Below are positions 1 to 64,000 of a DNA stretch of 64,000 bases, piece after piece. A model generated the notes under the pieces. That model saw nothing but the letters and a program-made list of their open reading frames with translations, made no database searches and was not told the origin of the DNA. The stretch is from Raoultibacter timonensis (lineage in GTDB: Bacteria; Actinomycetota; Coriobacteriia; Coriobacteriales; Eggerthellaceae). Both the position numbers and the translations under genes were made by a program. Every line of letters begins with the position of its first letter. Position 1 is the first letter of the stretch. The stretch spans positions 2,459,446-2,523,445 of the forward strand of contig NZ_LT964679.1 of the NCBI RefSeq assembly GCF_900240215.1, given 5' to 3'.

Positions 1-672
1 TGGCGATACCGGTCGGCTCACGTTCGAGAACGGCTCGCCAATCGAAACGTTGAGCAACTCTGCGATATCGCGCGATGCGACGGCCCCGTGCGGCGGGCGC
101 GCGTTTCGCCGTGCAGGGGGCTTCGGACGGCGAAAGCGGCTGTTTCTTGCCGCGAACCTGGGAATCCGACGCACGGCCAAGATACCGGGACCGCGCATGA
201 CACCTGGTAGCGACCTGGCGCTCCGGAGTCCCGAGCGGGCGCATGTCAATATTGGTTCTAACAGCGAACTCGGGGATCCGGCGCACAGCCGTCCCAACGC
301 ACATGCGCACCCGCCCGCCCAGCGGCGATCAAGCATCCCGAAGCCTTGACGGAAGGCCGACGATTCCGACTTTCAACGTCCAGCGGCGGATTTCCGAACG
401 GAGGCGTGCCGATTCCAAGCAGCAGCGGAACGGCGGAACTCCACCCGTATGATTAATCGAGATACTCCGCGACAACGGACTCATGCATACGAATACCTCA
501 TCTTCTTCGGATTCCGAAGAAGGCCGAACCCCGTCGCCCGCGCCGCCCGTCGGCCTCGCGCAGGCTCCCGGAAACAACTGCGTGAACGGCAGCCAACGGT
601 TCGATGCGAAACCGGCCGTACGCGCCACACGGTGCTACCGTAATGCTCAAACGAGAGAATGGGAGGCATGCT
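1..672. other. Gene-poor left edge, no supported gene
   Basis: All six frames were read. A plus-strand frame is open from base 2 to 349, but its translation is Arg/Pro/Ser-rich and of low complexity and resembles no family I know, so I do not call it. Several imperfect copies of a G/C-rich word around GGAATCCGACG recur (near 160, 275, 360, 385, 410), which could be decayed sequence. The only clear structure is the palindrome at 502-522. A gene ending just inside the left edge cannot be excluded. Confidence 0.5.
502..522. promoter_or_regulatory. Perfect 10+1+10 palindrome, candidate operator
   Basis: The arms CTTCTTCGGA and TCCGAAGAAG flank a single T. The one-base centre argues against an RNA hairpin and for a dimeric repressor site. 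It lies about 150 bases upstream of the GMC oxidoreductase start and in the same intergenic region. The regulator is unknown; no regulator gene is adjacent inside the window. Confidence 0.45.
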
Positions 673-2232
673 ATGCACGCGAACACGTACGACTACATCG
701 TGGTGGGATCGGGCCCTGCCGGAAGCGTTATGGCCAAAATACTCAGCGACGACGGTGCGACGTCGGTACTCCTGCTCGAAGCAGGAGCGAACAACGATGC
801 CGATCCGCTCGTCCAGGATCCCAACGCCAACCTGTACCGGCACTTCCCCGAGTACTTCTGGAACGAGGGACCCTCCATTCCGCAGAAAGGTACGAAAGGT
901 CGCGACTTCCCCCTCACCGGCGGTCGTACGGCAGGCGGCGGCTCGTCCGTGAACGGCGAGATGTACGTGCGCCCCACCCCGTTCATCCTCGAACGGTGGG
1001 CTAAGATTGCAGGCCCCCAATGGTCGCTCGCCGAAGCCACGAAGAGATTCATCGAGCTCGAGAACTACCTCGGCGAATCGAACAGCCTTGACGTGCGCGG
1101 CACAGAAGGCCTTCTGCACATCCGCCAGAACCACCCCACTACGCCCGCGCTCGTCGATAAGATGGCCGTCGCCTTCGAGCACTCTACAGGGCTTCGCGCT
1201 ATCGGAGACTACAACGATCCGGCGACCCCGATCGGCCCCTTCCGCAGCTGGCAGCTCTACCAGAAGCCCGACGGCCAGCGCGCAAGCGCATCGGTTTCCT
1301 TCCTCGAGCCGGCGATGGCCGAAGCGAGCACCGGCTCGAGACGCCTCGATGTCCGGTTCGAATCGACTGCCGTGAAAATCCTCTTCGACGGCACCCGCGC
1401 CGTGGGCGTCCGCTTCATTGAGCGCGGCGAACAGCGCGAAGCCGTTGCCTCGAAGAAGGTCATCGTATGCGCGGGCATCCATAGCGCCAAGCTGCTGCTG
1501 GTATCGGGAGTCGGTCCGAAGCACGAACTCGCCGAGGCGGGCGTGGCCCTCGTTGCCGACAACCAGCACGTTGGCCGTCACCTGGCCGACGACGCTTACG
1601 TGGGTGCCGTGCTCTCCGTCAATCCTGACGATATCGCCGAACTGGCAGAAAACGATGCAAACGCGAAAATCCACGGCGGAGCATTCCTCCCCTCGCCCGA
1701 AGGCAAAGGCGAGCCGAACGAGCGCGCCATCCAGATAATGGCAACCGGCGCTACGACCCAGGCGCTCTATCTGAGCGTACTGTGCGTGAACCCCGAAAGC
1801 CGCGGCACCTTGAAGATCCAAAGCGCCGATCCGCTGAAATCAATGCTCGGCGATTTCGGGTTCCTCACCGACGAGCGCGACGTCAAGACCCTCATGGCTG
1901 CCTTGCGCACCTACATCGCGCCCATGGCGGAGAAGATGGGCGAGCTCGACGCGGCGTACAGCCTCGTTGCCCCCGCGCCCGAGGTGCTTGCCGACGATGG
2001 CAAGCTCGAGGATTACGTGCGCACCTCGTTCATCCATACCTACCACGATCAATGCTCGGTACGCATGGGTGCCGAAGCGGGTGCAGCCGTCAACGGCTGG
2101 GGCGAGGTATACGGAGTAGAAGATCTCGTTGTCGCCGACGCCTCCATCATCCCCTACCACATGGACGGCAACACCTCGGCCTGCGCCTACCTTATCGGCT
2201 GCACGATCGCGAAGCACTTGGTCGAGGGATAG
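673..2232 (+). CDS. GMC-family FAD-dependent oxidoreductase
   Basis: A 519-residue flavoprotein of the glucose-methanol-choline family, which oxidises alcohol groups of sugars or other polyols using FAD. The dinucleotide-binding motif VVGSGPAG is at residues 10-17. A Gly-rich FAD motif (GGRTAGGGSSVNGE) follows near residue 100. The C-terminal active-site region has YHDQCSVRMG with His458 and later DGNTSA with Asn500, in the positions of the usual catalytic His and His/Asn pair. The ATG at 673 is chosen because GGGAGG ends six bases before it; an upstream in-frame ATG at 604 lacks such a site. No signal peptide is seen, so it is probably cytoplasmic. Substrate is unknown, and no dedicated cytochrome or partner subunit lies next to it. 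Confidence 0.85.
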   Translation: MHANTYDYIVVGSGPAGSVMAKILSDDGATSVLLLEAGANNDADPLVQDPNANLYRHFPEYFWNEGPSIPQKGTKGRDFPLTGGRTAGGGSSVNGEMYVRPTPFILERWAKIAGPQWSLAEATKRFIELENYLGESNSLDVRGTEGLLHIRQNHPTTPALVDKMAVAFEHSTGLRAIGDYNDPATPIGPFRSWQLYQKPDGQRASASVSFLEPAMAEASTGSRRLDVRFESTAVKILFDGTRAVGVRFIERGEQREAVASKKVIVCAGIHSAKLLLVSGVGPKHELAEAGVALVADNQHVGRHLADDAYVGAVLSVNPDDIAELAENDANAKIHGGAFLPSPEGKGEPNERAIQIMATGATTQALYLSVLCVNPESRGTLKIQSADPLKSMLGDFGFLTDERDVKTLMAALRTYIAPMAEKMGELDAAYSLVAPAPEVLADDGKLEDYVRTSFIHTYHDQCSVRMGAEAGAAVNGWGEVYGVEDLVVADASIIPYHMDGNTSACAYLIGCTIAKHLVEG

Positions 2233-2323
2233 AAGGCGGCGCGAACCGCCAAAAAAGCGGGTAGGGCGAACATCCGAGCGTAACACCCGTTCCTCGTACG
2301 AGAAATCCTCTAGCGCGCGTAAA

Positions 2324-2363
2324 AAATGCGGACGAGCATCCAACAGCGATGCCGCCCGCATTT
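2324..2363. terminator. Bidirectional hairpin between convergent genes
   Basis: Arms starting AAATGCGG and ending CCGCATTT pair over about 15 positions with one bulge, loop around 2341-2347, an A-run on the left and TTTCTTT on the right. It sits between the convergent GMC oxidoreductase and glutathione peroxidase genes and could end both transcripts. Confidence 0.6.
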
Positions 2364-2462
2364 CTTTGCGCGCAATCCTCTATTTTGATAGCTGGGATCC
2401 CGCTATTTTGCCATGCAAGCCTTCTCTGCCCAGCCGCGATCCTGCTGCAATTCCATCGTCGC

Positions 2463-2999
2463 TTATCCCAATAGCTTCTCGATATCGGCTTCGAGCTTTT
2501 CGGGTGCGTAGGCGGGGGCGTAGCGGGCCGCCGGATTGCCGTCGCGGTCGATGAGAAACTTGCCGAAGTTCCACGTGATGTCGCCTTTCTTGGAAAACGG
2601 CTTGAGCGCTTTCACCTTCTTGGCGAACGAATCCGCCTCAGCATCGCCCTGTTCGTCAGGCAGTTGTTCTTTGAGCCACGCAAACAGGGGATCGGCGTCT
2701 TTTCCATTCACATCGACCTTCGAAAAACGCGGAAACGTCGTGCCGTAGTTGAGGGTGCAGAACTCTTCGATCTCCTCATCGGTTCCCGGCGCTTGCTTGA
2801 GGAACTGATTCGAGGGAAAATCGAGAATCTCCAATCCCCGATCGCGGTATTTCTTGTACAGCGCTTCGAGTTGGTCGTATTGCGGGGTCAGGCCGCATTT
2901 GGTTGCCGTATTCACGATGAGCAGCACCTTGCCGTCGTATTGCGACAGGTCGGCTATGCCGCCCTTTGAATCCTTCACCTTGAAATCATGTACGTTCAT
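2463..2999 (-). CDS. gpx: Glutathione peroxidase family protein (Cys type)
   Basis: A 178-residue thiol peroxidase of the glutathione peroxidase fold. It has Cys35 in NTATKCGLT as the peroxidatic residue, Gln65 in PSNQF and Trp143-Asn144 in WNFGKF, which complete the catalytic tetrad. Cys81 (EFCTL) is at the place of the resolving cysteine in thioredoxin-dependent members. Bacterial enzymes of this type usually reduce peroxides with thioredoxin rather than glutathione; that is family knowledge, not visible here. No signal peptide is seen. Length fits the family. The gene is monocistronic and convergent with the GMC oxidoreductase, and its 5-prime region holds a 42-bp tandem repeat. Confidence 0.92.
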   Translation of the reverse strand: MNVHDFKVKDSKGGIADLSQYDGKVLLIVNTATKCGLTPQYDQLEALYKKYRDRGLEILDFPSNQFLKQAPGTDEEIEEFCTLNYGTTFPRFSKVDVNGKDADPLFAWLKEQLPDEQGDAEADSFAKKVKALKPFSKKGDITWNFGKFLIDRDGNPAARYAPAYAPEKLEADIEKLLG

Positions 3000-3119
3000 G
3001 GTCGTTCTCCTTTTGCGTTCGAACGAATCATTTGTTGTCTTGCTGCCAACATAGCTGGTTTCACGGACTCCGGCTTGTTTTGTTGCTCTTCCGAAACCGT
3101 AAAAGCACGACGTTCTAAA

Positions 3120-3203
3120 ACGGTTCGCTTACCGCCCGTTTGCGCGCTCGAAACGGTTGCTACGGTTCGTTTACCGCCCGCTTGCACAGACGAAACGGTT
3201 GCC
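3120..3203. repeat. Two tandem 42-bp direct repeats
   Basis: Unit 1 is 3120-3161 and unit 2 is 3162-3203. Both run ACGGTTCG-TTACCGCCCG-TTGC-GAAACGGTTGC with six or seven substitutions between them. Each unit carries AACGGTT words about 30 bases apart, so the array could be a multi-site operator. The unit length is a multiple of three. Confidence 0.8.
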
Positions 3204-3234
3204 CGCTCTGCCGCGCCGCCCCATCGCAGCTCCC

Positions 3235-3240
3235 TATAAT
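3235..3240 (+). promoter_or_regulatory. Candidate -10 box TATAAT
   Basis: An exact TATAAT lies 71 bases upstream of the ATG at 3311. No good -35 hexamer is found 16-18 bases upstream, so it may need an activator, perhaps one acting at the adjacent tandem repeats. Confidence 0.4.
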
Positions 3241-3310
3241 CCTTATTACATTACCTATTTTGAAGCGCCCGAAAAGACGCCTCGAGCACAGCACGAAGGA
3301 GTCGATACCC

Positions 3311-4087
3311 ATGAAAGAAACACCTGCATACACCATCAGTACACGAGGAGTGGTGATCTCCTGCATCCTCGCCGCGGCAATCGTCATTGCAATCGGATTC
3401 GCGATTTCGCTCACCAAACCCCCGACCGCCCATGCATCCTCTTTCGACTCGCATGGATTTGATTATTTCGCCCTCCAGGAAGCAACGTCCGCCAAAGATG
3501 CCGAGCATGCGAACCTTATTCGGGAAGAGGCCCGCGAGTCGGCATCGCGCGCCCAGCGGATAGCCGCTGAAACGCAAGCCGCCAAAAACGGCGGTCAGGC
3601 CGCCGCACCGCAAAACCGCATCAGCACCGATCTCTTCGAGTTCGACCTGCCCGAGTACTGGAGCGACCGCGTGAGCGTAACGTATAACGAGGATGGCGGC
3701 GTTTCGGTGTATGCAAACAACTTCCCTGAGGCGAGCCTCGTTACCCTCAAGATTACCGAAGCTTCCGATTCCGCGGCCGAGGACAGCGCGGACACCGCTA
3801 TGGTGTACAGCAAAGACCTGGGGGGCGGCAAGCACGTCGAACTTTGGATGACGAATTTCGCCTGGGTCGTATTCGACGTCAATCGGCCTGAAGCCTCTCC
3901 CGAGGGATGGCAAGCCGATCTGCTCGACCAATCGGTCGCAAGCGAACTCGTCGATCTGCAGACGCTCGGTACCGTTCCCGTCGAAAAGATCATCCAGCCC
4001 GCCAAAGCCGATGGCACCCAATTTGAGACCCAGATCGATTGGGAGAACGCCGTAAACGGGATCGTACCCACGATCGTCGTGAAGTAG
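3311..4087 (+). CDS. Membrane-anchored extracytoplasmic protein, function unknown
   Basis: A 258-residue protein that I do not recognise. The N-terminus has one hydrophobic segment at about residues 13-33 with a short charged head, giving a signal-anchor topology with most of the chain outside. Residues 45-90 are Ala/Glu/Arg-rich and probably helical or coiled coil. The remainder (LFEFDLPEYWSDRVSV onward) looks like a globular beta-rich domain typical of actinobacterial surface proteins that begin with a description of a carboxy-terminal ligand fold, but I cannot name it. The ATG at 3311 follows GAAGGAG with nine-base spacing. It is monocistronic and followed by a strong hairpin. Confidence 0.75.
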   Translation: MKETPAYTISTRGVVISCILAAAIVIAIGFAISLTKPPTAHASSFDSHGFDYFALQEATSAKDAEHANLIREEARESASRAQRIAAETQAAKNGGQAAAPQNRISTDLFEFDLPEYWSDRVSVTYNEDGGVSVYANNFPEASLVTLKITEASDSAAEDSADTAMVYSKDLGGGKHVELWMTNFAWVVFDVNRPEASPEGWQADLLDQSVASELVDLQTLGTVPVEKIIQPAKADGTQFETQIDWENAVNGIVPTIVVK

Positions 4088-4141
4088 GAAAGCGCGGCTT
4101 CGCCGATCGGTTGTTCTTGCTTTGCGCTTAGATCGATTCCA

Positions 4142-4175
4142 AAAATGGGGGCGCCCGCATATGCGGGCGCCCCTT
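4142..4175. terminator. Perfect 13-bp palindromic terminator
   Basis: A 26-base perfect palindrome at 4148-4173 with arms GGGGCGCCCGCAT and ATGCGGGCGCCCC. In the minus direction it is followed by ATTTTT, so it is a canonical intrinsic terminator for amiF; on the plus strand it follows the unknown membrane-anchored gene with a weaker U-tract. Confidence 0.85.
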
Positions 4176-4224
4176 CCCTGCTCGCACGAGTCCTACATCG
4201 GGAGCTCGGCGCCTGATGCAACAA

Positions 4225-5229
4225 CTACTGACCGAAGCGACCGCCAGTCGTCGGGTAACCGTAGATGCTGCCGTCTTTGATCTTCATCTCGTCTTCCCAA
4301 GGAAGCTTGTACTTGCCAGCCGCGAGATCCTTGATGTAGGTCAGGCCGGCATCGCTCTCGCCGCCGGGAAGGGCAACGTAGCCGCGATGGCCGAGGTTGT
4401 AGATGTTGTTCTCGAGACCCCAAGAACGACGCGCCTGATCGGCCTGGCACGGGAACACTTCGCCCGTAACGATTTCCCACGGATTGCGATGACCCTGAAC
4501 GAGGACGGTGCCGTCGTAGTTCGTAATCTGGCCTTCGCCGAAGTAGTAGAACACGTTGTCGTAACCAGCCAGGTTGACGGCCAGCGTGTACATGAGGTTG
4601 TGCCACGCGTTGGAGCGGTTGGTGAGGATCCACTGCTCGTTAACCTGCGTGCTGTAACCGGAAATGCGGATGTACACGTTGCAGCCCTTGTAAGCGGCTT
4701 CGCGAGCAAGCTCGGGAATCATGCCGTCGTGGCAGATGCATACGGCGAGCTTGGAACCTGCAGGGCCGTCGCATACCGGCATGCCGAGATCGCCGGGATA
4801 CCAAGGCTCGATCGGGTTCCACGGGAACAGTTTGCGATACTTCAGGCAGATTTCGCCGTTCGGATCGATGATGATGGCGGTGTTGTACGGGTTCTTGGTC
4901 GGATCGGGGTTGCGCTCCATGATGGAGAATACGCCGTAGACGCCGGCTTCTTTGCATGCCTGGCCGAACGTGTCGGTCTCAGGACCGGGAACGTCGCACA
5001 GGAATTCCTCTGTCAGCCACTTGGCGGTGTTGAGGCCCTGAGTGCTGTACTCGGGGAATACGATGAGCTCGAGGCCCGGATAGCCGGCCTTGGTCGCGTG
5101 AAGCGTGCGAACGATGCTCTCAATCTGCTTGTCGATGTCGGCACGTGAATTAACGATAGGAACGGGGAACTGGATCAGTGCTGTCAAGAAGCCATTTTCA
5201 GGTTTGTTCATACTTCCGATGCTGCCCAT
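4225..5229 (-). CDS. amiF: Formamidase (AmiF)
   Basis: A 334-residue nitrilase-superfamily formamidase, hydrolysing formamide to formate and ammonia in the cytoplasm. The chain begins [15 protein letters not shown] and is very close in sequence and identical in length to what I recall of Helicobacter pylori AmiF. The catalytic triad is Glu60 (VFPEYS), Lys133 (KYRKLFPW) and Cys166 (VCICHDGM), the same numbering as in the Helicobacter enzyme. The ATG at 5229 is preceded by AGGAGG; a longer in-frame ATG at 5292 would add 21 residues not found in the family. It is downstream of, and probably co-transcribed with, the AmiS/UreI-type channel gene. Cytoplasmic ammonia release would buffer acid, and formate could feed the formate hydrogenlyase encoded nearby. 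Confidence 0.95.
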
Positions 5230-5353
5230 AACTCTTCCTCCTGTCTCGACGAAGCCGCATGCTTCGCCGTACGCTTCGGCAAGTGCCTTCACTCGCCTTC
5301 GATTTACAGGGAAAACAGGTTCGTTTTCCCAAAAACCCTGATTTCGGTACGTT

Positions 5354-5890
5354 TTAGTACAGGAACTTCCACCAATCCGCCAAAAGCATGTATCCAGGGA
5401 TCCAACAGGTGATAATTCCCACTACCACGGTGTACCAGCCGATGAACTTCGGGCCGAGGGTTATCTTCATTTCTGCTCCAGCAAACCAATACGCCAACCA
5501 CAAGGTTCCCCAGATGAGCCATATGACTCCAAAGATCGGATCGGCGTCCATAAACGAAAGGTATGCGCACGGCAGCGTATTCACTGCAACGAACAGGCAA
5601 TACCACGCGAGCGGCCTTCCGTCGAGCTGGAAAAGATTCGTACACCCCACGAACAGATAGGTAAAACCAAAAAGCATGTTGGTAGCGATTCCGTAAAAAT
5701 CGGCACCGATACCGCTCGCGCCAACGGTCATAACCGTACACGCAATGTTGATGGCATTGATGACCACGAGCAGACCGCCGGTAAAGAAATTCATCACCGC
5801 CATAGCCTTTGGATCCCACTTCTGAAGCGTTCCAACCCCGTTCATGAAGAGAACGCAGCCGACATAGAGCAAACCAAGTCCTAAGGTCAT
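5354..5890 (-). CDS. amiS: AmiS/UreI family amide/urea channel
   Basis: A 178-residue integral membrane protein with about six hydrophobic segments covering almost the whole chain, typical of the AmiS/UreI family. Members are proton-gated urea channels (UreI of Helicobacter) or short-chain amide permeases (AmiS). Its place 124 bases upstream of formamidase on the same strand indicates that it admits formamide or related small amides for AmiF. No urease genes are in the window, so urea is less likely as the substrate. The start ATG at 5890 follows GAGGGGG. A strong promoter lies upstream. Confidence 0.88.
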
Positions 5891-5954
5891 TCGGATTACA
5901 CCCCCTCAATTTCAGTCTGGATTCTGATAACGATAGTGCATCCGATGCCCGTCC

Positions 5955-5985
5955 ATTATTACATTGGTGCCAAATGGGTTGTCAA
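5955..5985 (-). promoter_or_regulatory. Strong sigma-70 type promoter for amiS-amiF
   Basis: Read on the minus strand, an exact TTGACA (5985-5980) is followed after 18 bases by TAATAAT (5961-5955), itself preceded by TG. Transcription would start about 60 bases before the amiS ATG. It is the clearest promoter in the window. Confidence 0.75.
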
Positions 5986-6124
5986 GGATGAGAGCCCGAA
6001 ATCACAGCGATTTGCTAATAATTTTATTTTGCCTGATGAATTACTAATTTTAATCTGTTTTTCGCAAAAATCTCCCCACCCTGAAAACCCTGGTTTCTCA
6101 AATCAATCCGCTCCTCAAATGTAG

Positions 6125-6138
6125 TACAATTGTGTTAC
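6125..6138 (+). promoter_or_regulatory. Candidate -10 box and small palindrome for the toxin-antitoxin pair
   Basis: TACAAT at 6125-6130 overlaps ACAATTGT, an 8-base palindrome of the kind bound by RelB-type antitoxins at their own promoters. It is 35 bases upstream of the antitoxin ATG. No convincing -35 hexamer was found. Confidence 0.35.
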
Positions 6139-6164
6139 GTTTTTCTCGTTTTACGGGGGGTTTT

Positions 6165-6431
6165 ATGAAAGAAACCATTTTGCACGTGAGAATCGACGCC
6201 GATTTGAAGTCGGAATCGGAAGTTTTATTCGCTTCGATGGGCACGAGCCTGTCTGAAGCGGTGAGAATCTTCCTGACGCAATGCACGCTCGACCAAAAGT
6301 TCCCCTTCCAGATTAAGAGCTTCGAGAAAAAGGGCGGGAACGGAGCTTTCGGCTTTCTCAATCTGTATTCGAAGCCCATCGCGCGCGAAACCGAACGCGA
6401 AGCATGGATCTCGTCGTTAGCCAAAAAATGA
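6165..6431 (+). CDS. RelB/DinJ family antitoxin
   Basis: An 88-residue antitoxin. The N-terminus (ETILHVRIDADLKSESE, then SLSEAVRIFLTQ) has the ribbon-helix-helix pattern of RelB/DinJ proteins, used for DNA binding and autorepression. The later KFPFQIKSF segment matches the short PF motif seen before the toxin-binding tail. The ATG at 6165 is chosen over an in-frame codon at 6132 because GGGGGG lies just before it. Its stop overlaps the next start (ATGA), so antitoxin and toxin are translationally coupled. The upstream 150 bases are clearly more AT-rich than the surroundings, which fits acquisition by transfer. Confidence 0.85.
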   Translation: MKETILHVRIDADLKSESEVLFASMGTSLSEAVRIFLTQCTLDQKFPFQIKSFEKKGGNGAFGFLNLYSKPIARETEREAWISSLAKK

Positions 6432-6790
6432 TTACGATTATCGATGAGAGCGTCATCTTGCGCTATCTGCTCAATGACGACAAGAAAAAGGCCAAGCAAG
6501 CTGCAGCTATCATCTCCGACGGCCACGCGTATTCCTATCCGGAGATTTTCGCGCGCGTCGCCGTCACCCTCAGAGACGTGTACGGCGTACCCCGATCGCT
6601 GGTGAGCGAGGCGCTCCTCAACCTTCTCGATGATATTCGCGTCAGCGAAGAGGACATCGTCCGTTACGCCACCCGCCTGTTCGGCGCCAGCATGCTCGAT
6701 TACATCGATTGCCTTCTCGTAGCCCGCAACCATCTGTACAGCCACGAGATCGTCAGCTTCGATAAGCCGTTGATGAAAAACATGATGTAA
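6428..6790 (+). CDS. PIN-domain toxin (predicted ribonuclease)
   Basis: A 120-residue PIN-fold protein. Acidic residues expected to hold the metal are visible: Asp in TIIDESVILRYLL near the N-terminus, Glu in YSYPEIFARV, Asp in MLDYIDCLLVA, and a final SFDKPL. Members cleave RNA, often tRNA or rRNA, until neutralised by the antitoxin. The start at 6428 overlaps the antitoxin stop; an in-frame ATG at 6404 would add eight residues. RelB/DinJ antitoxins more often pair with RelE/YafQ toxins, so the RelB-PIN pairing is a mixed type. Confidence 0.85.
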   Translation: MITIIDESVILRYLLNDDKKKAKQAAAIISDGHAYSYPEIFARVAVTLRDVYGVPRSLVSEALLNLLDDIRVSEEDIVRYATRLFGASMLDYIDCLLVARNHLYSHEIVSFDKPLMKNMM

Positions 6791-6833
6791 CCTGCCTATA
6801 CGCATAATAGACCATCCGATGCGCGCCCCGCTG

Positions 6834-6842
6834 TGGTATACT
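6834..6842 (+). promoter_or_regulatory. Extended -10 promoter for the trigger-factor-like gene
   Basis: TGGTATACT is an extended -10 element, 128 bases before the start at 6970. No good -35 box is needed for this class. The leader would be about 120 bases and begins with a small GTATC/GATAC hairpin near 6850-6865. Confidence 0.5.
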
Positions 6843-6969
6843 GAACGAGTATCTTTTCCGATACGTGCGGCATCCGATGACTATATGTTCCGTAGAGGCC
6901 AATCGCGCGTGCGATCTTGGTCGAGAGGTCATGCCTCGATGGCTTGACCCTATACAAAGGAGTATGAGC

Positions 6970-8277
6970 ATGGAGCTGCAATCAACCTACGATCGTATCG
7001 ACGACGATCACGCCGCCCTCGGCATCACCATCCCCGCGAACGATGTGAATACGCTCATCGACCAGTTCATCATAGCCTTAGCCTATCAAAGCAACATCAC
7101 GCCGAAAGAAGGCCAAGAGCTCGAAGAAGCCGCCGCGCAAAAACTCGGCAAAGACGTCGTCGAAAACCATCTGACAACCTCCGTCATGAGCTATTCGTTT
7201 CCCTTCGCTGCCGAGGGAAACGGCATCCAGATCGTTGGAAAACCGTCGTTCACTGAACACGGCACCCTCGCTCGCGATGCCGATTTTTCCTTTAAGGCGC
7301 TCTGCACGCTCAAGCCTTCCTTCGAGCTTTCGTCCTACGAGCCGGTGCACATCTCGGTGCCGCCCCTAGAGGTTACCGAGGAGGATGTCGAGCGCTATCT
7401 GGAAGCCCTTGCGCAGAGCCACTCGTATCTCGAAGAGGACACGAGTCATGCAGAAATCAGAAGGGGCGATCTCGTAGAGCTCGAGATCGAAACGTTCAAG
7501 GACGACGTACGGTGCGATCAGCTCTGCTCGGAGAGCCGCTCCTACACCACCGGCGCCGATATGATGCCTCCGGGATTCGATGAGGAGGTCCTGAAGATGC
7601 ACGTGGGCGAAACCAGAACCATCGCCTACGAATACCCCGGGTTCACCCTCGACGAGAATTGCGAACCGGAAATCGAGCATTACACTTCGACGGTAACCGC
7701 CAAAAAAGTACAGAAGGTGGTCGTTCCCAAGCTGAACGACCAGTGGATCAGCGAGAACATGCCCGATGTCGACGGGGTCGAGGGTCTGAGGGAAAACGCT
7801 CGCGAGACGATCTACGCGCGTAAATCGGTCGAGTACCGCCACTACAAGAACCTGCAGAGCGTAAACGAGCTCGTGAAGCGATTCGAGGGCGAAATATCGC
7901 CTGCGGTGTTCGATGCCGTAGTCGACGACATCCTACGATCATTCGAAGAGCAGCTTGCCCAACAGGGCACGACGAAGGAAGCGTTCATGCGTCAGCAGGG
8001 CATAACCGAACAGCAGCTGATGGCTCACTTTTCGAACCAGGTAAACGATCAGCTCGTCAGACAATTCGCCCTTGATGCCGTCGCAAAGCATTTCGAGCTC
8101 GAAGTCGACGACGATGATCTCGACGAATATTTCAGAGCTGCCGCTTCCCCCGGACTCGAAGCCATGATCAGGCTCGATTTCGAGCGGAACGGCAGAATGC
8201 ACGAGGCGCGGCTCTCCGCACTCAGGCTGAAAGCAAACGATTACGTTACCGAGCACTCCGTCATGCGCATTGACTGA
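6970..8277 (+). CDS. Trigger factor-like chaperone lacking the ribosome-docking loop
   Basis: A 435-residue protein with the three-part layout of trigger factor: N-terminal domain to about residue 130, an FKBP-like peptidyl-prolyl isomerase domain (about 135-230; GDLVELEIETF, PGFDEEVLKMHVGETR), and a helical C-terminal chaperone domain. Overall length equals E. coli Tig (432). The signature loop G-F-R-x-G-K-x-P that docks trigger factor on ribosomal protein uL23 is missing; the aligned stretch reads QSNITPKEGQELEE. It may therefore be a ribosome-free chaperone or isomerase, and a standard tig gene is expected elsewhere. ATG 6970 has AGGAG with seven-base spacing, better than the ATG at 6964. 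Confidence 0.8.
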   Translation: MELQSTYDRIDDDHAALGITIPANDVNTLIDQFIIALAYQSNITPKEGQELEEAAAQKLGKDVVENHLTTSVMSYSFPFAAEGNGIQIVGKPSFTEHGTLARDADFSFKALCTLKPSFELSSYEPVHISVPPLEVTEEDVERYLEALAQSHSYLEEDTSHAEIRRGDLVELEIETFKDDVRCDQLCSESRSYTTGADMMPPGFDEEVLKMHVGETRTIAYEYPGFTLDENCEPEIEHYTSTVTAKKVQKVVVPKLNDQWISENMPDVDGVEGLRENARETIYARKSVEYRHYKNLQSVNELVKRFEGEISPAVFDAVVDDILRSFEEQLAQQGTTKEAFMRQQGITEQQLMAHFSNQVNDQLVRQFALDAVAKHFELEVDDDDLDEYFRAAASPGLEAMIRLDFERNGRMHEARLSALRLKANDYVTEHSVMRID

Positions 8278-8295
8278 CCTGGCACCGGCCGAACT

Positions 8296-8334
8296 CAGAT
8301 CCGGGCGCAGAGCGCCAGCCCTCGCCCGGATCTG
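8296..8334. terminator. 12-bp hairpin between convergent genes
   Basis: Arms CAGATCCGGGCG and CGCCCGGATCTG around a 15-base loop, just after the trigger-factor-like gene and before the 3-prime end of fdhD. No U-tract follows, so termination may be factor-assisted. Confidence 0.5.
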
Positions 8335-8448
8335 CAGCGAATCGCAGCTAGCCGGCGTGACAAGGCGGGCCGGCGCACCATGCCCAATCGGACATGCGGC
8401 ACGAAGCACCGCCGAATGCGCATGCGAAGCGGAAGCCGCGCAACCGGC

Positions 8449-9201
8449 TTATCGGCGCACGAGGGTTTCCGGATGGGTGTAGACGGTAAAGTGCCCGTTT
8501 CGGGCAAAAGCGCAAAGCGTGATTCCTCGCTCATCGGCAAATTCGAGAACGGCGGAGGTGGGTGCCGAAACGGTGGAGACGAGCCGTATTCCGTACGTTG
8601 CGCACTTCCTCACCAAATCCAAGGCACACCTGCTTGAAAGGTGAACGAATCCGCTGAGGGGGTCGACTCCTTCTCGCAGCAAAGCACCGATCAACTTGTC
8701 GACCGCGTTATGCCTGCCGATATCTTCCCTCACGCAGCGATACCGGCCTTCGAAATCGGCGAAGGCCGCAGCATGGGTGGCACCCGTACCTCGATGCATA
8801 CGCTGTGCGTCGAGCAGCGCGAAGCTTGCCCGATGCACCGCCTCGGGAGAAACGCCGAACGGCGCTCCGTCCGCTTCGATGCCGCGCGATCGAAGCGCCT
8901 GAGCGGCTCTTGAAGCGCAAAGCGCTCGGAGGTCGCACGGCCGGATCTCGAAGCGGCGATTCCCGGAAACAGCCTCGATACAGGAACACTCGTCGAGGTC
9001 GGCAAGCACTCCCGAAGTGAACACGTACCCGACTGCGAGATCTTCCAAGTCCTCGGGGGTGCACGATATTTCCTCAACGAGGAGGCCATCGCAATAGATT
9101 CCGACAGCCTCCTCGCGCGCCACGGCTTCGACAACCGGCGACCAGCTGGTTCCCTCTACGTACCAGACCTCGTGCATCTCTCTGTATCCGCTGCCGTCCA
9201 T
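8449..9201 (-). CDS. fdhD: Formate dehydrogenase accessory sulfurtransferase FdhD
   Basis: A 250-residue FdhD family protein, which passes sulfur from a cysteine desulfurase to the molybdenum/tungsten cofactor of formate dehydrogenase. Family motifs are clear: GTGATHAAAF (usual TGG-HAA) near 138-147 and REDIGRHNAVDKLIG at 158-172. The usual Cys-x-x-Cys loop is altered: Cys95 of ALCASRA is present but the second cysteine position is Arg98. It is the last gene of the formate hydrogenlyase operon, seven bases after the alcohol dehydrogenase, and its substrate enzyme is presumably the FdhF at the other end of the operon. Confidence 0.93.
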   Translation of the reverse strand: MDGSGYREMHEVWYVEGTSWSPVVEAVAREEAVGIYCDGLLVEEISCTPEDLEDLAVGYVFTSGVLADLDECSCIEAVSGNRRFEIRPCDLRALCASRAAQALRSRGIEADGAPFGVSPEAVHRASFALLDAQRMHRGTGATHAAAFADFEGRYRCVREDIGRHNAVDKLIGALLREGVDPLSGFVHLSSRCALDLVRKCATYGIRLVSTVSAPTSAVLEFADERGITLCAFARNGHFTVYTHPETLVRR

Positions 9202-9208
9202 CGAACCC

Positions 9209-10378
9209 CTAGCGATACGATCTCTGCAGAATTCCCAGCACGTCTTCTTCGGTCAGCGTGTATAAATCGACATCGGCGATGCCGGTGCGGTTAACCGCTG
9301 CATCGGCTATAGCAGGCAGATCGTCCCACGCGATGCCGCAGTCCGCCATCGAGAGCCCGCGTACGCCGAGGCGGTCGAAAAAGCCTGCCAAGCCAACCGC
9401 GAAGGACTGCCCCGCTGGATAACCGCACGAATCGACGCCGAGGTACATGCCGACCCGATCGAGTTCGTCGGGAACAAAGGCGGCGATGCGCCTGTAGTAT
9501 TCCTCCGCGATCATGATCAGGCTCGCACCGTGAGCGACCGAGGGGAACATGCCGCCGATCGTTTGGGCGATGATATGGTGCGAGGTGGTGTTGATGAGGG
9601 ATTGCGTGTAGCCGCTGCAGATGTCGGCCGCGTAAGCGAGCATCGTCCTGCCCTCGATGTTGCTCGGATCTTCCACGACGACCGGCAACCAAGTCAGAAC
9701 GCTCGAAATGGATTCGAGGGCGAATACATCGACGAGCCGGTTCACTCCCCTGTTGGTGATCGCGCACTCCGCCGCATGGAACAGCGCATCGATTCCCTGA
9801 TAGATGGTCTGATCTCTCGGCAGCGAAAGCATAAGCTCGGGATCGATGATGGAGACGGTCGGGTACAGGGCATCAGCTGCAAAATCGAGCTTCTCACCCG
9901 TTTCGGTCTTTGTGATAACGCTGTACGGATCGGTTTCGGTCCCGGTTCCCGCCGTCGTGGATATGGCGACCACGGGAGCGGCGTCGACGATTTCCTTCTT
10001 TCCGCCGCTGCCCGTATAGGCATAATCCCAAAGATCGCCGTCTTGCCTCATCATCATCGCAACCGCTTTGGCTGCATCGATACTGCTTCCGCCCCCGAGG
10101 CCCACCACGAAGTCGCAGCCGCGCTCCTTTGCCAAAGCGCACGCCTCCCTCACTTCGCCGATCGTCGGATTCGGCGTTATCCCCTCATACACCGTTGCTT
10201 CCACCTCGGCTCCGTCGAGCAGGCGGATGACCCTTCCGAGCAACGCCTTTCTCTCGGGCCTTGCGCTTCCCGTTGTGCATACAAGCGCGTGGGATCCCGG
10301 AAGGTCCAACGACGCCAGTTCGTCCAATCGACCCGCTCCGAAAACGATCCGTGTCGGCATCTGGGCATCTATCATCAT
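9209..10378 (-). CDS. Iron-containing alcohol dehydrogenase
   Basis: A 389-residue group III (iron-type) NAD(P)-dependent alcohol dehydrogenase. The nucleotide-binding GLGGGSSIDAAKA motif, the AISTTAGTGTETD segment, and metal ligands in GIDALFHAAE and in TTSHHIIAQ...VAHGASL are visible. It interconverts an alcohol and an aldehyde or ketone; the substrate cannot be read from sequence. The start at 10378 has AAAGGA with six-base spacing, preferred over the ATG at 10393. It is embedded between hycI and fdhD with gaps of 11 and 7 bases, so it is co-expressed with formate hydrogenlyase. That placement is unusual and may couple fermentation alcohol balance to H2 production. Confidence 0.92.
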   Translation of the reverse strand: MMIDAQMPTRIVFGAGRLDELASLDLPGSHALVCTTGSARPERKALLGRVIRLLDGAEVEATVYEGITPNPTIGEVREACALAKERGCDFVVGLGGGSSIDAAKAVAMMMRQDGDLWDYAYTGSGGKKEIVDAAPVVAISTTAGTGTETDPYSVITKTETGEKLDFAADALYPTVSIIDPELMLSLPRDQTIYQGIDALFHAAECAITNRGVNRLVDVFALESISSVLTWLPVVVEDPSNIEGRTMLAYAADICSGYTQSLINTTSHHIIAQTIGGMFPSVAHGASLIMIAEEYYRRIAAFVPDELDRVGMYLGVDSCGYPAGQSFAVGLAGFFDRLGVRGLSMADCGIAWDDLPAIADAAVNRTGIADVDLYTLTEEDVLGILQRSYR

Positions 10379-10389
10379 GGCCGTTCCTT

Positions 10390-10878
10390 TCATCTGCTGT
10401 TTTTGTCTGAGGTCGCCTGCTTGTACAGGGGATACGTCTCGAGGTTCCCCCCGTCCGCAAAGCGGTCGTAAAGCTCTTCGACCGCCCGCTTGACAGCGGG
10501 GGTCAAAGGATTGAAGAACGTCGTATCCTCGGGCTGGACTCCGAGAAAAACGACGTTGCCAGCCGATTGGTTCAGCTGGTCAAGAAGAAACGTCATGGGA
10601 AGCGCATGGGTTGTGATGAGGAAGCTTTCGGCAACGTCTGCGGCCGTCAGACGACGGATCGCACCCGTCTCGAGACCCATATCGGCGGCGTCTACCACCA
10701 CGACGACTTCGGGGACCATGCGCCTGATCGTCCGCAACTCGTCTTCGGGCGTCTGGCCGCCGTCGATGACGGTCCATCCCGTATCAGGGCCGTCCACCAT
10801 CATCTTTGCGAGCATCGGCCCCAGGGCGTCGTCTCCGCGCAGAACGCTGCCGACCGTGAGCAAGACCTTGTCAGGCAT
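10390..10878 (-). CDS. hycI: Hydrogenase 3/4 maturation protease HycI
   Basis: A 162-residue nickel-dependent endopeptidase that trims the C-terminus of the hydrogenase large subunit after nickel insertion. VGSVLRGDDALGPMLA at the N-terminus and VVVDAADMG in the middle carry the two conserved Asp residues that sense nickel. The start at 10878 follows GGGGAGGATCG; the longer frame to 10926 lacks support. It overlaps the end of hycH by eight bases. Its substrate is the HyfG/HycE protein in the same operon, whose tail after DPCYSCTDR is 35 residues. Confidence 0.93.
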   Translation of the reverse strand: MPDKVLLTVGSVLRGDDALGPMLAKMMVDGPDTGWTVIDGGQTPEDELRTIRRMVPEVVVVVDAADMGLETGAIRRLTAADVAESFLITTHALPMTFLLDQLNQSAGNVVFLGVQPEDTTFFNPLTPAVKRAVEELYDRFADGGNLETYPLYKQATSDKNSR

Positions 10879-11302
10879 CGATCCTCCTCCCCATAAGATA
10901 CATCGCCGTCTCCCGCTCCGTCGCATCGAGCAGCTGCGCGAAATCGCTCATCCACGAGATTTCCGCCGAGTAGGGATTCGTATCCTTTCTCACATAGAGC
11001 TCACGCAACGTGTGCTTGATCGCGGGCTTGAGCACCGGCAGGTGGCTTTTGTCGATCTGGATCTCACCGAACCGCAATATCCCCTCGAGCTTCGAACGCG
11101 CCAAGCTATCGGATATGTTGTCTAAAACCGATCGGAAGGTCTCGATCGGGCAGGACAGCTTCGCAGCGAAGCAATCCATAACGCCCGTATGGTGCCCCAC
11201 CGACAACGTGTAGTACATGATGTCTTGAGCATCTTTCGGGATATCTATCTCACTGTCGACCAGCTTTGCCGTAAGTTGGTATATGACAACCTGGCCTCCC
11301 AT
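10871..11302 (-). CDS. hycH: Formate hydrogenlyase maturation protein HycH
   Basis: A 143-residue HycH family protein. The pattern YTLSVGHHTGVMDC, GILRFGEIQIDKSHLP and a final AMYLMGRR closely follows the E. coli protein (136 residues), which is needed for maturation of the hydrogenase large subunit and is not part of the final complex. ATG 11302 follows GGGAGG, one base after the stop of hyfI. Its exact biochemical role is not established. Confidence 0.92.
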   Translation of the reverse strand: MGGQVVIYQLTAKLVDSEIDIPKDAQDIMYYTLSVGHHTGVMDCFAAKLSCPIETFRSVLDNISDSLARSKLEGILRFGEIQIDKSHLPVLKPAIKHTLRELYVRKDTNPYSAEISWMSDFAQLLDATERETAMYLMGRRIDA

Positions 11303-11303
11303 G

Positions 11304-12086
11304 TCAGCCTCCCACGATTCTCGACTCAAGCAGATTCTTGAGCTCGGTCAGCACCTCAACCTTACGCGGATCCTTCTGTGCCGCCAGCAGCGAAGCGACT
11401 TCCTTCATGGCGTCGGTCTCGCTGTTGTCGAGCGCGGCAAGGAACGCATCGCACATATCGCCACCCTGGCGGTACCCCGAAAGGCGACGCGCCTCCCGTT
11501 CGAGTTCGACCCTGAGACGATAGGGAATACGTTCGAATTTGAGCGAAGCGCGCTCGCCTTCGGCCTCCGTCTCGTTGACTGCGTGCTGTTTCTGATCGAG
11601 CATCCCGAGCGCCATGGCGAACCCGTATACCGTTTGCGCCGGAGTCGGCGGGCATCCGGGGATGTACACGTCGACGGGAAACAGCTTGTCGGTGCCTCCC
11701 CAAACGCAATAATTGTCGTGGAAGATGCCGCCCGTGCAGCCGCATGCACCGTACGAAACGATGATCTTCGGATCGGGGGCGGCTTCGTAGGCCCGCATGG
11801 CCGGCAGCCTCATAGCCCTGGTCACCGCTCCGGTATACACGAGAATGTCGGCGTGGCGCGGGGTGGGAACCACCTTGATGCCGAAACGTTCCACATCGAA
11901 AACCGGTGTGATCGAAGAGAATATCTCGATTTCGCATGCGTTGCATCCCCCGCAGTCGACTCGGTACACGTACACGGATCGCTTGATGCTTTTCAACAGC
12001 GTAGCTTTGGCGCGCTCGATATCTTCGCTGAGCTTCTTCGGCTCGAGTTGCGCTTGCAGCTGAGTGGGAATACCTTGCTCGATCAT
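11304..12086 (-). CDS. hyfI: Hydrogenase small subunit HyfI/HycG (NuoB-like)
   Basis: A 260-residue [NiFe] hydrogenase small subunit of the NuoB family. It holds one [4Fe-4S] cluster next to the large subunit, with ligands in VDCGGCNACEIE, SYGACGCTGG and IPGCPPTP. Electrons from formate pass through it to the nickel site. Beyond about residue 185 it has a charged helical extension (about 75 residues) not needed for cluster binding. The ATG at 12086 overlaps the stop of hyfH by four bases and follows GAGGAGG. No Tat signal is present, so the complex faces the cytoplasm. Confidence 0.94.
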   Translation of the reverse strand: MIEQGIPTQLQAQLEPKKLSEDIERAKATLLKSIKRSVYVYRVDCGGCNACEIEIFSSITPVFDVERFGIKVVPTPRHADILVYTGAVTRAMRLPAMRAYEAAPDPKIIVSYGACGCTGGIFHDNYCVWGGTDKLFPVDVYIPGCPPTPAQTVYGFAMALGMLDQKQHAVNETEAEGERASLKFERIPYRLRVELEREARRLSGYRQGGDMCDAFLAALDNSETDAMKEVASLLAAQKDPRKVEVLTELKNLLESRIVGG

Positions 12087-12610
12087 GCCTGCCTCCTCTC
12101 TCGAATACGGTCTTTGCATGCAAGCGCATCGTTTTTCTGCTTGCACAATAGGCACCTGTCGATCGAATCACCCGAAGCGCCGTTGCCGCCGATCCGATCC
12201 AAAACGGCGGCAACGTACTCGACTTCTTTGCGCGAAGCGAAGTATTCGCCGCAATCGGAGCACCTTTGCAGCCGATAGGTGCACGAATCCTGCAAATCGG
12301 CTTTGCTCATAACCGCCAACTCGAATTCGGATCCGAGCCTGATAGCGTCAACGGGGCAGACTTCTTCGCACCGTCCGCAGAAAATGCACCTGCCGTAGTT
12401 GATCGTCCACGTTACCGTGCCCGCATGCACATCGACTTTCATCTGAATGGCGTTCGGCGGGCATGCCACGGCGCAAGCCGCACATGCGATGCAGTTCGGG
12501 GCATCATGCTCCGGCTTACCCCGAACGTCGGGAGCCTGCTCGATAGGCGCAAAGGGGTATCTGACGGTGGCATCGCCTGTTTTCAGAATTCCTTTCAGGG
12601 TTTTCAACAT
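12083..12610 (-). CDS. hyfH: Ferredoxin-type subunit HyfH/HycF
   Basis: A 175-residue electron-transfer subunit with two [4Fe-4S] motifs, CIACAACAVACP and CIFCGRCEEVCP, like NuoI of complex I. The C-terminal third has two more Cys pairs (CSDCGEYF and CLLCKQ-ten residues-C), as in HycF, possibly a zinc site. It links the formate dehydrogenase arm to the hydrogenase small subunit. RBS AAGGAG precedes the ATG. It lies 12 bases after hyfG. Confidence 0.93.
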   Translation of the reverse strand: MLKTLKGILKTGDATVRYPFAPIEQAPDVRGKPEHDAPNCIACAACAVACPPNAIQMKVDVHAGTVTWTINYGRCIFCGRCEEVCPVDAIRLGSEFELAVMSKADLQDSCTYRLQRCSDCGEYFASRKEVEYVAAVLDRIGGNGASGDSIDRCLLCKQKNDALACKDRIRERRQA

Positions 12611-12622
12611 TGCCGCGACTCC

Positions 12623-14359
12623 TTATCCCCGACCCGAAAGCGGCGATCGGCTTCGATCCCGACAGTAGTCCTCAAGCTCCTGCTTCGTTATAACCACCTG
12701 CGATTTCTTCCCGATATCGACAACGGTTACCCGGTCGGTACATGAATAGCAGGGATCGATGCTGCCCACGATGACCGCCGCGTCGGCTATCGTATTGCCT
12801 CTGAGCATCGACCGGAGAACGGGCCAGTTGCTATAGGTAGAGGCCTTCGCCCTCCAGCGATAGCACTTCTGGTTATCGCCCGTCATGGACCAATGTAAAT
12901 CCTCGCCGCGAGGAGCTTCGGTGAAACCGACTGCGAACCGATGCGGTTTATATTCCCACGACTCGTTCAGGATGGGGCCGGACGGGGTGTTTTCAAGCCA
13001 CGACTGTATCATGTCGAGGCTGTCGAAGAATTCCTCGACCCGGACGAGCGTACGGCTCTTCACGTCGCATCCGTCGTGCACGCGGGCAACCTTGTCGGTT
13101 CGCTTGTAGCCGTCAAACGGGTGGTCGAAACGCGTGTCCCGCGCGAACCCGCTCCCCCGCACCGTCGGCCCGACGGGACTGTAGTCGCGCGCTACTGCGG
13201 GATCCAGAATGCCGATGCCCGCCGTACGGCTCTCGAAGTTGGCGGTCGACAGCAGCGCTTCGACCAGCTGTTCGGTTTCCCGCCGAAGCTCGGCGAGCAT
13301 CGCGATCGTCTTCATGCTCTGATCGGCGAGGATGTCGCGCCGTACTCCGCCGATCAAGTTCAAACCGTACGTTTTGCGCGCACCTGTCAGCATCTCCGCA
13401 AGATCCATCGCTTTTTCCCTTACGCGGAAGAAGTGCATGAACCCGGTATCGAACCCGCAGAAATGGCACACGAGCCCCAGATTGAGCAGATGGGAGTGCA
13501 GTCTTTCAACCTCAAGCAATATCGAGCGAATCACCTGGGCCCGCTCGGGCACCGCGATTCCCTGCGAGTTCTCGACCGATTCGGCGTAAGCAACCGAATG
13601 GGCGCAGCCGCAAATACCGCAGATGCGATCGGCCAAAAACGGAACCGAATCGTACGTCATACGCGTTTCGGCGACCTTCTCCATACCTCGATGAACGTAA
13701 AACATCCGATAGTCGGCATCGACGATATGCTCGCCTTCGACGAACAGCCTGAAATGCCCGGGTTCATCGGAGGTAATATGCAAGGGACCCATGGGGATGA
13801 CCGTCGTCGTTCCCGGCTCCGCCCTGTTCAGGAATTCATAGTTCTCGAGATCGGCCGCAAGCTCGGGGCGATGACGGTAGTCCATCGAGTCTTTGCGCAG
13901 GGGGTAGAGCCCCTCCGGCCAATCGTCGGGAAGGACGAGCCTGCGCTCGTCGGGCAAGCCGATAGGCGTGAGGCCGAACATATCGCGCACCTCGCGCTCG
14001 CCCCAAACGCACGCGGGAACCCGCGCCGCAACGGACGGAAATGCTCCCGCTTCGGGGGATATTTCGCTCCGGATCACGCATATGCACCGATCGACCTCTT
14101 CCATGGACAGCACGTAGTAGAGGGCGAAGTTGCCATTGATCGGCCGCTCGTCGTTGCCGACCACGACCGACAGCCAACCGCCCCTGCGGTAGTACAGAAA
14201 CTGAACGACATCGGGCACCGAATCCGCCCGAATCGTCATCGTTACCTGCTCTTCCGATTGCCATTCCTCGCTTACGAGAGCGCCGTGGAACTGCCTGCGT
14301 ATCACTTCGACGTGGGTCGAGCCGCATCGCTTGTCTTTGTTTCCGCCTCGTTTGCTCAC
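12623..14359 (-). CDS. hyfG: Hydrogenase large subunit HyfG/HycE (group 4a [NiFe])
   Basis: A 578-residue fusion of a NuoC-like domain (about 1-180) and the nickel-binding NuoD-like large subunit. Nickel ligands are the pairs in RICGICGCAH and DPCYSCTDR. The precursor has 35 residues after Arg543 of DPCYSCTDR, where HycI should cut, giving a mature chain of 543 residues. It reduces protons to H2 on the cytoplasmic side. It starts at a GTG with AGGAGG five bases upstream, nine bases after hyfF. The motif pair is that of formate-hydrogenlyase type enzymes, not uptake hydrogenases. Confidence 0.95.
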   Translation of the reverse strand: MSKRGGNKDKRCGSTHVEVIRRQFHGALVSEEWQSEEQVTMTIRADSVPDVVQFLYYRRGGWLSVVVGNDERPINGNFALYYVLSMEEVDRCICVIRSEISPEAGAFPSVAARVPACVWGEREVRDMFGLTPIGLPDERRLVLPDDWPEGLYPLRKDSMDYRHRPELAADLENYEFLNRAEPGTTTVIPMGPLHITSDEPGHFRLFVEGEHIVDADYRMFYVHRGMEKVAETRMTYDSVPFLADRICGICGCAHSVAYAESVENSQGIAVPERAQVIRSILLEVERLHSHLLNLGLVCHFCGFDTGFMHFFRVREKAMDLAEMLTGARKTYGLNLIGGVRRDILADQSMKTIAMLAELRRETEQLVEALLSTANFESRTAGIGILDPAVARDYSPVGPTVRGSGFARDTRFDHPFDGYKRTDKVARVHDGCDVKSRTLVRVEEFFDSLDMIQSWLENTPSGPILNESWEYKPHRFAVGFTEAPRGEDLHWSMTGDNQKCYRWRAKASTYSNWPVLRSMLRGNTIADAAVIVGSIDPCYSCTDRVTVVDIGKKSQVVITKQELEDYCRDRSRSPLSGRG

Positions 14360-14368
14360 GAGAGCCTC

Positions 14369-15937
14369 CTATTCGATCGGTTGCGTTGCCGCGTCTGCCG
14401 CATAAAGCACTTCTCCGAGAACCGGTATCTCGTAGAGGTGCGACGCATCCTCCTGCATGACTATCGCCGTAGCCGACCCGACGCCGCTTATCACCGGCGC
14501 GGGCAAGGCGATACCGAACCACAGAAGCAAAGCGATGAATACCATCTCGGGAACAATCATCAATGCCCCCACATCCTTCTTCTTCACGGAGTCGGGAGCC
14601 TTCCCGAGCACGGAGCGCAAAAATACCAGGCTGAAGGCGGCTATCACAACGGTCAGCGCCAAGCATATCGGGATGACGAGCCAAAGGTATCCTGCGTAAA
14701 TCCCGGATATCACCGTCAATACTTCGCTGAGGAACAACGCGAAAGGCGGGAACCCCGAAAGGGCGAACAATCCCGCACCGAGCAGAACCGCCGTAACGGG
14801 GGCCACCTGCACGATACCGCCGATCTTCTCGAGATTGCTCGTCTTGAACTTCATCGCCACGTTTCCGGACAGGCAGAACATGAGCGCCTTTGCCAAGCCG
14901 TGGAATATGCAGTGGAGCAGCGCGGCGGCGATGCCGAGCGGTCCACCGAAGCCAAGGCAAAGGGCGACGATGCCGATGTTCTCGCACGAACTGTAGGCAA
15001 GCTTGCGCTTGAGATCGGACTGGGAGAAAAGAGCGAACGCGCTGAAGACGATCGAAGCCGCACCCAGTATGAGCATCACGGTTTGGGGAAACTCGGGGCC
15101 GACCGCCTGAACGGCCAGAATATAGAATCGGATGAGCACGAGCATCGCGCACTTGGCCAACGCGCCCGACATCAAGCCCGAAAGAGGACTCGGAGCCTGC
15201 GAATAGGCATCGGGCATCCAGGTGTGCATGGGGAACAACCCCGCCTTGGTACCGAATCCGATGGCGGCGAACACGAAGGCTATCCTGATGAGCGCCGAAT
15301 CGAATTGGGCGGCATACGGCACGAGCGACGTCCAGAACACGGCCTGGTGCGGATCGGCCATGATATCGGCCGCGTTGGCGTACACAAGCAGCGTCCCATA
15401 CAGACCGAACGCAACACCCGCCGTGCAAACGATCAGGTACTTCCACGCCGCCTCAAGCGAGATCTTGGTGTTGTACGACCCCACGAGAAACACGGTCGAC
15501 AGCGTGGTCGCCTCAATGGCAACCCACATCATGATCACGTTGTTCGATGTCACCACCAAAAGCATGGTGAACACGAACAGGCTGAAGAAGGCATAGAACC
15601 GCTTCACCTGGGAGGCATCGAGCCGCCCCTCCCTGCTGTCGAACCGAATGTAGGAAACCGAGCATAAGCCCGTCAGCAACACGACCGTGCTCACCAAACC
15701 GAGGAAGACCGCACTGAGCGCATCGACCTGGAACCACACGTCGATGACTTCCACGGAGCCTGCGCCTGCGAACACGGAAGCCACGATAAAAAGGCTCGCC
15801 AGAAACGTCACCGCAATCGATACGACGTGAATCGCTTCGAACACGGCACGGGGAAGCTTGAGGGGAAGAACCGCTATCAGCAGACAGGCCACAAGCGGCG
15901 TTGCCATCGTAATCAGCAGCAAGCTTGAAGTATCCAT
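14369..15937 (-). CDS. hyfF: Antiporter-like membrane subunit HyfF
   Basis: A 522-residue protein with about 13-14 membrane helices, of the NuoL/M/N (Mrp antiporter) family. The TM5 Glu (MMWVAIEATTLS) and the FGTKAGLFPMHTWMPDAYSQAPSP block with its Lys are the conserved proton-path residues; SDLKRKLAYSSCENIG is the usual broken-helix region. In E. coli, HyfF is one of three such subunits unique to the type-2 complex. Start at 15937 with GAGGGG inside the end of hyfE. Confidence 0.92.
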   Translation of the reverse strand: MDTSSLLLITMATPLVACLLIAVLPLKLPRAVFEAIHVVSIAVTFLASLFIVASVFAGAGSVEVIDVWFQVDALSAVFLGLVSTVVLLTGLCSVSYIRFDSREGRLDASQVKRFYAFFSLFVFTMLLVVTSNNVIMMWVAIEATTLSTVFLVGSYNTKISLEAAWKYLIVCTAGVAFGLYGTLLVYANAADIMADPHQAVFWTSLVPYAAQFDSALIRIAFVFAAIGFGTKAGLFPMHTWMPDAYSQAPSPLSGLMSGALAKCAMLVLIRFYILAVQAVGPEFPQTVMLILGAASIVFSAFALFSQSDLKRKLAYSSCENIGIVALCLGFGGPLGIAAALLHCIFHGLAKALMFCLSGNVAMKFKTSNLEKIGGIVQVAPVTAVLLGAGLFALSGFPPFALFLSEVLTVISGIYAGYLWLVIPICLALTVVIAAFSLVFLRSVLGKAPDSVKKKDVGALMIVPEMVFIALLLWFGIALPAPVISGVGSATAIVMQEDASHLYEIPVLGEVLYAADAATQPIE

Positions 15938-15940
15938 TTC

Positions 15941-16594
15941 CTATCCCCTCAGTTCCATAAGGTCGCGGGTATCGAGCGTTTTCGTCGTCTTGTAGATCTT
16001 CAAGACCATGAGAACCATGATAAGAACGGCGAAGATGGCATCGGTTGCGATGCCGATTTCAACAAGCTCGGGCGCCTGGGGCGCAAGGAGCGCCAACGTC
16101 ACATGCGAGCCGTTTTCCATCAGGCAGTACCCGAAAATCTGCTTCACGATGTTGCGTTGCGAAACGATGCAGGTCAAACCGATGAAGAAATGCGCAAGCG
16201 ATATGGCGAGCGCCGGCTTCACCTCTGCTGCCGTATAGAGGTCGACGCCCTGAATCGCCGCAAAGCAGATCAGCACCTCAAGAGCGATGAGCGTAATGCT
16301 CTTGAACGGCGAGAGGCGCTCGCCGAGATCTTGCGAATCGGCTCCAAGCTTCCTTTGCAGGAACAGCAGCATACCCGGCACGAGAACGACCTTGGTGATG
16401 AAGGCCGACGCGGACCACATGAACAAAACTTCCGAGTCGGTCGCAAACGCAAGCGAAACGAGCAGCAGCACGAGAACAAACGATTGCAGCGCATAGAGAA
16501 TCGCCGATTTCTTGACCGATCGGGCAAGGACCACCATCGTCGACGTGACAATGAGCAGGCCCCCCAAAGCGTTTACCCAAGCATATGCAGACAT
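15941..16594 (-). CDS. hyfE: Membrane subunit HyfE
   Basis: A 217-residue membrane protein with about six or seven helices, matching HyfE, which is thought to correspond to NuoK-like material in the type-2 complex (IFGYCLMENGSHVTLALLAP is characteristic, with an embedded Glu). ATG 16594 follows AGGTGATG; the longer frame to 16615 would overlap hyfD. It ends three bases before hyfF. HyfE is absent from the simpler type-1 complex, so its presence helps assign the complex. Confidence 0.9.
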   Translation of the reverse strand: MSAYAWVNALGGLLIVTSTMVVLARSVKKSAILYALQSFVLVLLLVSLAFATDSEVLFMWSASAFITKVVLVPGMLLFLQRKLGADSQDLGERLSPFKSITLIALEVLICFAAIQGVDLYTAAEVKPALAISLAHFFIGLTCIVSQRNIVKQIFGYCLMENGSHVTLALLAPQAPELVEIGIATDAIFAVLIMVLMVLKIYKTTKTLDTRDLMELRG

Positions 16595-16602
16595 GACATC
16601 AC

Positions 16603-18060
16603 CTAACCCAACCAAGCTACTGCAATGAACCCAGAGCAGACCGTCATTACCATAAGCACGACAAACACCACGGCCATGGGCTTCGGAAGCGGGCTTGCCT
16701 CCTCAACCGTTTCGGACGGGGTGCCGGAAACAACCGAACCCATCCATTTCAGGAACCACGCGAACGAACAGAGCGATTCAACGATCGCAACGATAACGAT
16801 CACCAGCAACAACACGCTTTGTGATGAGATTTCGAACCCGCCGGCCAGTATCATGAACTTGCTGAAAAACGGACCGAACGGGGGAAGGCCGCCGATCGCC
16901 AGCGCACCGAAAGCGAATGCGATCGCCAAAAGCGGCATTTTCGATGAGAGGCCTCTGAATTTCGTCAGCAAACGCGTTCCCATCGTGTAGCTCAGCGCAC
17001 CCGCCACCAAAAAGAACAGGGTCTTGGCGAACGCATGGTTGAAGATATGGGCGATACCGCCCTGCATGGCAAGCTGCGATCCGAAGATGGCGAACCCGAA
17101 GCCGAGAAACATATACGAAAGCTGCGCGATGGTCGAATACGCCAAGAGCCGCTTGATGTCTTTCTGCGGCAGGTACATGAGGAAGCTGAACACCATGGTA
17201 ACGATGGCGCCGACGACCACGACCCAACCGACCTCGACGGGAACGGGTCCCGCGCACAAGAGAGCCCGGGCAAAAATATACACGCCCACCTTCACCATCG
17301 ACGCACCGTGAAGATACGCCGAAACGGGCGTCGGAGCCTCCATGGCCGAGGGAAGCCACATGTAGAACGGAAGCTGCGCCGATTTGCCCCATGCGGCGAC
17401 GAGGATCGCGATGAGGACGAACATCTTCCATCCCCCGTCGAGCTGCGCGATCGCCTGAAGCTCGAAGGAGCCCGTCTGAAGGAAGAGCACGGCGGCACCG
17501 CAGTAGAGCCCAAGCGATGCGATGTGCGTGATGATAAGCGCTTTCATCGCCGACTTTTTCGAGGTGTCGTTGTTGTAGTAGCCGATAAGGGACCACGAAC
17601 ACGCACCGGTGATTTCGAAGAACACGAGCTGGCCGAGTATCGTCGAACTGAAAACAAGACCGGCCATCGCGCCGATGAATGCGATGAAAACCGCATAGAA
17701 CCGCTTCTTGTGCTCGTCGGGATGCTCTCTGTTCCCCTTGTTCAGATAGGCGAACGAGTATACGGTCACCAAAAAGCCGATGCCCACGAACGCCGACGCC
17801 AGAAGCGTGCTCATGCCGTCGACGGTGAAGCCGAATGCAACCACCGAACCGAACGAAAACCACGGTATCGATGCAGCCTGCATGCCGCCTTGGGCATAAA
17901 GCGCAGCGGCTGCCAAGCAGGCGAGCAGCGAAGCTCCCGCAGCAACCGCACATATCCACCGCGCCGCCTTCCGCGGCAGCGCAAGGATAAGCACCATGCC
18001 CGCGAAGGGCACCAATATCGCCAAGAGAGGAAATATCGCCATCTCGACTCCCGAAACCAT
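16603..18060 (-). CDS. hyfD: Antiporter-like membrane subunit HyfD
   Basis: A 485-residue NuoL/M/N family protein with about 14 helices. Conserved features are GQLVFFEITGACSW (TM5 Glu), WGKSAQLPFYMWLPSAMEAPTPVSA (Lys helix) and KDIKRLLAYSTIAQLSY. The start is uncertain: the frame runs to a GTG at 18078, but ATG 18060 has AAGGGG with eight-base spacing. It likely contributes to proton translocation driven by H2 evolution. Confidence 0.9.
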   Translation of the reverse strand: MVSGVEMAIFPLLAILVPFAGMVLILALPRKAARWICAVAAGASLLACLAAAALYAQGGMQAASIPWFSFGSVVAFGFTVDGMSTLLASAFVGIGFLVTVYSFAYLNKGNREHPDEHKKRFYAVFIAFIGAMAGLVFSSTILGQLVFFEITGACSWSLIGYYNNDTSKKSAMKALIITHIASLGLYCGAAVLFLQTGSFELQAIAQLDGGWKMFVLIAILVAAWGKSAQLPFYMWLPSAMEAPTPVSAYLHGASMVKVGVYIFARALLCAGPVPVEVGWVVVVGAIVTMVFSFLMYLPQKDIKRLLAYSTIAQLSYMFLGFGFAIFGSQLAMQGGIAHIFNHAFAKTLFFLVAGALSYTMGTRLLTKFRGLSSKMPLLAIAFAFGALAIGGLPPFGPFFSKFMILAGGFEISSQSVLLLVIVIVAIVESLCSFAWFLKWMGSVVSGTPSETVEEASPLPKPMAVVFVVLMVMTVCSGFIAVAWLG

Positions 18061-18078
18061 CCCCATCACCCCTTCCAC

Positions 18079-19008
18079 TTAAATGCCCATAACGAGGAAT
18101 GCGAGCGACAGGACCGAACAGCCCACCACCATCCACGTATGCTGAGAAAGCAGTTTGAAACGTACGCGCACGACCGTGTTCTCGATCAGGGCGCACACCG
18201 TAAACACGATCGACATCTTCACAAGGAAAGCCAGCAAGCCGAGCGCCAAGGAAGCCGGCGCCATATCGACAGCGCTCCCGAACGGGAAGAAAATGGCGAG
18301 CACCATGCTGATCACGATGATCTGCTTGAGCGACATCGCCAGCTTGATCATGGCCAAAGAAGGGCCTGAATACTCTGCGAGGGGTCCTTCTTGGAGCTCT
18401 TGCTCCGCCTCGGCCACGTCGTAGGGAAGCTTGCCCAATTCCATATAGCAGGCAATGCAGAACGCGAAAGCCGCAACGACCATCGCTATGGGAGACGTAA
18501 ACGAAAGCGTTGCAAGAGCGTTGCCCATATCCCCGATATTGGAACACCCCGTGGCGATCGCCACGGCGAACAGCGCGATGATCATCGAAGGCTCGATCAG
18601 GGAGCTCGCAAGTAACTCCCTGATACCGCCGACGCCCGGATACGACCCCGAACTGTCGATGGAAGACAAAGCGAAGAAGAAGCGCGGGAGGGCGAGCAGG
18701 TACACGACCACGATGAAATCGCCGAGCGCAGGGATCGGGCAGAACCGCGTGATCATCGGCACGCCCATGGCAAGGAGCAGCACGGTTGCCAAAAAGAGCA
18801 CGGGCATGATCCGAAACGGTGCACCCGAATCTCGCGTACGCACGTCTTCCCGCTTGAACAGTTTGATCAAATCGTAATAATCCTGAAAGACGCTCGGCCC
18901 CCTCCTCGTATGCATCTTGGCACGCAATACCCTGCTCACACCCGAGAACAACGGTGCCGCGAGCAGAAGGAGCACGGGCTGAATGATTGCTAACAGTATC
19001 TCGTTCAT
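18079..19008 (-). CDS. hyfC: Membrane subunit HyfC/HycD (NuoH-like)
   Basis: A 309-residue NuoH family protein with about eight helices. Family blocks include ARMHTRRGP-like AKMHTRRGPSVFQDYYD near residue 30, GGIRELLASSLIEP and KLPYDVAEAEQELQEG, which form the junction between the soluble arm and the membrane. It starts at ATG 19008, 11 bases after hyfB. The frame remains open far upstream, but that part is out of frame with hyfB and has no family similarity. Confidence 0.93.
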   Translation of the reverse strand: MNEILLAIIQPVLLLLAAPLFSGVSRVLRAKMHTRRGPSVFQDYYDLIKLFKREDVRTRDSGAPFRIMPVLFLATVLLLAMGVPMITRFCPIPALGDFIVVVYLLALPRFFFALSSIDSSGSYPGVGGIRELLASSLIEPSMIIALFAVAIATGCSNIGDMGNALATLSFTSPIAMVVAAFAFCIACYMELGKLPYDVAEAEQELQEGPLAEYSGPSLAMIKLAMSLKQIIVISMVLAIFFPFGSAVDMAPASLALGLLAFLVKMSIVFTVCALIENTVVRVRFKLLSQHTWMVVGCSVLSLAFLVMGI

Positions 19009-19019
19009 GGTTTCCCCGC

Positions 19020-21047
19020 TTACCCGATCACGACGGTCAGTATCAGAAAGAAAACGAGCGCCCCGACGACGTACGATATGTACACGCGGTAATCGCCGCC
19101 TTCGACCTTTTGCGCCACCTGACTCAATCGATCGACAACCTTGATCACCCCGTCGACGACATACCGGTCGGCAAACGGTTCGACCTTTCTGATTCCCCCG
19201 ACGAAGCGCTCGTACAGACAGAGGACTTTTTCCTTCTGGGCGGACGCCAGCTCTCTGATGCGGTACAGGGCTTCGAAAAACATCCGCGCAGCCGAAGCGA
19301 AAGACGTCGTTGCCGCGGGCATTTCCGCTTCGGGGAGATAACCGCAATCCCACGGATCGTCCCTCAACCCAATCCCCGCTCTGTATCGAGCGAGCGAACG
19401 CAACCCCGCAAGCAACAACACGAACAACGCGAGCAACGCCGCTATAAGGATCAGGGATACCCCGGTACCCGATAAGGGATTCACGAGCTCCGAGCCCACC
19501 GCCACCGCACTTGCCCCAACAGCCGTACCGAGCACGGATGCCGCAATGCCCTGGATAGCGGGCGCAACCCAAGCAGCTCCCACGCCGAGCCCGATGCAGA
19601 TAACGACAAGCAAGACGCTTGCCACAACCATGGATGCAGGCGCTTCGCGCGAAGCGCGCGCCCGATCGGATCGCGGCGCACCCGTGAAAGCGACGCCGTA
19701 CGCCTTCACGAAACACACGATGGCCAACGCGCCCGAAACGGCGAGGGACGCTGCAGCCAGAACGGCGACCGTTTTCACAAGAGGCGCCGCATCGAACGAA
19801 ATGCTGAGCAGCGACTGATAGGTGATCCATTCCGAAGCGAATCCGTTCAGGGGAGGTATGGCGCATATGGCAACCGATGCGATGAGGAACACCGCCGCCG
19901 TCCAGGGCATCCTATGGGCGAGACCGCCCATAGCGTCGAGGGAACGCGTGTGCACCCTGAAGATCGCCGACCCAGCGCTCAAAAAGAGCGCTCCTTTGAA
20001 CATCGCGTGGTTGAGAAGGTGATACAGCCCCGCCAGAAGCCCCAGTGCAGCGATCACCGGCTGATCGAGAGCCGTTGCCGCAATCGCCGTGCCGACTCCG
20101 ATAAGGATGATTCCTATATTCTCAACCGAACAGTACGCGAGCGTTCTTTTGATGTCCCGTTCCGCAACGGCGTACGCAATGCCGAACACCGCCGACACCG
20201 CGCCGAACACCACGACGATAAAGCCCCACCACAGCTGGCAGCCCGATGCGCCGAGCAGGTCGAAGCACACCTTCACGATACCGAAAATACCGATCTTGAC
20301 CATGCCGCCCGACATGAGGGCCGAAACGTTTGAGGGCGCTTCGGGATGAGCGAGCGGAAGCCATGAATGGAAGGGAACCATGCCGGCTTTGATGCCGAAC
20401 CCGAGAAACGCGAGCATGAAAACCACCGAAGCAACAGCGGGAGCTACCGAGACCGCCCTAAGATCAGCGAATTCGAAACTTCCCCCCGCAGCGTTCGCCA
20501 TGATAAGAAAGGCGATCATGATCATAAGAAACCCGATATGAGCCATGACGAAGTACACGAACCCGCCCCGTTGCGCCTGCTCAGACCGATCGAACACGAC
20601 GAGGAAATACGACGTCAGAGACATGAGCTCGAAAAACACGAGGAACCAGAACGCATTGTCGACCGCCACAACGAAAATCATCGATATGACGAACAGGTTC
20701 ATGTAGAACCCGATTTTCCCGATGCCGCGACCTCGATACTCGTCGAAATACGAGAACCCGTATATCCATGCCGCGATAGCCAGAACGGCGATTACCGCGA
20801 TCAGCAAACCCGACAAGGGGTTGCACGAAACCGAGAAGTCGGCGAACTCGAACGGGCTCGCCATGCGAAAAACCTGCGCCGGCCCGAACATCGACAGCAG
20901 CCCGAAGCCGAGAGCGAGAACCGATGAGGCGACTCCGCAGCAACATGAGAGAATCTTGGCAACGCTTTCTCGGCGGTACAGCACAAGCGAGAGAAGCGCG
21001 CCCGCAATCGAGAAAACACCCGCCGCGCTCAGTAGCGTCAAATTCAT
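19020..21047 (-). CDS. hyfB: Antiporter-like membrane subunit HyfB
   Basis: A 675-residue NuoL-like protein with about 14-16 helices and a long C-terminal extension, as in HyfB/HycC. Conserved blocks are WFLVFFELMSLTSYFL, FGIKAGMVPFHSWLPLAHPEAPSN and RDIKRTLAYCSVENIG. The ATG at 21047 follows GGAGG and overlaps the hyfA stop by four bases. With HyfD and HyfF this makes three antiporter-like subunits, which defines a type-2 complex. Confidence 0.92.
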   Translation of the reverse strand: MNLTLLSAAGVFSIAGALLSLVLYRRESVAKILSCCCGVASSVLALGFGLLSMFGPAQVFRMASPFEFADFSVSCNPLSGLLIAVIAVLAIAAWIYGFSYFDEYRGRGIGKIGFYMNLFVISMIFVVAVDNAFWFLVFFELMSLTSYFLVVFDRSEQAQRGGFVYFVMAHIGFLMIMIAFLIMANAAGGSFEFADLRAVSVAPAVASVVFMLAFLGFGIKAGMVPFHSWLPLAHPEAPSNVSALMSGGMVKIGIFGIVKVCFDLLGASGCQLWWGFIVVVFGAVSAVFGIAYAVAERDIKRTLAYCSVENIGIILIGVGTAIAATALDQPVIAALGLLAGLYHLLNHAMFKGALFLSAGSAIFRVHTRSLDAMGGLAHRMPWTAAVFLIASVAICAIPPLNGFASEWITYQSLLSISFDAAPLVKTVAVLAAASLAVSGALAIVCFVKAYGVAFTGAPRSDRARASREAPASMVVASVLLVVICIGLGVGAAWVAPAIQGIAASVLGTAVGASAVAVGSELVNPLSGTGVSLILIAALLALFVLLLAGLRSLARYRAGIGLRDDPWDCGYLPEAEMPAATTSFASAARMFFEALYRIRELASAQKEKVLCLYERFVGGIRKVEPFADRYVVDGVIKVVDRLSQVAQKVEGGDYRVYISYVVGALVFFLILTVVIG

Positions 21048-21634
21048 TGCGACCTCCGAACCTTCGAGCATTCCACCGACACGGATTCGAGCTCCTCTGC
21101 AGCATGATGTCTCTTACCGCGCACTTCGGCATTCAAATCCCCTTGGTCGATCAGGGAGAGGGCGCCCGTTAAGCAGGATTCGACGCATCGGGGACTCGCC
21201 GACAAACCTGCGCATAGATCGCATTTCACCGCGCAGGTTGCAACCCCTATCTCCCACTCGAGCAAAGGACTGATCGAAGCCGAATACGTCGGCGTCCGAT
21301 AGCGTATGCCCTCAACGCCCGCAACGGACGTGCCCGAGGGCGTAATCGCCCCATAAGGGCAGGCTATCGCGCACATCTTGCATCCGATGCAACGCTGCTC
21401 GTCGACGCGGACAACGCCGTCCTCGCGGCTGATAACGCCTATCGGGCACACGGCGAGGCAGGGTGCGCTCTCGCAGTGGTGGCACATGACGGCAGCTGAA
21501 ACGCGCTTCGTTTCCACAACCGCGAGACGGGAAGCGCTTTGCAGTCCCGCTTTCTTGTGAACCCCGATGCAGGACGCTTCGCATGTCCTGCATCCTATAC
21601 ACAAGTCGGGGTTTATAACAATGTAGAGATTCAC
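21044..21634 (-). CDS. hyfA: Polyferredoxin subunit HyfA/HycB
   Basis: A 196-residue protein with four Cys-rich [4Fe-4S] motifs: CIGCRTCEASC, CHHCESAPCLAVCP, CIGCKMCAIACP, and a split CAVKCDLC...CVESC set. It carries electrons from formate dehydrogenase to the hydrogenase arm. The start is a GTG at 21634 with GGAGG five bases upstream; a TTG at 21646 is the alternative. It lies 30 bases after fdhF. Confidence 0.92.
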   Translation of the reverse strand: MNLYIVINPDLCIGCRTCEASCIGVHKKAGLQSASRLAVVETKRVSAAVMCHHCESAPCLAVCPIGVISREDGVVRVDEQRCIGCKMCAIACPYGAITPSGTSVAGVEGIRYRTPTYSASISPLLEWEIGVATCAVKCDLCAGLSASPRCVESCLTGALSLIDQGDLNAEVRGKRHHAAEELESVSVECSKVRRSQ

Positions 21635-21664
21635 ATCCGCCTCCAAGCTCGTTACTCTCAGCGG

Positions 21665-23851
21665 CTACTGGATCTCGGCGTACGAGGGCAAGGGCTCATC
21701 CTGATGAGCGGCCTCGGCAGCAAGGCGCGCCTTCAGCTCGTTGTACAGCATCTCCATATGCTGTTCCGCCCAAACCTGATCTCCGATCGAAGCGACGTCG
21801 CACGAGCTGAACTTGTCTTCCGGCGTGCCCGAAAGAGGATCCGTTACATGCATGGTGAGATCGTTGCATTTTCCGATCCACCACTGATACGTCATATATA
21901 CGGCACCCGCGTTGATCCGCTCGTCGATCGAAGCCCGAGTGATCACCTTTCCGCGCCGCGAATATACCCAGACGAGCTCTTCGTCGCGAATGCCCCTGCT
22001 CTCAGCGTCAATCGGGTTGATGTGCACGTAGCCGGGCTCGTCGGCAAGCTGAGCGAGCGCCCTGCAGTTGCCGGTCATCGATCGGCACGAGTAATGCCCC
22101 ACTTCGCGGACGGTGCAGAGAACGAGCGGATATCCGTCGTCGGGCTCTTCTGTGGGAGCAACCCAGCGATGGGAGAGCAAAAGGGCGCGTCCGTCGGACG
22201 TATTGAAGGTGCCTCCGAGATACAAATCGGGAGTACCCTCGCCATCAACGTCGGGAATCGGCCATTGCGCATACCCGAGGCCTTCCATCTTCTCGTAGGT
22301 GGCTCCGTAGAATTGGGGGCATACCTCTCGGATTTCATCCCATATTTCTTTGGTATTGCGATAGCGCATCGGATACCCCATGCGGCACGACAGTTCTTGG
22401 AATATCTCCCAATCATGCTTGCATTCGCCCTTCGGCGGCACAGCCGCCGTGAAACGTTGGAAGGTGCGGTCCGACGCGGTGAACACGCCCTCATGCTCGC
22501 CCCACGAAGTTGCAGGCAAAACAACATCGGCGAGTGCGGTCGTCTGCGTCATGAAGATGTCTTGGCTGATGAAGAACTCGAGATCTTTGAGGGTCTTTTC
22601 CATATCGGCGGAGTCCGGCTCGGTTTGCAGCGGATCTTCCCCAAAGTTGTAAAAGGCCTTGATGGTGCCGTCTTTTACGCCGTGGGGAAGATCGGTGAGC
22701 TTGTATCCTTCTTTGTTGGAAAGCTGCTCGACCGAAACGTTCCACGCCTTAGCGAACTTGGCACGAACCTTGGAATCCCCAACCTTCTGATAGCCCGGAT
22801 ACAGATTCGGAAGCATGCCCATGTCGCAGCTTCCCTGCACGTTGTTCTGGCCGCGTACGGGAGCAACGCCGCAATGGGGCTTTCCTATCTTGCCCGTCAC
22901 GCAGGCGAGGGAGGCGATGGCGTGGACCGTCTGCACGCCTTGGCGCTGCTGCGTAACCCCCATGCCCCAGCCGATGATCGATGTTTCCGCCTGGGCATAC
23001 GTCCGCGCGGCTTCTCGAATCAAATCGGCGCTTACGCCGACGGTATCCTCGACGGCCTCGGGCGAATACTGCATGACCACATCAAGCCACGACTCGTAGC
23101 CTTTCGTGTGGGCATCGACAAACGCCTTGTCAACCAGCCCCTCCTCCACGATCGTATACGCCATGGCATTCAGAAGCGCCAGGTTCGAACCGTTTTTCAT
23201 CTGGATATGGATATCGGCGATGCGTGCCGTTTCAATGACGCGGGGGTCGCACACGATAATGCGAGCGCCCTTTTCCCGCGCTTTCACGATTCTTCGGGCA
23301 ACGATCGGATGGCTGGCCGCCGGATTATAGCCGAATAGCATGATGCACGCCGCCTCCTCGAGGCCGGGAATGCTCACGCTCATGGCACCGCTTCCGATCG
23401 TGTCCATGAGCCCGATGACCGAAGGCGCATGGCAGGTTCTCGCACAGTTGTCGATGTTGTTGGTACCCACGCACGCCCGCGTAAACTTCTGCATCACATA
23501 ATTCGCCTCGTTACCCGGACCGCGCGACGATCCGGTGAGCATGATCGAATCGGGTCCGTACTTCTCCTTAATCTCAAGGAGCTTCTGAGCCGTAAAGTCG
23601 AGAGCCTCATCCCAGGTCACCCGCTTGAGATCCGCTCCCTTGGTTCTTCTGATCATGGGATAGAGTATCCGCGGAGTCAGTATCTTCGTATCGTTCACGA
23701 AATCGAATCCGCTGAGGCCTTTGAGGCACAGGTTCCCCTCGTTCGTGACTCCGTCCAAAGGCTCGGCGTCCACGATCACGCCGTTCTCGACAATCAGGTT
23801 CATCTTGCATCCGGCACCACAGTACGGGCATACGGTCATGTGCTTTTCCAT
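21665..23851 (-). CDS. fdhF: Formate dehydrogenase H, cysteine form (FdhF)
   Basis: A 728-residue molybdopterin enzyme oxidising formate to CO2. The N-terminal [4Fe-4S] site is Cys8, Cys11, Cys15 and Cys42. The active-site residue is Cys140 in NCARTCHAPSV, the position of selenocysteine-140 in E. coli FdhF, with the following His kept. No in-frame TGA is present, so no selenocysteine insertion is required. Cofactor-binding blocks such as LFGYNPAASHPI and the C-terminal molydopterin domain are intact. The ATG at 23851 follows GAGGGG; the frame is open further upstream but out of family. It is second in the operon, 14 bases after hydN, and probably needs FdhD from the operon end. Confidence 0.95.
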   Translation of the reverse strand: MEKHMTVCPYCGAGCKMNLIVENGVIVDAEPLDGVTNEGNLCLKGLSGFDFVNDTKILTPRILYPMIRRTKGADLKRVTWDEALDFTAQKLLEIKEKYGPDSIMLTGSSRGPGNEANYVMQKFTRACVGTNNIDNCARTCHAPSVIGLMDTIGSGAMSVSIPGLEEAACIMLFGYNPAASHPIVARRIVKAREKGARIIVCDPRVIETARIADIHIQMKNGSNLALLNAMAYTIVEEGLVDKAFVDAHTKGYESWLDVVMQYSPEAVEDTVGVSADLIREAARTYAQAETSIIGWGMGVTQQRQGVQTVHAIASLACVTGKIGKPHCGVAPVRGQNNVQGSCDMGMLPNLYPGYQKVGDSKVRAKFAKAWNVSVEQLSNKEGYKLTDLPHGVKDGTIKAFYNFGEDPLQTEPDSADMEKTLKDLEFFISQDIFMTQTTALADVVLPATSWGEHEGVFTASDRTFQRFTAAVPPKGECKHDWEIFQELSCRMGYPMRYRNTKEIWDEIREVCPQFYGATYEKMEGLGYAQWPIPDVDGEGTPDLYLGGTFNTSDGRALLLSHRWVAPTEEPDDGYPLVLCTVREVGHYSCRSMTGNCRALAQLADEPGYVHINPIDAESRGIRDEELVWVYSRRGKVITRASIDERINAGAVYMTYQWWIGKCNDLTMHVTDPLSGTPEDKFSSCDVASIGDQVWAEQHMEMLYNELKARLAAEAAHQDEPLPSYAEIQ

Positions 23852-23865
23852 AAGGCAACCCCTCA

Positions 23866-24411
23866 CTAAAACGTTGCGTTCGAAAACGATTCCATGAACG
23901 ACTCGGCGGTCTTTGCAGCTTTGCTGTGCTTCAAGGCGGCTTCCGACGAGAGAAACGCACCATCGGCAAGATACAGGCCTTCGGTAGGACACGCCTCGAC
24001 GCAGGCAGGCCCCCCGTTTCGTCCGACACAGAGATCGCATTTGACGACAACGGGTTCTTGCCCGGCGCCGAAAGAAATGCCGCCGAACAATTCGACCTTC
24101 GGCTTCGATCCGATTGCAATGGCTCCGAACGGACAGGCGAGAACGCAGTTTTGGCAACCGATGCATTTTTCCTCGCGGATTCCCACGCGAGAGCCATCGG
24201 AATACAAACATCCTGTCGGGCAGGATTTCACACACGGAGCATCTATGCAGTGATGGCAGCTGATGGGTGCCGACACCTTTCTCGTGGTTACGAGCTGCAG
24301 ACGCGGGCCGGTCACCTCGCTTCCCGTATGCGATCGGATGCATGCGACCATGCATGTCTTACACCCTATGCATCTGTTCGGGTCTGCGAAGACGAAACTT
24401 CTGGAACTCAT
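23866..24411 (-). CDS. hydN: Polyferredoxin HydN/HycB-like electron carrier
   Basis: A 181-residue protein with four [4Fe-4S] motifs (CIGCKTCMVAC, CHHCIDAPCVKSCP, CIGCQNCVLACP, and CDLC with a distal CVEAC), similar to HydN, which assists formate dehydrogenase H, and to HycB. It is the first gene of the operon. With hyfA it gives two polyferredoxins; which one sits in the complex cannot be told from sequence. ATG 24411 follows AAGGA. Confidence 0.9.
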   Translation of the reverse strand: MSSRSFVFADPNRCIGCKTCMVACIRSHTGSEVTGPRLQLVTTRKVSAPISCHHCIDAPCVKSCPTGCLYSDGSRVGIREEKCIGCQNCVLACPFGAIAIGSKPKVELFGGISFGAGQEPVVVKCDLCVGRNGGPACVEACPTEGLYLADGAFLSSEAALKHSKAAKTAESFMESFSNATF

Positions 24412-24515
24412 AAGCGTATCCTTCCCTTTATGTCGGGTGCCACACCCAGCGGGAAACCAACAATTACATTAACAACTACACAAATTATTCACGATCACCC
24501 AAGTTGGTTTTCACA

Positions 24516-24544
24516 TCTAATCAGCCGCCAACCCCCTTTGTCAA
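24516..24544 (-). promoter_or_regulatory. Candidate promoter of the hyd-fdh-hyf operon
   Basis: On the minus strand an exact TTGACA (24544-24539) is followed after 18 bases by TTAGAT, preceded by TGA (an extended -10 form). The predicted leader is about 100 bases. The -10 match is weak, so the call is tentative. Confidence 0.35.
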
Positions 24545-24786
24545 GGAAAGGAGAGAACGCGGCAAGATGCCGTGAAACAGTAGTGTTTTTGCTGGTTATC
24601 GAATACTTATCAGGCCGTTTGCATTGCTGGCATCAAGTTCGCCTTCTGCTGGCACAATCGCCTCATGCAAATATCTGCGTTTTTGAGCGTATCACGCATG
24701 TTATACAAATATGTTCTTTTTACATGGAAAACGGCAGGGTAAGGCTACACGGCAGACACTTCGCCGGAAAAGTTTTAGGCATTATA

Positions 24787-24821
24787 GAAAAAAGAAGCGC
24801 CGATGGGGGCCATCGGCGCTT
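24787..24821 (-). terminator. Intrinsic terminator of the DUF4256 gene
   Basis: A 12-bp perfect stem (AAGCGCCGATGG with CCATCGGCGCTT) with a three-base loop. On the minus strand it is followed by CTTTTTTC, and it begins 15 bases after the DUF4256 stop. It also insulates the formate hydrogenlyase operon from readthrough. Confidence 0.88.
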
Positions 24822-24836
24822 AAACATCGCTGAGAG

Positions 24837-25403
24837 TTAAACGTACAGCACCCCGCGGAAACCGCGCGCACCGTAGTACGAATCGGCACCGTTGTGATAA
24901 ACGAACACCGTGTCGTACCGACGGTCGCAGAACAGCGCACCGCCGAGATCCCTGATGCTCTCCGGGGTCTCGATCCAACTCGATGTTTTCCTATCGAATT
25001 CACCGAGCGCTTGCAGCCTTCGATACCGGTCTTCATCGAGCAGCTCGATCCCCATAGCCCGCGCCTCGTCAACCGCATTCCCGCTCGGCTTGTTCTTCTT
25101 TCGCCCCTCGAGGGCCGCGCGGTCGTAGCATAGGTTCCTTCGCCCAAGGGGGCTCTCCGGCGAGCAATCGACGAAGACGGCTTTGCCCGTAACCACGTCC
25201 ATGCCGATCACGTCGGGTTCGCCTTCGGTCCGCTCCATAAGGTACAGCGAGCGGAGAGCATCTTCGTTCCCGTCGATCCGCGCGTGCACCTCGGGCCACG
25301 CAATCGTCGCATGGCGTTCGGGGTGCGAAGCGAATCGCGCCTCGAGTAGTTCGATAAGATCGTTTTTCTGTTGTTCGCTCAATGCCGCAGCAGCCCGTTT
25401 CAT
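24837..25403 (-). CDS. DUF4256 family protein
   Basis: A 188-residue cytoplasmic protein matching the DUF4256 family across its length. Characteristic stretches are MERTEGEPDVIG, FVDCSPESPLGRRNLCYDR, GIELLDEDRYRRLQ and, at the end, GGALFCDRRYDTVFVYHNGADSYY. The function of the family is unknown to me. It forms a single-gene unit with its own terminator. A TATACT box with an adjacent CATGCATG palindrome lies 50 bases upstream. Confidence 0.85.
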   Translation of the reverse strand: MKRAAAALSEQQKNDLIELLEARFASHPERHATIAWPEVHARIDGNEDALRSLYLMERTEGEPDVIGMDVVTGKAVFVDCSPESPLGRRNLCYDRAALEGRKKNKPSGNAVDEARAMGIELLDEDRYRRLQALGEFDRKTSSWIETPESIRDLGGALFCDRRYDTVFVYHNGADSYYGARGFRGVLYV

Positions 25404-25452
25404 GCTTGCTCCTCTACGTTGTCGCGCCGTAAGGACGCTCTATTTCCATCGC

Positions 25453-25470
25453 AGTATAGAATCATGCATG
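25453..25470 (-). promoter_or_regulatory. -10 box TATACT beside a CATGCATG palindrome
   Basis: On the minus strand CATGCATG (25470-25463) is followed four bases later by TATACT (25458-25453), about 50 bases before the DUF4256 ATG. The same arrangement occurs in the small LuxR promoter near 29620-29636. Confidence 0.4.
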
Positions 25471-25678
25471 TAAAAGCTAGTGTTAACGTCCCATTTGACA
25501 TTCGTTCGTAAGGCACCCGATGCCTTTACGAAGGAATTCCCCGCAGCGAGAGCGTCGCATCGGCCACCCGAACGCATCGCATGCACCCGATCGCCACGGT
25601 CCAGCTCGGGGCGGAACGAGACCGGCTAGCAGATACGTCAGGAGCCGCTCGATATCGCTCGGGTTTGCCTCGCATTAA

Positions 25679-25713
25679 CAAAAAAAGCGCCGACCGCATA
25701 CGCAGTCGGCGCT
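25679..25713 (-). terminator. Intrinsic terminator of the amidohydrolase gene
   Basis: A 9-bp stem, AGCGCCGAC with GTCGGCGCT, ten-base loop, followed on the minus strand by a T-run of seven. It lies 48 bases after the amidohydrolase stop codon. Confidence 0.85.
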
Positions 25714-25760
25714 ACAGCAATCGACGCACCCTCACCCGTCGAGCGCTCCTCATTGTTTGC

Positions 25761-27431
25761 TTAGCCCTCGTACACGACCTTGCCACCGAGAATGGTCTTT
25801 GCCACCTTCGTATCGCGGTACGCTTCGACGTCGCCGATCACGAAATCGCTGTCGAACAGGCACAGATCGGCGAAGTTGCCCACCTCGACCGAACCCATTT
25901 TGTCATCGTCGTGGCTGAAGAACGCTGAGTTCTTCGTCCACATGATCAGGGCCTCGATGGGCGTGACCTTCGACTCATCGCCCTTGGAGAGCGTCTTGCC
26001 CGTCGTCTCGTCGAGCCGCGTGATGGCGTAGTACATGCCGAGCATCGGATTGGGAGACACCACCGGGCTATCGGAGCTTCCGCCTGCCAGGATCCCGTTC
26101 TTGAACATGAGACCCGGCGACTGGAAGCGCTCGACCTGCTCGGGCCAGAACAGCGGCTCCTCGCCCATCTGGGAGACGAGCGTCGGCTGCAAGCATACGC
26201 CTACGCCGAGCTCCTTCATGATGGGCCACTGGTCCTCGTAGGGGAGTTGGTAGTGGATGAGGTAGTGGCGCAGTTCCTTGACGGGCCTGATCTTGTTGGC
26301 TTCCTGGAAGGCGTGCAGCGCGCGGTCCTCGCTCGCATCGCCGATCGTATGAATGCCGAACTGCCAACCGAGCTCGGTCGCCTTGCAGACGAGGGCGTCG
26401 ATTTCCTCTTGCGTGTAGATGGTGTCGCCGTAATATCCCGGACGCTGCCGGTACTCGCGGCGGCTCATGGCGGCGGTGAACGCAGCGGTGATGCCATCGA
26501 GCGTCACCTTGCAGCCGTTCAGCTTGAGCATCTCGTCGCCGAAGCCGGTGACGCAATCCATCTCTTCGAGGCGGCGCAGGTTGTCCTCGAAGGAGCCGAA
26601 CTGCGGATCGAGGTAGAACATGAGGTTGGCGCGATAGGAAAGCTTGCCCTGCTTTCTCGCCTCGTTGTAGATATGCATCTGCTTATAGTTGAGGTTCGCG
26701 TCGATAGCGCTCGTAATGCCGAAGGAATTGAGACGACGCCCGATAAGCTCGAGGCTCTCGAGATGCTGGGCATCGGTCAGAGGCGGCTTGGCCTTGAGCA
26801 TGGGTTGGAGCGCGCCGTTCTCGTAGAGGAGACCGTCGAGCTCGCCGTCGTCGTAATGCCCGATCTCGGCACCTTCGGGCTGCGGCGTGTCCTTCGTGTA
26901 GCCGCACGCTTCGAGCGCAAGCGAATTCGCAGCAATGGTATGAACGGACATATGCAGGAGAATGACCGGGTTGTTCGGAGCGACTTCGTCGAGCTCGCGG
27001 CGCGTGATGACCTCCTGGCTGTCCTCCCAGATGAGCTCGTTCCAGCCGTCGCCTTCGATCCATTCGCCGTCGGGGGTGTTCGCAGCCTTCTCGGCCACGG
27101 CATCGAGGATGGCCTGGCGGCTCGTCACGCCGTTGAAATCGAGGTTGAGCATCTGCTCGCCGGTCCACTTGCAGTGCATGTGGCACTCGACGAAGCCCGG
27201 AGTGAGAATCTTTCCGGTCGCATCGATGACGTTCGTGTTGTCGCCGATGTACCGATCCATTTCAGCAGCTGTGCCAACGGCGATTATCCTGCCGTCTTTC
27301 GCCGCAACACCGCCGTCCTCGATAATGGGGAAATCGGTCTTACCCTGCTTAACCTCGTCGCACGTAATCGCGACGGTATAGATTTTCGGATGCGCGATAA
27401 CCAGATCGGCTTCGGGATACCAAGTTTTCAT
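25761..27431 (-). CDS. YtcJ-type metal-dependent amidohydrolase
   Basis: A 556-residue amidohydrolase-superfamily protein. The metal site starts with GFVECHMHCKW (His84, His86); further His residues lie in FGIHTIGDASEDRA and HYLIHYQLP, and the late Asp is in GGSSDSPVVSPNPM. The N- and C-terminal beta-sandwich segments of the superfamily are present (ILTPGF near 76-80 and ADLCLFDSDF at the end). YtcJ-type enzymes hydrolyse amide or related bonds of varied small molecules; the substrate is not predictable. The ATG at 27431 has AAGGAGG; the longer frame does not. The divergent neighbour is a multi-pass membrane protein, which may supply the substrate. Confidence 0.88.
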   Translation of the reverse strand: MKTWYPEADLVIAHPKIYTVAITCDEVKQGKTDFPIIEDGGVAAKDGRIIAVGTAAEMDRYIGDNTNVIDATGKILTPGFVECHMHCKWTGEQMLNLDFNGVTSRQAILDAVAEKAANTPDGEWIEGDGWNELIWEDSQEVITRRELDEVAPNNPVILLHMSVHTIAANSLALEACGYTKDTPQPEGAEIGHYDDGELDGLLYENGALQPMLKAKPPLTDAQHLESLELIGRRLNSFGITSAIDANLNYKQMHIYNEARKQGKLSYRANLMFYLDPQFGSFEDNLRRLEEMDCVTGFGDEMLKLNGCKVTLDGITAAFTAAMSRREYRQRPGYYGDTIYTQEEIDALVCKATELGWQFGIHTIGDASEDRALHAFQEANKIRPVKELRHYLIHYQLPYEDQWPIMKELGVGVCLQPTLVSQMGEEPLFWPEQVERFQSPGLMFKNGILAGGSSDSPVVSPNPMLGMYYAITRLDETTGKTLSKGDESKVTPIEALIMWTKNSAFFSHDDDKMGSVEVGNFADLCLFDSDFVIGDVEAYRDTKVAKTILGGKVVYEG

Positions 27432-27858
27432 GCCGTACCTCCTTGTAGGTGTGCCCGTTAATGCAGGCATGCAGACAGCGCCGAAGCACGCGCCAGCGTG
27501 CTCGCCCGCGCCTCGTACCCCTCGCTTCCTCGGCCCTTGCATCAGTATGATGCGACCCCCGCATCAAGCACAGTGTCCGAAAGTGTGATATTTCTCCTCC
27601 CCGTACCGGTGGCCGTATTGCGTTTGCCCCCTGATCGTAGAGCTAATACCTCGTTTTTTACCCAGGCGTCGTCGAACACGGCTCCCGGTAAATCGTTCTT
27701 TCGGCTCATTGCGCTCAGTAGCTGCGCCGTTATGATTAAAAGACCCCTTCCCTTGGCACAACAGCATATCCGCTGGGTCGATTACCGTGCGGTCAGACAC
27801 GAGAATCCGTGCGTTGCGCATGGTTTCGACCCTCGTTGCATACAGGAAAGGAGCTGGC
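27432..27858. other. Divergent promoter region
   Basis: A 427-base gap between the divergent amidohydrolase and membrane-protein genes. A 7-bp inverted repeat TGATGCG/CGCATCA sits at 27549-27567. I found no promoter with both hexamers well matched. No gene is supported. Confidence 0.4.
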
Positions 27859-29082
27859 ATGGATCAAGACTCCACCCACGCTTCTCGCAAAGAGATACTG
27901 CCCGCTTTCGCAGGGACGCTTATCGGGGCAGTGGTTCTGTTCCTTGCGATGAACGCACTCCAGCCAATGTTGATGGAAAATCACTTCATCCATGATTTCG
28001 GCACCATGCTCGCCGGCTGCATGGAGGGCACGGTATTCTACAAGGTAATGTGGTATTTCGCAGACTTCACCGAAGCCACCTTCATCGCCTCGGTTCCCGC
28101 ATCGATCTTCATGATCGTCGGCGGGTTCGTGGCCGCCTACCTCGAGCGGAAGAAGTCCCGCCTCGCCGGGACCGGTGTAGACGGCCACGGACACCTCTTC
28201 AGCGGCATGTTCTTCGCAACCGCAGCCGCTATCCTTTTGGGGATGCTGGTCTTCGGCGAACTCTACCCGGGATGGACGGGATGGGTTCCCACCTTCGCCG
28301 TAGTCCTTACCGTACAGGTTCTCGTGCTTTTCTTCGGCGTCAGCGCCGCGAAGATCGCAACCTCGGTGCTGCTCGGAACGTTCATCACGTTTCCGGTGGT
28401 CTACGTGCTCCAGATCTTTCTCGTCGGACCGCTTGGGCTCCCCCTGTTCGTCGCCGTCTCGATCGGCGTATTCATCGTCGTTCCGCTCTGCACGGCGCTG
28501 TTCAAGCTGTTCCCCTGGATGAAGATACAAGAGCCCGAAACGCCGCCGGCAGAAGAAATCGAAGAAGAGCAATCCAAATCCTCACCGACTTCGTTTTTCC
28601 TCAACCGCGTGTTCGGCGACGTTGGCGAGCTCGCCATCTGGGGTAGCTCCATCGCCACCGTCGCCATGTACGTCGGTGCGATCATCGGCTGGGTGCTCAA
28701 CCCGCTCGAGCCCGCGTACGGCGCGGGGAACTTCCCGCTTCTCATCGCTTCCCAGATCGCCGTTGCTGCGCTCGCGATTTTCATCTGGTATCCGAAATGG
28801 AAGAAAGAGGGATGGGCGTTCACCTTCCCCGGCATCGTGCTCGTATCCGCCATCGTCGGAAGCTATGCAGCAACCGGTACGGTAAGCGATATCGTGATCG
28901 CGGTGCTGACCATCGCCATCGGGGCCGTCATCTTCGCCCCCATGGTCGAAAAGGTGATGGCGCTCTTCCGCTACAAGGGGTCCTACCACGTCATCGCCCT
29001 GATCCAGCTCTGCATATTCTCCGTGTGCATTGTCTGGTCGTTTGTGATCATGTACGGATTGCTTCCGCTGTTCGCAGCTTGA
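27859..29082 (+). CDS. Multi-pass membrane protein, family not recognised
   Basis: A 407-residue protein with about ten hydrophobic helices: roughly six before a Glu/Pro-rich cytoplasmic linker (PETPPAEEIEEEQSKSS, near residue 230-250) and four after. The stretch after helix 1 (HFIHDFGTMLAGCMEG, then WYFADFTEATF) is rich in His, Asp, Glu and aromatic residues and could be a substrate or metal site. I cannot assign a family. ATG 27859 follows AAAGGAG. Divergent from the amidohydrolase and followed by a small LuxR regulator, it may be the permease of a small catabolic unit; that is inference only. Confidence 0.8.
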   Translation: MDQDSTHASRKEILPAFAGTLIGAVVLFLAMNALQPMLMENHFIHDFGTMLAGCMEGTVFYKVMWYFADFTEATFIASVPASIFMIVGGFVAAYLERKKSRLAGTGVDGHGHLFSGMFFATAAAILLGMLVFGELYPGWTGWVPTFAVVLTVQVLVLFFGVSAAKIATSVLLGTFITFPVVYVLQIFLVGPLGLPLFVAVSIGVFIVVPLCTALFKLFPWMKIQEPETPPAEEIEEEQSKSSPTSFFLNRVFGDVGELAIWGSSIATVAMYVGAIIGWVLNPLEPAYGAGNFPLLIASQIAVAALAIFIWYPKWKKEGWAFTFPGIVLVSAIVGSYAATGTVSDIVIAVLTIAIGAVIFAPMVEKVMALFRYKGSYHVIALIQLCIFSVCIVWSFVIMYGLLPLFAA

Positions 29083-29088
29083 TGCGCA

Positions 29089-29127
29089 GTCGCGGCGGAA
29101 AGCTCGAGGGGGGCTTTCCGCCGCGAC
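29089..29127. terminator. 15-bp hairpin after the membrane protein gene
   Basis: Perfect arms GTCGCGGCGGAAAGC and GCTTTCCGCCGCGAC with a nine-base loop, beginning seven bases after the stop codon. There is no U-tract on either side; it lies between convergent genes. Confidence 0.6.
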
Positions 29128-29154
29128 GCGAATGTCGCCTGAAAGCAGCCTCCG

Positions 29155-29517
29155 CTAGCAGCCGCAGTAGAATTTCGAAACAAGAGTTGCCCTGTTGGCC
29201 GCTTTTGCCTTATCGAATATTTTCTGCATATGGGACTTGACGGTTGACAAGCTGATGCACAGCGTTGCGGCGATTTCAGCATTGGTGTAGCCCTTGAGCA
29301 CCAGCTGGAAAATCTCCTTCTCTCTTCCCGTAAACGAGTCGAGAGGAAAGCTATCGTTGCCCGCACGAAGCCGCTCAGTCGGCTCCACGCGGATAATGCA
29401 GGCTTCGGCATTGGCAGGATCGTCAGCTATGCAAATGCGATATTCCGATCCCGTCGTTGTCGTAAAGGTTACGAGCTTGCTCTTTCCCTTCGCATCAGCG
29501 TGATGGGGTTCATGCAT
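29155..29517 (-). CDS. Small LuxR-type transcriptional regulator
   Basis: A 120-residue protein with a C-terminal LuxR/NarL helix-turn-helix (FTGREKEIFQLVLKGYTNAEIAATLCISLSTVKSHMQKIFDK, quoted only by its ends: FTGREKE...QKIFDK, residues about 60-105). The N-terminal 55 residues are too short for a receiver or membrane sensor and match nothing I know. The start at 29517 has GGAAGG upstream; an in-frame ATG at 29541 is possible. A promoter with a palindrome between -35 and -10 precedes it, suggesting autoregulation. Its neighbours make the membrane protein and amidohydrolase plausible targets. Confidence 0.82.
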   Translation of the reverse strand: MHEPHHADAKGKSKLVTFTTTTGSEYRICIADDPANAEACIIRVEPTERLRAGNDSFPLDSFTGREKEIFQLVLKGYTNAEIAATLCISLSTVKSHMQKIFDKAKAANRATLVSKFYCGC

Positions 29518-29582
29518 AGGCACTTCCTTCCCTTCTTGCAAGCACGGGCGCAGCCAAGCGCGGCTCTGGGAACCCGCATTGG

Positions 29583-29609
29583 CAGGCGCCCGACGCCTGA
29601 CCGTTTTTT
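29583..29609 (+). terminator. Small intrinsic terminator without an obvious gene
   Basis: A 6-bp stem CAGGCG/CGCCTG with five-base loop and a T6 run downstream on the plus strand. The nearest plus-strand gene ends 500 bases earlier, so it could end a long transcript antisense to the LuxR gene or a small RNA. Confidence 0.4.
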
Positions 29610-29617
29610 ATCGCTCC

Positions 29618-29645
29618 GTTATACTTCATGCATGAATCATGCCAA
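29618..29645 (-). promoter_or_regulatory. Promoter of the small LuxR gene with internal palindrome
   Basis: On the minus strand TTGGCA (29645-29640) and TATAAC (29623-29618) are separated by 16 bases, and the 12-base palindrome TTCATGCATGAA (29625-29636) fills the spacer. A protein bound there would block RNA polymerase. Confidence 0.5.
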
Positions 29646-29857
29646 CTAAAGCGTTAAAAAACCGCAGGTCACGTTGACTTGCCGTCGACAAGGTCGTCTC
29701 GTTTTTCAAATTATGAGATCAACCGCTGTTTCGTCCTGCGACGAAAACGAGAAGATCGGTTTGCCCCAACCGTTTCCGGAACCATGCTGTTCACCCTCGA
29801 GCCGATGCGCACGCAGGGCCTCGCAGGAAGCCCGGCGGCAAGAATGCGCTCTTTCGC

Positions 29858-30523
29858 TTATCCGATAGACCGGACGGCTTCCGCGCTCTTCCAGAAAGCC
29901 CGAGCGCTTTCGGCGCCGCCCATGGCGAGAAACGCCTCGAGCACCCGATCGTCATCGTCCAGCTCGGGATGGAACGCAACCCCGAGCTGGTTTCCGTATC
30001 GTACGGCTACGATGCTGCCGTCGATTCGCGCGAGCACATCGACGCCTTCGCCTGCTTCGACGACTAAGGGTGCACGGATAAACGTCATGGGCACATGCTC
30101 CAAACCCGCGAAAGCGGCACTCGCATGAAAGCTGCCGAGCTGACGGCCGTAGGCGTTGCGGCGTACCGCTACGGGCAGCGTGCCGAAGCCGCCAGCGCCG
30201 CCATTCCCGACCCTCGCGGCAAGCAGGATGAGCCCTGCGCACGTTCCCAAAACTGGCATGCCCGCCGCGATGCGCTCAAGGAGCGGTTCGAACATGCCCA
30301 GCTCGTGCAACAGCTTGATCTGCACGGTGCTCTCGCCGCCGGGCAGCACCAAGCGATCGAACGGCTTTGCCGCATCGCTTGCCTGGCGCAGCTCGATGCA
30401 CCGGCACCCAAGCCGCTCGAAGCGGCGCTCGTGTTCGACGAAAGCCCCTTGAACGGCCAGCACGCCAACCGTTTGCCCTTGGCCGCACGACGCCGCGCCG
30501 TCCGTCCGTACCGTTTGATTCAC
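29858..30523 (-). CDS. pdxT: Pyridoxal 5-phosphate synthase glutaminase subunit PdxT
   Basis: A 221-residue class I glutamine amidotransferase. It releases ammonia from glutamine for the PdxS synthase. The triad is Cys95 (GTCAGLILLA), His185 and Glu187 (AFHPEL); the oxyanion region LPGGEST is at 60-66. Size fits the family (about 190-220), with a slightly long N-terminus before VGVLAVQGAF. It lies eight bases after pdxS and is co-transcribed with it. Confidence 0.95.
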   Translation of the reverse strand: MNQTVRTDGAASCGQGQTVGVLAVQGAFVEHERRFERLGCRCIELRQASDAAKPFDRLVLPGGESTVQIKLLHELGMFEPLLERIAAGMPVLGTCAGLILLAARVGNGGAGGFGTLPVAVRRNAYGRQLGSFHASAAFAGLEHVPMTFIRAPLVVEAGEGVDVLARIDGSIVAVRYGNQLGVAFHPELDDDDRVLEAFLAMGGAESARAFWKSAEAVRSIG

Positions 30524-30530
30524 GACGAGC

Positions 30531-31454
30531 CTACCTCCCGCGCTCCGCCATGAGGATATCGATCTCTTGCTCGTTGATGCCCACCATAGCCTCGCCGAGG
30601 TCTTCCGAAAGCGCAGCTATCATGCCCGCATCCTCGAAGTTGGCAACGGCTTTCACGATGGCCTGAGCGCGTTTTGCCGGATCACCCGATTTGAAGATGC
30701 CCGAACCTACGAATACGCCCTCGGCACCGAGCTGCATCATAAGTGCGGCATCGGCGGGGGTTGCCACGCCGCCTGCAGCGAAGTTCACCACGGGCAGCCT
30801 TCCCTCATCATGCACGAACCGCACGAAATCGTAGGGCACCTGCAACTGCTTGGCCTCCTCGAACAGCTCGTCTTCGCGCAGCGAGACCACCTTGCCGATC
30901 TGCGCATTCATCATGCGCATATGGCGGACCGCCTGTACCACATCGCCCGTACCGGGCTCCCCTTTCGTCCTGATCATCGAGGCGCCTTCCGCGATACGCC
31001 TCAGCGCCTCGCCGAGATCGCGCGCACCGCACACGAACGGCACCGCAAACGCCGTCTTGTCGATATGATAGGTATCGTCGGCTGGCGAAAGCACTTCGCT
31101 CTCGTCGATGTAATCGATTTCGACGGCTTGCAGTACCTGCGCCTCGACAAAGTGCCCGATGCGGCATTTCGCCATAACGGGAATGCTCACCGCAGCCTGG
31201 ATACCCTTGATCATGGCGGGATCGCTCATGCGCGACACCCCGCCCGCCGCACGAATATCGGCAGGAATGCGTTCGAGGGCCATAACCGCGCAAGCTCCCG
31301 CCTCCTCGGCGATGCGCGCCTGCTCGGGCGTGGTCACATCCATAATCACACCGCCCTTGAGCATCTGGGCAAGTGCGCGGTTGAGTACGCTGCGGCCCTC
31401 GGTAGGCTGCTCGTTTGGCACAACGGTTTTAAAAGCGGGATGGGAGTTTGGCAT
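30531..31454 (-). CDS. pdxS: Pyridoxal 5-phosphate synthase subunit PdxS
   Basis: A 307-residue TIM-barrel synthase that makes pyridoxal phosphate from ribose 5-phosphate, glyceraldehyde 3-phosphate and ammonia. The two active lysines are Lys96 in [10 protein letters not shown] and Lys164 in [11 protein letters not shown]. The start at 31454 has AAAGGA; the frame extends to 31499 without family similarity. It is the first gene of pdxST, divergent from pdxR. Confidence 0.97.
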
Positions 31455-31509
31455 AGCGGTTTCCTTTCGTTGAAGAACCCATCGAATCCTACTGCCCATA
31501 TGGATATAG

Positions 31510-31534
31510 TGGTATGATCAAAATACTAGTTTTG
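31510..31534. promoter_or_regulatory. pdxR/pdxST control region
   Basis: On the plus strand TGGTATGAT (31510-31518) is an extended -10 element for pdxR. It is followed directly by CAAAA-six bases-TTTTG (31519-31534), an imperfect dyad. MocR-type PdxR proteins commonly bind between their own gene and pdxST; this is the likeliest site in the 150-base gap. Confidence 0.4.
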
Positions 31535-31604
31535 AATAAGACCAGAATAGAACCAGCGGCGCCTCAGAAGACGCCTTCGGTTCAGACATCCGCAAAGGAC
31601 GCTC

Positions 31605-33128
31605 GTGCTCACCTACCAACTCGACCAGCGGGGAACGGCCAGCCTGTACGAATACCTCTACACGTGCATCCGCGCCGATATCGAATCGGGCGCAATCGCC
31701 GCACACGAAAAGCTGCCTTCGAAACGAACGCTGGCAAAGCATCTCGGCGTCAGCCTCATCACCATCGAAGGCGCCTACGCCCAACTCGCTGCCGAAGGCT
31801 ATCTGTACTCCATCGAACGCAAAGGTTATTTCGCATGCCCGCTCTCGATTGGCTCTACGCCTTCGCCGCCCCCCGTATGGAAAGCGCCGCGAAACGATTT
31901 GCGCGCGCCCCTGGCACGCGCCACGGCACAAGCAAACCCGCATAGGGCATCGGAGAACGCCGAAACGCCCGCGGATGCCGCTTCGGATGCAAACGCCGCC
32001 GAATGCCCTGTTGCCGATTTCTCCAGTGGATCGCATGCCGCGGGCCTCTTCCCGTACAACACGTGGGCGAAAACGGTGCGCGAAGCTCTCACCTGCGAAT
32101 CGGAGCAGACGCTGCTCAACGAATCATCGGCCGCAGGATCGTATCGGCTGCGAGAAACGCTCGCTTCCTACCTCAAGGGTTTTCGCGGCATGCAGGTGCA
32201 ACCCGAGCAGATCATCGTGGGGGCAGGAGCGCAACTGCTCTACATCATGATCGTCCAACTTCTGGGAAGGTCTTGTCGCTTCGCCGTCGAGGATCCGGGC
32301 TACCCGCGTCTCACGAAGATATACCGCAGCAACGAAGCAGCGCTCTCGCATGTGCCCATGGATCAGAGCGGCATCGTCGTCGAAGCCCTTCGCGCGAGCG
32401 CCGCCGACGTCGTTCACATCATGCCCTCCCACCAGTTCCCCACCGGCATGGTCACGCCGATCAGCCGCCGCTACGAACTGCTCGGCTGGGCAAACGAACA
32501 TGAAAACCGCTACGTTGTCGAAGACGACTACGACTGCGAGTTCCGCTTGGCAGGGCGTCCCATACCGCCGCTGCAAGCCATCGACGCAAGCGAGCGCGTG
32601 ATCTACGTCAACACCTTCGCAAAAAGCCTCGGCCCCGCCTTCCGCATCGGCTATCTCGTGCTGCCGCCGCATCTGGCCGAACGGTTCGCCGCCGAACTCG
32701 GCTTCTATTCCTGCACGGTGAGCGCCATCGATCAGCTCGCCCTTGCTCGCTTCATCGAGAGCGGCGATTACGAGCGCCACATCAACCGGATGCGCAGCCA
32801 CTACCGCACGGTGCAAAACGAACTTGCCTGCGCACTCAAAGCAAGCGCCGCAAGCGACCGCATCGCCATCGAAGCGCAGGATTCGGGACTGCACTTCATC
32901 ATGCACGTCGACACGCTTGCCGACGACGATGCGCTCGCTGCGGCGTTTCGCAAGCACGGCGTCGCCCTCGATCCTCTCTCGGGCTTTTTCCAGCGAGACT
33001 TCGCCGCGTGCGCACCCCTTGAGCGGGAGCGCTACGAGCACCGGTTCATCGTGAACTGCGACGGCATCGAACGGTCGGCGATCTTTCCCGCAGCTGAAGC
33101 GATAGCGCAGGCAATCGCTTCGGTATAA
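31605..33128 (+). CDS. pdxR: MocR-family regulator of vitamin B6 synthesis PdxR
   Basis: A 507-residue protein fusing an N-terminal GntR-type winged helix (about 1-80; LPSKRTLAKHLGVSLITIEGAYAQL) to a class I aminotransferase-like domain (about 140-500). The PLP lysine is in NTFAKSLGPAFR, and the YVVEDDYDCEFR segment holds the PLP-ring Asp. MocR proteins of this context sense pyridoxal phosphate and activate pdxST when it is scarce. The start is a GTG with AAAGGA upstream. The Ala/Pro-rich linker between domains (about 85-135) is typical. Confidence 0.92.
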   Translation: MLTYQLDQRGTASLYEYLYTCIRADIESGAIAAHEKLPSKRTLAKHLGVSLITIEGAYAQLAAEGYLYSIERKGYFACPLSIGSTPSPPPVWKAPRNDLRAPLARATAQANPHRASENAETPADAASDANAAECPVADFSSGSHAAGLFPYNTWAKTVREALTCESEQTLLNESSAAGSYRLRETLASYLKGFRGMQVQPEQIIVGAGAQLLYIMIVQLLGRSCRFAVEDPGYPRLTKIYRSNEAALSHVPMDQSGIVVEALRASAADVVHIMPSHQFPTGMVTPISRRYELLGWANEHENRYVVEDDYDCEFRLAGRPIPPLQAIDASERVIYVNTFAKSLGPAFRIGYLVLPPHLAERFAAELGFYSCTVSAIDQLALARFIESGDYERHINRMRSHYRTVQNELACALKASAASDRIAIEAQDSGLHFIMHVDTLADDDALAAAFRKHGVALDPLSGFFQRDFAACAPLERERYEHRFIVNCDGIERSAIFPAAEAIAQAIASV

Positions 33129-33179
33129 GCATCGCACGACACGCAGCGATCGATACGGGCATCGGCTAGGCAAGAACAG

Positions 33180-33211
33180 AAAAAAGGACCCGGATCGCTT
33201 GACCCGAGCCC
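33180..33211 (-). terminator. Terminator of serA
   Basis: On the minus strand GGGCTCGG pairs with CCGGGTCC (two G-U pairs) around a ten-base loop, followed by TTTTTT. It lies 25 bases after the serA stop. Confidence 0.7.
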
Positions 33212-33235
33212 TTGCATTGCCCCATCGCTTTCGGG

Positions 33236-34402
33236 CTATTTGACCACGCGAACGCGACGAATGCCCTCGATGCCCCTGAGCTTGCCAATCGCCTCGTCGG
33301 GCGCGGCCTGGCTGAGATCGAGCAGCGTATAGGCGTGATCGCCCTTCGACTTGTTCGTAAGGTTGTCGATGTTTACGCCCCCCTCGCCGAATGCCGTGGT
33401 GATCTGGCTCACCATGTTGGGGATGTTGTCGTGGAAAACAGCTACGCGGCTTGCGCCTTCAGGGCACACCCCCATGTCGCACGCCGGATAGTTCACCGAG
33501 TTCTTGATGTTGCCGTTATCGATGTAGTCCACGAGCTCGCGCACCGCCATCATCGCGCAGTTGTCCTCGGCTTCAGCCGTCGAGGCACCGAGGTGCGGCA
33601 GAACGATTGCGCCTTCCATGCTCATAACCTCGGGGACCGCGAAATCGGTGATGTAGGCGTGGACCTTGCCCGATTCGAGCGCTTCGGCCATGGCGGCGTT
33701 ATCGACAAGCGTATCGCGGGAGAAATTCAAGAACACCGCCCCGTCCTTCATGAGCGAGCACGCATGGGAATCGATCATCCCGATCGTGCTTTCCATCGCG
33801 GGAACGTGGATGGTGATGTAGTCGCACTCGCGGAAGATATCGTCGATGTTCGTCACGTGGTGCGCTGCACTCGACATGCGCCATGCAGCGCCAACCGACA
33901 CGTAGGGATCGTAGCCGTATACATCCATGCCTAGATCGATGGCAGCGTTCGCAACCTCGGCGCCGATGGCTCCGAGCCCGATGACGCCGAGCTTCTTGCC
34001 GAGGATCTCGCGTCCCGCAAACGCTTTCTTCGCCTTTTCGGCTGCTTTGGCAATGTTTTCGTCATCGGCGTTCTCGCGGCACCACTCGATGCCGTCGACG
34101 ATTCCGCGGCTGCCGAGCAGAAGCGCGCAAAGCACGATCTCCTTCACGGCATTCGCATTGGCACCAGGGGTGTTGAACACCACGATGCCCTCTTCGGCGC
34201 AACGATCGATCGGGATGTTGTTCACACCGGCACCGGCGCGCCCGATGGCGAGTAGGCTCTCGGGGAATTCCATGTCATGCATTGCCGCACTGCGGACCAG
34301 GATACCCGTTGCCTTGTCGAACTCGTCGGTAAGCTCATACGATTCAGGCAGCAGATCGGTACCGTACTTGGAAATGTTGTTCAGGCAATGGATGTAATGC
34401 AT
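33236..34402 (-). CDS. serA: D-3-phosphoglycerate dehydrogenase
   Basis: A 388-residue NAD-dependent 2-hydroxyacid dehydrogenase with a C-terminal ACT domain, first enzyme of serine synthesis. KLGVIGLGAIGAEVAN is the NAD motif, NFSRDTLVD and LPHLGASTAEAEDN the substrate and catalytic regions (His in PHLGAS). The ACT domain (about 318-388; NIPNMVSQITTAFGE) would bind serine for feedback control. The ATG at 34402 has GAAGGAG; the longer frame to 34558 has no similarity. No serB or serC is adjacent. Confidence 0.93.
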   Translation of the reverse strand: MHYIHCLNNISKYGTDLLPESYELTDEFDKATGILVRSAAMHDMEFPESLLAIGRAGAGVNNIPIDRCAEEGIVVFNTPGANANAVKEIVLCALLLGSRGIVDGIEWCRENADDENIAKAAEKAKKAFAGREILGKKLGVIGLGAIGAEVANAAIDLGMDVYGYDPYVSVGAAWRMSSAAHHVTNIDDIFRECDYITIHVPAMESTIGMIDSHACSLMKDGAVFLNFSRDTLVDNAAMAEALESGKVHAYITDFAVPEVMSMEGAIVLPHLGASTAEAEDNCAMMAVRELVDYIDNGNIKNSVNYPACDMGVCPEGASRVAVFHDNIPNMVSQITTAFGEGGVNIDNLTNKSKGDHAYTLLDLSQAAPDEAIGKLRGIEGIRRVRVVK

Positions 34403-34682
34403 GGATTCTCCTTCGCGCACGAATGATTGATGTCGCGTGCTTTCCCGCTTGTCGGAGCTCGCGTCCCCGGCATCCCAATAATGAACGTATGATACCCCAA
34501 AACACCCGCCCGACCGCGCACGTCGTGCATAGCGGCCGTTTTGCTTGGCTAACCGCACTTCTCATCGACAAGATCGATGAGCTCCTGTTTGGCATGAACG
34601 GCCGAAGCGCGCTCGCAAACGCATAACGACGGGCCGATCGGCTCCAACGGTCACGGAAGCCCGAATGCTTTCGGGCATCCGT

Positions 34683-35744
34683 TTACTTCGCAGGCAGAAT
34701 ACAGCGGTGCCCGCGCGTCGCATCGCACTTGTTGCACGAGATGCAACGCGGGCCATACGCAGGATCGGCAGCCCACCGATTCACGAGATCGGGTTCGCAT
34801 ATGAGGGGGCGGCACATCCCGAACGCAGCGACAGCGTCCTCAGCCGCCATTCGCTCCATTACGGCAAAACTCCGATTGCCGCCCGTGAGAACGATCGGCA
34901 CCGAAGCCTCCTCGGCCAACCGTTTCGCGTAAGCGGCGAAAAAGGGCTCGCCCGCGACCCCTCTCACCTTGCATGCGCGCCACGCACCGCTCACCTCGAT
35001 CGCATCGATGCCGCTTGCAACAAGAATCTTCGCCACCGCAAGGCTGTCTTCCTCAGACAACCCCCCGTCCACGCCGTCGGAGCTGTTGAGCTTCACCATA
35101 AGCGGATAGCCTCGCCCCACCCCGTCGCGAATCGCAGCCATCGCCTCCACGATGATGCGGGCGCGGTTTTCGATCGAGCCGCCGTACTCATCGGTGCGAT
35201 GGTTGAGCAGCGGACTCAAGAACTGGCTCAGCAGATATCCATGGGCCGCATGCAGCTCGACGCCGTCGAATCCAGCCTCCTTCGCACGGCGCGCTGCGGC
35301 GGCAAACGCCTCGATCAGCATCTCGATATCATGCTGCGACGCCTCAACGGGCACGATACCCGTCTTCGGGTTCGCGATGGCCGAAGGTCCCAGAATGCGT
35401 TCGCTCGGCGGATCGAGCCTGCTCGCAGAGCCTCCGTACACGATCTGCGAGACGATGCTGGCTCCTCGTTCGTGCACGGCATCGACAAGTGCTCGGTATT
35501 CGGGAACAAAGGAGTCGTCGTAGATTCCCATCATGTTCGGATTCGGGTGCTCATCGGCCGTGACGTACGCATACCCCGCGATGATGGTTCCCACGCCGCC
35601 TTCGGCCAGCTCTTCGTAGATCGCTGTCAGCTCTTGCGTCAGATGCCCGTCATCGGTGGCAAGCCCCTCGTACGTCGCCGCCCGCACGAAGCGGTTTTTC
35701 GCCCGCATAGCTCCCATGGTCAACTCTTCGAATAGACGGCTCAT
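34683..35744 (-). CDS. Old Yellow Enzyme-like NADH:flavin oxidoreductase
   Basis: A 353-residue FMN-binding TIM-barrel oxidoreductase of the Old Yellow Enzyme family. The HAAHGYLLSQFLSPLLNHRTDEYGGS block with its catalytic His/His pair is intact, as is MKLNSSDG-like MVKLNSSDGV. The C-terminus has Cys334, Cys337, Cys340 and Cys348 (GPRCISCNKCD, then HRCIL), a likely [4Fe-4S] site as in 2,4-dienoyl-CoA reductase, but the chain ends there, so the second flavin domain of those enzymes is absent. It may need a separate electron donor. Substrate unknown. ATG 35744 has GGAGG. Confidence 0.9.
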   Translation of the reverse strand: MSRLFEELTMGAMRAKNRFVRAATYEGLATDDGHLTQELTAIYEELAEGGVGTIIAGYAYVTADEHPNPNMMGIYDDSFVPEYRALVDAVHERGASIVSQIVYGGSASRLDPPSERILGPSAIANPKTGIVPVEASQHDIEMLIEAFAAAARRAKEAGFDGVELHAAHGYLLSQFLSPLLNHRTDEYGGSIENRARIIVEAMAAIRDGVGRGYPLMVKLNSSDGVDGGLSEEDSLAVAKILVASGIDAIEVSGAWRACKVRGVAGEPFFAAYAKRLAEEASVPIVLTGGNRSFAVMERMAAEDAVAAFGMCRPLICEPDLVNRWAADPAYGPRCISCNKCDATRGHRCILPAK

Positions 35745-36197
35745 CGCACCCTGCCTCCGCTCGGTTCCCTTTCGCTTTCGCACGAAGTAATGATAGCGCA
35801 CTCGGGAATGGGATAGGGCGCGCGGATCAGCTTTGACATAGGCCGAGGGGGCGCGACGTCGATCCGCCGACAAACCACCATTGATATGGTTTCGCTAGAG
35901 ACCCCGAAGCGTCAAATGCTTGCTAGGCAATCCGCGCGAGGCGTCGGTTCCGACGCGGAGCCAGAAAGGCGAACCGGGGTCTCGGCGCGCAGCTGCGGGC
36001 GGGCGCCCGCAGCGTGTAGCGGCGGCAAGCAAATCGATTGGACACGAATCCTTGTCCACCGTCGCCCTTTCGGCGAGCATGTTGCTGTTTTGCTCCCATT
36101 TCTCTGCCGCAGCACCGTCTTCCTTCCAAGAAATCCCAACACCCGCTATCATGAGAAGGGGAACGGCAATGCAACCGCACATCGAGAGGACTTGCCC
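35745..36197. other. Divergent intergenic region with two palindromes
   Basis: A 453-base gap between the divergent reductase and ankyrin genes. Two GC-rich palindromes stand out: GCGTCGG-TT-CCGACGC at 35941-35956 and GCTGCGGGC/GCCCGCAGC at 35992-36013. The plus-strand frame of the ankyrin gene is open across part of the gap but lacks an SD-supported start. No gene is supported. Confidence 0.45.
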
Positions 36198-37364
36198 ATG
36201 GGATTGTTCGATGCTTTCAAGAAAAAGCGAACTGCAGCAAAAGAACCTGTTCAAACACAGAAAGCTGCATCCGCCAGCAAAAGCACCGCCGCCCAAACCG
36301 CCTCGCCTGAAAACAGATTGCGCACAACGCTTCCGAAGGATTTCGCCGATACCGTCGGAGCCGGCGATGTTGCCGCCATCAAGGCGGTATTCGATCGATG
36401 CCGGATCGATGCAACCAGCGGCTACGCCAAAGAGACGGCACTTGCCTTTGCCGGCATGCCCGAAGAAGCCGTTCGGTGGCTCGTCGCCCAAGGGGCGGAT
36501 ATCAACGCGAAGGATTTGTACGGAAACACGCCCCTGCACAAGGAAGCTGCATGCTGGCAGGGAAATACCGAGCTGCTCGTCCAACTCGGTGCCGATATCG
36601 AAGCGAAAAACAACGACGGCAATACGCCGCTGCATCGCGCCGCCTGCAAAGGCGTCGCCCAAACGGTCGAACGGCTGCTCGCACTCGGCGCCGATCCGCT
36701 TGCAAGGAACAACGAGGAGCGGACGCCGCTCGAACAGAGCCTTCGCGAATGCCGAAACGCCGATATCGTGAACGTTGCCGCAGTGGCAGACCTCCTCGTT
36801 GAAGCCGGAGACGGTACCGCACCGGCGGCAAAACGATCCGTCGAAAGCATCGGAAAATCCTTCGAGTTTTACCGCGATAGCTTCAACAAGGATTCGCTCG
36901 AGGAAACCGACGCGGCGCTCTCCCATCTCTACGAGCTGTTCGGGGTTGCTCCCGCCGCAAGGAGGCGCATCCACGATGGCGTATCCCCCATCGCCGTAGA
37001 CGCCGAAACCTGGCAGAAGCAACACGCCGAGCTGTGGGACTATCTTGTCCCTGCCAAAGGCCACGCAGCCACCGCCCAGGGCGAAGCCATACGCATCACC
37101 GGCAAAGTCGCCTACGAGGTGCTCGATAACGGCGGCATCAACTGGGATGCCGATTTCAACAAGATGCTCGGCGCCCTCGCCCGTTTCTTTCGCTCCGGAA
37201 ACCCGTTGAGCGAAACGGAAGCAGACGAGGCGGACGCGCTTGTAGACGCCCTCAAAGACGGCTTCGGCGAGAAGGAGCCCGACCGCCTCAGCGAGCTTGC
37301 GGTGCGATGGGTCCTCGCCAACCCCGATCCGATGCCTCTCGGCAAACAGACCTACCGGAGATAG
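36198..37364 (+). CDS. Ankyrin-repeat protein
   Basis: A 388-residue soluble protein. After a basic, Ala/Gln-rich N-terminus (1-45) come three to four ankyrin repeats at about residues 50-185 (YGNTPLHKEAACWQGNTELL, DGNTPLHRAACKGVAQTVE, EERTPLEQSLREC). The C-terminal half has a domain I do not recognise, with KHAELWDYLVPAKGHAATAQGE-like sequence (residue 275-300), which occurs in other ankyrin proteins of bacteria. The ATG at 36198 has GAGAGGA seven bases before. It probably mediates protein contact; no partner is suggested by context. Confidence 0.85.
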   Translation: MGLFDAFKKKRTAAKEPVQTQKAASASKSTAAQTASPENRLRTTLPKDFADTVGAGDVAAIKAVFDRCRIDATSGYAKETALAFAGMPEEAVRWLVAQGADINAKDLYGNTPLHKEAACWQGNTELLVQLGADIEAKNNDGNTPLHRAACKGVAQTVERLLALGADPLARNNEERTPLEQSLRECRNADIVNVAAVADLLVEAGDGTAPAAKRSVESIGKSFEFYRDSFNKDSLEETDAALSHLYELFGVAPAARRRIHDGVSPIAVDAETWQKQHAELWDYLVPAKGHAATAQGEAIRITGKVAYEVLDNGGINWDADFNKMLGALARFFRSGNPLSETEADEADALVDALKDGFGEKEPDRLSELAVRWVLANPDPMPLGKQTYRR

Positions 37365-37419
37365 CATCCAACAGGTGCCGTCCGCAGCGCATGCACGCCT
37401 TACGCGACGGAAAGAAACG

Positions 37420-37457
37420 CGCATGGCCTCGCACCCGAAGAGGCGCGAGGCCATGCG
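37420..37457. terminator. 13-bp hairpin shared by convergent genes
   Basis: Perfect arms CGCATGGCCTCGC and GCGAGGCCATGCG with a 12-base loop, between the ankyrin gene and the flavoprotein gene. No U-tract is evident. Confidence 0.6.
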
Positions 37458-37477
37458 AGAAACCGATGCCGCTTGTT

Positions 37478-39160
37478 TTACGCTCCTTTTGCCCGATCTG
37501 CTGCGAACTGTCCGGCACGACGTCCGCCCGTACAGGCGCGGCCGTGGCTCACGCCCGAAACGGTGATCGGATAATCGTCGAAGAAGAAGCTGCCCGAGCA
37601 GTTACCGGCAGCCCATAGACCTTCGATGGGCTTCTTCTCGGCATCGAGCACCTGCTGGTTCTCATCGATTTCCAGTCCGCCGAGCGTGATCAGCAGCGTC
37701 GTTCCCGAATGCACCGCGTAGAACGGCGGCTCGGTGATCGAGCTCAGGCACTGCGCACGTTTGCCGAAATCGGTATCGACGCCCGCTGCGCACAGCTCGT
37801 TGTAATGCTCGATGGTCGCCTTCGCCGTTTCCTGGTCGATGCCTTCCATCTTCGCAAGCAGCCCTTCGATCGTGTCGGCCGAAAGAATCTGGCCTTCTTC
37901 TATAAACTGCTGTATCTCTTCGGGATTGTGCAAAGGCGAACGGAAATCCTTGCATACCACCATGCCCATGGCGGGGCCGTCGGTTTCCCATTTGGCATCC
38001 CAGATGACCCACTTCATGTGCCTCGGCTGGGCGTTATGGGCACGGCAGACGTAGGCGTACGGCATGTCCTCGTTGCAGAATCGCTCGCCGAAATCGTTGA
38101 GGTACAGCCACGGCTGGCGCGTCAGCGGGATCGATGGCATATGCTCAAGCCCCTCGACGCCCTCGTCGAAGTACATCGGGCAATGCGGCGCAGGGTCGAT
38201 CGAGGCGCCCGCCCACGCTCCCATGCGAATGCCGTCGCCGGTGTTGTGCGCGGGAGTCGTGATGTTGTATATATCCTCTTCGTGGTTCGGAACGAACGCG
38301 TCCATCATTTCGGTATCGGCTCCGTAGCCGCCCGCTGCCAAAACCACGCTCTTCGCATCAACCTGGTAGTGCTTCGAGCCGTCTTTGTACACGACGCCGG
38401 TCACCGGTCCGCTCTCGCCGCGAATGAGCTGCTCGGCCGTCACGTTGAAACGGATCTCCACTCCGAGCTCCTCGGCATAGGCCGTAAAAGCCTTCGCCCA
38501 CCCGATCGCAAACGGAGGCTCGTAGCCCGCTTCGGCTCCTTCGGCCAGAAGATCGTCGGTCGGCACGATCTGGAATGCGTCGGTTGCGAAATGCTCATAC
38601 CATGCATCGGGAATAACCTGCATCTCCTCGGGCATCGGCGCAACGGTGATGCCGTGGTCGGTGAGCATGCCTGCGGCCCAATCGAGCGCCTCGGCCGAAT
38701 GGTCGACCCACGCCTTAACCACACGGTAATCTCCCCTGTGCCCGCCCCAGCGCAGAACCTCCTGCAACACGTCCTCTTTGCGCGCCGTCAGATCGATGCC
38801 GACCTCCTTCTGCAACGAACCGCCGATCGCGCCGTAATCGATGCCGCGAAAGTTTGCGATGCCGGTCTTTTCGAGGACAAGCACGCTCGCCCCCTTCTCG
38901 GCAGCCGAGCACGCAGCCGAAAGCCCGGCCATGCCCGCACCAACGACCACAACGTCAACCGATTCGGCGCCTTCAACCGATCCGATCGCTTCGGGTTCGG
39001 TTTCCCAACTGTAGGTTTTCACGCCTGCCTTCGCGTTAGCGACCGCCTCCGATTCCTGCGGAGCGCATCCCACGAGCCCCGCCACTCCCATAGCGGCTAC
39101 CGATGCCGCGCCAAGACCGAGAAAGCTCCTTCTGCTCAATCCCTTTTTCTGCCCTTCCAT
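37478..39160 (-). CDS. Tat-exported FAD-dependent reductase (fumarate-reductase-like)
   Basis: A 560-residue flavoprotein of the fumarate/urocanate reductase superfamily. The N-terminus LSRRSFLGLGAA carries a twin-arginine motif (Arg10-Arg11) followed by a lipobox LVGC with Cys32, so it is likely a lipoprotein folded before export. The FAD motif VVVGAGMAGLSA is at 71-82. The C-terminal FAD segment is GLWAAGNCSGSFFFDDYPITVSG. It reduces an alkene- or similar acceptor outside the membrane; the electron acceptor is unknown. There is no FMN-binding domain, so electrons must come from a separate carrier. ATG 39160 has GGAGG. A LuxR membrane regulator is divergent from it. Confidence 0.9.
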   Translation of the reverse strand: MEGQKKGLSRRSFLGLGAASVAAMGVAGLVGCAPQESEAVANAKAGVKTYSWETEPEAIGSVEGAESVDVVVVGAGMAGLSAACSAAEKGASVLVLEKTGIANFRGIDYGAIGGSLQKEVGIDLTARKEDVLQEVLRWGGHRGDYRVVKAWVDHSAEALDWAAGMLTDHGITVAPMPEEMQVIPDAWYEHFATDAFQIVPTDDLLAEGAEAGYEPPFAIGWAKAFTAYAEELGVEIRFNVTAEQLIRGESGPVTGVVYKDGSKHYQVDAKSVVLAAGGYGADTEMMDAFVPNHEEDIYNITTPAHNTGDGIRMGAWAGASIDPAPHCPMYFDEGVEGLEHMPSIPLTRQPWLYLNDFGERFCNEDMPYAYVCRAHNAQPRHMKWVIWDAKWETDGPAMGMVVCKDFRSPLHNPEEIQQFIEEGQILSADTIEGLLAKMEGIDQETAKATIEHYNELCAAGVDTDFGKRAQCLSSITEPPFYAVHSGTTLLITLGGLEIDENQQVLDAEKKPIEGLWAAGNCSGSFFFDDYPITVSGVSHGRACTGGRRAGQFAADRAKGA

Positions 39161-39322
39161 GGTTTCCTCCCATCGAACGTCTGCGTCCATACCGATAGTG
39201 TGTCGCTCCCGAGCGCGCCGCACCATCGATGCGAAGTGAGTATTCGCAGGAAAACGCATCGGTAAAAAGCAACGATTGACCCGAATTGGGCGCTATGCGA
39301 CCATGAATCGACGGAGGTGGCG

Positions 39323-40858
39323 ATGATAGCCGTATGGTGGGACAATCTGAGGGAAAGCTGCGATATGCGCATGATGGCAGGCACATCGGCCGCCGTCTGC
39401 TGGCTGCTCCTGCTTGCCATCTCGCCGGTGTTCTCAACTGCGCCGACGCTGATCGCCCAAGGGCTGTCGTGGCGCATCGTTGCGGTCTTCTGCTCGGTCG
39501 TCCTGTTCGTGATTTCGCTCGTCCTTGGCGCAAAGGGCGAGAACCCGGAAGGAAAGGCGCTTTCTTCGGGAGTGGCCTTCACGGGCGCGACAGCGTTTCT
39601 CGGCGTTTTGCTCCATCGCTTTACCGAGAGTGCCGCGATTGATTTTCTCGCTGCGGTCTTCGTTGCCTGCGGCGTGGCAGGGCTATGCCTGGGGTGGGCG
39701 CAGCCATTTTCGATGATTCGCCTGAGAAAGCGCGTTGTGGCATCCGCCGCGGGAGCTATCTGCGGATGCATTCTCTACTTCGCCATCGTCGCCATACCCC
39801 AGCCGTTCGCACTGTTCGTCGGAGCATGCCTGCCGATCGCCTCGGCGGCTTGCTGGATGGTGCTGCGTGCGAGCGCCGCTCCCGACGATGCCGAATCCGA
39901 AACCGGCTTTCACCTTCAATCGGCGGATCGCATCGCACGCGATGGTTCTGGTGCGGATCCTGCGCAGGGCATCGAGACGCACAGAGCCGTTCTCCATCCG
40001 TTCGGACGCGAACTCTCGGCCGCCATCGCCTTGTACGGGATGCTGTTCGTGCTCGCCGGGCACGTGTTACCCGAAACCGAGTCGACGTGGGTCCTCTCGG
40101 TTGTGCCGGGCGTTGTAAACGTTGCAGCATTTCTCATCATCGAAATCGCGCTTACGCTGTACATGGTCAAGCGCATCCACCGGGAAAACCCCGTCGTCGC
40201 CTACCGACCCGCCACCATACTCGTGGCCATTGCGTTTCTGCTGCTGCCGTTTTCAAGTTCGGAACTGTCGCTCGCCTGCATGGCCATCGCGTTTGCGGGA
40301 TTCGGAAGCTTCATGGTGTTCTTCTGGATCGTGATGGGCAACATCAGCCAGAAGTGGCGCCTCCCGTATCTGCGCGTGTACGCACAGGGGTTCCTCACGT
40401 TGCTGGCCGGTATCGCTGCCGGGGAACTCGTCGCCTGGCTTCTCGTTCTGATCCGACAACCCGGCTTCGACTACGTGGCCACGCTGAGCATCGTTTCGCT
40501 GTTTCTGCTCGTCGCGATGGCGTGGCAGATGTCGGACGGATCGCGCTTCGCCAACGAGACGAAGGAGATGGGCGGCCAGTTCTTCGAGCCCGATGCGTCC
40601 ATGCGAGACGAAGACGACAGCTCCGGCTCGCCCGACCTCGATCGCGTTGCCGAACGGTACCGTCTCTCCCCGCGCGAAGTCGAGGTGCTTGCGCTTCTGC
40701 TCAAAGGGCGAAGCATCCCCTACATCTGCGACGAACTGTTCATTGCCAAAAGCACCGCGCAAACCCATGTACGCCACATCTATTCGAAGATGGAAATCAC
40801 CGGCGGGCGCCAAGAGCTCATCGACCGGATCGAACAGGATGGATACTCTTTAGCCTGA
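39323..40858 (+). CDS. Membrane-embedded LuxR-type regulator
   Basis: A 511-residue protein with about ten to twelve predicted membrane helices (residues about 20-420) and a C-terminal LuxR helix-turn-helix (RLSPREVEVLALLLKGRS, then TAQTHVRHIYSKM; about 445-500). This layout, common in Eggerthellaceae, is thought to sense a compound at the membrane and to activate the neighbouring reductase gene. The ATG at 39323 follows GGAGG with five-base spacing; the in-frame GTG at 39317 overlaps the SD. It is divergent from the Tat flavoprotein, whose gene is its likely target. Confidence 0.88.
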   Translation: MIAVWWDNLRESCDMRMMAGTSAAVCWLLLLAISPVFSTAPTLIAQGLSWRIVAVFCSVVLFVISLVLGAKGENPEGKALSSGVAFTGATAFLGVLLHRFTESAAIDFLAAVFVACGVAGLCLGWAQPFSMIRLRKRVVASAAGAICGCILYFAIVAIPQPFALFVGACLPIASAACWMVLRASAAPDDAESETGFHLQSADRIARDGSGADPAQGIETHRAVLHPFGRELSAAIALYGMLFVLAGHVLPETESTWVLSVVPGVVNVAAFLIIEIALTLYMVKRIHRENPVVAYRPATILVAIAFLLLPFSSSELSLACMAIAFAGFGSFMVFFWIVMGNISQKWRLPYLRVYAQGFLTLLAGIAAGELVAWLLVLIRQPGFDYVATLSIVSLFLLVAMAWQMSDGSRFANETKEMGGQFFEPDASMRDEDDSSGSPDLDRVAERYRLSPREVEVLALLLKGRSIPYICDELFIAKSTAQTHVRHIYSKMEITGGRQELIDRIEQDGYSLA

Positions 40859-40990
40859 CAGACGGGCTTGAGCCTGGCAGAGGCATTGCGCCCATACGGG
40901 CAGCCCGACCGCACAAATCCCGCAGAAAGCCCCGTCGCAGAAACACGGCGGTAAGCTTCAGGCCGCGCGAGCCGAGCGGGAGCGGTATCC

Positions 40991-43963
40991 TCACTCCGCT
41001 TCGCCCAACCCCGAAAGGAGGTCCCTGAAACGAGCTACGTCTTCGATCTCCCAGCAAACGCTCGCAATCGCAAGCCGTCCGTCTTCGACACGTAGCACGC
41101 GACCGCGGTCGACCGTCCAGAACCAGCTTCCATCCTTGCGGGGCATGCGGTACATAGCCTCGTAGTACAGCCCCTCGTAGTACGTCGGCCCGATATCTTC
41201 GATCACCTGGGCGAGATCGTCGGGATGAATGGTGTTGATCACATGCCCGTCGATGCCGGCTACGAACTCGTCGAACGTACTGTATCCGAGCATCTCGACG
41301 ATTTGGCGATTCGCGTAGAAGAGGGGGAACCCATCCTCACAGTAACCGCCGATCAAACCGCATGGAACCGTTTGCGCGAACAAGTGCGAGGCGATGCTGC
41401 GGTACTCTTCGGTCAAAGCGTCGATGCCCTCGTTGATCGAAGTGATGCCAAGCACGCTATCGAGTACGGCCTGCGATGAGAGCAGCGCCTCCTCTTGCAG
41501 CTTCTGCTCGGTCACGTCGGATATCCCCGCGTAGAAGATACGCCGCTCGCCCTCGCTTTTGAGAAAGTACGCCTTCATATGAAACCAGCCGAGCTCGCCC
41601 GAAAGGCGGTACCGCCGAAACGTCGCTTCCGCGCCGGCGATGGGATGGCGTTCGGCTCGATCGAACATATCGAGGATCATCGGCAGATCATCGGGATGGA
41701 TCATGCGGTAAATCCAGGTCTGGCGCTCTCCGAGATCGACCGGATTGCATCCGGTTACCCGGTAGTAACCGTTGTTTACCTGCATGAGCTCGAAACGGTC
41801 GGAATAGACGGCGTATACCGCCATACCGCCTAGCAGGTTTTCGAGGATGGTGCGGCTCGCCGTGCCCCCGTCTTGCACCAAATCGGCCAGATCGATATCG
41901 TCGACGACGCGCGGAAGCACACCGCGATAGTCGATGAGCCCTTCGGTTTCCATAAGCGCTTCGAATTCGCTCTGCGGCATCGGACGGTAGAAGTAGAACC
42001 CCTGCGCGTAATCGCACCCGATTCGTTTCAAAAACTCTACCTGCTCTACGGTTTCGACACCCTCGGCAATGACGGGCATATCCATCAACCGCGCCATACT
42101 CGTCACGGCTTCCAGGATGCCTTCGCTTCGATTCGCGTCGTCGGCATCTTCGCGCAGCAAACCCATATCGATTTTCAGCGTATCCACTCCGATGTTCTTC
42201 AGCATGTTAAGCGAAGAATAGCCGCTTCCGAAATCATCCATGAGAACGGTAAAGCCCCGCCGCTGCAAATCGTCGACCAGATGCGTTACGCATTCGTCTT
42301 CGGCGTAAGCGCTTTCGGTGATCTCCACCTCGAGCAACTTCCGCTCGATCCCGTGATGCTCGACGATGCGCTCGAGCTCGTCGGCCACGTCGATGGCGCG
42401 CACGTCGGCGCGCGAAACGTTGACCGACACGGGAATAGGATGCCTGCCTTCGGCGATCCACGACGCAAGCAGGCCGCACGCCATATCCCATACATAGCGG
42501 TCAAGATAGACGATGAAACCCGTTTTTTCAAGAAACGGTACGAACTCCCCAGGGCCGACCAGCCCTTTTTCAGGATGGTTCCAGCGGACGAGCGCTTCGA
42601 GCCCCACGATACGACCCGTTCGGATGTTGCACTTCGGTTGCGCGTACAAAACGAACTCGCGCTGATCGAGCGCGCGCTGAATGGCGGCGAGCATCTTCGG
42701 TTCCTGCTCGAGCTCGAGCCCCATGCCTCGATCGTACCACGCGATACGGCGCGCATAGGTTCCCTTCACCGTGTTCATGGCGATCATGGCCCGATCGCAG
42801 AATGCGCTGACGGGCACATCGGAGCCGTCTACGCCGCACACGCCGATAGCGGGATAGAAGCGAACATCCATGGTTTCATCGGGAGCGATCGTACCGATCG
42901 CCGATTCGAGATCGCTATCGCGGGCGATTCCCGCAGGCAGCAACGCAACGAAATCGTCCGACCCGAAATAGCCCACCGAACCTTCGTGCCGTTCGCAGAA
43001 GGAAGCCAGTCGATCCGCGAGCGCGCGAAGCATGCGGTCTCCCACTTCGCGACCGTACCAATCGTTCAGCACCTTGAAGTGCTCGATATCGATGTAGACC
43101 ATCTCGTATCCGCCTGCGCGATCGGCGTCCGCAATCCTGCGCTCCACTTCGTCGAGGAAGGGGCGGGCACCCCAAAGACCCGTGATGGAATCGCGTTCGT
43201 CACGCGCAGCCAGGTCGCCGTCATCGCCGACTCGTGCAGCCTCATGGTCTTTCCTGCGCTGGACATCGGTGATGAAACACAGAAGCGAAGGGTCTTCGCG
43301 CTCTTCGCCGATAAGCGGCACGATGGAATGGGAAACCCAGCTCCACGTGCCGTCTTCCTTCAGCGTTCGAAACTCGCCGCCCGACACCTTCGCGCCGCGC
43401 TCGAGCACCCGTACAAGGCTTTCGTAGCTCCATAAGGCTCGGTACCGATCCCGATCCTCTTCGTGAATCGCGGACAGACGCGCGTCGCGTTCGTCGTCGC
43501 TGAATGCTCCGCCCATGCTCGGCATGACGTACTTCCCCGGCTCGTGGTACAGCACGCGAAACGTCCTGCGCACAACATCGATCTCGATAAGCTCATCGTA
43601 GGCCGAGCTGCCGTCGAGTTCGAGCAGCAGATTCTTGTCCGACTCGTCGATTTCCCTGCTCGCCATCAGCATGCAAGGACCGTGATCCGGCCAATCGATA
43701 TCGATGCACGTCGCCTCGAACCATGCATGCTTGTGATGGTTGTACAGCACGCTGCGGCCGAGGCGGTCGTCGTTTTTGCTGCGCCATGGGCAATCCGGGC
43801 ACGGTGCGCTCTCCCCCCGAACAACTTCGTAGCAACGATCGCCGAGACGGGCCTCGGGCATGGTTTTCATCGTATTCTGATCGAGGTAGACCAGCCGATG
43901 GTGGCTGTCTACCACATAGGCGTTCCACCGCTGCCTGCCGTCGGGAGCTGTTATCTCAGCCAT
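40991..43963 (-). CDS. PAS/GGDEF/EAL protein, likely c-di-GMP phosphodiesterase
   Basis: A 990-residue soluble multidomain protein. Order: a Cys-containing PAS-like module (1-100; GDRCYEVVRGESAPCPDCPW, Cys44, Cys55, Cys58), a PAS domain (about 115-240), GGDEF (about 250-420), EAL (about 435-680), and two PAS domains (about 715-985). The cyclase signature is altered to GSDDF (334-338), so synthase activity is doubtful. The EAL domain is complete: EALVRW at 456, ITESAYAED, DDFGSGYSSLNML and AEGVETVEQ. It most likely degrades c-di-GMP under control of the sensor domains. ATG 43963 has a GGCGGGG SD. It is divergent from a cyclase with the same Cys module. Confidence 0.9.
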   Translation of the reverse strand: MAEITAPDGRQRWNAYVVDSHHRLVYLDQNTMKTMPEARLGDRCYEVVRGESAPCPDCPWRSKNDDRLGRSVLYNHHKHAWFEATCIDIDWPDHGPCMLMASREIDESDKNLLLELDGSSAYDELIEIDVVRRTFRVLYHEPGKYVMPSMGGAFSDDERDARLSAIHEEDRDRYRALWSYESLVRVLERGAKVSGGEFRTLKEDGTWSWVSHSIVPLIGEEREDPSLLCFITDVQRRKDHEAARVGDDGDLAARDERDSITGLWGARPFLDEVERRIADADRAGGYEMVYIDIEHFKVLNDWYGREVGDRMLRALADRLASFCERHEGSVGYFGSDDFVALLPAGIARDSDLESAIGTIAPDETMDVRFYPAIGVCGVDGSDVPVSAFCDRAMIAMNTVKGTYARRIAWYDRGMGLELEQEPKMLAAIQRALDQREFVLYAQPKCNIRTGRIVGLEALVRWNHPEKGLVGPGEFVPFLEKTGFIVYLDRYVWDMACGLLASWIAEGRHPIPVSVNVSRADVRAIDVADELERIVEHHGIERKLLEVEITESAYAEDECVTHLVDDLQRRGFTVLMDDFGSGYSSLNMLKNIGVDTLKIDMGLLREDADDANRSEGILEAVTSMARLMDMPVIAEGVETVEQVEFLKRIGCDYAQGFYFYRPMPQSEFEALMETEGLIDYRGVLPRVVDDIDLADLVQDGGTASRTILENLLGGMAVYAVYSDRFELMQVNNGYYRVTGCNPVDLGERQTWIYRMIHPDDLPMILDMFDRAERHPIAGAEATFRRYRLSGELGWFHMKAYFLKSEGERRIFYAGISDVTEQKLQEEALLSSQAVLDSVLGITSINEGIDALTEEYRSIASHLFAQTVPCGLIGGYCEDGFPLFYANRQIVEMLGYSTFDEFVAGIDGHVINTIHPDDLAQVIEDIGPTYYEGLYYEAMYRMPRKDGSWFWTVDRGRVLRVEDGRLAIASVCWEIEDVARFRDLLSGLGEAE

Positions 43964-44284
43964 ACCCCGCCTTTCGCTCACGAGCTTACCGCACCGTTCG
44001 GCCTCGGGCGAGCGGTCAAAGCCCTGCTCGCACGATTCGGCTCGTTCGATGCCGCACGCGCGAACCCCATACGCGCATGCAAGAGTATTGTATGAGTGTA
44101 TCACGTATCTTTATCTGCGTCGCATCGCCATCGCACGATGCGGCGCATCATCAACCAAACGTTCGTCCTGCGACTATGGGCACCCGCCTGGTTTTCGCTG
44201 GAGCACCCTTTATAACTAAGTATTTTAGTTTTATATAAGCTATACTGGCATGCACTAACGCATTCGATCCGTTTGGGAGCGAGC
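43964..44284. other. Divergent promoter region of the c-di-GMP pair
   Basis: A 321-base gap. The right part is AT-rich and has TATACT at 44241-44246, 39 bases before the cyclase ATG, plus the inverted repeat AACTAA/TTAGTT (44214-44230). The left part has a minus-strand TACAAT near 44088-44093 as a possible -10 for the phosphodiesterase. No gene is supported. Confidence 0.45.
44214..44246 (+). promoter_or_regulatory. Candidate promoter and inverted repeat for the cyclase gene
   Basis: AACTAA (44214-44219) and TTAGTT (44225-44230) form an inverted repeat placed where a -35 would be, ahead of TATACT at 44241-44246. The -35 hexamer itself is poor, so the repeat may bind an activator. Confidence 0.4.
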
Positions 44285-45682
44285 ATGGCGTCAAAGCAAA
44301 ACCGTTCGGAGCACGCCACTAATTCCTCGCCCGATTCCCGCAGCGAGGAGTCGACCATGGACGGCAGCGACATCGCAGCCGTCATATGCGAAGAAAGCGA
44401 CGGGTTCATCTACGTTTCCGACACATGCACCAACGAGCTTTTGTACCTCAACAAAGCAGCGCGCGATCTGCTCGGCTCCGCAGACAACGATTACCGTGGC
44501 AAGGCGTGCCATCGCGTGCTATACGGCCTCGAGGAGCCGTGTCCGTTCTGCACGAACGACAAGCTTTCTCTCGACGAAACGCACTGCTACCAGCGCTATA
44601 GCGAACGACATGGGCGCTATCTTCTTTGCCGTGATAAGCTCATCGAAGTAGACGGCAAGCCCGTGCGGCTCCAAATAGCCGACGACACCACCCCCGAAGT
44701 CGAGGAGCGCAGCAGTCTCGAAGCGCGCCTGGCCGTCGAAGAAACGCTTGTGCGCTGCGCTCGCACGCTTTCGGGAAACGTTGAGGAAGCATCGGGGATC
44801 GACGAGCTGCTTCGCATCCTCGGGGAATTCTACAATGCCGACCGCGCCTACGTGTTCGAATCGACGCTCAGCGGCATCGCCATGACAAATACCTACGAGT
44901 GGTGTGCAGCCGCAATATCCCCGGAAATAGACAGTCTTCGCAATGTGCCCCTCGATGCATTCGACAGCTGGATACAGCAGTTCGATTCCATCGGCATGGT
45001 TCACCTCATCGACATCGGAAGCACGCTCGACCACGATACGGAAGAATACCGCACGCTCGCACCTCAGGGGATAGACAGCCTGATCGTCGTGCCGCTGTAC
45101 GAGGGGGGCGGCGTGATGAGGGGCATGCTCGGCGTCGACAATCCACGGCGCAACACCGAAGAGGACCGGCTGCTGCGTTCCCTCACGTATTTCGTGCAAA
45201 ACGATCTCGAGAAGCGCCAGATGCTCGAGCGGCTCAACGAGCTCTCGCACGTCGACAGCCTTACGGGAATAGGAAACCGTACCAGCTACCTCGAAAAGCT
45301 CGTCGAGTTCTCCGAGAATCGGCCCGCTGCCTTCGGGGTCGTATTCGTGGATATCAACGACCTCAAAATCGCGAACGACACCCAGGGGCACTCGTTCGGG
45401 GACAGGATCATCCAGCGGGCGGGACAACTCCTCAACGAATCGTTTTCCGGCAGCGTGTTCCGCATCGGCGGCGACGAGTTCGTCGCGTTCGCTATCGATC
45501 TGCCCCGCAACGAGTTCGACCGCCGTATCGAAAGCTTCAAAGAGAGCATTGCCCGGGACAGCATTGTCAACGTATCGGTAGGCGCCGTATGGGACGACGG
45601 CAATTGCGCTCCCCGCGATCTCGTCGCGCAGGCGGATGCACTCATGTACGAAGACAAGAGGAATTACCACTTCAGGCGGTAG
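44285..45682 (+). CDS. Diguanylate cyclase with Cys-PAS and GAF sensors
   Basis: A 465-residue protein making c-di-GMP. An N-terminal PAS-like module (about 30-130) holds Cys75, Cys86 and Cys89 in RGKACHRVLYGLEEPCPFC, the same pattern as in the divergent phosphodiesterase. A GAF domain follows (about 150-300; DRAYVFE, GIDSLIVVPLYEGG), then GGDEF (305-465) with an intact signature GGDEF at 395-399. Its allosteric inhibitory site (R-x-x-D) is not obvious. ATG 44285 follows GGGAG. It would be the synthetic counterpart of the neighbouring EAL protein. Confidence 0.92.
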   Translation: MASKQNRSEHATNSSPDSRSEESTMDGSDIAAVICEESDGFIYVSDTCTNELLYLNKAARDLLGSADNDYRGKACHRVLYGLEEPCPFCTNDKLSLDETHCYQRYSERHGRYLLCRDKLIEVDGKPVRLQIADDTTPEVEERSSLEARLAVEETLVRCARTLSGNVEEASGIDELLRILGEFYNADRAYVFESTLSGIAMTNTYEWCAAAISPEIDSLRNVPLDAFDSWIQQFDSIGMVHLIDIGSTLDHDTEEYRTLAPQGIDSLIVVPLYEGGGVMRGMLGVDNPRRNTEEDRLLRSLTYFVQNDLEKRQMLERLNELSHVDSLTGIGNRTSYLEKLVEFSENRPAAFGVVFVDINDLKIANDTQGHSFGDRIIQRAGQLLNESFSGSVFRIGGDEFVAFAIDLPRNEFDRRIESFKESIARDSIVNVSVGAVWDDGNCAPRDLVAQADALMYEDKRNYHFRR

Positions 45683-45718
45683 CGGCGCAGAGGGCGAAGC
45701 AGCGGAAGCCGCCGACCG

Positions 45719-45781
45719 TGTATCCTCTGTTCCGAAAACAGGGGATACAGCAGTGCACCCGGCCGAAGCGACCGGGTGCAC
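45719..45781. terminator. Two consecutive hairpins between convergent genes
   Basis: The first has 13-bp arms TGTATCCTCTGTT and AACAGGGGATACA (one G-U pair, five-base loop; 45719-45749). The second has arms GTGCACCCGG and CCGGGTGCAC (45753-45781). They lie between the cyclase and the purine permease genes; neither has a T-run. Confidence 0.6.
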
Positions 45782-45811
45782 CCGCATGCGAATGGCAGTA
45801 GAGCGAACCGT

Positions 45812-47125
45812 TTAGGCGAAGATGAACGCCGCCAAGAACGCAAGCGCCGCAACCCACATAAGCGGCTTGACATCCTTCGGCTTGCCCTGAACCACCTTGA
45901 TGATGCAGTAGGAGATGAAACCGAACCCGATGCCGTTGGCGATCGAGTAGGTAAAGGGGATGCCGATGATCGTGACGAACGCGGGAAACGCCGAGGCGAT
46001 ATCCGACCAATCGATCTCGCCGATCTCGGTCATCATGAGATACCCGACAACCACGAGCGCGCCGCAGGTTGCCGAGCCGCTCACCATGCCGATAACGGGA
46101 GCAAGGAACGCGCACACGGCAAACGCGATGCCGATCACGATGTTCGACAAACCGGTACGAGCGCCGGCCGCAGCACCGGAAACCGATTCGACAAACGACG
46201 TGATGGAGCTCGCACCCACGAAGCCGCCCACAGCCGCCGCAGCGGAGTCGACCGTAAGGATGGGCTTGATGTCTTCGACATCGCCTTTTTCGTCAACGAA
46301 TTCGGCGCGGCTGCCAACGGCCACCACGGTGCCCATGGTGTCGAAGAAGTCGCTCATGAGCAAGCTGAACACGAACAGCAGCAAGATGGGCTGCATGAAC
46401 ACTTCCACGATGCCCATAACGCCGTTGGGCGTCATCTGGAACGGTGCCGCGAAAGCAGAGAAGTCCGGTACGAACGTGAAGTCGGTGATCGGGGGCGTCA
46501 CGCCGAGCGGAATGCCCACAACGGTAGCAACGATGATCGAGATGAGCAGGCCCGCTTTGAACTTGAGTGCTGTGAAGATCACCGCGACGATGAGCGAGAC
46601 GACGGCGACGATCGCAGCAGGGCTCGTCAGATCGCCGAGCACGATGAACGTCGATTCGTCAGCAGCGATGAATCCGCCGCCCTTGAGGCCGATAAAGGCG
46701 ATGAACAGACCAATGCCGATGCCAATCGCCCGACGCAGCGAAACGGGGATGGCATCCATGACCGCTTGGCGCAAACCGCAGAGCACCAGAACGAGGATGA
46801 GGATACCCTCGAGGAAAATAACGCCCATCGCCACGCGCCAGTCGATGCCAAGACCCAAGCAGAGCGTGTAGGCCACGATCGCGTTGATTCCCATACCTGA
46901 AGCGAGCGCGATGGGCCGGTTGGCAAACAGGCCCATCGCGACCGTCATGATAGCAGCGCCGAAGCATGTTGCAGTCAAACCGGCGTTGAACGGAATTCCC
47001 GCCGCCTCCATCATTGCCGGATTCACGGCGATGATGTACGACATGGCGAGAAACGTCGTCAAGCCACCGATGATCTCCGTGGAGACCGTGCTACCCCTCT
47101 CGGAAATCTTGAAAAACTTATCCAC
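45812..47125 (-). CDS. NCS2-family purine permease (AzgA-like)
   Basis: A 437-residue transporter with about 13-14 membrane segments. Family motifs are NPAMMEAAGIP, the substrate region GMGINAIVAYTLCLG, DFFDTMGTVVAVGSRAEFVDEKGD and SSITSFVESVSGAAAGARTGLS, all typical of the AzgA branch that imports adenine, guanine or hypoxanthine with protons. The start is a GTG at 47125 with GGTGGG upstream. No purine catabolic genes are next to it. Confidence 0.93.
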   Translation of the reverse strand: MDKFFKISERGSTVSTEIIGGLTTFLAMSYIIAVNPAMMEAAGIPFNAGLTATCFGAAIMTVAMGLFANRPIALASGMGINAIVAYTLCLGLGIDWRVAMGVIFLEGILILVLVLCGLRQAVMDAIPVSLRRAIGIGIGLFIAFIGLKGGGFIAADESTFIVLGDLTSPAAIVAVVSLIVAVIFTALKFKAGLLISIIVATVVGIPLGVTPPITDFTFVPDFSAFAAPFQMTPNGVMGIVEVFMQPILLLFVFSLLMSDFFDTMGTVVAVGSRAEFVDEKGDVEDIKPILTVDSAAAAVGGFVGASSITSFVESVSGAAAGARTGLSNIVIGIAFAVCAFLAPVIGMVSGSATCGALVVVGYLMMTEIGEIDWSDIASAFPAFVTIIGIPFTYSIANGIGFGFISYCIIKVVQGKPKDVKPLMWVAALAFLAAFIFA

Positions 47126-47358
47126 CCAGAATCACCCACCAATCCTTCGTCCCGCCTGCGACAGCGGGAATAAGCCAACAATGCGAAAATGATAGCACCG
47201 AAAGCAAAATTTGGGCCGACAAAGAGGTAAGGGAATGCCTTTTTCTGCCGACCCCCGCATCGGAAAGGCGGCGGCGTGCGATTCCATGTGTTTCTGCAGG
47301 CTACCGCCTCCTTTGCCCATGCAGGCACCACGGGCGGCAGCTCTGCGTGGCGAGAGCC

Positions 47359-48588
47359 TCAGCAGCCCAGCTCGTCGGCGAGCTGCTTCAGGAACAACCC
47401 GACATCGGTTACCACGCCGATCGTCTGCAAGCTGCCCCGATCGGCGAGCTTGGTGACGACCGCGGGGTTGATGTCCACGCACACGGTAGTAACCGAAGCG
47501 GGCAGGAGGTTGCCGGTGGCGATGGAGTGGAGCATGGTAGAAAGCATGATGCACGCACCCGCTTCGCGACACCAGGCGCGCATCGCATCCTGCGCCTCGA
47601 TAACATCGGTGATAACGTCGGGTAAGGGACCGTCGTCGCGGATGGACCCCGCGAGGATATAGGGGGTGCCGGTCTTCACGAGCGTGTACATGAGCCCGCT
47701 TGCGAGCACGCCCTTCTCAACCGCATCGCGAATGCCTCCCGCAGCCCTGATCCGGTTGATGGCGCGCAGATGATGCTCGTGACCGCCGGGGACGGGAACT
47801 CCGCTCTTCATGTCGATGCCGAGCGAGGTGCCGAAAAGAGCAACCTCGATATCGTGCGTCGCAACAGCGTTACCGCCGAACAGGACGCTCACGTACCCCG
47901 CGTTCACCAAACGCGCAAGGTGCTCGGCCGCACCCGTATGGATCACCGCAGGGCCTGCCACGGCAATGGTCTTGCGCCCATCGTCGCGCACCTCCCGAAT
48001 GAGCGATGCCACTTGCTTGATGGTCTGCGCTTTGGGCTTTTCGCTGCTCACCGTTGAATTCATGAACTCGAACGCCGTTTTCTCACGGGGCCGCTCCTGC
48101 GAGATCACGCGGAGCCCCGCCTGGCCGACCACATAGCGGTCGCCCGCACGCACCTGAGAGATCGGCACGCCGCAGGCCGTCTGCGTCACTTCGTCGACGC
48201 GGATACCCAGATCCATTTCGGTGCCCTCGACGTGCACCCAATGTCCGCCGATGCGGATATACGTTTCGAGGTTGGTGGTGGAATAGAAGCCTTCGGGAAA
48301 CACGCCGTCAGCCGGGGCGGGCTCCACGTGGGCGTTCTCAAGGTGGACGGGCACGACACCGTGTTCGTGAATGCTTCTCAATATCTCGTAGAGGTGCTGC
48401 TCGTCGCGCCCGAACACGCGCATCGTCAGCTTGGAGGGATTTTCGTTGCCGCGTCCGATATCGAGCGAAAGCACCTCGAACTCGCCGTCGAGCTCGACGA
48501 TCCCGTTCATGATGCTCGACAGGATGTTAGAATCGATCAGATGCCCTTGGGCGGTCACGTCTTCGTACAGGCGTCGTTGTTCTGGCAT
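47359..48588 (-). CDS. TIGR00300 / LOR-SDH-like protein, possible ornithine cyclodeaminase
   Basis: A 409-residue protein of the TIGR00300 family, also annotated as LOR/SDH bifunctional-enzyme conserved-region proteins. The N-terminal part (about 1-120; GHLIDSNILSSIMNGIVELDGEFEV, then FGRDEQHLYEIL) is the LOR domain, and the C-terminal half (VAGPAVIHTGAAEHLARLV, VLFGGNAVATHDIE) is a Rossmann-like domain. An archaeal member has been reported as a non-canonical ornithine cyclodeaminase making proline from ornithine, and the cyanobacterial arginine dihydrolases carry the same domain. No arginine or proline genes are adjacent. The ATG at 48588 follows GGGAGGG. Confidence 0.8.
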   Translation of the reverse strand: MPEQRRLYEDVTAQGHLIDSNILSSIMNGIVELDGEFEVLSLDIGRGNENPSKLTMRVFGRDEQHLYEILRSIHEHGVVPVHLENAHVEPAPADGVFPEGFYSTTNLETYIRIGGHWVHVEGTEMDLGIRVDEVTQTACGVPISQVRAGDRYVVGQAGLRVISQERPREKTAFEFMNSTVSSEKPKAQTIKQVASLIREVRDDGRKTIAVAGPAVIHTGAAEHLARLVNAGYVSVLFGGNAVATHDIEVALFGTSLGIDMKSGVPVPGGHEHHLRAINRIRAAGGIRDAVEKGVLASGLMYTLVKTGTPYILAGSIRDDGPLPDVITDVIEAQDAMRAWCREAGACIMLSTMLHSIATGNLLPASVTTVCVDINPAVVTKLADRGSLQTIGVVTDVGLFLKQLADELGC

Positions 48589-48624
48589 AGCTCATCCCTC
48601 CCGCAACGGTTGCGAACCGTACAG

Positions 48625-48653
48625 AAAAAGCCAGGTACGAGACCTGGCTTTTA
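48625..48653 (-). terminator. Terminator of the tRNA-Leu transcript
   Basis: An 11-bp perfect stem AAAAGCCAGGT/ACCTGGCTTTT with a five-base loop, followed on the minus strand by a T-run, 9 bases after the tRNA 3-prime end and before the TIGR00300 gene. Confidence 0.85.
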
Positions 48654-48661
48654 TCCTTGAA

Positions 48662-48748
48662 TGGTGCGGGTGAAAGGACTTGAACCTTCACGGGGTTGCC
48701 CCCATACGGACCTGAACCGTACGCGTCTGCCAATTCCGCCACACCCGC
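48662..48748 (-). tRNA. tRNA-Leu (anticodon CAG)
   Basis: An 87-base gene including an encoded CCA end. The acceptor stem is GCGGGTG/CACCCGC, the D-arm GCGGAATTGGCAGACGC has the Leu-type pattern, the anticodon stem TACGG/CCGTA encloses loop TTCAGGT giving CAG, a long variable arm (TGGGGGCAACCCCG) marks it as class II, and the T-loop is GGTTCAAGTCC. It decodes CUG, a common codon in high-GC genomes. Confidence 0.97.
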
Positions 48749-48929
48749 ATGCGCTTTCCGGCCTCAGCCGAAAGCAAGTGAAAATGATACCCCAGTTGAC
48801 CTTCGCTGGCAAGCAGAAACAACGATGCAATTCCGATCGGCCCGTCCTCCGCAAGATTCGAATCGCCGTCAAATTTTCCCTCTCAAGCAGCAAGCCATCG
48901 GAAAACCGCCTGAAACCGCGAAAAACGTC

Positions 48930-50075
48930 TCATGCCCCATCCCGCGTCTCCATGCCCGTCTTCTTTCGCCGCTTCTCCTCGTACATGCTTTCATCGAGCT
49001 GCCTGAGAAAACTATCGGCCCCGTCGCAGTCGAAGGCCGCACACTCGATCGCACCTACACTGAAGTCGATGCTCCCCCACGGCGCAGGATGTTCGTTCGC
49101 CTTGGCCTTGCCCGCCTCCAAGCGGGCGATCACCTCAGACGCCATCGGCCCATCCCCCGCATTCCAAGCAATGATGAACTCGTCTCCGCCGTAGCGCGCC
49201 GAAACGGCCTCCTTCGGTTCGCTTGCGCGGATGATCGCCGATAAGGTCTTCAGCGCCTCGTCGCCGCACGCATGGCCGAACGTGTCGTTGATGCGCTTCA
49301 AATCGTCGAGGTCGATCATAACGCCGCGCAACGTCGCATGCCGCGCGCCTGAAAACCACTTGTCCAGTCGATCCGCGAGAGCACGGCGAGTAGCCAGTCC
49401 GGTCAGTTCATCCGTGTACATCAGATCGCTCTGCGAAACCTGATAGATCATGAGCGCCGATACCGCATATGCGCAGGCAAGCGAGACGCTCCGATCAAAC
49501 AGCTGCACCACTTCGGCGACAAACGGAACCAGCGGGAACAAAGCGAACGGCACAATGATTCCACGCTTAACCCGTTTGCGCTGCGAGAAGAGCACCGCGA
49601 TTACGGCGAGCGCGCTCAGGTAGTTGAGCAGCGTGAACGCCCACATGAGCGCAAATCCCACAACAAAGCTGCCGTCTTGGCCGATAAAAAACATGTCTTT
49701 CGAGGCCAGATTCACCAGCACGATGCCCTCGTTTATCACCAGCACGCACGTGTAGAATGCCCTGAACGCGCGATTGCCGCCTCGCCCGAACAGCGCGCAA
49801 TCGACATAGCGCGCCCACATCCAAACGATTGCGGCATTTACGGCAAAGTACGCGCTTTTCGCCGCGAATGCGACATCCCTCGAAAGACCTTCGGACGACC
49901 CCGAAAAAACAAGATAGAGCATATCGAGCAAGAGAAACGCCATAACGAATACGACCAGTCCGAAGTACAGGCGGCCCGACGTTTTCCTGGTACGCGAAGC
50001 TTTCAGACCTCCCATCGTCACAAGCATGAAGACGATGGAAAGAAGATCGAGCGCTATGCTGCTATCGATATTCAC
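48930..50075 (-). CDS. Membrane diguanylate cyclase
   Basis: A protein of about 381 residues with six or seven N-terminal membrane helices (to about residue 205) and a C-terminal GGDEF domain (about 215-370) with an intact signature in RYGGDEFIIAW and the substrate residues DLDDLKRINDTFGH. It makes c-di-GMP in response to an unknown membrane signal. The start is uncertain: a GTG at 50075 puts the first helix (ALDLLSIVFMLV) near the N-terminus and follows AAGGGGTG at a long spacing; in-frame ATGs at 50111 and 50132 add 12-19 residues and lack an SD. Confidence 0.85.
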   Translation of the reverse strand: MNIDSSIALDLLSIVFMLVTMGGLKASRTRKTSGRLYFGLVVFVMAFLLLDMLYLVFSGSSEGLSRDVAFAAKSAYFAVNAAIVWMWARYVDCALFGRGGNRAFRAFYTCVLVINEGIVLVNLASKDMFFIGQDGSFVVGFALMWAFTLLNYLSALAVIAVLFSQRKRVKRGIIVPFALFPLVPFVAEVVQLFDRSVSLACAYAVSALMIYQVSQSDLMYTDELTGLATRRALADRLDKWFSGARHATLRGVMIDLDDLKRINDTFGHACGDEALKTLSAIIRASEPKEAVSARYGGDEFIIAWNAGDGPMASEVIARLEAGKAKANEHPAPWGSIDFSVGAIECAAFDCDGADSFLRQLDESMYEEKRRKKTGMETRDGA

Positions 50076-50311
50076 GAGCGGCGTTTCACCCCTTGCTACG
50101 CAGGCTCTCATCGCGCGGCAGAACCGTACCATCGGGTTCGCCCAGAAGAAACGCGCGCAGCCGAACTCCGAGAAGCCGCAAGCGAACGCGCGTCCTTCCG
50201 AATTCTACACCCGTGCCGCATTGAATATGTCTTAACCGGTCATCTTTACGGTAAACGCAAAGGCTTTCGCACCCGACAATGCAGCGAGCACGCCGAACGC
50301 CCGAGCAATCA

Positions 50312-50344
50312 AAGCAGTCCCGATCGCATCGGTCGGGACTGCTT
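50312..50344 (-). terminator. Terminator of the surface protein gene
   Basis: A 12-bp perfect stem AAGCAGTCCCGA/TCGGGACTGCTT with a nine-base loop, five bases after the stop on the minus strand; the following bases are only weakly T-rich. Confidence 0.7.
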
Positions 50345-50348
50345 GCGG

Positions 50349-53201
50349 CTACCTGTTCATGCGACCTGCCCTTTTGGAGTTCGCTGCAAGGGCGAGGGCA
50401 ACGCCGCCCGCACCAAGCAGCACGGCACCTGCAACGATCGGCAGAACAGGGCTGTCCCCCGTACGCGCCAGGGTCTTGCCGGTCGACGCGGGCTTCGCAT
50501 CCACCGGTTTCGGATCGATCGGCTTCGGGTCTTCGGGATCGGGATCCTCCGGCCCCGGAGGCACGGGCACATCGTTTTCGATCCACTTGGCATGCAGCGT
50601 CATATCGCCCATGACCGCTTCGGCAAAGCTCCATTTCGTCGTCAACGCCTGATCGGTATACCAGCCTTCGAGCGTGTACCCCTCGAGCTCCGGCTTTTCG
50701 GCTCCGGTCGGCTCGGCGGCTACCGAACCACGCGCGACCGTCTGGTCGGCTGGCTTCGGCGCACCCCCGTTCGGCTCGAACCGCACGAGGTACTTCACCG
50801 TATCCTGGGGCTTGATGTCGCCGAGCAAAACCACGTTGTGCGCCGAACCCTGCGGGCCGAGCACCACCTTCTCGCCCGTTTCAGGCGCGGTCCTCGCAGC
50901 GGTCAGCGAAAGGCCGGTTTCGGCATTGCCCGTCCCCGACGTCGTGTACACGCCGCTCTCGTTCGATGCCAGCAGTACGGCGGGATGGTCGGCTGTCCAC
51001 GAATAATGCGCAGGGCTCGCCATGTGCCACGCCCCGGCATAGGGGTTGAAGGCATCGGCCTCGTTGTCGGCTATCGCTTCGCTCACCGGAACAACGTAGC
51101 GCTCGGTCACCGTGCCGCCGTCGGCCTTGATCTCGTTTTTACCCGCCTTGTAGTTCGAGATCACGATGGCTGCAACATCGTTTGCTTCCGGCTCGTAGGG
51201 GTCGGTCAGACGGGCGGTTCCCGTAACGCTCGCGGCCGATGTGGCTGCGAGAGAGCCCGCCAGCGCAATGCCCGCGATATCGCCTTCCGCATTCACGCGA
51301 GAACCGTCGTGCGCAAAGATGCGCGTATTGCCCCAGTCCCACTCGTCGTCGCCGTCTTCGTCGCCGACATCGTAAGGATCGTAGGGAATTTCGGGCTGCG
51401 TGTAGTTTATGCCGAGCCACCCATAATAGGTGCCCAGGGCGTCGACCGTCGTATTGGAGAGATCGATCTGCCCCTCGCTGCTGCGAATGGCGGCAGACGG
51501 GTAGGTCACCGGGGTCGCCAGCGGCGCAACAAGACCCTCGAGGGCGTCACCCGAGGCGACCGCTTCGATATCGGTGTCGGAGATCAGGAATCGCTCTCCT
51601 TCGGTTTCCAAACCAACCTCGGTCCCATGTGCGATAATCGTCGAGTTATCGATGGTCACCGTCGGTATTTCAGGCTCGGGTTCGGGTTCGGCTTCATCGC
51701 GCAAATCGATGCTTGCGGTGGCCATCGTTGGAATTATCTGCCTATTGCACGAAATCAGCAGGCCGACCGCCTCTTTCGAAACGATACTGGACGATATTTT
51801 CGTATCGGCGATGCGAGCGCCCCGCAATATGCCGCCGATCCAACCGTACTCTTCAGGATCGCCCGCCGCAACGGTAATCGACGTGTGCTCCTTGCCTGCG
51901 CCGAATATCTCCGTCGATTCGGTAACTTCCAGACCCGTTCCGATAGAGCTCACTGAAATGGTCCCCCTGCTCGGAGCGTCCTCGGCACCGATCTGGAGAG
52001 TGGCGAGGGCAATGCCGCTATACCCGGCAGTCACTTCAACCGATGCTTCCGTGCCGAGGACCATATCGTAAAGGGAAGCACCGCTCCCGTTCGGAACATC
52101 GATGTTCACGCTCCCACCGTCGACGGTAAGCTTGCTGCTGTATCCGCCGATACCGCTCATATTCGAGCTGTCCGAAGCCACCAGAGAAAGGGAGCCGTTC
52201 TCGATCAGAAGATCGGCATTGTTCAAAGAAAGGAGATTGCCCCATCCTTCGCCTTCCATATTCGCGATCGAAAGGCTGCCGCCGTTCGCAATACGAGACT
52301 GGGGGACAACGGGCTCGTCGTAATCGAGCCCGTATCCCGAATCGACGCTCACAACCGGATCGACGTTGACCGAACCCTGCTTAACCGCCACGTCGATCGA
52401 TCCGCCATCGATCACCAAAGCCCCGTAGCACCCAACGGCGTACCAGCGATGATCGTCACCCGAAAACGACCATTGGGATCTCAGCGTTCCGTATACGGTC
52501 AGGTTCATGCATTCCACCACGTCGCCGAAGGCAACCGATGCGCCCGCCGCAACGACGAGGTTGAACCCGGCAGGCTCCCATCCCATGTTGGGCCACTCCA
52601 TCAAAATTGCGCTCGCAAGCGAGCCCGTACCCTTGAGGGTCACGGTTCCCGCCGAATCGGAAGCCATTGCAAGGACGGTCGATGCGTCGTACGAACCCGA
52701 CCCCGTAACCGCTCCCGTCAGCTCGTACGTTCCGTCGTCTTTGAGCTCGAGCATCGTATCCCCCGAAGCATCGATCGAAATAACGGCATCGGGCTGCTCG
52801 CGAAGATCGGCAGCCTGCGAGGAATCGTCGGTCTTTTCACCTTGGGTCGAAAGGGAGTCGGCGGGCATCGCATCGCTCGCCTCCGGCAGCATGGTACCGC
52901 CGTCGGACTCGGTGCCAGCCCCCGCACCGCTTTCGCCGTTCGGTGCTCCGGTATCGCTCTGCGCGCCCTCGCCGGACGCCCCGCCCTCAGCATCTGCTCC
53001 GCTTTCGCTACCGTTCGGCTCGCCTGCCTGCGGCGCCACATCGGAGCCGTCACCTGATTCGGCCTGAGCACCTTCGGCTCGCTGCCCTCGTGCGGAATCA
53101 GCAATTCCCTCCGCAGCGGCAGCCAGAGGCAAAGCCGCCACGAGAAGCAACGCCAGCAATGCCGCCACCAGGGCATTCGATATGCCTCTCATCGTTCGCA
53201 T
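50349..53201 (-). CDS. Large cell-wall-anchored surface protein (LAxTG)
   Basis: A 950-residue exported protein. A signal peptide (1-30; ALVAALLALLLVAALPLAAAAEG) leads into a low-complexity Gly/Ala/Ser/Glu region (about 30-130), then long beta-rich sequence with many short degenerate repeats (GGSLSIAN, NGSLSLVAS, DGGSVNIDV) of a right-handed beta-helix or carbohydrate-binding type. An InlB B-repeat (FEPNGGAPKPADQTV to MTLHAKW, about 800-865) and a Pro/Asp spacer follow. The C-terminus has LARTG (911-915), a hydrophobic helix and a basic tail, a sortase signal. The start at 53201 follows AAAGGA. It is probably an adhesin or glycan-binding protein; its ligand is unknown. The upstream 150 bases are very AT-rich. 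Confidence 0.88.
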   Translation of the reverse strand: MRTMRGISNALVAALLALLLVAALPLAAAAEGIADSARGQRAEGAQAESGDGSDVAPQAGEPNGSESGADAEGGASGEGAQSDTGAPNGESGAGAGTESDGGTMLPEASDAMPADSLSTQGEKTDDSSQAADLREQPDAVISIDASGDTMLELKDDGTYELTGAVTGSGSYDASTVLAMASDSAGTVTLKGTGSLASAILMEWPNMGWEPAGFNLVVAAGASVAFGDVVECMNLTVYGTLRSQWSFSGDDHRWYAVGCYGALVIDGGSIDVAVKQGSVNVDPVVSVDSGYGLDYDEPVVPQSRIANGGSLSIANMEGEGWGNLLSLNNADLLIENGSLSLVASDSSNMSGIGGYSSKLTVDGGSVNIDVPNGSGASLYDMVLGTEASVEVTAGYSGIALATLQIGAEDAPSRGTISVSSIGTGLEVTESTEIFGAGKEHTSITVAAGDPEEYGWIGGILRGARIADTKISSSIVSKEAVGLLISCNRQIIPTMATASIDLRDEAEPEPEPEIPTVTIDNSTIIAHGTEVGLETEGERFLISDTDIEAVASGDALEGLVAPLATPVTYPSAAIRSSEGQIDLSNTTVDALGTYYGWLGINYTQPEIPYDPYDVGDEDGDDEWDWGNTRIFAHDGSRVNAEGDIAGIALAGSLAATSAASVTGTARLTDPYEPEANDVAAIVISNYKAGKNEIKADGGTVTERYVVPVSEAIADNEADAFNPYAGAWHMASPAHYSWTADHPAVLLASNESGVYTTSGTGNAETGLSLTAARTAPETGEKVVLGPQGSAHNVVLLGDIKPQDTVKYLVRFEPNGGAPKPADQTVARGSVAAEPTGAEKPELEGYTLEGWYTDQALTTKWSFAEAVMGDMTLHAKWIENDVPVPPGPEDPDPEDPKPIDPKPVDAKPASTGKTLARTGDSPVLPIVAGAVLLGAGGVALALAANSKRAGRMNR

Positions 53202-53945
53202 ACGCAATCCTTTTTCTCGCATAACCGTTCTACACCCGTGCTTTGGCGCATCAGGTATGTAATAAGTTCTCATAATACGTGACCAAACTAGTACTGTAAT
53301 ATATTCCACAATTATTATGTAATATATTCCTTTATGATACCGACAAGATCGCAATTTGAGAGCTTGTTATTTGGTTATTTGGTTATTTGGTTGTTGGATT
53401 GATCGCAAAGCCGGATTGAGCCACCGCAAGGAGGAACTGGGCGAATACCGCCTGCCGCAAGCGAAGGAAGCCGAAGATGCCGCGCCGCTGCGAGTGCGAA
53501 GACCGACGGTACTGCGCTCTTGCGAGCATACTCCAGAAGCCGCCCTTTCGCTGCCAAAGCAAAACCGACAAGGCTCCCGCTGCCTCACCGGAACACGCAC
53601 AACGGGGGTTTTCGGTAAAACCACTCGAGTTTGGCAGAGATTTTCGATTTTTTCCTCGCAACGCGTCCATGCCAGCAGCGGTGCGAAAGCCGATTCTCGG
53701 CCTGCAGGGTTTGGTAGCGGCACCGTACCGCTCGGCGGGTTCGCCTTCGACCCGAACGAGTGCTGCATCCCAACCGACCTCGGGTCGAGTTGCCTCTTCT
53801 GCTCGACCTCATGGCAATCCGACCGACAGGGTCGTAGGTGAGACGGGCCTCTGGCAACATCAAACCCGCGACCCCAACTCCAATCGAATGCCGCACGCCC
53901 ACCTGCCAACCAGCAAGCGCGCGGACGCCGTCAACAGCCTCGAAG
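53202..53945. other. Gene-poor region: AT-rich promoter part plus uncoded block
   Basis: The first 200 bases (53202-53400) are AT-rich, unlike their surroundings, and probably contain the surface protein promoter. The rest (about 53400-53940) is GC-rich and open in several frames on both strands at once, with no frame looking like a real protein. It may be a decayed or repeated element or a structured RNA. No terminal repeats were found. Confidence 0.5.
53367..53390. repeat. Three tandem copies of TTATTTGG
   Basis: Three perfect 8-bp copies followed by a degenerate TTGTTGG (53391-53397). The array marks the boundary between the AT-rich part and the GC-rich uncoded block. Such short arrays vary in copy number by slippage. 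Confidence 0.85.
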
Positions 53946-54311
53946 CTATCCCATCTTCATGAAACCGAGCGAGTACGACACGATCCAGAACACGAGAGCG
54001 ATAGCCGCGTAGATGCGCATCGGGCTCGACGCCTTGCCATCTGCGCGATGGCGTATCACGAACACGAGATCGACCACCATGAGCGCGAGCGCGGTATAGC
54101 CGATCCATCCGTGGAAATCCGCCGGAATAAGACCTTGCGCCTGGATCATCATGCAGACCGTCGCAATCGCATCGCATACGACGGCGATGGTCTGCATGAT
54201 GACGTTGCGTTTCTTCACCTTCCCGGTTATCACCGTCATCAAGATGCCGACGGTGTACAGGATAAGCGCTGTCGTGGCAAGCAGCGCTCCGATCATTACG
54301 GGTACGGGCAT
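53946..54311 (-). CDS. Small four-helix membrane protein, function unknown
   Basis: A 121-residue protein with four hydrophobic segments separated by short charged loops (GKVKKRN, RHRADGKASSP). I do not recognise a family; the layout resembles small heme- or quinone-region membrane proteins, but there is no conserved His pattern to support that. RBS AGGAGAAATCGAAC precedes the ATG. The gene is divergent from another small membrane protein, with a palindrome between them. Confidence 0.7.
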   Translation of the reverse strand: MPVPVMIGALLATTALILYTVGILMTVITGKVKKRNVIMQTIAVVCDAIATVCMMIQAQGLIPADFHGWIGYTALALMVVDLVFVIRHRADGKASSPMRIYAAIALVFWIVSYSLGFMKMG

Positions 54312-54380
54312 GTTCGATTTCTCCTCGCTTCTCGATATGCAAGCGCAAAGATCATGTTTGCGCGACGAAGCACTCTACCC

Positions 54381-54399
54381 CCATGACGTTACGTCATGG
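54381..54399. promoter_or_regulatory. 9+1+9 palindrome, MerR-like candidate operator
   Basis: CCATGACGT and ACGTCATGG flank one T, and outer TACCC/GGGTA words add a second inverted pair. Long tight dyads of this form are typical of MerR-family sites. It sits between two divergent small membrane-protein genes. No MerR gene is in the window. Confidence 0.45.
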
Positions 54400-54509
54400 C
54401 AAGGGTAAATCCCGATGAATGATGCGTTTTTCGCGGATATCAGACGAGCGGTGCATGGAACAAAGCCGAAAAAGGGTATATCTTCTCTGATCGACAAGAA
54501 AGGGATGAC

Positions 54510-54944
54510 ATGGCCGATTTACCACGCACCACGAACACGGGCCTTGCGCTGTTCGCACTTGCCGCGCTGCTCACGTTCGGTTTCATTACCTTGCTCCAGT
54601 TTACGCCCATGCCCTGGTTCTTCGGTGCGCTTATCGCCATGCATTGCGGTATCGCGCTGTTCATTATCAGCAAACGCCTGTTCAAGAACTGCACCTACAT
54701 CGTAGCCCGGTACTACCGGTTCGAATACCTGCTGCTGGTTCCCTATCTGCTGATCATGGCGTACGCCTTCGCCAGCAAGGCGAACATCGTCCCGCTGTTC
54801 GAAACAGAGAAGAGCATCGTCACCCTCGCCTATACTTTTACGTGCCTGGTGCTGACGATCTGGAACTTCCAGCGCATGCGCAAAGATGTGCTGAACCAGC
54901 AAGACGAAGTGCTCGCATCTCGCAAAGCGCTCGGAGCTTTCTAG
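54510..54944 (+). CDS. Small four-helix membrane protein, function unknown
   Basis: A 144-residue protein with four hydrophobic segments (LALFALAALLTFGFITLL, WFFGALIAMHCGIALFII, YLLLVPYLLIMAYAFA, VTLAYTFTCLVLTIW) and a charged C-terminal helix. I recognise no family. The ATG at 54510 is preceded by AAAGGG. The pair with the divergent membrane protein may share the palindrome at 54381-54399. Confidence 0.72.
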   Translation: MADLPRTTNTGLALFALAALLTFGFITLLQFTPMPWFFGALIAMHCGIALFIISKRLFKNCTYIVARYYRFEYLLLVPYLLIMAYAFASKANIVPLFETEKSIVTLAYTFTCLVLTIWNFQRMRKDVLNQQDEVLASRKALGAF

Positions 54945-55002
54945 CCCGATCCGCTCCCCCGGCCTTGGGGCCGAACTGGGAATTCAAGCCATCACAACGC
55001 AT

Positions 55003-55032
55003 CGGACCTACGGACCTACGGGCTTACGGGCC
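55003..55032. repeat. Short 8-bp tandem repeat
   Basis: Units CGGACCTA, CGGACCTA, CGGGCTTA and a partial CGGGCC, ending just before the stop codon of the minus-strand LuxR gene. Function unlikely; it may be replication slippage. Confidence 0.7.
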
Positions 55033-55033
55033 G

Positions 55034-56542
55034 TCAAACCTGCGCGGCATCGCTTTTGCCCGCAGGCTTTTTGCTGCCGTCGACCGCACCGTCATAGGCC
55101 TCGACCTCGATCAAATCCATCATCTCCTGACGGCTGTGCACATCGAGCTTCTGATAGATGCGACGCGTATGAGATTTGAGCGTACCCGTTGCAATGTAGA
55201 GTTCTTTCGCTATTTCGGGAAGCGTCTTCTCGGAAGTGAGCAGCCAGAACACTTCCTTCTCGCGCGGCGAAAGCCGATAGCGGTCGGCGATCTCGGCGCA
55301 GCGCAGCGCAAAGCGGCTCGCCTCGTCGCCGTCTTCGGCGATCTTATCGGCGCCGAAGAACGCGAGGCCCCATTCCTCCGATGCCTTCCGCTCGAACAGG
55401 AGCGCTACCGTTGCAATGACCACGAGGATCGTCAGCACCACGATTACGATGGTGTCATCGGCGCGCACGGGCAGAAGCCCTGCGTTCATCGAGCTTTCGA
55501 GCAGATCTCCCCCCACCACGGTTACCGTCGCAACCTCCTGGATGCCGCACAGAACGAGTACCGATATGCCGTAGCGATGCGATATGTCGCACAGGAGAAT
55601 CGTGATTACCAAGAACATCGACGTGTAGGCTGTCGATATGAAAAGGCTTCCCACCACATTGCTTTTCGAGAAGGCGAGCAGGGTTATGAGCAGACCGCAC
55701 GTCATGAGAACGAACGGCGTACGGTAGATGAACGTGAAGTCGAAGCGATGAGACAAGAGGTACGTGGCCAGAAACAGCGCGCCCGCCGCGATGATAGTGC
55801 CCCATACCGAGGGGCTCACCATCGAGATATCGTCGGCCGCATGGAATCCGAAGATGAACTGGTAGATGCCGAGCACGACGATAAGGCCCCACGGGAAGCG
55901 CATCTTGCCCCACGTCCGCTTCGGCAGATCGGCCTTCGGGATCTTCGCAAACCCGATCTTCAGGCAAACGAGCGAGAGCAGCGGGAGTACAACCAGCACG
56001 AACGATAGCCGCTCAAGGCCCATCCCCACGAAGAGCCACCCCATGATGGCGCCGAGGAAGAACGCACCCGACACGTAGATCACCACACGGAACGGGTTGA
56101 AGCAGCTCTGGAGCTCCGCCCACATAAGAATGGAGAGCGACGCGCCCGCACCCGCGCATACGATCGAGGCGATCATGAGCGCGAATCCCGCATCGCCGCC
56201 AACGCCGCTTGCAACCCAAAGCACCGTCGACGCGATGAGCGCAGCCGTTGCCGTAGGCATAGACCACGGCTTCTCGTAGAGCGGTGCGACCTTGCGCGCG
56301 AAAACGGCCAGCGGCGCGAACACGGCGATCATCGCAAGGAGAAACAGATCCTGCCCGATCCACGCCTGACCGGGCACCAGCGCTGAAAATCGGTAGAACG
56401 CCATATCGTCCCATGCGCGGATGAAAGCGAATCCGAAAAAGCACAGCGACAAGTGCTTGAGATCGCCGAGCTTTCGCCCGGTAGCGAAAGGCCGATCATC
56501 ATTGTTCACCGCTCTATCGTCTTGCACTGTCTCGGTTCGCAC
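55034..56542 (-). CDS. Membrane-embedded LuxR-type regulator
   Basis: A protein of about 502 residues with about twelve membrane helices and a C-terminal LuxR helix-turn-helix (YRLSPREKEVFWLLTSEKTL, then GTLKSHTRRIYQKL; about 425-480). The start is taken as a GTG at 56542 behind GGGGGTGG, since the frame upstream (to 56722) runs through Cys-rich sequence without hydrophobicity and into the divergent gene's promoter. It is divergent from the FMN/FAD reductase and probably controls it. Confidence 0.87.
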   Translation of the reverse strand: MRTETVQDDRAVNNDDRPFATGRKLGDLKHLSLCFFGFAFIRAWDDMAFYRFSALVPGQAWIGQDLFLLAMIAVFAPLAVFARKVAPLYEKPWSMPTATAALIASTVLWVASGVGGDAGFALMIASIVCAGAGASLSILMWAELQSCFNPFRVVIYVSGAFFLGAIMGWLFVGMGLERLSFVLVVLPLLSLVCLKIGFAKIPKADLPKRTWGKMRFPWGLIVVLGIYQFIFGFHAADDISMVSPSVWGTIIAAGALFLATYLLSHRFDFTFIYRTPFVLMTCGLLITLLAFSKSNVVGSLFISTAYTSMFLVITILLCDISHRYGISVLVLCGIQEVATVTVVGGDLLESSMNAGLLPVRADDTIVIVVLTILVVIATVALLFERKASEEWGLAFFGADKIAEDGDEASRFALRCAEIADRYRLSPREKEVFWLLTSEKTLPEIAKELYIATGTLKSHTRRIYQKLDVHSRQEMMDLIEVEAYDGAVDGSKKPAGKSDAAQV

Positions 56543-56736
56543 GCTCCCACCCCCGCAAGCATTATATACAGAGGGATGGGTTTTCGAGCAGCGGTTTACA
56601 TGCGGGTTACAAAAATACACCCCACGCTGCGCCATGGGGAGATGTGCGCAATTCGATTTGTCTGCATACTGCGGCTTGCCGATGCCGGCCGTTCGGCTGA
56701 GGCAGGAATTGCACCGCATCAACTTGGGAGGACATT

Positions 56737-58683
56737 ATGGAATCAAACCATTCATCAGCTTCAAACGGAACGCCGATGAGCCGTCGCACGTTCATGAAAA
56801 CAGCAACGATAGCCGGCGTATCGATAGCCGTGTTCGGGCTTTCCGGCTGTGCGCCCGCCGCAACGAGCGAGCAGCAGACGAGTTTCACGGCGGGCACCTA
56901 CACCGCTTCGGCCCAGGGCAAATTTGCACCCGTTACCGTCGAGATGACGTTCGAGAGCGACAGCATCGCAAGCGCCAAGGTAGCCAAGCACGAAGAAACC
57001 GAGTACATCTCGGATCGCGCCATCGAGGAAATCCCCGCACTCATCGCCGAACACCAAACGCTCAACCTCGACACCATCACGGGAGCCACGCTCACGAGTA
57101 TGGCGATTCTGACCGCCGCCGAAGACTGCGTGAAGCAAGCGGGCGGCGATGCGAAGGCCCTCAAAGCGAACTACGAAGCGCCTGCGAAGTCGACCGAGGT
57201 CGTCGATCTCGAAGCCGACGTCGTCGTTGCCGGCGCCGGCGCCTCGGGCATGGCGGCAGCAGTCTGTTGCGCGCAACGGGGCGCCAAGGTGATCGTCGTG
57301 GAGAAGAGCTGCAACATCGGCGGCAACGGCCTCGTCTGCGGCGGCTACCTCGAGTACCCTGAAACGCCCGTCGAGTTGCGTCCGACCATGACCGACGCGC
57401 AGAAAGCCGAGGTCGACGCGAAGATCGCAGCCGCCGAGCAATCGGCCATTCCCGCGACCTACCTCGACGAGCTCAAGCAGCAGTGGGCCGACTGGTTAGC
57501 ATCCGGTGAAACGCGGTGCTTCGATTCGACGATCCTCGAATCCGTCGAATACAACCTTCCCGACTGCGAAGATTTCGACAACTCCCATCAGGTGACGGTG
57601 CGCGAGAAGGAGTTCGGCGATTGGCTCGTCGATTCGGGCTTCAAGTTCAAAGAAGCTGTCGGCATCGTCGGGTACCCGTGGCCTCGCTGGGCGGTTCCCG
57701 CCGAAGGTCGCTGCGGACAGAGCTACTTCCAGTTCTACGATAAGGCCATCCAAAACGGCTGCGACGTGCAAGTCATGCTGACCACGCCCGCCACCGAGCT
57801 CATCACCGAAGGCGATGCGGTCGTCGGTTTGGTAGCCGTCGGCGAAGACGGAACCACCTACAACATCCGCACCTCGCAGGGAGTCGTCCTGGCAACCGGC
57901 GGATTCTCGGGCAACCCCGATATGCTGCGCGAGTACAACCAGATCTGGAACTGGTCGGACACCCAAGCCATCCCCACGACCAACTGCTACGGCCACGACG
58001 GCGACGGCATCACCATGGGCCTTTCGGTTGGATGCGGACTTGCGCTCATGCACCTGCAGATGCCCTTCCCGTTCGCCGACTGCCAGAACGCCACCGATGA
58101 GACCACGGTCGGCGATGACATCGATTGCGTGATCGTCAACAAAGAAGGTAAGCGCTTCATGGACGAAGTGCTCGACCGCTACACCATGACCGAGAACATC
58201 ATGGCCCAACCCGACCAGATGATGTTCATGATATCGGACGCCGACACGAGCCGCGTCGAGGGCGACAAGAACCGCTACGGCCGCGACATGCAGAATCTTA
58301 TCGATCAGAAGCAGCTCTACGTGGCTGACACCATCGAGGAACTCGCCGAACAGATCGGCTGCGACCCGCAAACGCTTAAGGCGACGATCGACCGCTACAA
58401 CGAGATCGCGCGCGCAAAGGAGGATCCCGATTTCGGAAGAACGGTCTTCTCGAACCTGAGCCCGATCGAGAATGCTCCTTTCTACGCTTCGCCGCGCACC
58501 TGGGCCATGCACATCACCACAGGCGGCATCACCACCGACGTCGTAGGCGGTTACCGTGCGCTGCGTGAAGACGGCACGGTAATCGAGGGACTGCGCGCAC
58601 TCGGCGAATGCGCATGCGGGATGGCCGGCGTGGCCGTCATGTCACAGGGCCTCGCCCTTGCCAAGGACATGTTCGGCGAATAG
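56737..58683 (+). CDS. Tat-exported FMN/FAD flavoprotein reductase
   Basis: A 648-residue exported reductase. MSRRTFMKTATIAG gives a twin-arginine signal (Arg16-Arg17) and LSGC a lipobox (Cys38). Residues about 50-135 are an FMN-binding domain with a flavinylation motif DTITGATLTS (112-121), where ApbE would attach FMN to a Thr. The FAD domain starts with VVVAGAGASGMA (163-172), and a fumarate-reductase-like catalytic part follows, ending GECACGMAGVAVMSQG. Covalent FMN would pass electrons from a membrane donor to FAD, as in urocanate and fumarate reductases of this type. The substrate is unknown. RBS GGGAGG. No apbE gene is in the window. Confidence 0.92.
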   Translation: MESNHSSASNGTPMSRRTFMKTATIAGVSIAVFGLSGCAPAATSEQQTSFTAGTYTASAQGKFAPVTVEMTFESDSIASAKVAKHEETEYISDRAIEEIPALIAEHQTLNLDTITGATLTSMAILTAAEDCVKQAGGDAKALKANYEAPAKSTEVVDLEADVVVAGAGASGMAAAVCCAQRGAKVIVVEKSCNIGGNGLVCGGYLEYPETPVELRPTMTDAQKAEVDAKIAAAEQSAIPATYLDELKQQWADWLASGETRCFDSTILESVEYNLPDCEDFDNSHQVTVREKEFGDWLVDSGFKFKEAVGIVGYPWPRWAVPAEGRCGQSYFQFYDKAIQNGCDVQVMLTTPATELITEGDAVVGLVAVGEDGTTYNIRTSQGVVLATGGFSGNPDMLREYNQIWNWSDTQAIPTTNCYGHDGDGITMGLSVGCGLALMHLQMPFPFADCQNATDETTVGDDIDCVIVNKEGKRFMDEVLDRYTMTENIMAQPDQMMFMISDADTSRVEGDKNRYGRDMQNLIDQKQLYVADTIEELAEQIGCDPQTLKATIDRYNEIARAKEDPDFGRTVFSNLSPIENAPFYASPRTWAMHITTGGITTDVVGGYRALREDGTVIEGLRALGECACGMAGVAVMSQGLALAKDMFGE

Positions 58684-58714
58684 AGCCATCGCCGACGCTT
58701 CGCACGAGCGCACA

Positions 58715-58754
58715 ACGCAAAGAAGGCCGAGCACGTCATCGGCCTTCTTTGCGT
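58715..58754 (+). terminator. 16-bp hairpin terminator of the flavoprotein gene
   Basis: Perfect arms ACGCAAAGAAGGCCGA and TCGGCCTTCTTTGCGT around an eight-base loop, 32 bases after the stop codon. The T-rich part is inside the stem. Confidence 0.75.
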
Positions 58755-58782
58755 ATCGTCCGCCGAGGTGATCGGCCTTCCG

Positions 58783-58834
58783 CGCACCTCGGCCTTCCTG
58801 CGCACCTTGGCCTTCCAGCGCACCTCGGTCCTCG
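58783..58834. repeat. 18-bp tandem repeats
   Basis: Units 58783-58800 (CGCACCTCGGCCTTCCTG), 58801-58818 (CGCACCTTGGCCTTCCAG) and 58819-58834 (partial), with an earlier degenerate copy at about 58763-58782. The GGCCTTC word also forms the right arm of the preceding terminator, so the array may have grown from it. Confidence 0.8.
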
Positions 58835-58926
58835 TTTCGAGTCGGTAACCGAGCACTACCGCGAACTCCGATGGCATTCCGTTCGCTATAATGAACCCAT
58901 CGGCCTACGCGGGAAGAGGAAATCGC

Positions 58927-59403
58927 ATGCTGTACAAGACCATCGTCGTCCCCTACGACAACTCGGAATCGGCCCACGCGGCCCTGATCGAAGCCATGAA
59001 GATCGCAACGCTCGATTCCGACTCGACCGTTCGCATCCTGCACATCGTCGACACCGAGCAGCGGGTGATCGACAAACTCGAAGCGAAAAGCGGAACGCCC
59101 GATGCTCCGAAACCCTCATCCGTTGCCCTGCGGGCCCTCTTCGACGAAGTGATCCACGAAGCCGATACCGAACTCCATGAGCATATCGATCCGGTGATCG
59201 CCGTCGGCGGCAGCCGTGTGGGTATCGATATCGTGGAGGAAACGCTTCCCGGCGACCAGATCGTCGCCTACGCCAAAGAGCATGAAGCGGAGCTCATCGT
59301 CATGGGATCGCGCGGCCTCGGTGCACTGCGCGGCATTCTCGGCAGCGTAAGCAGCCATGTGCTCCGCACGGCCCCCATGCCGGTTATGATCGTCAAGCAA
59401 TAA
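58927..59403 (+). CDS. Universal stress protein (UspA family)
   Basis: A 158-residue cytoplasmic protein of the ATP-binding Usp class. It begins MLYKTIVVPYDNSESA and has the nucleotide motif GSRGLGALRGILGSVSSHVL (G-2x-G-9x-G-S) near 130-150, then MPVMIVK. These proteins help survival in starvation and redox stress, but the biochemical output is not known. AGAGGAAATCGC precedes ATG 58927. It lies 24 bases before the YdcF-like gene and may share a transcript. Confidence 0.93.
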   Translation: MLYKTIVVPYDNSESAHAALIEAMKIATLDSDSTVRILHIVDTEQRVIDKLEAKSGTPDAPKPSSVALRALFDEVIHEADTELHEHIDPVIAVGGSRVGIDIVEETLPGDQIVAYAKEHEAELIVMGSRGLGALRGILGSVSSHVLRTAPMPVMIVKQ

Positions 59404-59427
59404 GACCGCAGCCGCCGACTCGCCGCC

Positions 59428-60498
59428 ATGGAAGTAATCGCCGCATCCTGCATAGTCACAGCCGTGCTATTCGGCGTCTTCTTTCTCATATACCGCACGA
59501 ATAAGACCAGCCTTATGTCGGGATTCACCTTCGGCATGTTCTTGTTTGCACTCGTAGCAACGTATACGATTGCCGTCGGCCAGCATCCCGCAAACCCGTT
59601 TTTGCTGTATCCGCTTATCGCGCTAGCAGGCATTGCGCTCATCGTTCCCCTGTTCGGAATATATATCCTCGTCGGCTATCTTCTCCACAACGCACGCGTC
59701 GTGTTCCGCAAAGAAGGCAGGTCTCTGTCTAACTCGCTTACGCTTATCGCAGCCATCGGCATCATCGCACTCGTCATCGTGTCATGGTTCGTCGCGTCGG
59801 AATCCATCCCCATCTGGCTTCAAGCCATCTGGGCTGGCATCACGTCCATCGTGGCGATCTACACCTTCGTCGTCTTCGTGTTCCTCGTTACAACGGCTCT
59901 GTGCTCGATCGCCCGCCCGAAGAGAGATAAAGACTACATCGTAGTGCTGGGAAGCGGGCTCATCGAGGGTCGCGTGACACCGCTGTTGGCCGGCAGGATA
60001 CGCCGCGCCATCCAGTTCGCCCGCAAGCAGTGCGACAAAACCGAGAAGCTTCCCGTACTCGTTATGTCAGGGGGGCAAGGCCCCGACGAGCCTCTGGCAG
60101 AGGCTCGGGCCATGGCGCAGTTCGCGATCGACGCAGGATACGATCCCGCCCACGTGCTCGTCGAAGACAAATCGACCAACACCGCCGAGAACATGGCTTT
60201 TTCAAAATCCCTGATGGACGCTCGCTCGCCCGGGGGATACAAAGCGATTTTCTCCACAAGCAGCTACCATGTGATGAGAGCGGGCATCTACGCGCGCAAA
60301 GCGGGGCTGAAGATCGACGGCATCGGTGCGCCCACCGCACTGTACTACCTTCCAAACGCGCTTCTTCGCGAGTTCATCGCGCTCGTCGTGATGCGCAAGA
60401 AACGATTCATCGTCGTTGTCGTAATCGTGTTTCTGCTGACCGCAACCTCCTACGGCCTTCCCTATTACCTCGCTCAAATGATCTCTTCCACCCTGTAG
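59428..60498 (+). CDS. YdcF/ElyC-like DUF218 membrane protein
   Basis: A 356-residue protein with five to six N-terminal membrane helices (to about residue 165), a DUF218 domain (about 170-320; YIVVLGSGLIEGRVTPLLAGRI, VMSGGQGPDEPLAEA, NTAENMAFSK, IFSTSSYHVMRAG) and a last hydrophobic segment. DUF218 proteins of this form act in envelope biogenesis in some bacteria (ElyC, SanA), but the reaction is unknown. No clear SD precedes the ATG; coupling to uspA is possible. Confidence 0.85.
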   Translation: MEVIAASCIVTAVLFGVFFLIYRTNKTSLMSGFTFGMFLFALVATYTIAVGQHPANPFLLYPLIALAGIALIVPLFGIYILVGYLLHNARVVFRKEGRSLSNSLTLIAAIGIIALVIVSWFVASESIPIWLQAIWAGITSIVAIYTFVVFVFLVTTALCSIARPKRDKDYIVVLGSGLIEGRVTPLLAGRIRRAIQFARKQCDKTEKLPVLVMSGGQGPDEPLAEARAMAQFAIDAGYDPAHVLVEDKSTNTAENMAFSKSLMDARSPGGYKAIFSTSSYHVMRAGIYARKAGLKIDGIGAPTALYYLPNALLREFIALVVMRKKRFIVVVVIVFLLTATSYGLPYYLAQMISSTL

Positions 60499-60702
60499 GA
60501 AAAATCTGCCGTCCAGCGCCCCTGGCGCTTTCGCCGCCCATAGCACACGCATATGCACATCAGATCACAAAACGGTATCGATGTGCGCACCGTTTGACAA
60601 CGGTCTTCGCACACCCGTCTTCACGGGCGTATGATTGCGAAACGACAACAGAACCCGGAGCTTCGAAGCCGTACGCCCGAAGCGGGAAAGAAGGAGATCA
60701 CC

Positions 60703-61056
60703 ATGCCGTCATTCGCAAACCCCTTTGCAGGCAATGTCGATCGCAAGATGTCGAACGCCGAGCTTATGCAGGCGCTTCGCCTCGATATCGCAGGAGAACT
60801 CGAAGCAATCTATTTGTACGAATCGCACTACCTCGCAACCGATGATCCCGCAGCCAAGAAGGTCCTCGCCGACATCCGCGATGAAGAGAAGGCCCACATG
60901 GGAGAGCTTATCACCCTCATGCGCTATCTGGATCCGAAGGAGACCGAGCTGTTCTTGGACGGCGAAGGCGAAGTGAACGAGATGCTTGAAGACCTGCGCA
61001 TCGACGCAACTCCGAAGCCCGCTTCGGGCCCGACCGTCGGCGATCTATCCGAATAA
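60703..61056 (+). CDS. Encapsulated ferritin (EncFtn) cargo protein
   Basis: A 117-residue ferritin-like protein of two long helices that acts as a decameric ferroxidase inside an encapsulin shell. Glu32, Tyr39, Glu62 and His65 (GELEAIYLYE and RDEEKAHM) are at the same positions as the ferroxidase residues of Rhodospirillum rubrum EncFtn as I recall them. Unlike classical ferritin it cannot hold iron alone. The C-terminal tail PASGPTVGDLSE resembles an encapsulation peptide. RBS AAGGAG. It lies 21 bases before the shell gene. Confidence 0.9.
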   Translation: MPSFANPFAGNVDRKMSNAELMQALRLDIAGELEAIYLYESHYLATDDPAAKKVLADIRDEEKAHMGELITLMRYLDPKETELFLDGEGEVNEMLEDLRIDATPKPASGPTVGDLSE

Positions 61057-61077
61057 CCCGAACAGGAAGTGATCATC

Positions 61078-61890
61078 ATGGATTACCTGGCACGCGAAAG
61101 CGCCGATCTATCCGACGAACTGTGGCAGCAGATCGACGGCACCGTCATCGGCGCCATCAAAGAGCAGATCGTCTGCCGCCGCTTCTTGAAGCTATTCGGC
61201 CCCATCGGTCCCGGCTCCACCTCGGTCGCGGTTGACGGCGTGGGCAAAGAGGAGATTCTCGAGGACGGCATCGGCCGCATAGCCGGACGCACGCAGCTCG
61301 AACTGCCCATGCTGTTCGAGGATTTCACCATCCTCGGCCGCGATCTCGAATACGCCAAGCAGACCGGCTACCCGCTCGACCTCGCCAACGCCGCACGCGC
61401 AGCCAAGCAGGCAGCACGTCGCGAGGACGAGCTCATCCTGCTCGGCAACGCAACGCTCGGCACGCAGGGCCTGGCCAACGCCAAGGACGCGGCAAAGATA
61501 AAGAAGACCGACTGGAAGAAGGATGAGAACGGTTACTCCGACGTGGCAAAAGCAGTGGCCGAGCTGGCAAAGAACGGCTATCTCGGGCGCTACGCACTCG
61601 TGGTGAGCCCCGATGTCTACCTCGACCTCCAGCGCCTGCAACCCTCCCTCGGCATGCTCGAGATCGACCGCGTGAAGAAGCTCATCGGCGACAACGTGTA
61701 CATGTACGGCAGCTTCGGTGCAGGCAAAGCCGTACTCGTGTGCGCTGAGCCCGAGTACCTCGACCTCGCGGTAGGACTCGACTTCTCGGTGGGCTATGCC
61801 GAGCTCGTGGACTTCAACCACCACTTCCGCATCATGGAGACCGCAGCGCTGCGCATCAAGGACCCCGGCGCCATCGTCGTGTTCTCGTAG
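61078..61890 (+). CDS. Encapsulin nanocompartment shell protein (family 1)
   Basis: A 270-residue shell protein with an HK97 phage-capsid fold, of the linocin-M18/encapsulin family. It begins MDYLARESADLSDELWQQID, and RRFLKLFGPIGPG, LELPMLFEDFTILGRDLE and NHHFRIMETAALRIKDPGAIVVF are family blocks. The size fits T=1 shells of 60 subunits. With the EncFtn cargo gene directly upstream it forms an iron-storage compartment. ATG 61078 follows GGAAGTG. No phage genes are nearby. Confidence 0.95.
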   Translation: MDYLARESADLSDELWQQIDGTVIGAIKEQIVCRRFLKLFGPIGPGSTSVAVDGVGKEEILEDGIGRIAGRTQLELPMLFEDFTILGRDLEYAKQTGYPLDLANAARAAKQAARREDELILLGNATLGTQGLANAKDAAKIKKTDWKKDENGYSDVAKAVAELAKNGYLGRYALVVSPDVYLDLQRLQPSLGMLEIDRVKKLIGDNVYMYGSFGAGKAVLVCAEPEYLDLAVGLDFSVGYAELVDFNHHFRIMETAALRIKDPGAIVVFS

Positions 61891-61897
61891 GTGCACG

Positions 61898-61931
61898 GAG
61901 CGCTTTCGGTACAGAAACGTCGAAAGCGCTC
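61898..61931 (+). terminator. First hairpin after encapsulin
   Basis: An 11-bp stem GAGCGCTTTCG/CGAAAGCGCTC with a 12-base loop, seven bases after the stop codon; the following bases are GAATAAGG, not T-rich. Confidence 0.6.
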
Positions 61932-61943
61932 GAATAAGGCGAT

Positions 61944-62010
61944 CTGGAAATGAAAAACGAAACGGTCATGTACCTATCGAGTGCACGGCCGTTTCGTTTT
62001 TTATTTCCAG
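61944..62010 (+). terminator. Long 22-bp hairpin downstream of encapsulin
   Basis: Arms at 61944-61965 (CTGGAAATGAAAAACGAAAC and two more G) and 61989-62010 pair over 22 positions with one G-U pair, around a 23-base loop. The right arm contains TTTTTTATTT. It is longer than a usual terminator and could be a small inverted-repeat element acting as one. Confidence 0.65.
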
Positions 62011-62155
62011 GTGCTGTGCGGATGCGATCATCGCAAACAACAAGCACAGCCAATCAACAAGGTGTCGCCCATGCTGCGGAATGGAGCATTGCCCGTATAA
62101 TAAGCACATCGCGCGAAGCCGCTCGAACGAATTTACCTTGTCATCTGGAGGAACG

Positions 62156-63580
62156 ATGGAAAAGAATCGGAAGCTCGTCGTCGAGCCGATATACCTGGGG
62201 TTTTCTACCGTTATAGCCACCCTGCTCATCTACGAGCCCGCCTTGCATTCCTTTGTGAATTTCGGATACTTCGAAACGTTTATCATGCCGTTCTCCCTGA
62301 CGGCGTTCGCTTCGTGCGCCATTTATGCCATCGTCTGCATTACGCTTGCCCAAAAAGCCCCCCGAAACGTCACTGGAAAACAAGCGATCGAGAAGGTGCT
62401 GCGATTCGGCTCCACGGCCCTTGGGGCGGGAGGCTTCTTGCTGCTTGTCGCATTCGAGGGAACGTTACCCCTTCAGATTGCCTCCGGCTTTTTTGCGGGG
62501 ATATCGGCAGCCTCGGTTCTTCTCGCCTGGGGGGAAACCTACGCTGGATGTTCTATGCAGAAATCCCTGCTCCACATCGCCCTTTCATGCGTCATCGCCG
62601 TGCTTTTGATGAACACGATGGGCACGCTTCCTTTTCCCATCACCGCAGTGCTTTTCTGCCTCCTTACGGCAGCCAGTGCTATTCAGCCCACGTTCTGGAA
62701 CGAGCGTCACGTCACAGATCGGCCATCGAGAGAAACGGAACCGAGCGTCAAAGCCTCTCTCCGCCCCGTCCGGCGCATGCTGGGAAACCTCGCCGAACCG
62801 CTCATCGGCATATTCTTGTTCTCGCTCGTTTTCGCCACCTTAGGTGATCACCGCGTGTATTTGTTCTACCTGAGCTTCCTTATGGGAACGCTGCTCTCGG
62901 GGCTTTGCATCATCCCCCTTCTGTACATCAACAGTACACGACCCATCCTTTCGCTCATCTACCAGGTAATCCTCCCCGTGCTAGGACTCGTCTTGATCGT
63001 TGTCACCATGATCGCCCCCGACAGTCCGCAGGGCATCGTCGCCCGCAATGGATCAATGCTGTTCTACGCGTTCGCCTCCATGCTCTTTATCGCGTCGATT
63101 ATCGGCTTCACGACAGCGGATGAATTCGAGCCCGAACTCATCCTCGGAAGCGCCGTTGCCACATTCGCCATCGGAGGCTTTCTCGGCACAGCCCTTGTTG
63201 CAATCGTCGGACGCAACGATTACGTAACTGGTGTCTTTTTAGCACTTACCTGCATATACGTTATCTTTCTCGCCATACGACCCAGCGTATTGGCGTGGAT
63301 GGGAAAGGAAGCGAGCCCTTTTGGCGCTCCCCCGCATGACGATGCAGGAGACCGAGAGGCGACATGTTTCGCCTTAGCCGAAACATACGGGCTCACCGAT
63401 CGAGAAACGGAGATTCTCGGCTATGTGGTGGCCGATCACACGTCGTCCTACATCGCGCGGACGCTCTTCATATCCGAAAGCACCGTACGCGGTCACATTC
63501 ACCACATCTATCAGAAGCTCGGCATATCCTCCCGAGAAGAGATGATCGCGCTCTTCAAGCAAAGTGCCGCAATACGTTAA
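62156..63580 (+). CDS. Membrane-embedded LuxR-type regulator
   Basis: A 474-residue protein with about twelve membrane helices and a C-terminal LuxR helix-turn-helix (YGLTDRETEILGYVVADHTS, then STVRGHIHHIYQKL; about 408-460). ATG 62156 follows GGAGG; the frame runs upstream through the hairpin without similarity. It is convergent with, and adjacent to, a flavoprotein gene at the window end, and may control it or another reductase. Confidence 0.88.
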   Translation: MEKNRKLVVEPIYLGFSTVIATLLIYEPALHSFVNFGYFETFIMPFSLTAFASCAIYAIVCITLAQKAPRNVTGKQAIEKVLRFGSTALGAGGFLLLVAFEGTLPLQIASGFFAGISAASVLLAWGETYAGCSMQKSLLHIALSCVIAVLLMNTMGTLPFPITAVLFCLLTAASAIQPTFWNERHVTDRPSRETEPSVKASLRPVRRMLGNLAEPLIGIFLFSLVFATLGDHRVYLFYLSFLMGTLLSGLCIIPLLYINSTRPILSLIYQVILPVLGLVLIVVTMIAPDSPQGIVARNGSMLFYAFASMLFIASIIGFTTADEFEPELILGSAVATFAIGGFLGTALVAIVGRNDYVTGVFLALTCIYVIFLAIRPSVLAWMGKEASPFGAPPHDDAGDREATCFALAETYGLTDRETEILGYVVADHTSSYIARTLFISESTVRGHIHHIYQKLGISSREEMIALFKQSAAIR

Positions 63581-63609
63581 GGCGGGATGCCGATAACCGA
63601 CATCCCGCC
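63581..63609 (+). terminator. 9-bp hairpin after the LuxR gene
   Basis: GGCGGGATG/CATCCCGCC with an 11-base loop, starting directly after the stop codon. No T-run follows. Confidence 0.5.
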
Positions 63610-63708
63610 AGAGCAGATGCACGTCCATGCGAAATCGAAATCGCGCGACCCTCATGGATCTTCGAATGGAATCGATGCCGTCCAAGCACACCGCTCAGCA
63701 CGCCGCTC

Positions 63709-64000
63709 TTATGAGATTTCTTGACCCGTTAGCAGCTTGCCGCATACGCGACCGAGCGTTACCGCAGATCCAATGTTCTTGCCGGCCCAAGGATTCGGAT
63801 TCGAGAAACCGAACGTCCCACCCAGACAACGCCCTATTGCATAGAGACCCTCGATAGGATTGCCGTCCCTATCGACAACGTTCATGGCGTCGTCGGTTTC
63901 CAGGCCGCCCATAGTGCCCAGCCCGACACCGAGCCAACGCTGGTTTTCTGCAGTCGAAGCATAGAAGGGGCCGTTCTTGATCGGGATCATGCATTCGGAG
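63709..64000 (-). CDS. FAD-dependent reductase, C-terminal part (runs off the window)
   Basis: The last 97 codons of a flavoprotein of the fumarate-reductase/succinate-dehydrogenase superfamily, read from the right edge (frame open to 64000). NGPFYASTAENQRWLGVGLGTMGGLETDDAMNV is the region before the C-terminal FAD segment, and GLYAIGRCLGGTFGFSNPNPWAGKNIGSAVTLGRVCGKLLTG (by its ends, GLYAIG...KLLTG) is that segment. The 5-prime end, signal peptide and FMN domain, if any, lie outside. Confidence 0.88.
   Translation of the reverse strand, partial: SECMIPIKNGPFYASTAENQRWLGVGLGTMGGLETDDAMNVVDRDGNPIEGLYAIGRCLGGTFGFSNPNPWAGKNIGSAVTLGRVCGKLLTGQEIS

Follow-up and report, generated by a model that had tools for sequence, protein, structure and literature searches.

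In NreB, the staphylococcal O2-sensing histidine kinase, a PAS domain binds an oxygen-labile [4Fe-4S] centre via four cysteines, according to parts of PMC4601167, and excerpts of PMC4601167 and PMC8774646 link the kinase to anaerobic respiration. In the excerpted part of a PAS census (PMC10468136), a few PAS domains are noted to carry a cysteine motif of this kind, and a Bacillus relative of NreB, with a PAS only 26.7% identical, is presented in part of PMC9918477 as an H2S sensor that possibly works via heme. Among proteins with GGDEF and EAL domains, DosP is described in an excerpt of PMC8846402 as sensing O2 by heme. The result listings of our searches of open-licence literature include no paper on the PAS subtype described below and name neither a cofactor nor a signal for it, and the terms GGDEF and c-di-GMP are absent from PMC9734109.

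The locus studied here lies in a 64,000-nucleotide stretch of the Raoultibacter timonensis genome (the window; contig NZ_LT964679.1). The initial annotation had proposed a divergent c-di-GMP cyclase/hydrolase pair in which a shared N-terminal PAS-like module, with a cysteine about ten residues ahead of a Cys-Pro-x-Cys motif, would form a push-pull switch. Both ORFs were found, at 40991..44104 on the minus strand and 44273..45682 on the plus strand, and the assignment of one to hydrolysis and the other to synthesis of c-di-GMP held up as a prediction from sequence. From their sequences, both products are predicted to work on c-di-GMP in the cytoplasm of an Eggerthellaceae-type bacterium; inspection by eye shows no obvious membrane segment in either.

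The phosphodiesterase-type (PDE) ORF encodes 1037 aa, or 990 aa if translation starts at Met48 (nt 43963), which an AAAGG-like ribosome site closely precedes (by eye). Its predicted order is PAS(Cys)-PAS-degenerate GGDEF-EAL-PAS-PAS; the degenerate GGDEF and further PAS domains, like the GAF of the cyclase, are features additional to those first annotated. The Cys-PAS module (P0001 residues ~62-157; 43634..43921, minus strand, as are all PDE features) is followed by a weak second PAS at residues 230-285 (43250..43417; PF08448, 19.3 bits against a cut-off of 23.1) and by a GGDEF degenerated to GSDDF at residue 381 (42932..43195; PF00990 E 2.5e-15, residues 304-391). The EAL domain occupies residues 474-708 (41981..42685; PF00563 218 bits, E 1.5e-64), and two C-terminal PAS domains span residues ~751-1011 (41072..41854; PF13426, PF13188, PF08447). 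All seven EAL-type motifs are present (EALVRW503, NVSRAD562, EITES594, DDFGSGYSS623, LKIDM643, AEGVE680 and AQGFY700), and we take them to be the motif residues of active enzymes, with catalytic roles. The protein is thus a predicted EAL phosphodiesterase with the motif set of active enzymes.

The ORF of the cyclase (DGC) encodes 469 aa, with the likely start at Met5 (44285) or Met29 (44357), and the order PAS(Cys)-GAF-GGDEF. Its Cys-PAS module (P0002 residues ~45-148; 44405..44716, plus strand, as are all cyclase features) precedes a GAF domain at residues 177-304 (44801..45184; PF01590 23.6 bits, cut-off 22.4) and a GGDEF domain at residues 325-464 (45245..45664; PF00990 E 3.1e-20, 73 bits). 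The GG(D/E)EF signature is intact, as GGDEF at 399, and the protein is a predicted diguanylate cyclase. Divergent promoters are expected in the region between the likely starts (43964..44284); a search there for a shared promoter returned a single weak sigma-70-like match, on the minus strand at 44251-44222 (shuffled sequences gave a mean of 0.2). The neighbours on the PDE side are an FAD_binding_2 reductase-like flavoprotein (37478..39259, minus strand; PF00890 E 1.9e-47) and a LuxR-type (GerE) regulator (39317..40858, plus strand; PF00196 E 2.3e-11).

Each N-terminal module carries three cysteines with a spacing of exactly ten residues ahead of the CxxC, C91-x10-C102-x2-C105 in the PDE (43790..43834) and C79-x10-C90-x2-C93 in the cyclase (44507..44551). 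The positions first annotated, 44/55/58 and 75/86/89, are these same residues numbered from Met48 and Met5, respectively. The CxxC is common to both modules, and the proline that had been written into the motif is not conserved in PDE-type modules. As a DNA pattern the motif has 62 matches in the genome against 22 for a reversed control (matches unclassified); so common a pattern makes the motif alone weak evidence, and we relied on profiles instead. The two window modules are 29% identical in pairwise alignment, and BLASTP of the two whole proteins gave no significant match for the module (18.1 bits, E 1.5). Comparison of PDE-type with DGC-type modules by hhalign gave a probability of 98.6% and an E of 5e-16 with the cysteine columns in register, in a single comparison run without an ordinary-PAS-profile control. 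Profile comparison thus identifies the modules as distant homologues, in line with the shared module first proposed. Both belong to what we call here the C-x10/11-C-x2-C PAS subtype, with the spacing x10.

Structure prediction agrees with a PAS assignment. AlphaFold2 gives the cyclase module a PAS fold (pLDDT 88.7, pTM 0.80) and the PDE module a PAS topology (pLDDT 86.6, pTM 0.78), and the three invariant cysteines of the subtype fall in the helix-loop between PAS strands. Neither Cys module exceeds a Pfam PAS gathering cut-off in the stretches listed: the cyclase module stays below it (PAS_8, 15.4 bits vs 21.8) and when searched alone has no match at E 0.01, and residues 62-157 of the PDE lie outside all the best Pfam stretches listed. 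Across the module alignment (A4), modules matching Pfam at E <=0.01 number 28/81 for PAS_8, 18/81 for PAS_9 and 2/81 for PAS_4. A sequence search of the PDB gave no credible relative, its three matches being to resistin and haemagglutinin at E >1.

In the structure search, every PDB match listed for the cyclase module is a PAS or LOV chain, with VIA Z up to 11.0; the PDE module matches more weakly (best E 2.2e-3, no match at <=0.001). For the cyclase module, the 24 top-ranked Foldseek rows comprise LOV proteins, LOV chimeras and a single blue-light receptor (best E 9.4e-7, 18% identity), and the first cysteine sits at a helix start, both as a flavin-cysteine photosensor of the LOV kind might have it. 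The flavin signature of LOV domains is GxNCRFLQG, and we know of no LOV domain with an invariant CxxC. Against a photosensor, the signature is absent from the window modules, which read RGKACHRVLYG and LGDRCYEVVRG at this place (subtype consensus GxKCYxxLQG), and other PAS chains score equally, with VIA Z 11.0 for the BvgS PAS tied with 10.7 for PpSB1-LOV. We regard a LOV-like photosensor as extremely unlikely.

Conservation of the three cysteines had been set beforehand as a check on the idea of a sensing module, and they are retained almost throughout. All three columns are Cys in 81/81 rows of A4, where the second and third cysteines, and not the first, were part of a search seed. Among whole-protein homologues with a match covering the module, they are kept in 15/15 DGC and 7/8 PDE homologues, the window's own included. 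Twenty further profile matches carry C-x10-C-x2-C in 20/20, although the profile itself favours the motif; the 21/21 PDE-type rows that have it were likewise chosen by the motif. Cys144 of the PDE (43673..43675), which was not a selection criterion, is a fourth invariant cysteine in 21/21 PDE-type rows. In cyclase-type modules only three cysteines are invariant: the column aligned with Cys144 holds Cys in 4/81, and a further, optional cysteine occurs at A4 position 91 in 27/81. Invariance by itself is no proof of a cofactor, since the EAL region has two cysteines, C492 and C697, that are likewise conserved in 21/21 PDE-type rows.

The eighth PDE homologue, the distant L166, is informative. It retains the domain region and lacks all three cysteines, a joint loss that is expected if the three make up one site. 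By eye it still has Cys where Cys144 would align, and the fourth cysteine may therefore lie outside that site. L166 also bears on the reading that gives the cysteines a purely structural part, in zinc binding or packing, without any redox role, and has the PAS pocket sense a small ligand. Further near-invariant polar positions (N32, Q56, N67, W78, N82, D93, R104 and E106 of A4), as for a ligand pocket, and the presence of the module on many outputs speak for this reading; yet a structural site should resist loss, and L166 has lost the three cysteines with the domain region retained. We consider this reading rather unlikely. A metal-free thiol-disulfide switch, made of the CxxC and the upstream cysteine, would suit the closeness of the CxxC to the third cysteine in both modules, and PdeC offers a precedent for disulfide control of c-di-GMP enzymes (excerpt of PMC8846402). 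The PdeC and HmsC cases are, however, periplasmic, and the cytoplasm is typically reducing, according to the same excerpt (PMC8846402), whereas the window proteins have no membrane segment evident by eye; such a switch seems to us unlikely.

The module is far from confined to the two genes. A survey of the Coriobacteriia, which the initial annotation had suggested, found it in 42/396 genomes of the class, and the window genome has it on 7 c-di-GMP proteins, two of which (L061 and L069) are spaced x11 rather than x10. It is found at the head of cyclases, of PDEs and, by Pfam counts, of histidine kinases, and it also fronts one fusion of the order PAS-GAF-GGDEF-EAL. The PAS subtype is common and spread over bacteria and archaea, and is not special to the window pair.

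This breadth matters for the push-pull proposal, in which one common signal turns on one enzyme and inhibits the other. The window genes are adjacent and divergent, their modules are homologous, and when 7 module genes are placed randomly among an assumed 3400, at least one adjacent pair arises in 1.2% of trials. Moreover, some relatives do show clusters of c-di-GMP genes: the PDE of G121 is directly preceded by a GGDEF-EAL protein (L205:3859-5688) that lacks the module. A putative GGDEF-EAL look-alike before the PDE was also seen in G137 (L207:3578-5374). On the other side, any neighbour pair among the 26 c-di-GMP genes arises in 17% of trials, the two modules are of different subtypes (29% identity; three vs four invariant cysteines), and in L070 one such module fronts a protein carrying GGDEF and EAL together. 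With the module at the head of such varied outputs, nothing shows that one signal reaches both enzymes and acts on them in opposite directions.

Among 60 related genomes (the window's own included), six others have a PDE homologue and four of those also a DGC homologue, at homologue cut-offs of 1e-100 and 1e-40, with some assemblies being drafts and the window genus represented by one other genome. An adjacent PDE-DGC pair occurs in 0/6 of these, and the four with both have them far apart, so that within the 60 the side-by-side pairing is seen in the window genome only. Two module ORFs within ~2 kb were found, from the listed places, in 3/42 genomes (G000, G121 and G235), and the close pairs of G121 and G235 are on the same strand, not divergent. 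We therefore rejected the push-pull pair as a conserved unit; as a mechanism, the switch first annotated is distinctly improbable, and, with the pairing not seen in the relatives examined, a dedicated on/off switch from the window pair is unproven.

The surroundings of the PDE relatives point to respiration. Of 16 other loci of the PDE clade, 16/16 have dmsD no more than 2 kb away and 15/16 have dmsC no more than 1.1 kb away; dmsC and dmsD are predicted to be genes of DMSO-reductase-type loci. Model scores above the cut-off support one representative of DmsA (L198; 976 bits, cut-off 778) and one of DmsD (L206; 190 bits, cut-off 162), and DmsC of L199 and L200 was identified by Pfam. Past dmsC-dmsD, dmsB/dmsA follow in 6/11 loci; in L197, of the same genus, they were not found within 3 kb. 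The window PDE has no adjoining dms genes and is the longest end branch among the 21 PDE-type rows. Proximity to reductases as general evidence was tried and rejected: 5/26 c-di-GMP genes lie within 2.5 kb of a respiratory reductase vs 41% of random stretches, and 9/26 vs 50% within 4 kb, in a control where random stretches may overlap a reductase, which raises the baseline, and five gene spans are approximate. This control used 121/125 FAD and 99/109 molybdopterin matches, fragments having been dropped by eye. c-di-GMP genes overall are not enriched near reductases, and from this line of evidence we keep just the synteny of the PDE clade with dmsC-dmsD.

Metal or redox sensing by the module is plausible on this evidence. 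The reading that we favour, with about an even chance of being right, is a cytoplasmic thiolate-metal, Fe-S or thiol sensor that would tune c-di-GMP turnover to the redox state. The three cysteines, perhaps with the fourth in the PDE type, would hold a metal or iron-sulfur centre; less likely, they may act as a group of reactive thiols. When the centre is gained, lost or oxidised, the PAS dimer would shift, and the shift would pass via the following helix to raise or lower the output of GGDEF or EAL. The signal is probably the redox or electron-acceptor state, because the PDE relatives are tied to respiratory reductase loci. The cofactor, the signal and the direction of regulation are inferred here, as is any concerted role of the window pair. 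A narrower version, in which the four-cysteine PAS would be an Fe-S/metal sensor linking c-di-GMP breakdown to DMSO-reductase-type respiration in Eggerthellaceae, and a second, fast-diverging copy in the window genome would have been recruited beside the three-cysteine cyclase as a local redox-set c-di-GMP switch, appears quite unlikely, the more so because L166 keeps only the fourth cysteine and dmsB/dmsA are not at every locus.

PAS, GGDEF and EAL are domains of kinds already known. Should these cysteines turn out to hold a redox cofactor, unassigned sensors of a large class would gain a testable signal, and c-di-GMP would be tied to respiratory state in a reductase-rich family.

Compared with described families, the Pfam domains PAS_8, PAS_9 and PAS_4 match some of the aligned modules, with no match to the cyclase module of the window at E 0.01. 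LOV domains, the closest Foldseek matches of the cyclase module, share a PAS fold with a functional cysteine, but they have one cysteine where the window modules have three, and their flavin signature is absent from the latter. PdeC (a CSS-motif PDE) and DgcZ (a CZB zinc-binding cyclase) are c-di-GMP enzymes controlled by redox state or zinc through cysteines, as the window pair may be, whereas their sensors are of other kinds, a CSS loop in the periplasm and a CZB domain that is helical (excerpt of PMC8846402). DosP/PdeO has the PAS-GGDEF-EAL order of the window PDE, whose GGDEF-EAL part is matched by NF008467, but the window PDE scores far under the cut-off of that model (197 of 857 bits). 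NreB differs in its output, a histidine kinase, and in having four cysteines, one more than the cyclase type. Set against the four ligands of NreB, the invariant cysteines, in their putative ligand roles, number four in the PDE type and three in the cyclase type, with L166 keeping only the fourth. What NreB and the window proteins share, in a comparison with NreB by its description only, is a cytoplasmic PAS domain with a set of cysteines.

The two divergent genes described in the initial annotation are confirmed. An open reading frame at 40991-44104 (-) encodes a 1037-aa PDE-type protein (Pfam: GGDEF 304-391, EAL 474-708 and PAS domains), and one at 44273-45682 (+) encodes a predicted 469-aa diguanylate cyclase (Pfam: GAF 177-304, GGDEF 325-464). 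The GGDEF domain of the PDE-type protein is degenerate (GSDDF at 381) and its full set of EAL-type motifs is present; the GGDEF of the cyclase is intact. Both modules carry the motif C-x10-C-x2-C as annotated, with the cysteine numbering matching starts at Met48 (PDE) and Met5 (cyclase). A third c-di-GMP gene, encoding a 400-aa GGDEF protein whose N-terminus looks membrane-like by eye, lies 3.2 kb to the right of the pair at 48930-50132 (-).

The proposal that the two proteins share a PAS-like module holds, as the homology is real. Whole-protein BLASTP of PDE against cyclase left the relation undetected (18.1 bits, E 1.5), and the DNA pattern for C-x10-CP-x-C is common (62 matches vs 22 in the reversed control). 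Pairwise alignment of the modules gives 29% identity, and hhalign of 7 PDE-type against 81 cyclase-type modules places the cysteines in register with a probability of 98.6% and an E of 5e-16, the latter being that of this single profile-profile comparison. AlphaFold2 models both modules as PAS folds (mean pLDDT 88.7 for the cyclase, 86.6 for the PDE). Foldseek matches of the cyclase module are LOV and other PAS chains (best E 9.4e-7), and its top VIA Z of 11.0 is tied among many PAS chains; PAS matches of the PDE module are weak (best E 2.2e-3). A PDB sequence search found no credible relative.

The Cys-PAS modules of the pair are real, homologous and conserved, yet belong to a common sensor subtype. 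A profile search of the own genome at E 1e-6 found eight places, seven with the cysteines: both genes of the window pair, plus loci L060, L061, L069, L070 and L073. L060 is paralogous to the window PDE over its full length (43% identity, 994 columns), the first two cysteines of L061 and L069 are separated by eleven residues, and L070 is a fusion of PAS(Cys)-GAF-GGDEF with a GGDEF-EAL part. Across Coriobacteriia, a profile containing both window modules finds matches in 42 of 396 genomes at 1e-6; all 20 matches fetched as short stretches show C-x10-C-x2-C, a motif that the profile favours. Outputs in 80 wider loci are GGDEF (33), EAL (27), HATPase_c (39) and HD (1) (Pfam, E 1e-5; a contig end cuts a few of the proteins short), and record titles of relatives include Clostridia, Desulfovibrio, Bacteroidetes, Planctomycetota, Methanoculleus and a Lokiarchaeote.

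Conservation of the three cysteines, which the initial annotation had set as a test, is borne out. C51, P61, C62 and C65 are invariant in 81/81 rows, comprising the best 80 of 84 relatives and the window cyclase; of the two search seeds, one spans the second and third cysteines and neither includes the first. Whole-protein searches of 60 genomes, own included, gave 16 cyclase places (one starting later than the module) and 11 PDE places (8 covering it), and the three cysteines are kept in 15/15 and 7/8 of the covering matches, respectively, counts to which the two window proteins contribute. The sole exception, PDE locus L166, has none of the three and by eye retains a cysteine at the position of Cys144. 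This fourth cysteine is invariant in 21/21 PDE-type rows, picked by the three-cysteine motif with Cys144 playing no part; C492 and C697 of the EAL part are equally invariant, so the invariance of Cys144 should not be over-read. PDE-type modules vary in the residue that follows the first cysteine of CxxC. Cyclase-type modules have cysteine in register with Cys144 in 4/81 rows and an optional one at position 91 in 27/81.

The initial annotation envisaged the shared sensor on opposing enzymes as one push-pull switch. As a conserved feature this is unsupported: homologues of the PDE and of the cyclase each occur in 7 of the 60 genomes, own included, and adjacent homologues were found in 0/6 other PDE-bearing genomes, four of which also have a cyclase homologue, on a different contig or far away. 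The genus is represented by one other species in this comparison. In simulations assuming 3400 genes, 7 module genes included at least one adjacent pair in 1.2% of trials, and 26 c-di-GMP genes did so in 17%; the window adjacency is therefore mildly unusual at best, judged post hoc. c-di-GMP genes do cluster in some relatives. In genome G121, a dms-linked PDE is directly preceded, on its own strand, by a GGDEF-EAL protein without the module (L205:3859-9104), and a look-alike likewise precedes the PDE in G137 (L207:3578-9787). A Cys-PAS cyclase is convergent with an EAL protein at L073:2183-6670 and L203:1839-6321 (SBP_bac_3-GGDEF-EAL by Pfam in L203); these neighbours, unlike the window pair, occur together both in the own genome and in the genus's other species. 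G121 also encodes, in tandem, a short Cys-PAS cyclase and a long Cys-PAS GGDEF-EAL protein (L195:4494-9490), and G368 carries a second PDE-type gene broken into open frames of 519 and 1091 codons (L241:1023-5855, -).

The clade of the PDE was sampled as 16 fetched loci besides the window, chosen from homologue and profile matches. dmsD lies within 2.0 kb of the PDE in 16/16 and dmsC within 1.1 kb in 15/16, which is one inherited arrangement, not 16 independent events. The dms genes are convergent with the PDE in 11 mapped loci; 6 of these have dmsB or dmsA next on the same strand, and four of the 11 stretches end within 1 kb. One DmsA (TIGR02166) and one DmsD (PRK11621) score above NCBIfam cut-offs, and two DmsC proteins above Pfam cut-offs, while one DmsB, at 192 bits, falls short of its 214-bit equivalog cut-off. 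The dms-linked PDE copy of the genus is L060/L197; beyond L060 a molybdopterin-reductase place lies on the dms strand 4.5 kb from the PDE, and dmsB/dmsA were not found in the 3 kb beyond at L197. In the stretches inspected, dms genes were not seen for a second PDE clade (L214, L215, L216, L220), whose PDEs adjoin an htpG-like gene in 3/4 loci (Hsp90 by Pfam for L220, by look for L215 and L216).

The window PDE adjoins a FAD_binding_2 flavoprotein and a LuxR-type regulator instead of dms genes. Among 21 rows it sits on the longest terminal branch (1.2 changes per column); in the other PDE tree its branch is exceeded by that of L166 alone, and neither tree gives it a starred placement. For E. 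lenta, the source reports 19 transmembrane LuxR regulators near molybdenum enzymes and 50 near flavin enzymes (PMC9734109). The own genome (3.93 Mb) has 125 matches to FAD_binding_2 and 109 to molybdopterin domains (121 and 99 places after fragments were dropped by eye), one per about 18 kb; 41% of random stretches and 5/26 c-di-GMP genes lie within 2.5 kb of such a place. Because reductases are dense across the genome, caution is due in reading more into their proximity.

A thiolate metal or Fe-S centre would fit the Cys-PAS module best, given the three invariant cysteines, their joint loss in L166 and the respiratory neighbourhood of the relatives. These cysteines lie in the helix-loop between PAS strands. 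In the PDE type Cys144 may or may not belong to the site, as L166 keeps it alone. It seems rather unlikely that the four-Cys PAS is a metal or Fe-S sensor tying c-di-GMP breakdown to DMSO-reductase-type respiration, with the window copy recruited beside the cyclase as a local redox switch: the retention of Cys144 alone in L166 and the fact that dmsA/dmsB were not seen at every locus weigh against it. The cysteines might instead serve in thiol redox or hold a structural zinc. Control of c-di-GMP enzymes by zinc or by disulfides has been described (PMC8846402), with sensor domains other than the Cys-PAS module. Metal or Fe-S sensing by this module would proceed in the way of NreB, described as having a PAS domain with four cysteines and an oxygen-labile [4Fe-4S] (PMC4601167, PMC8774646).
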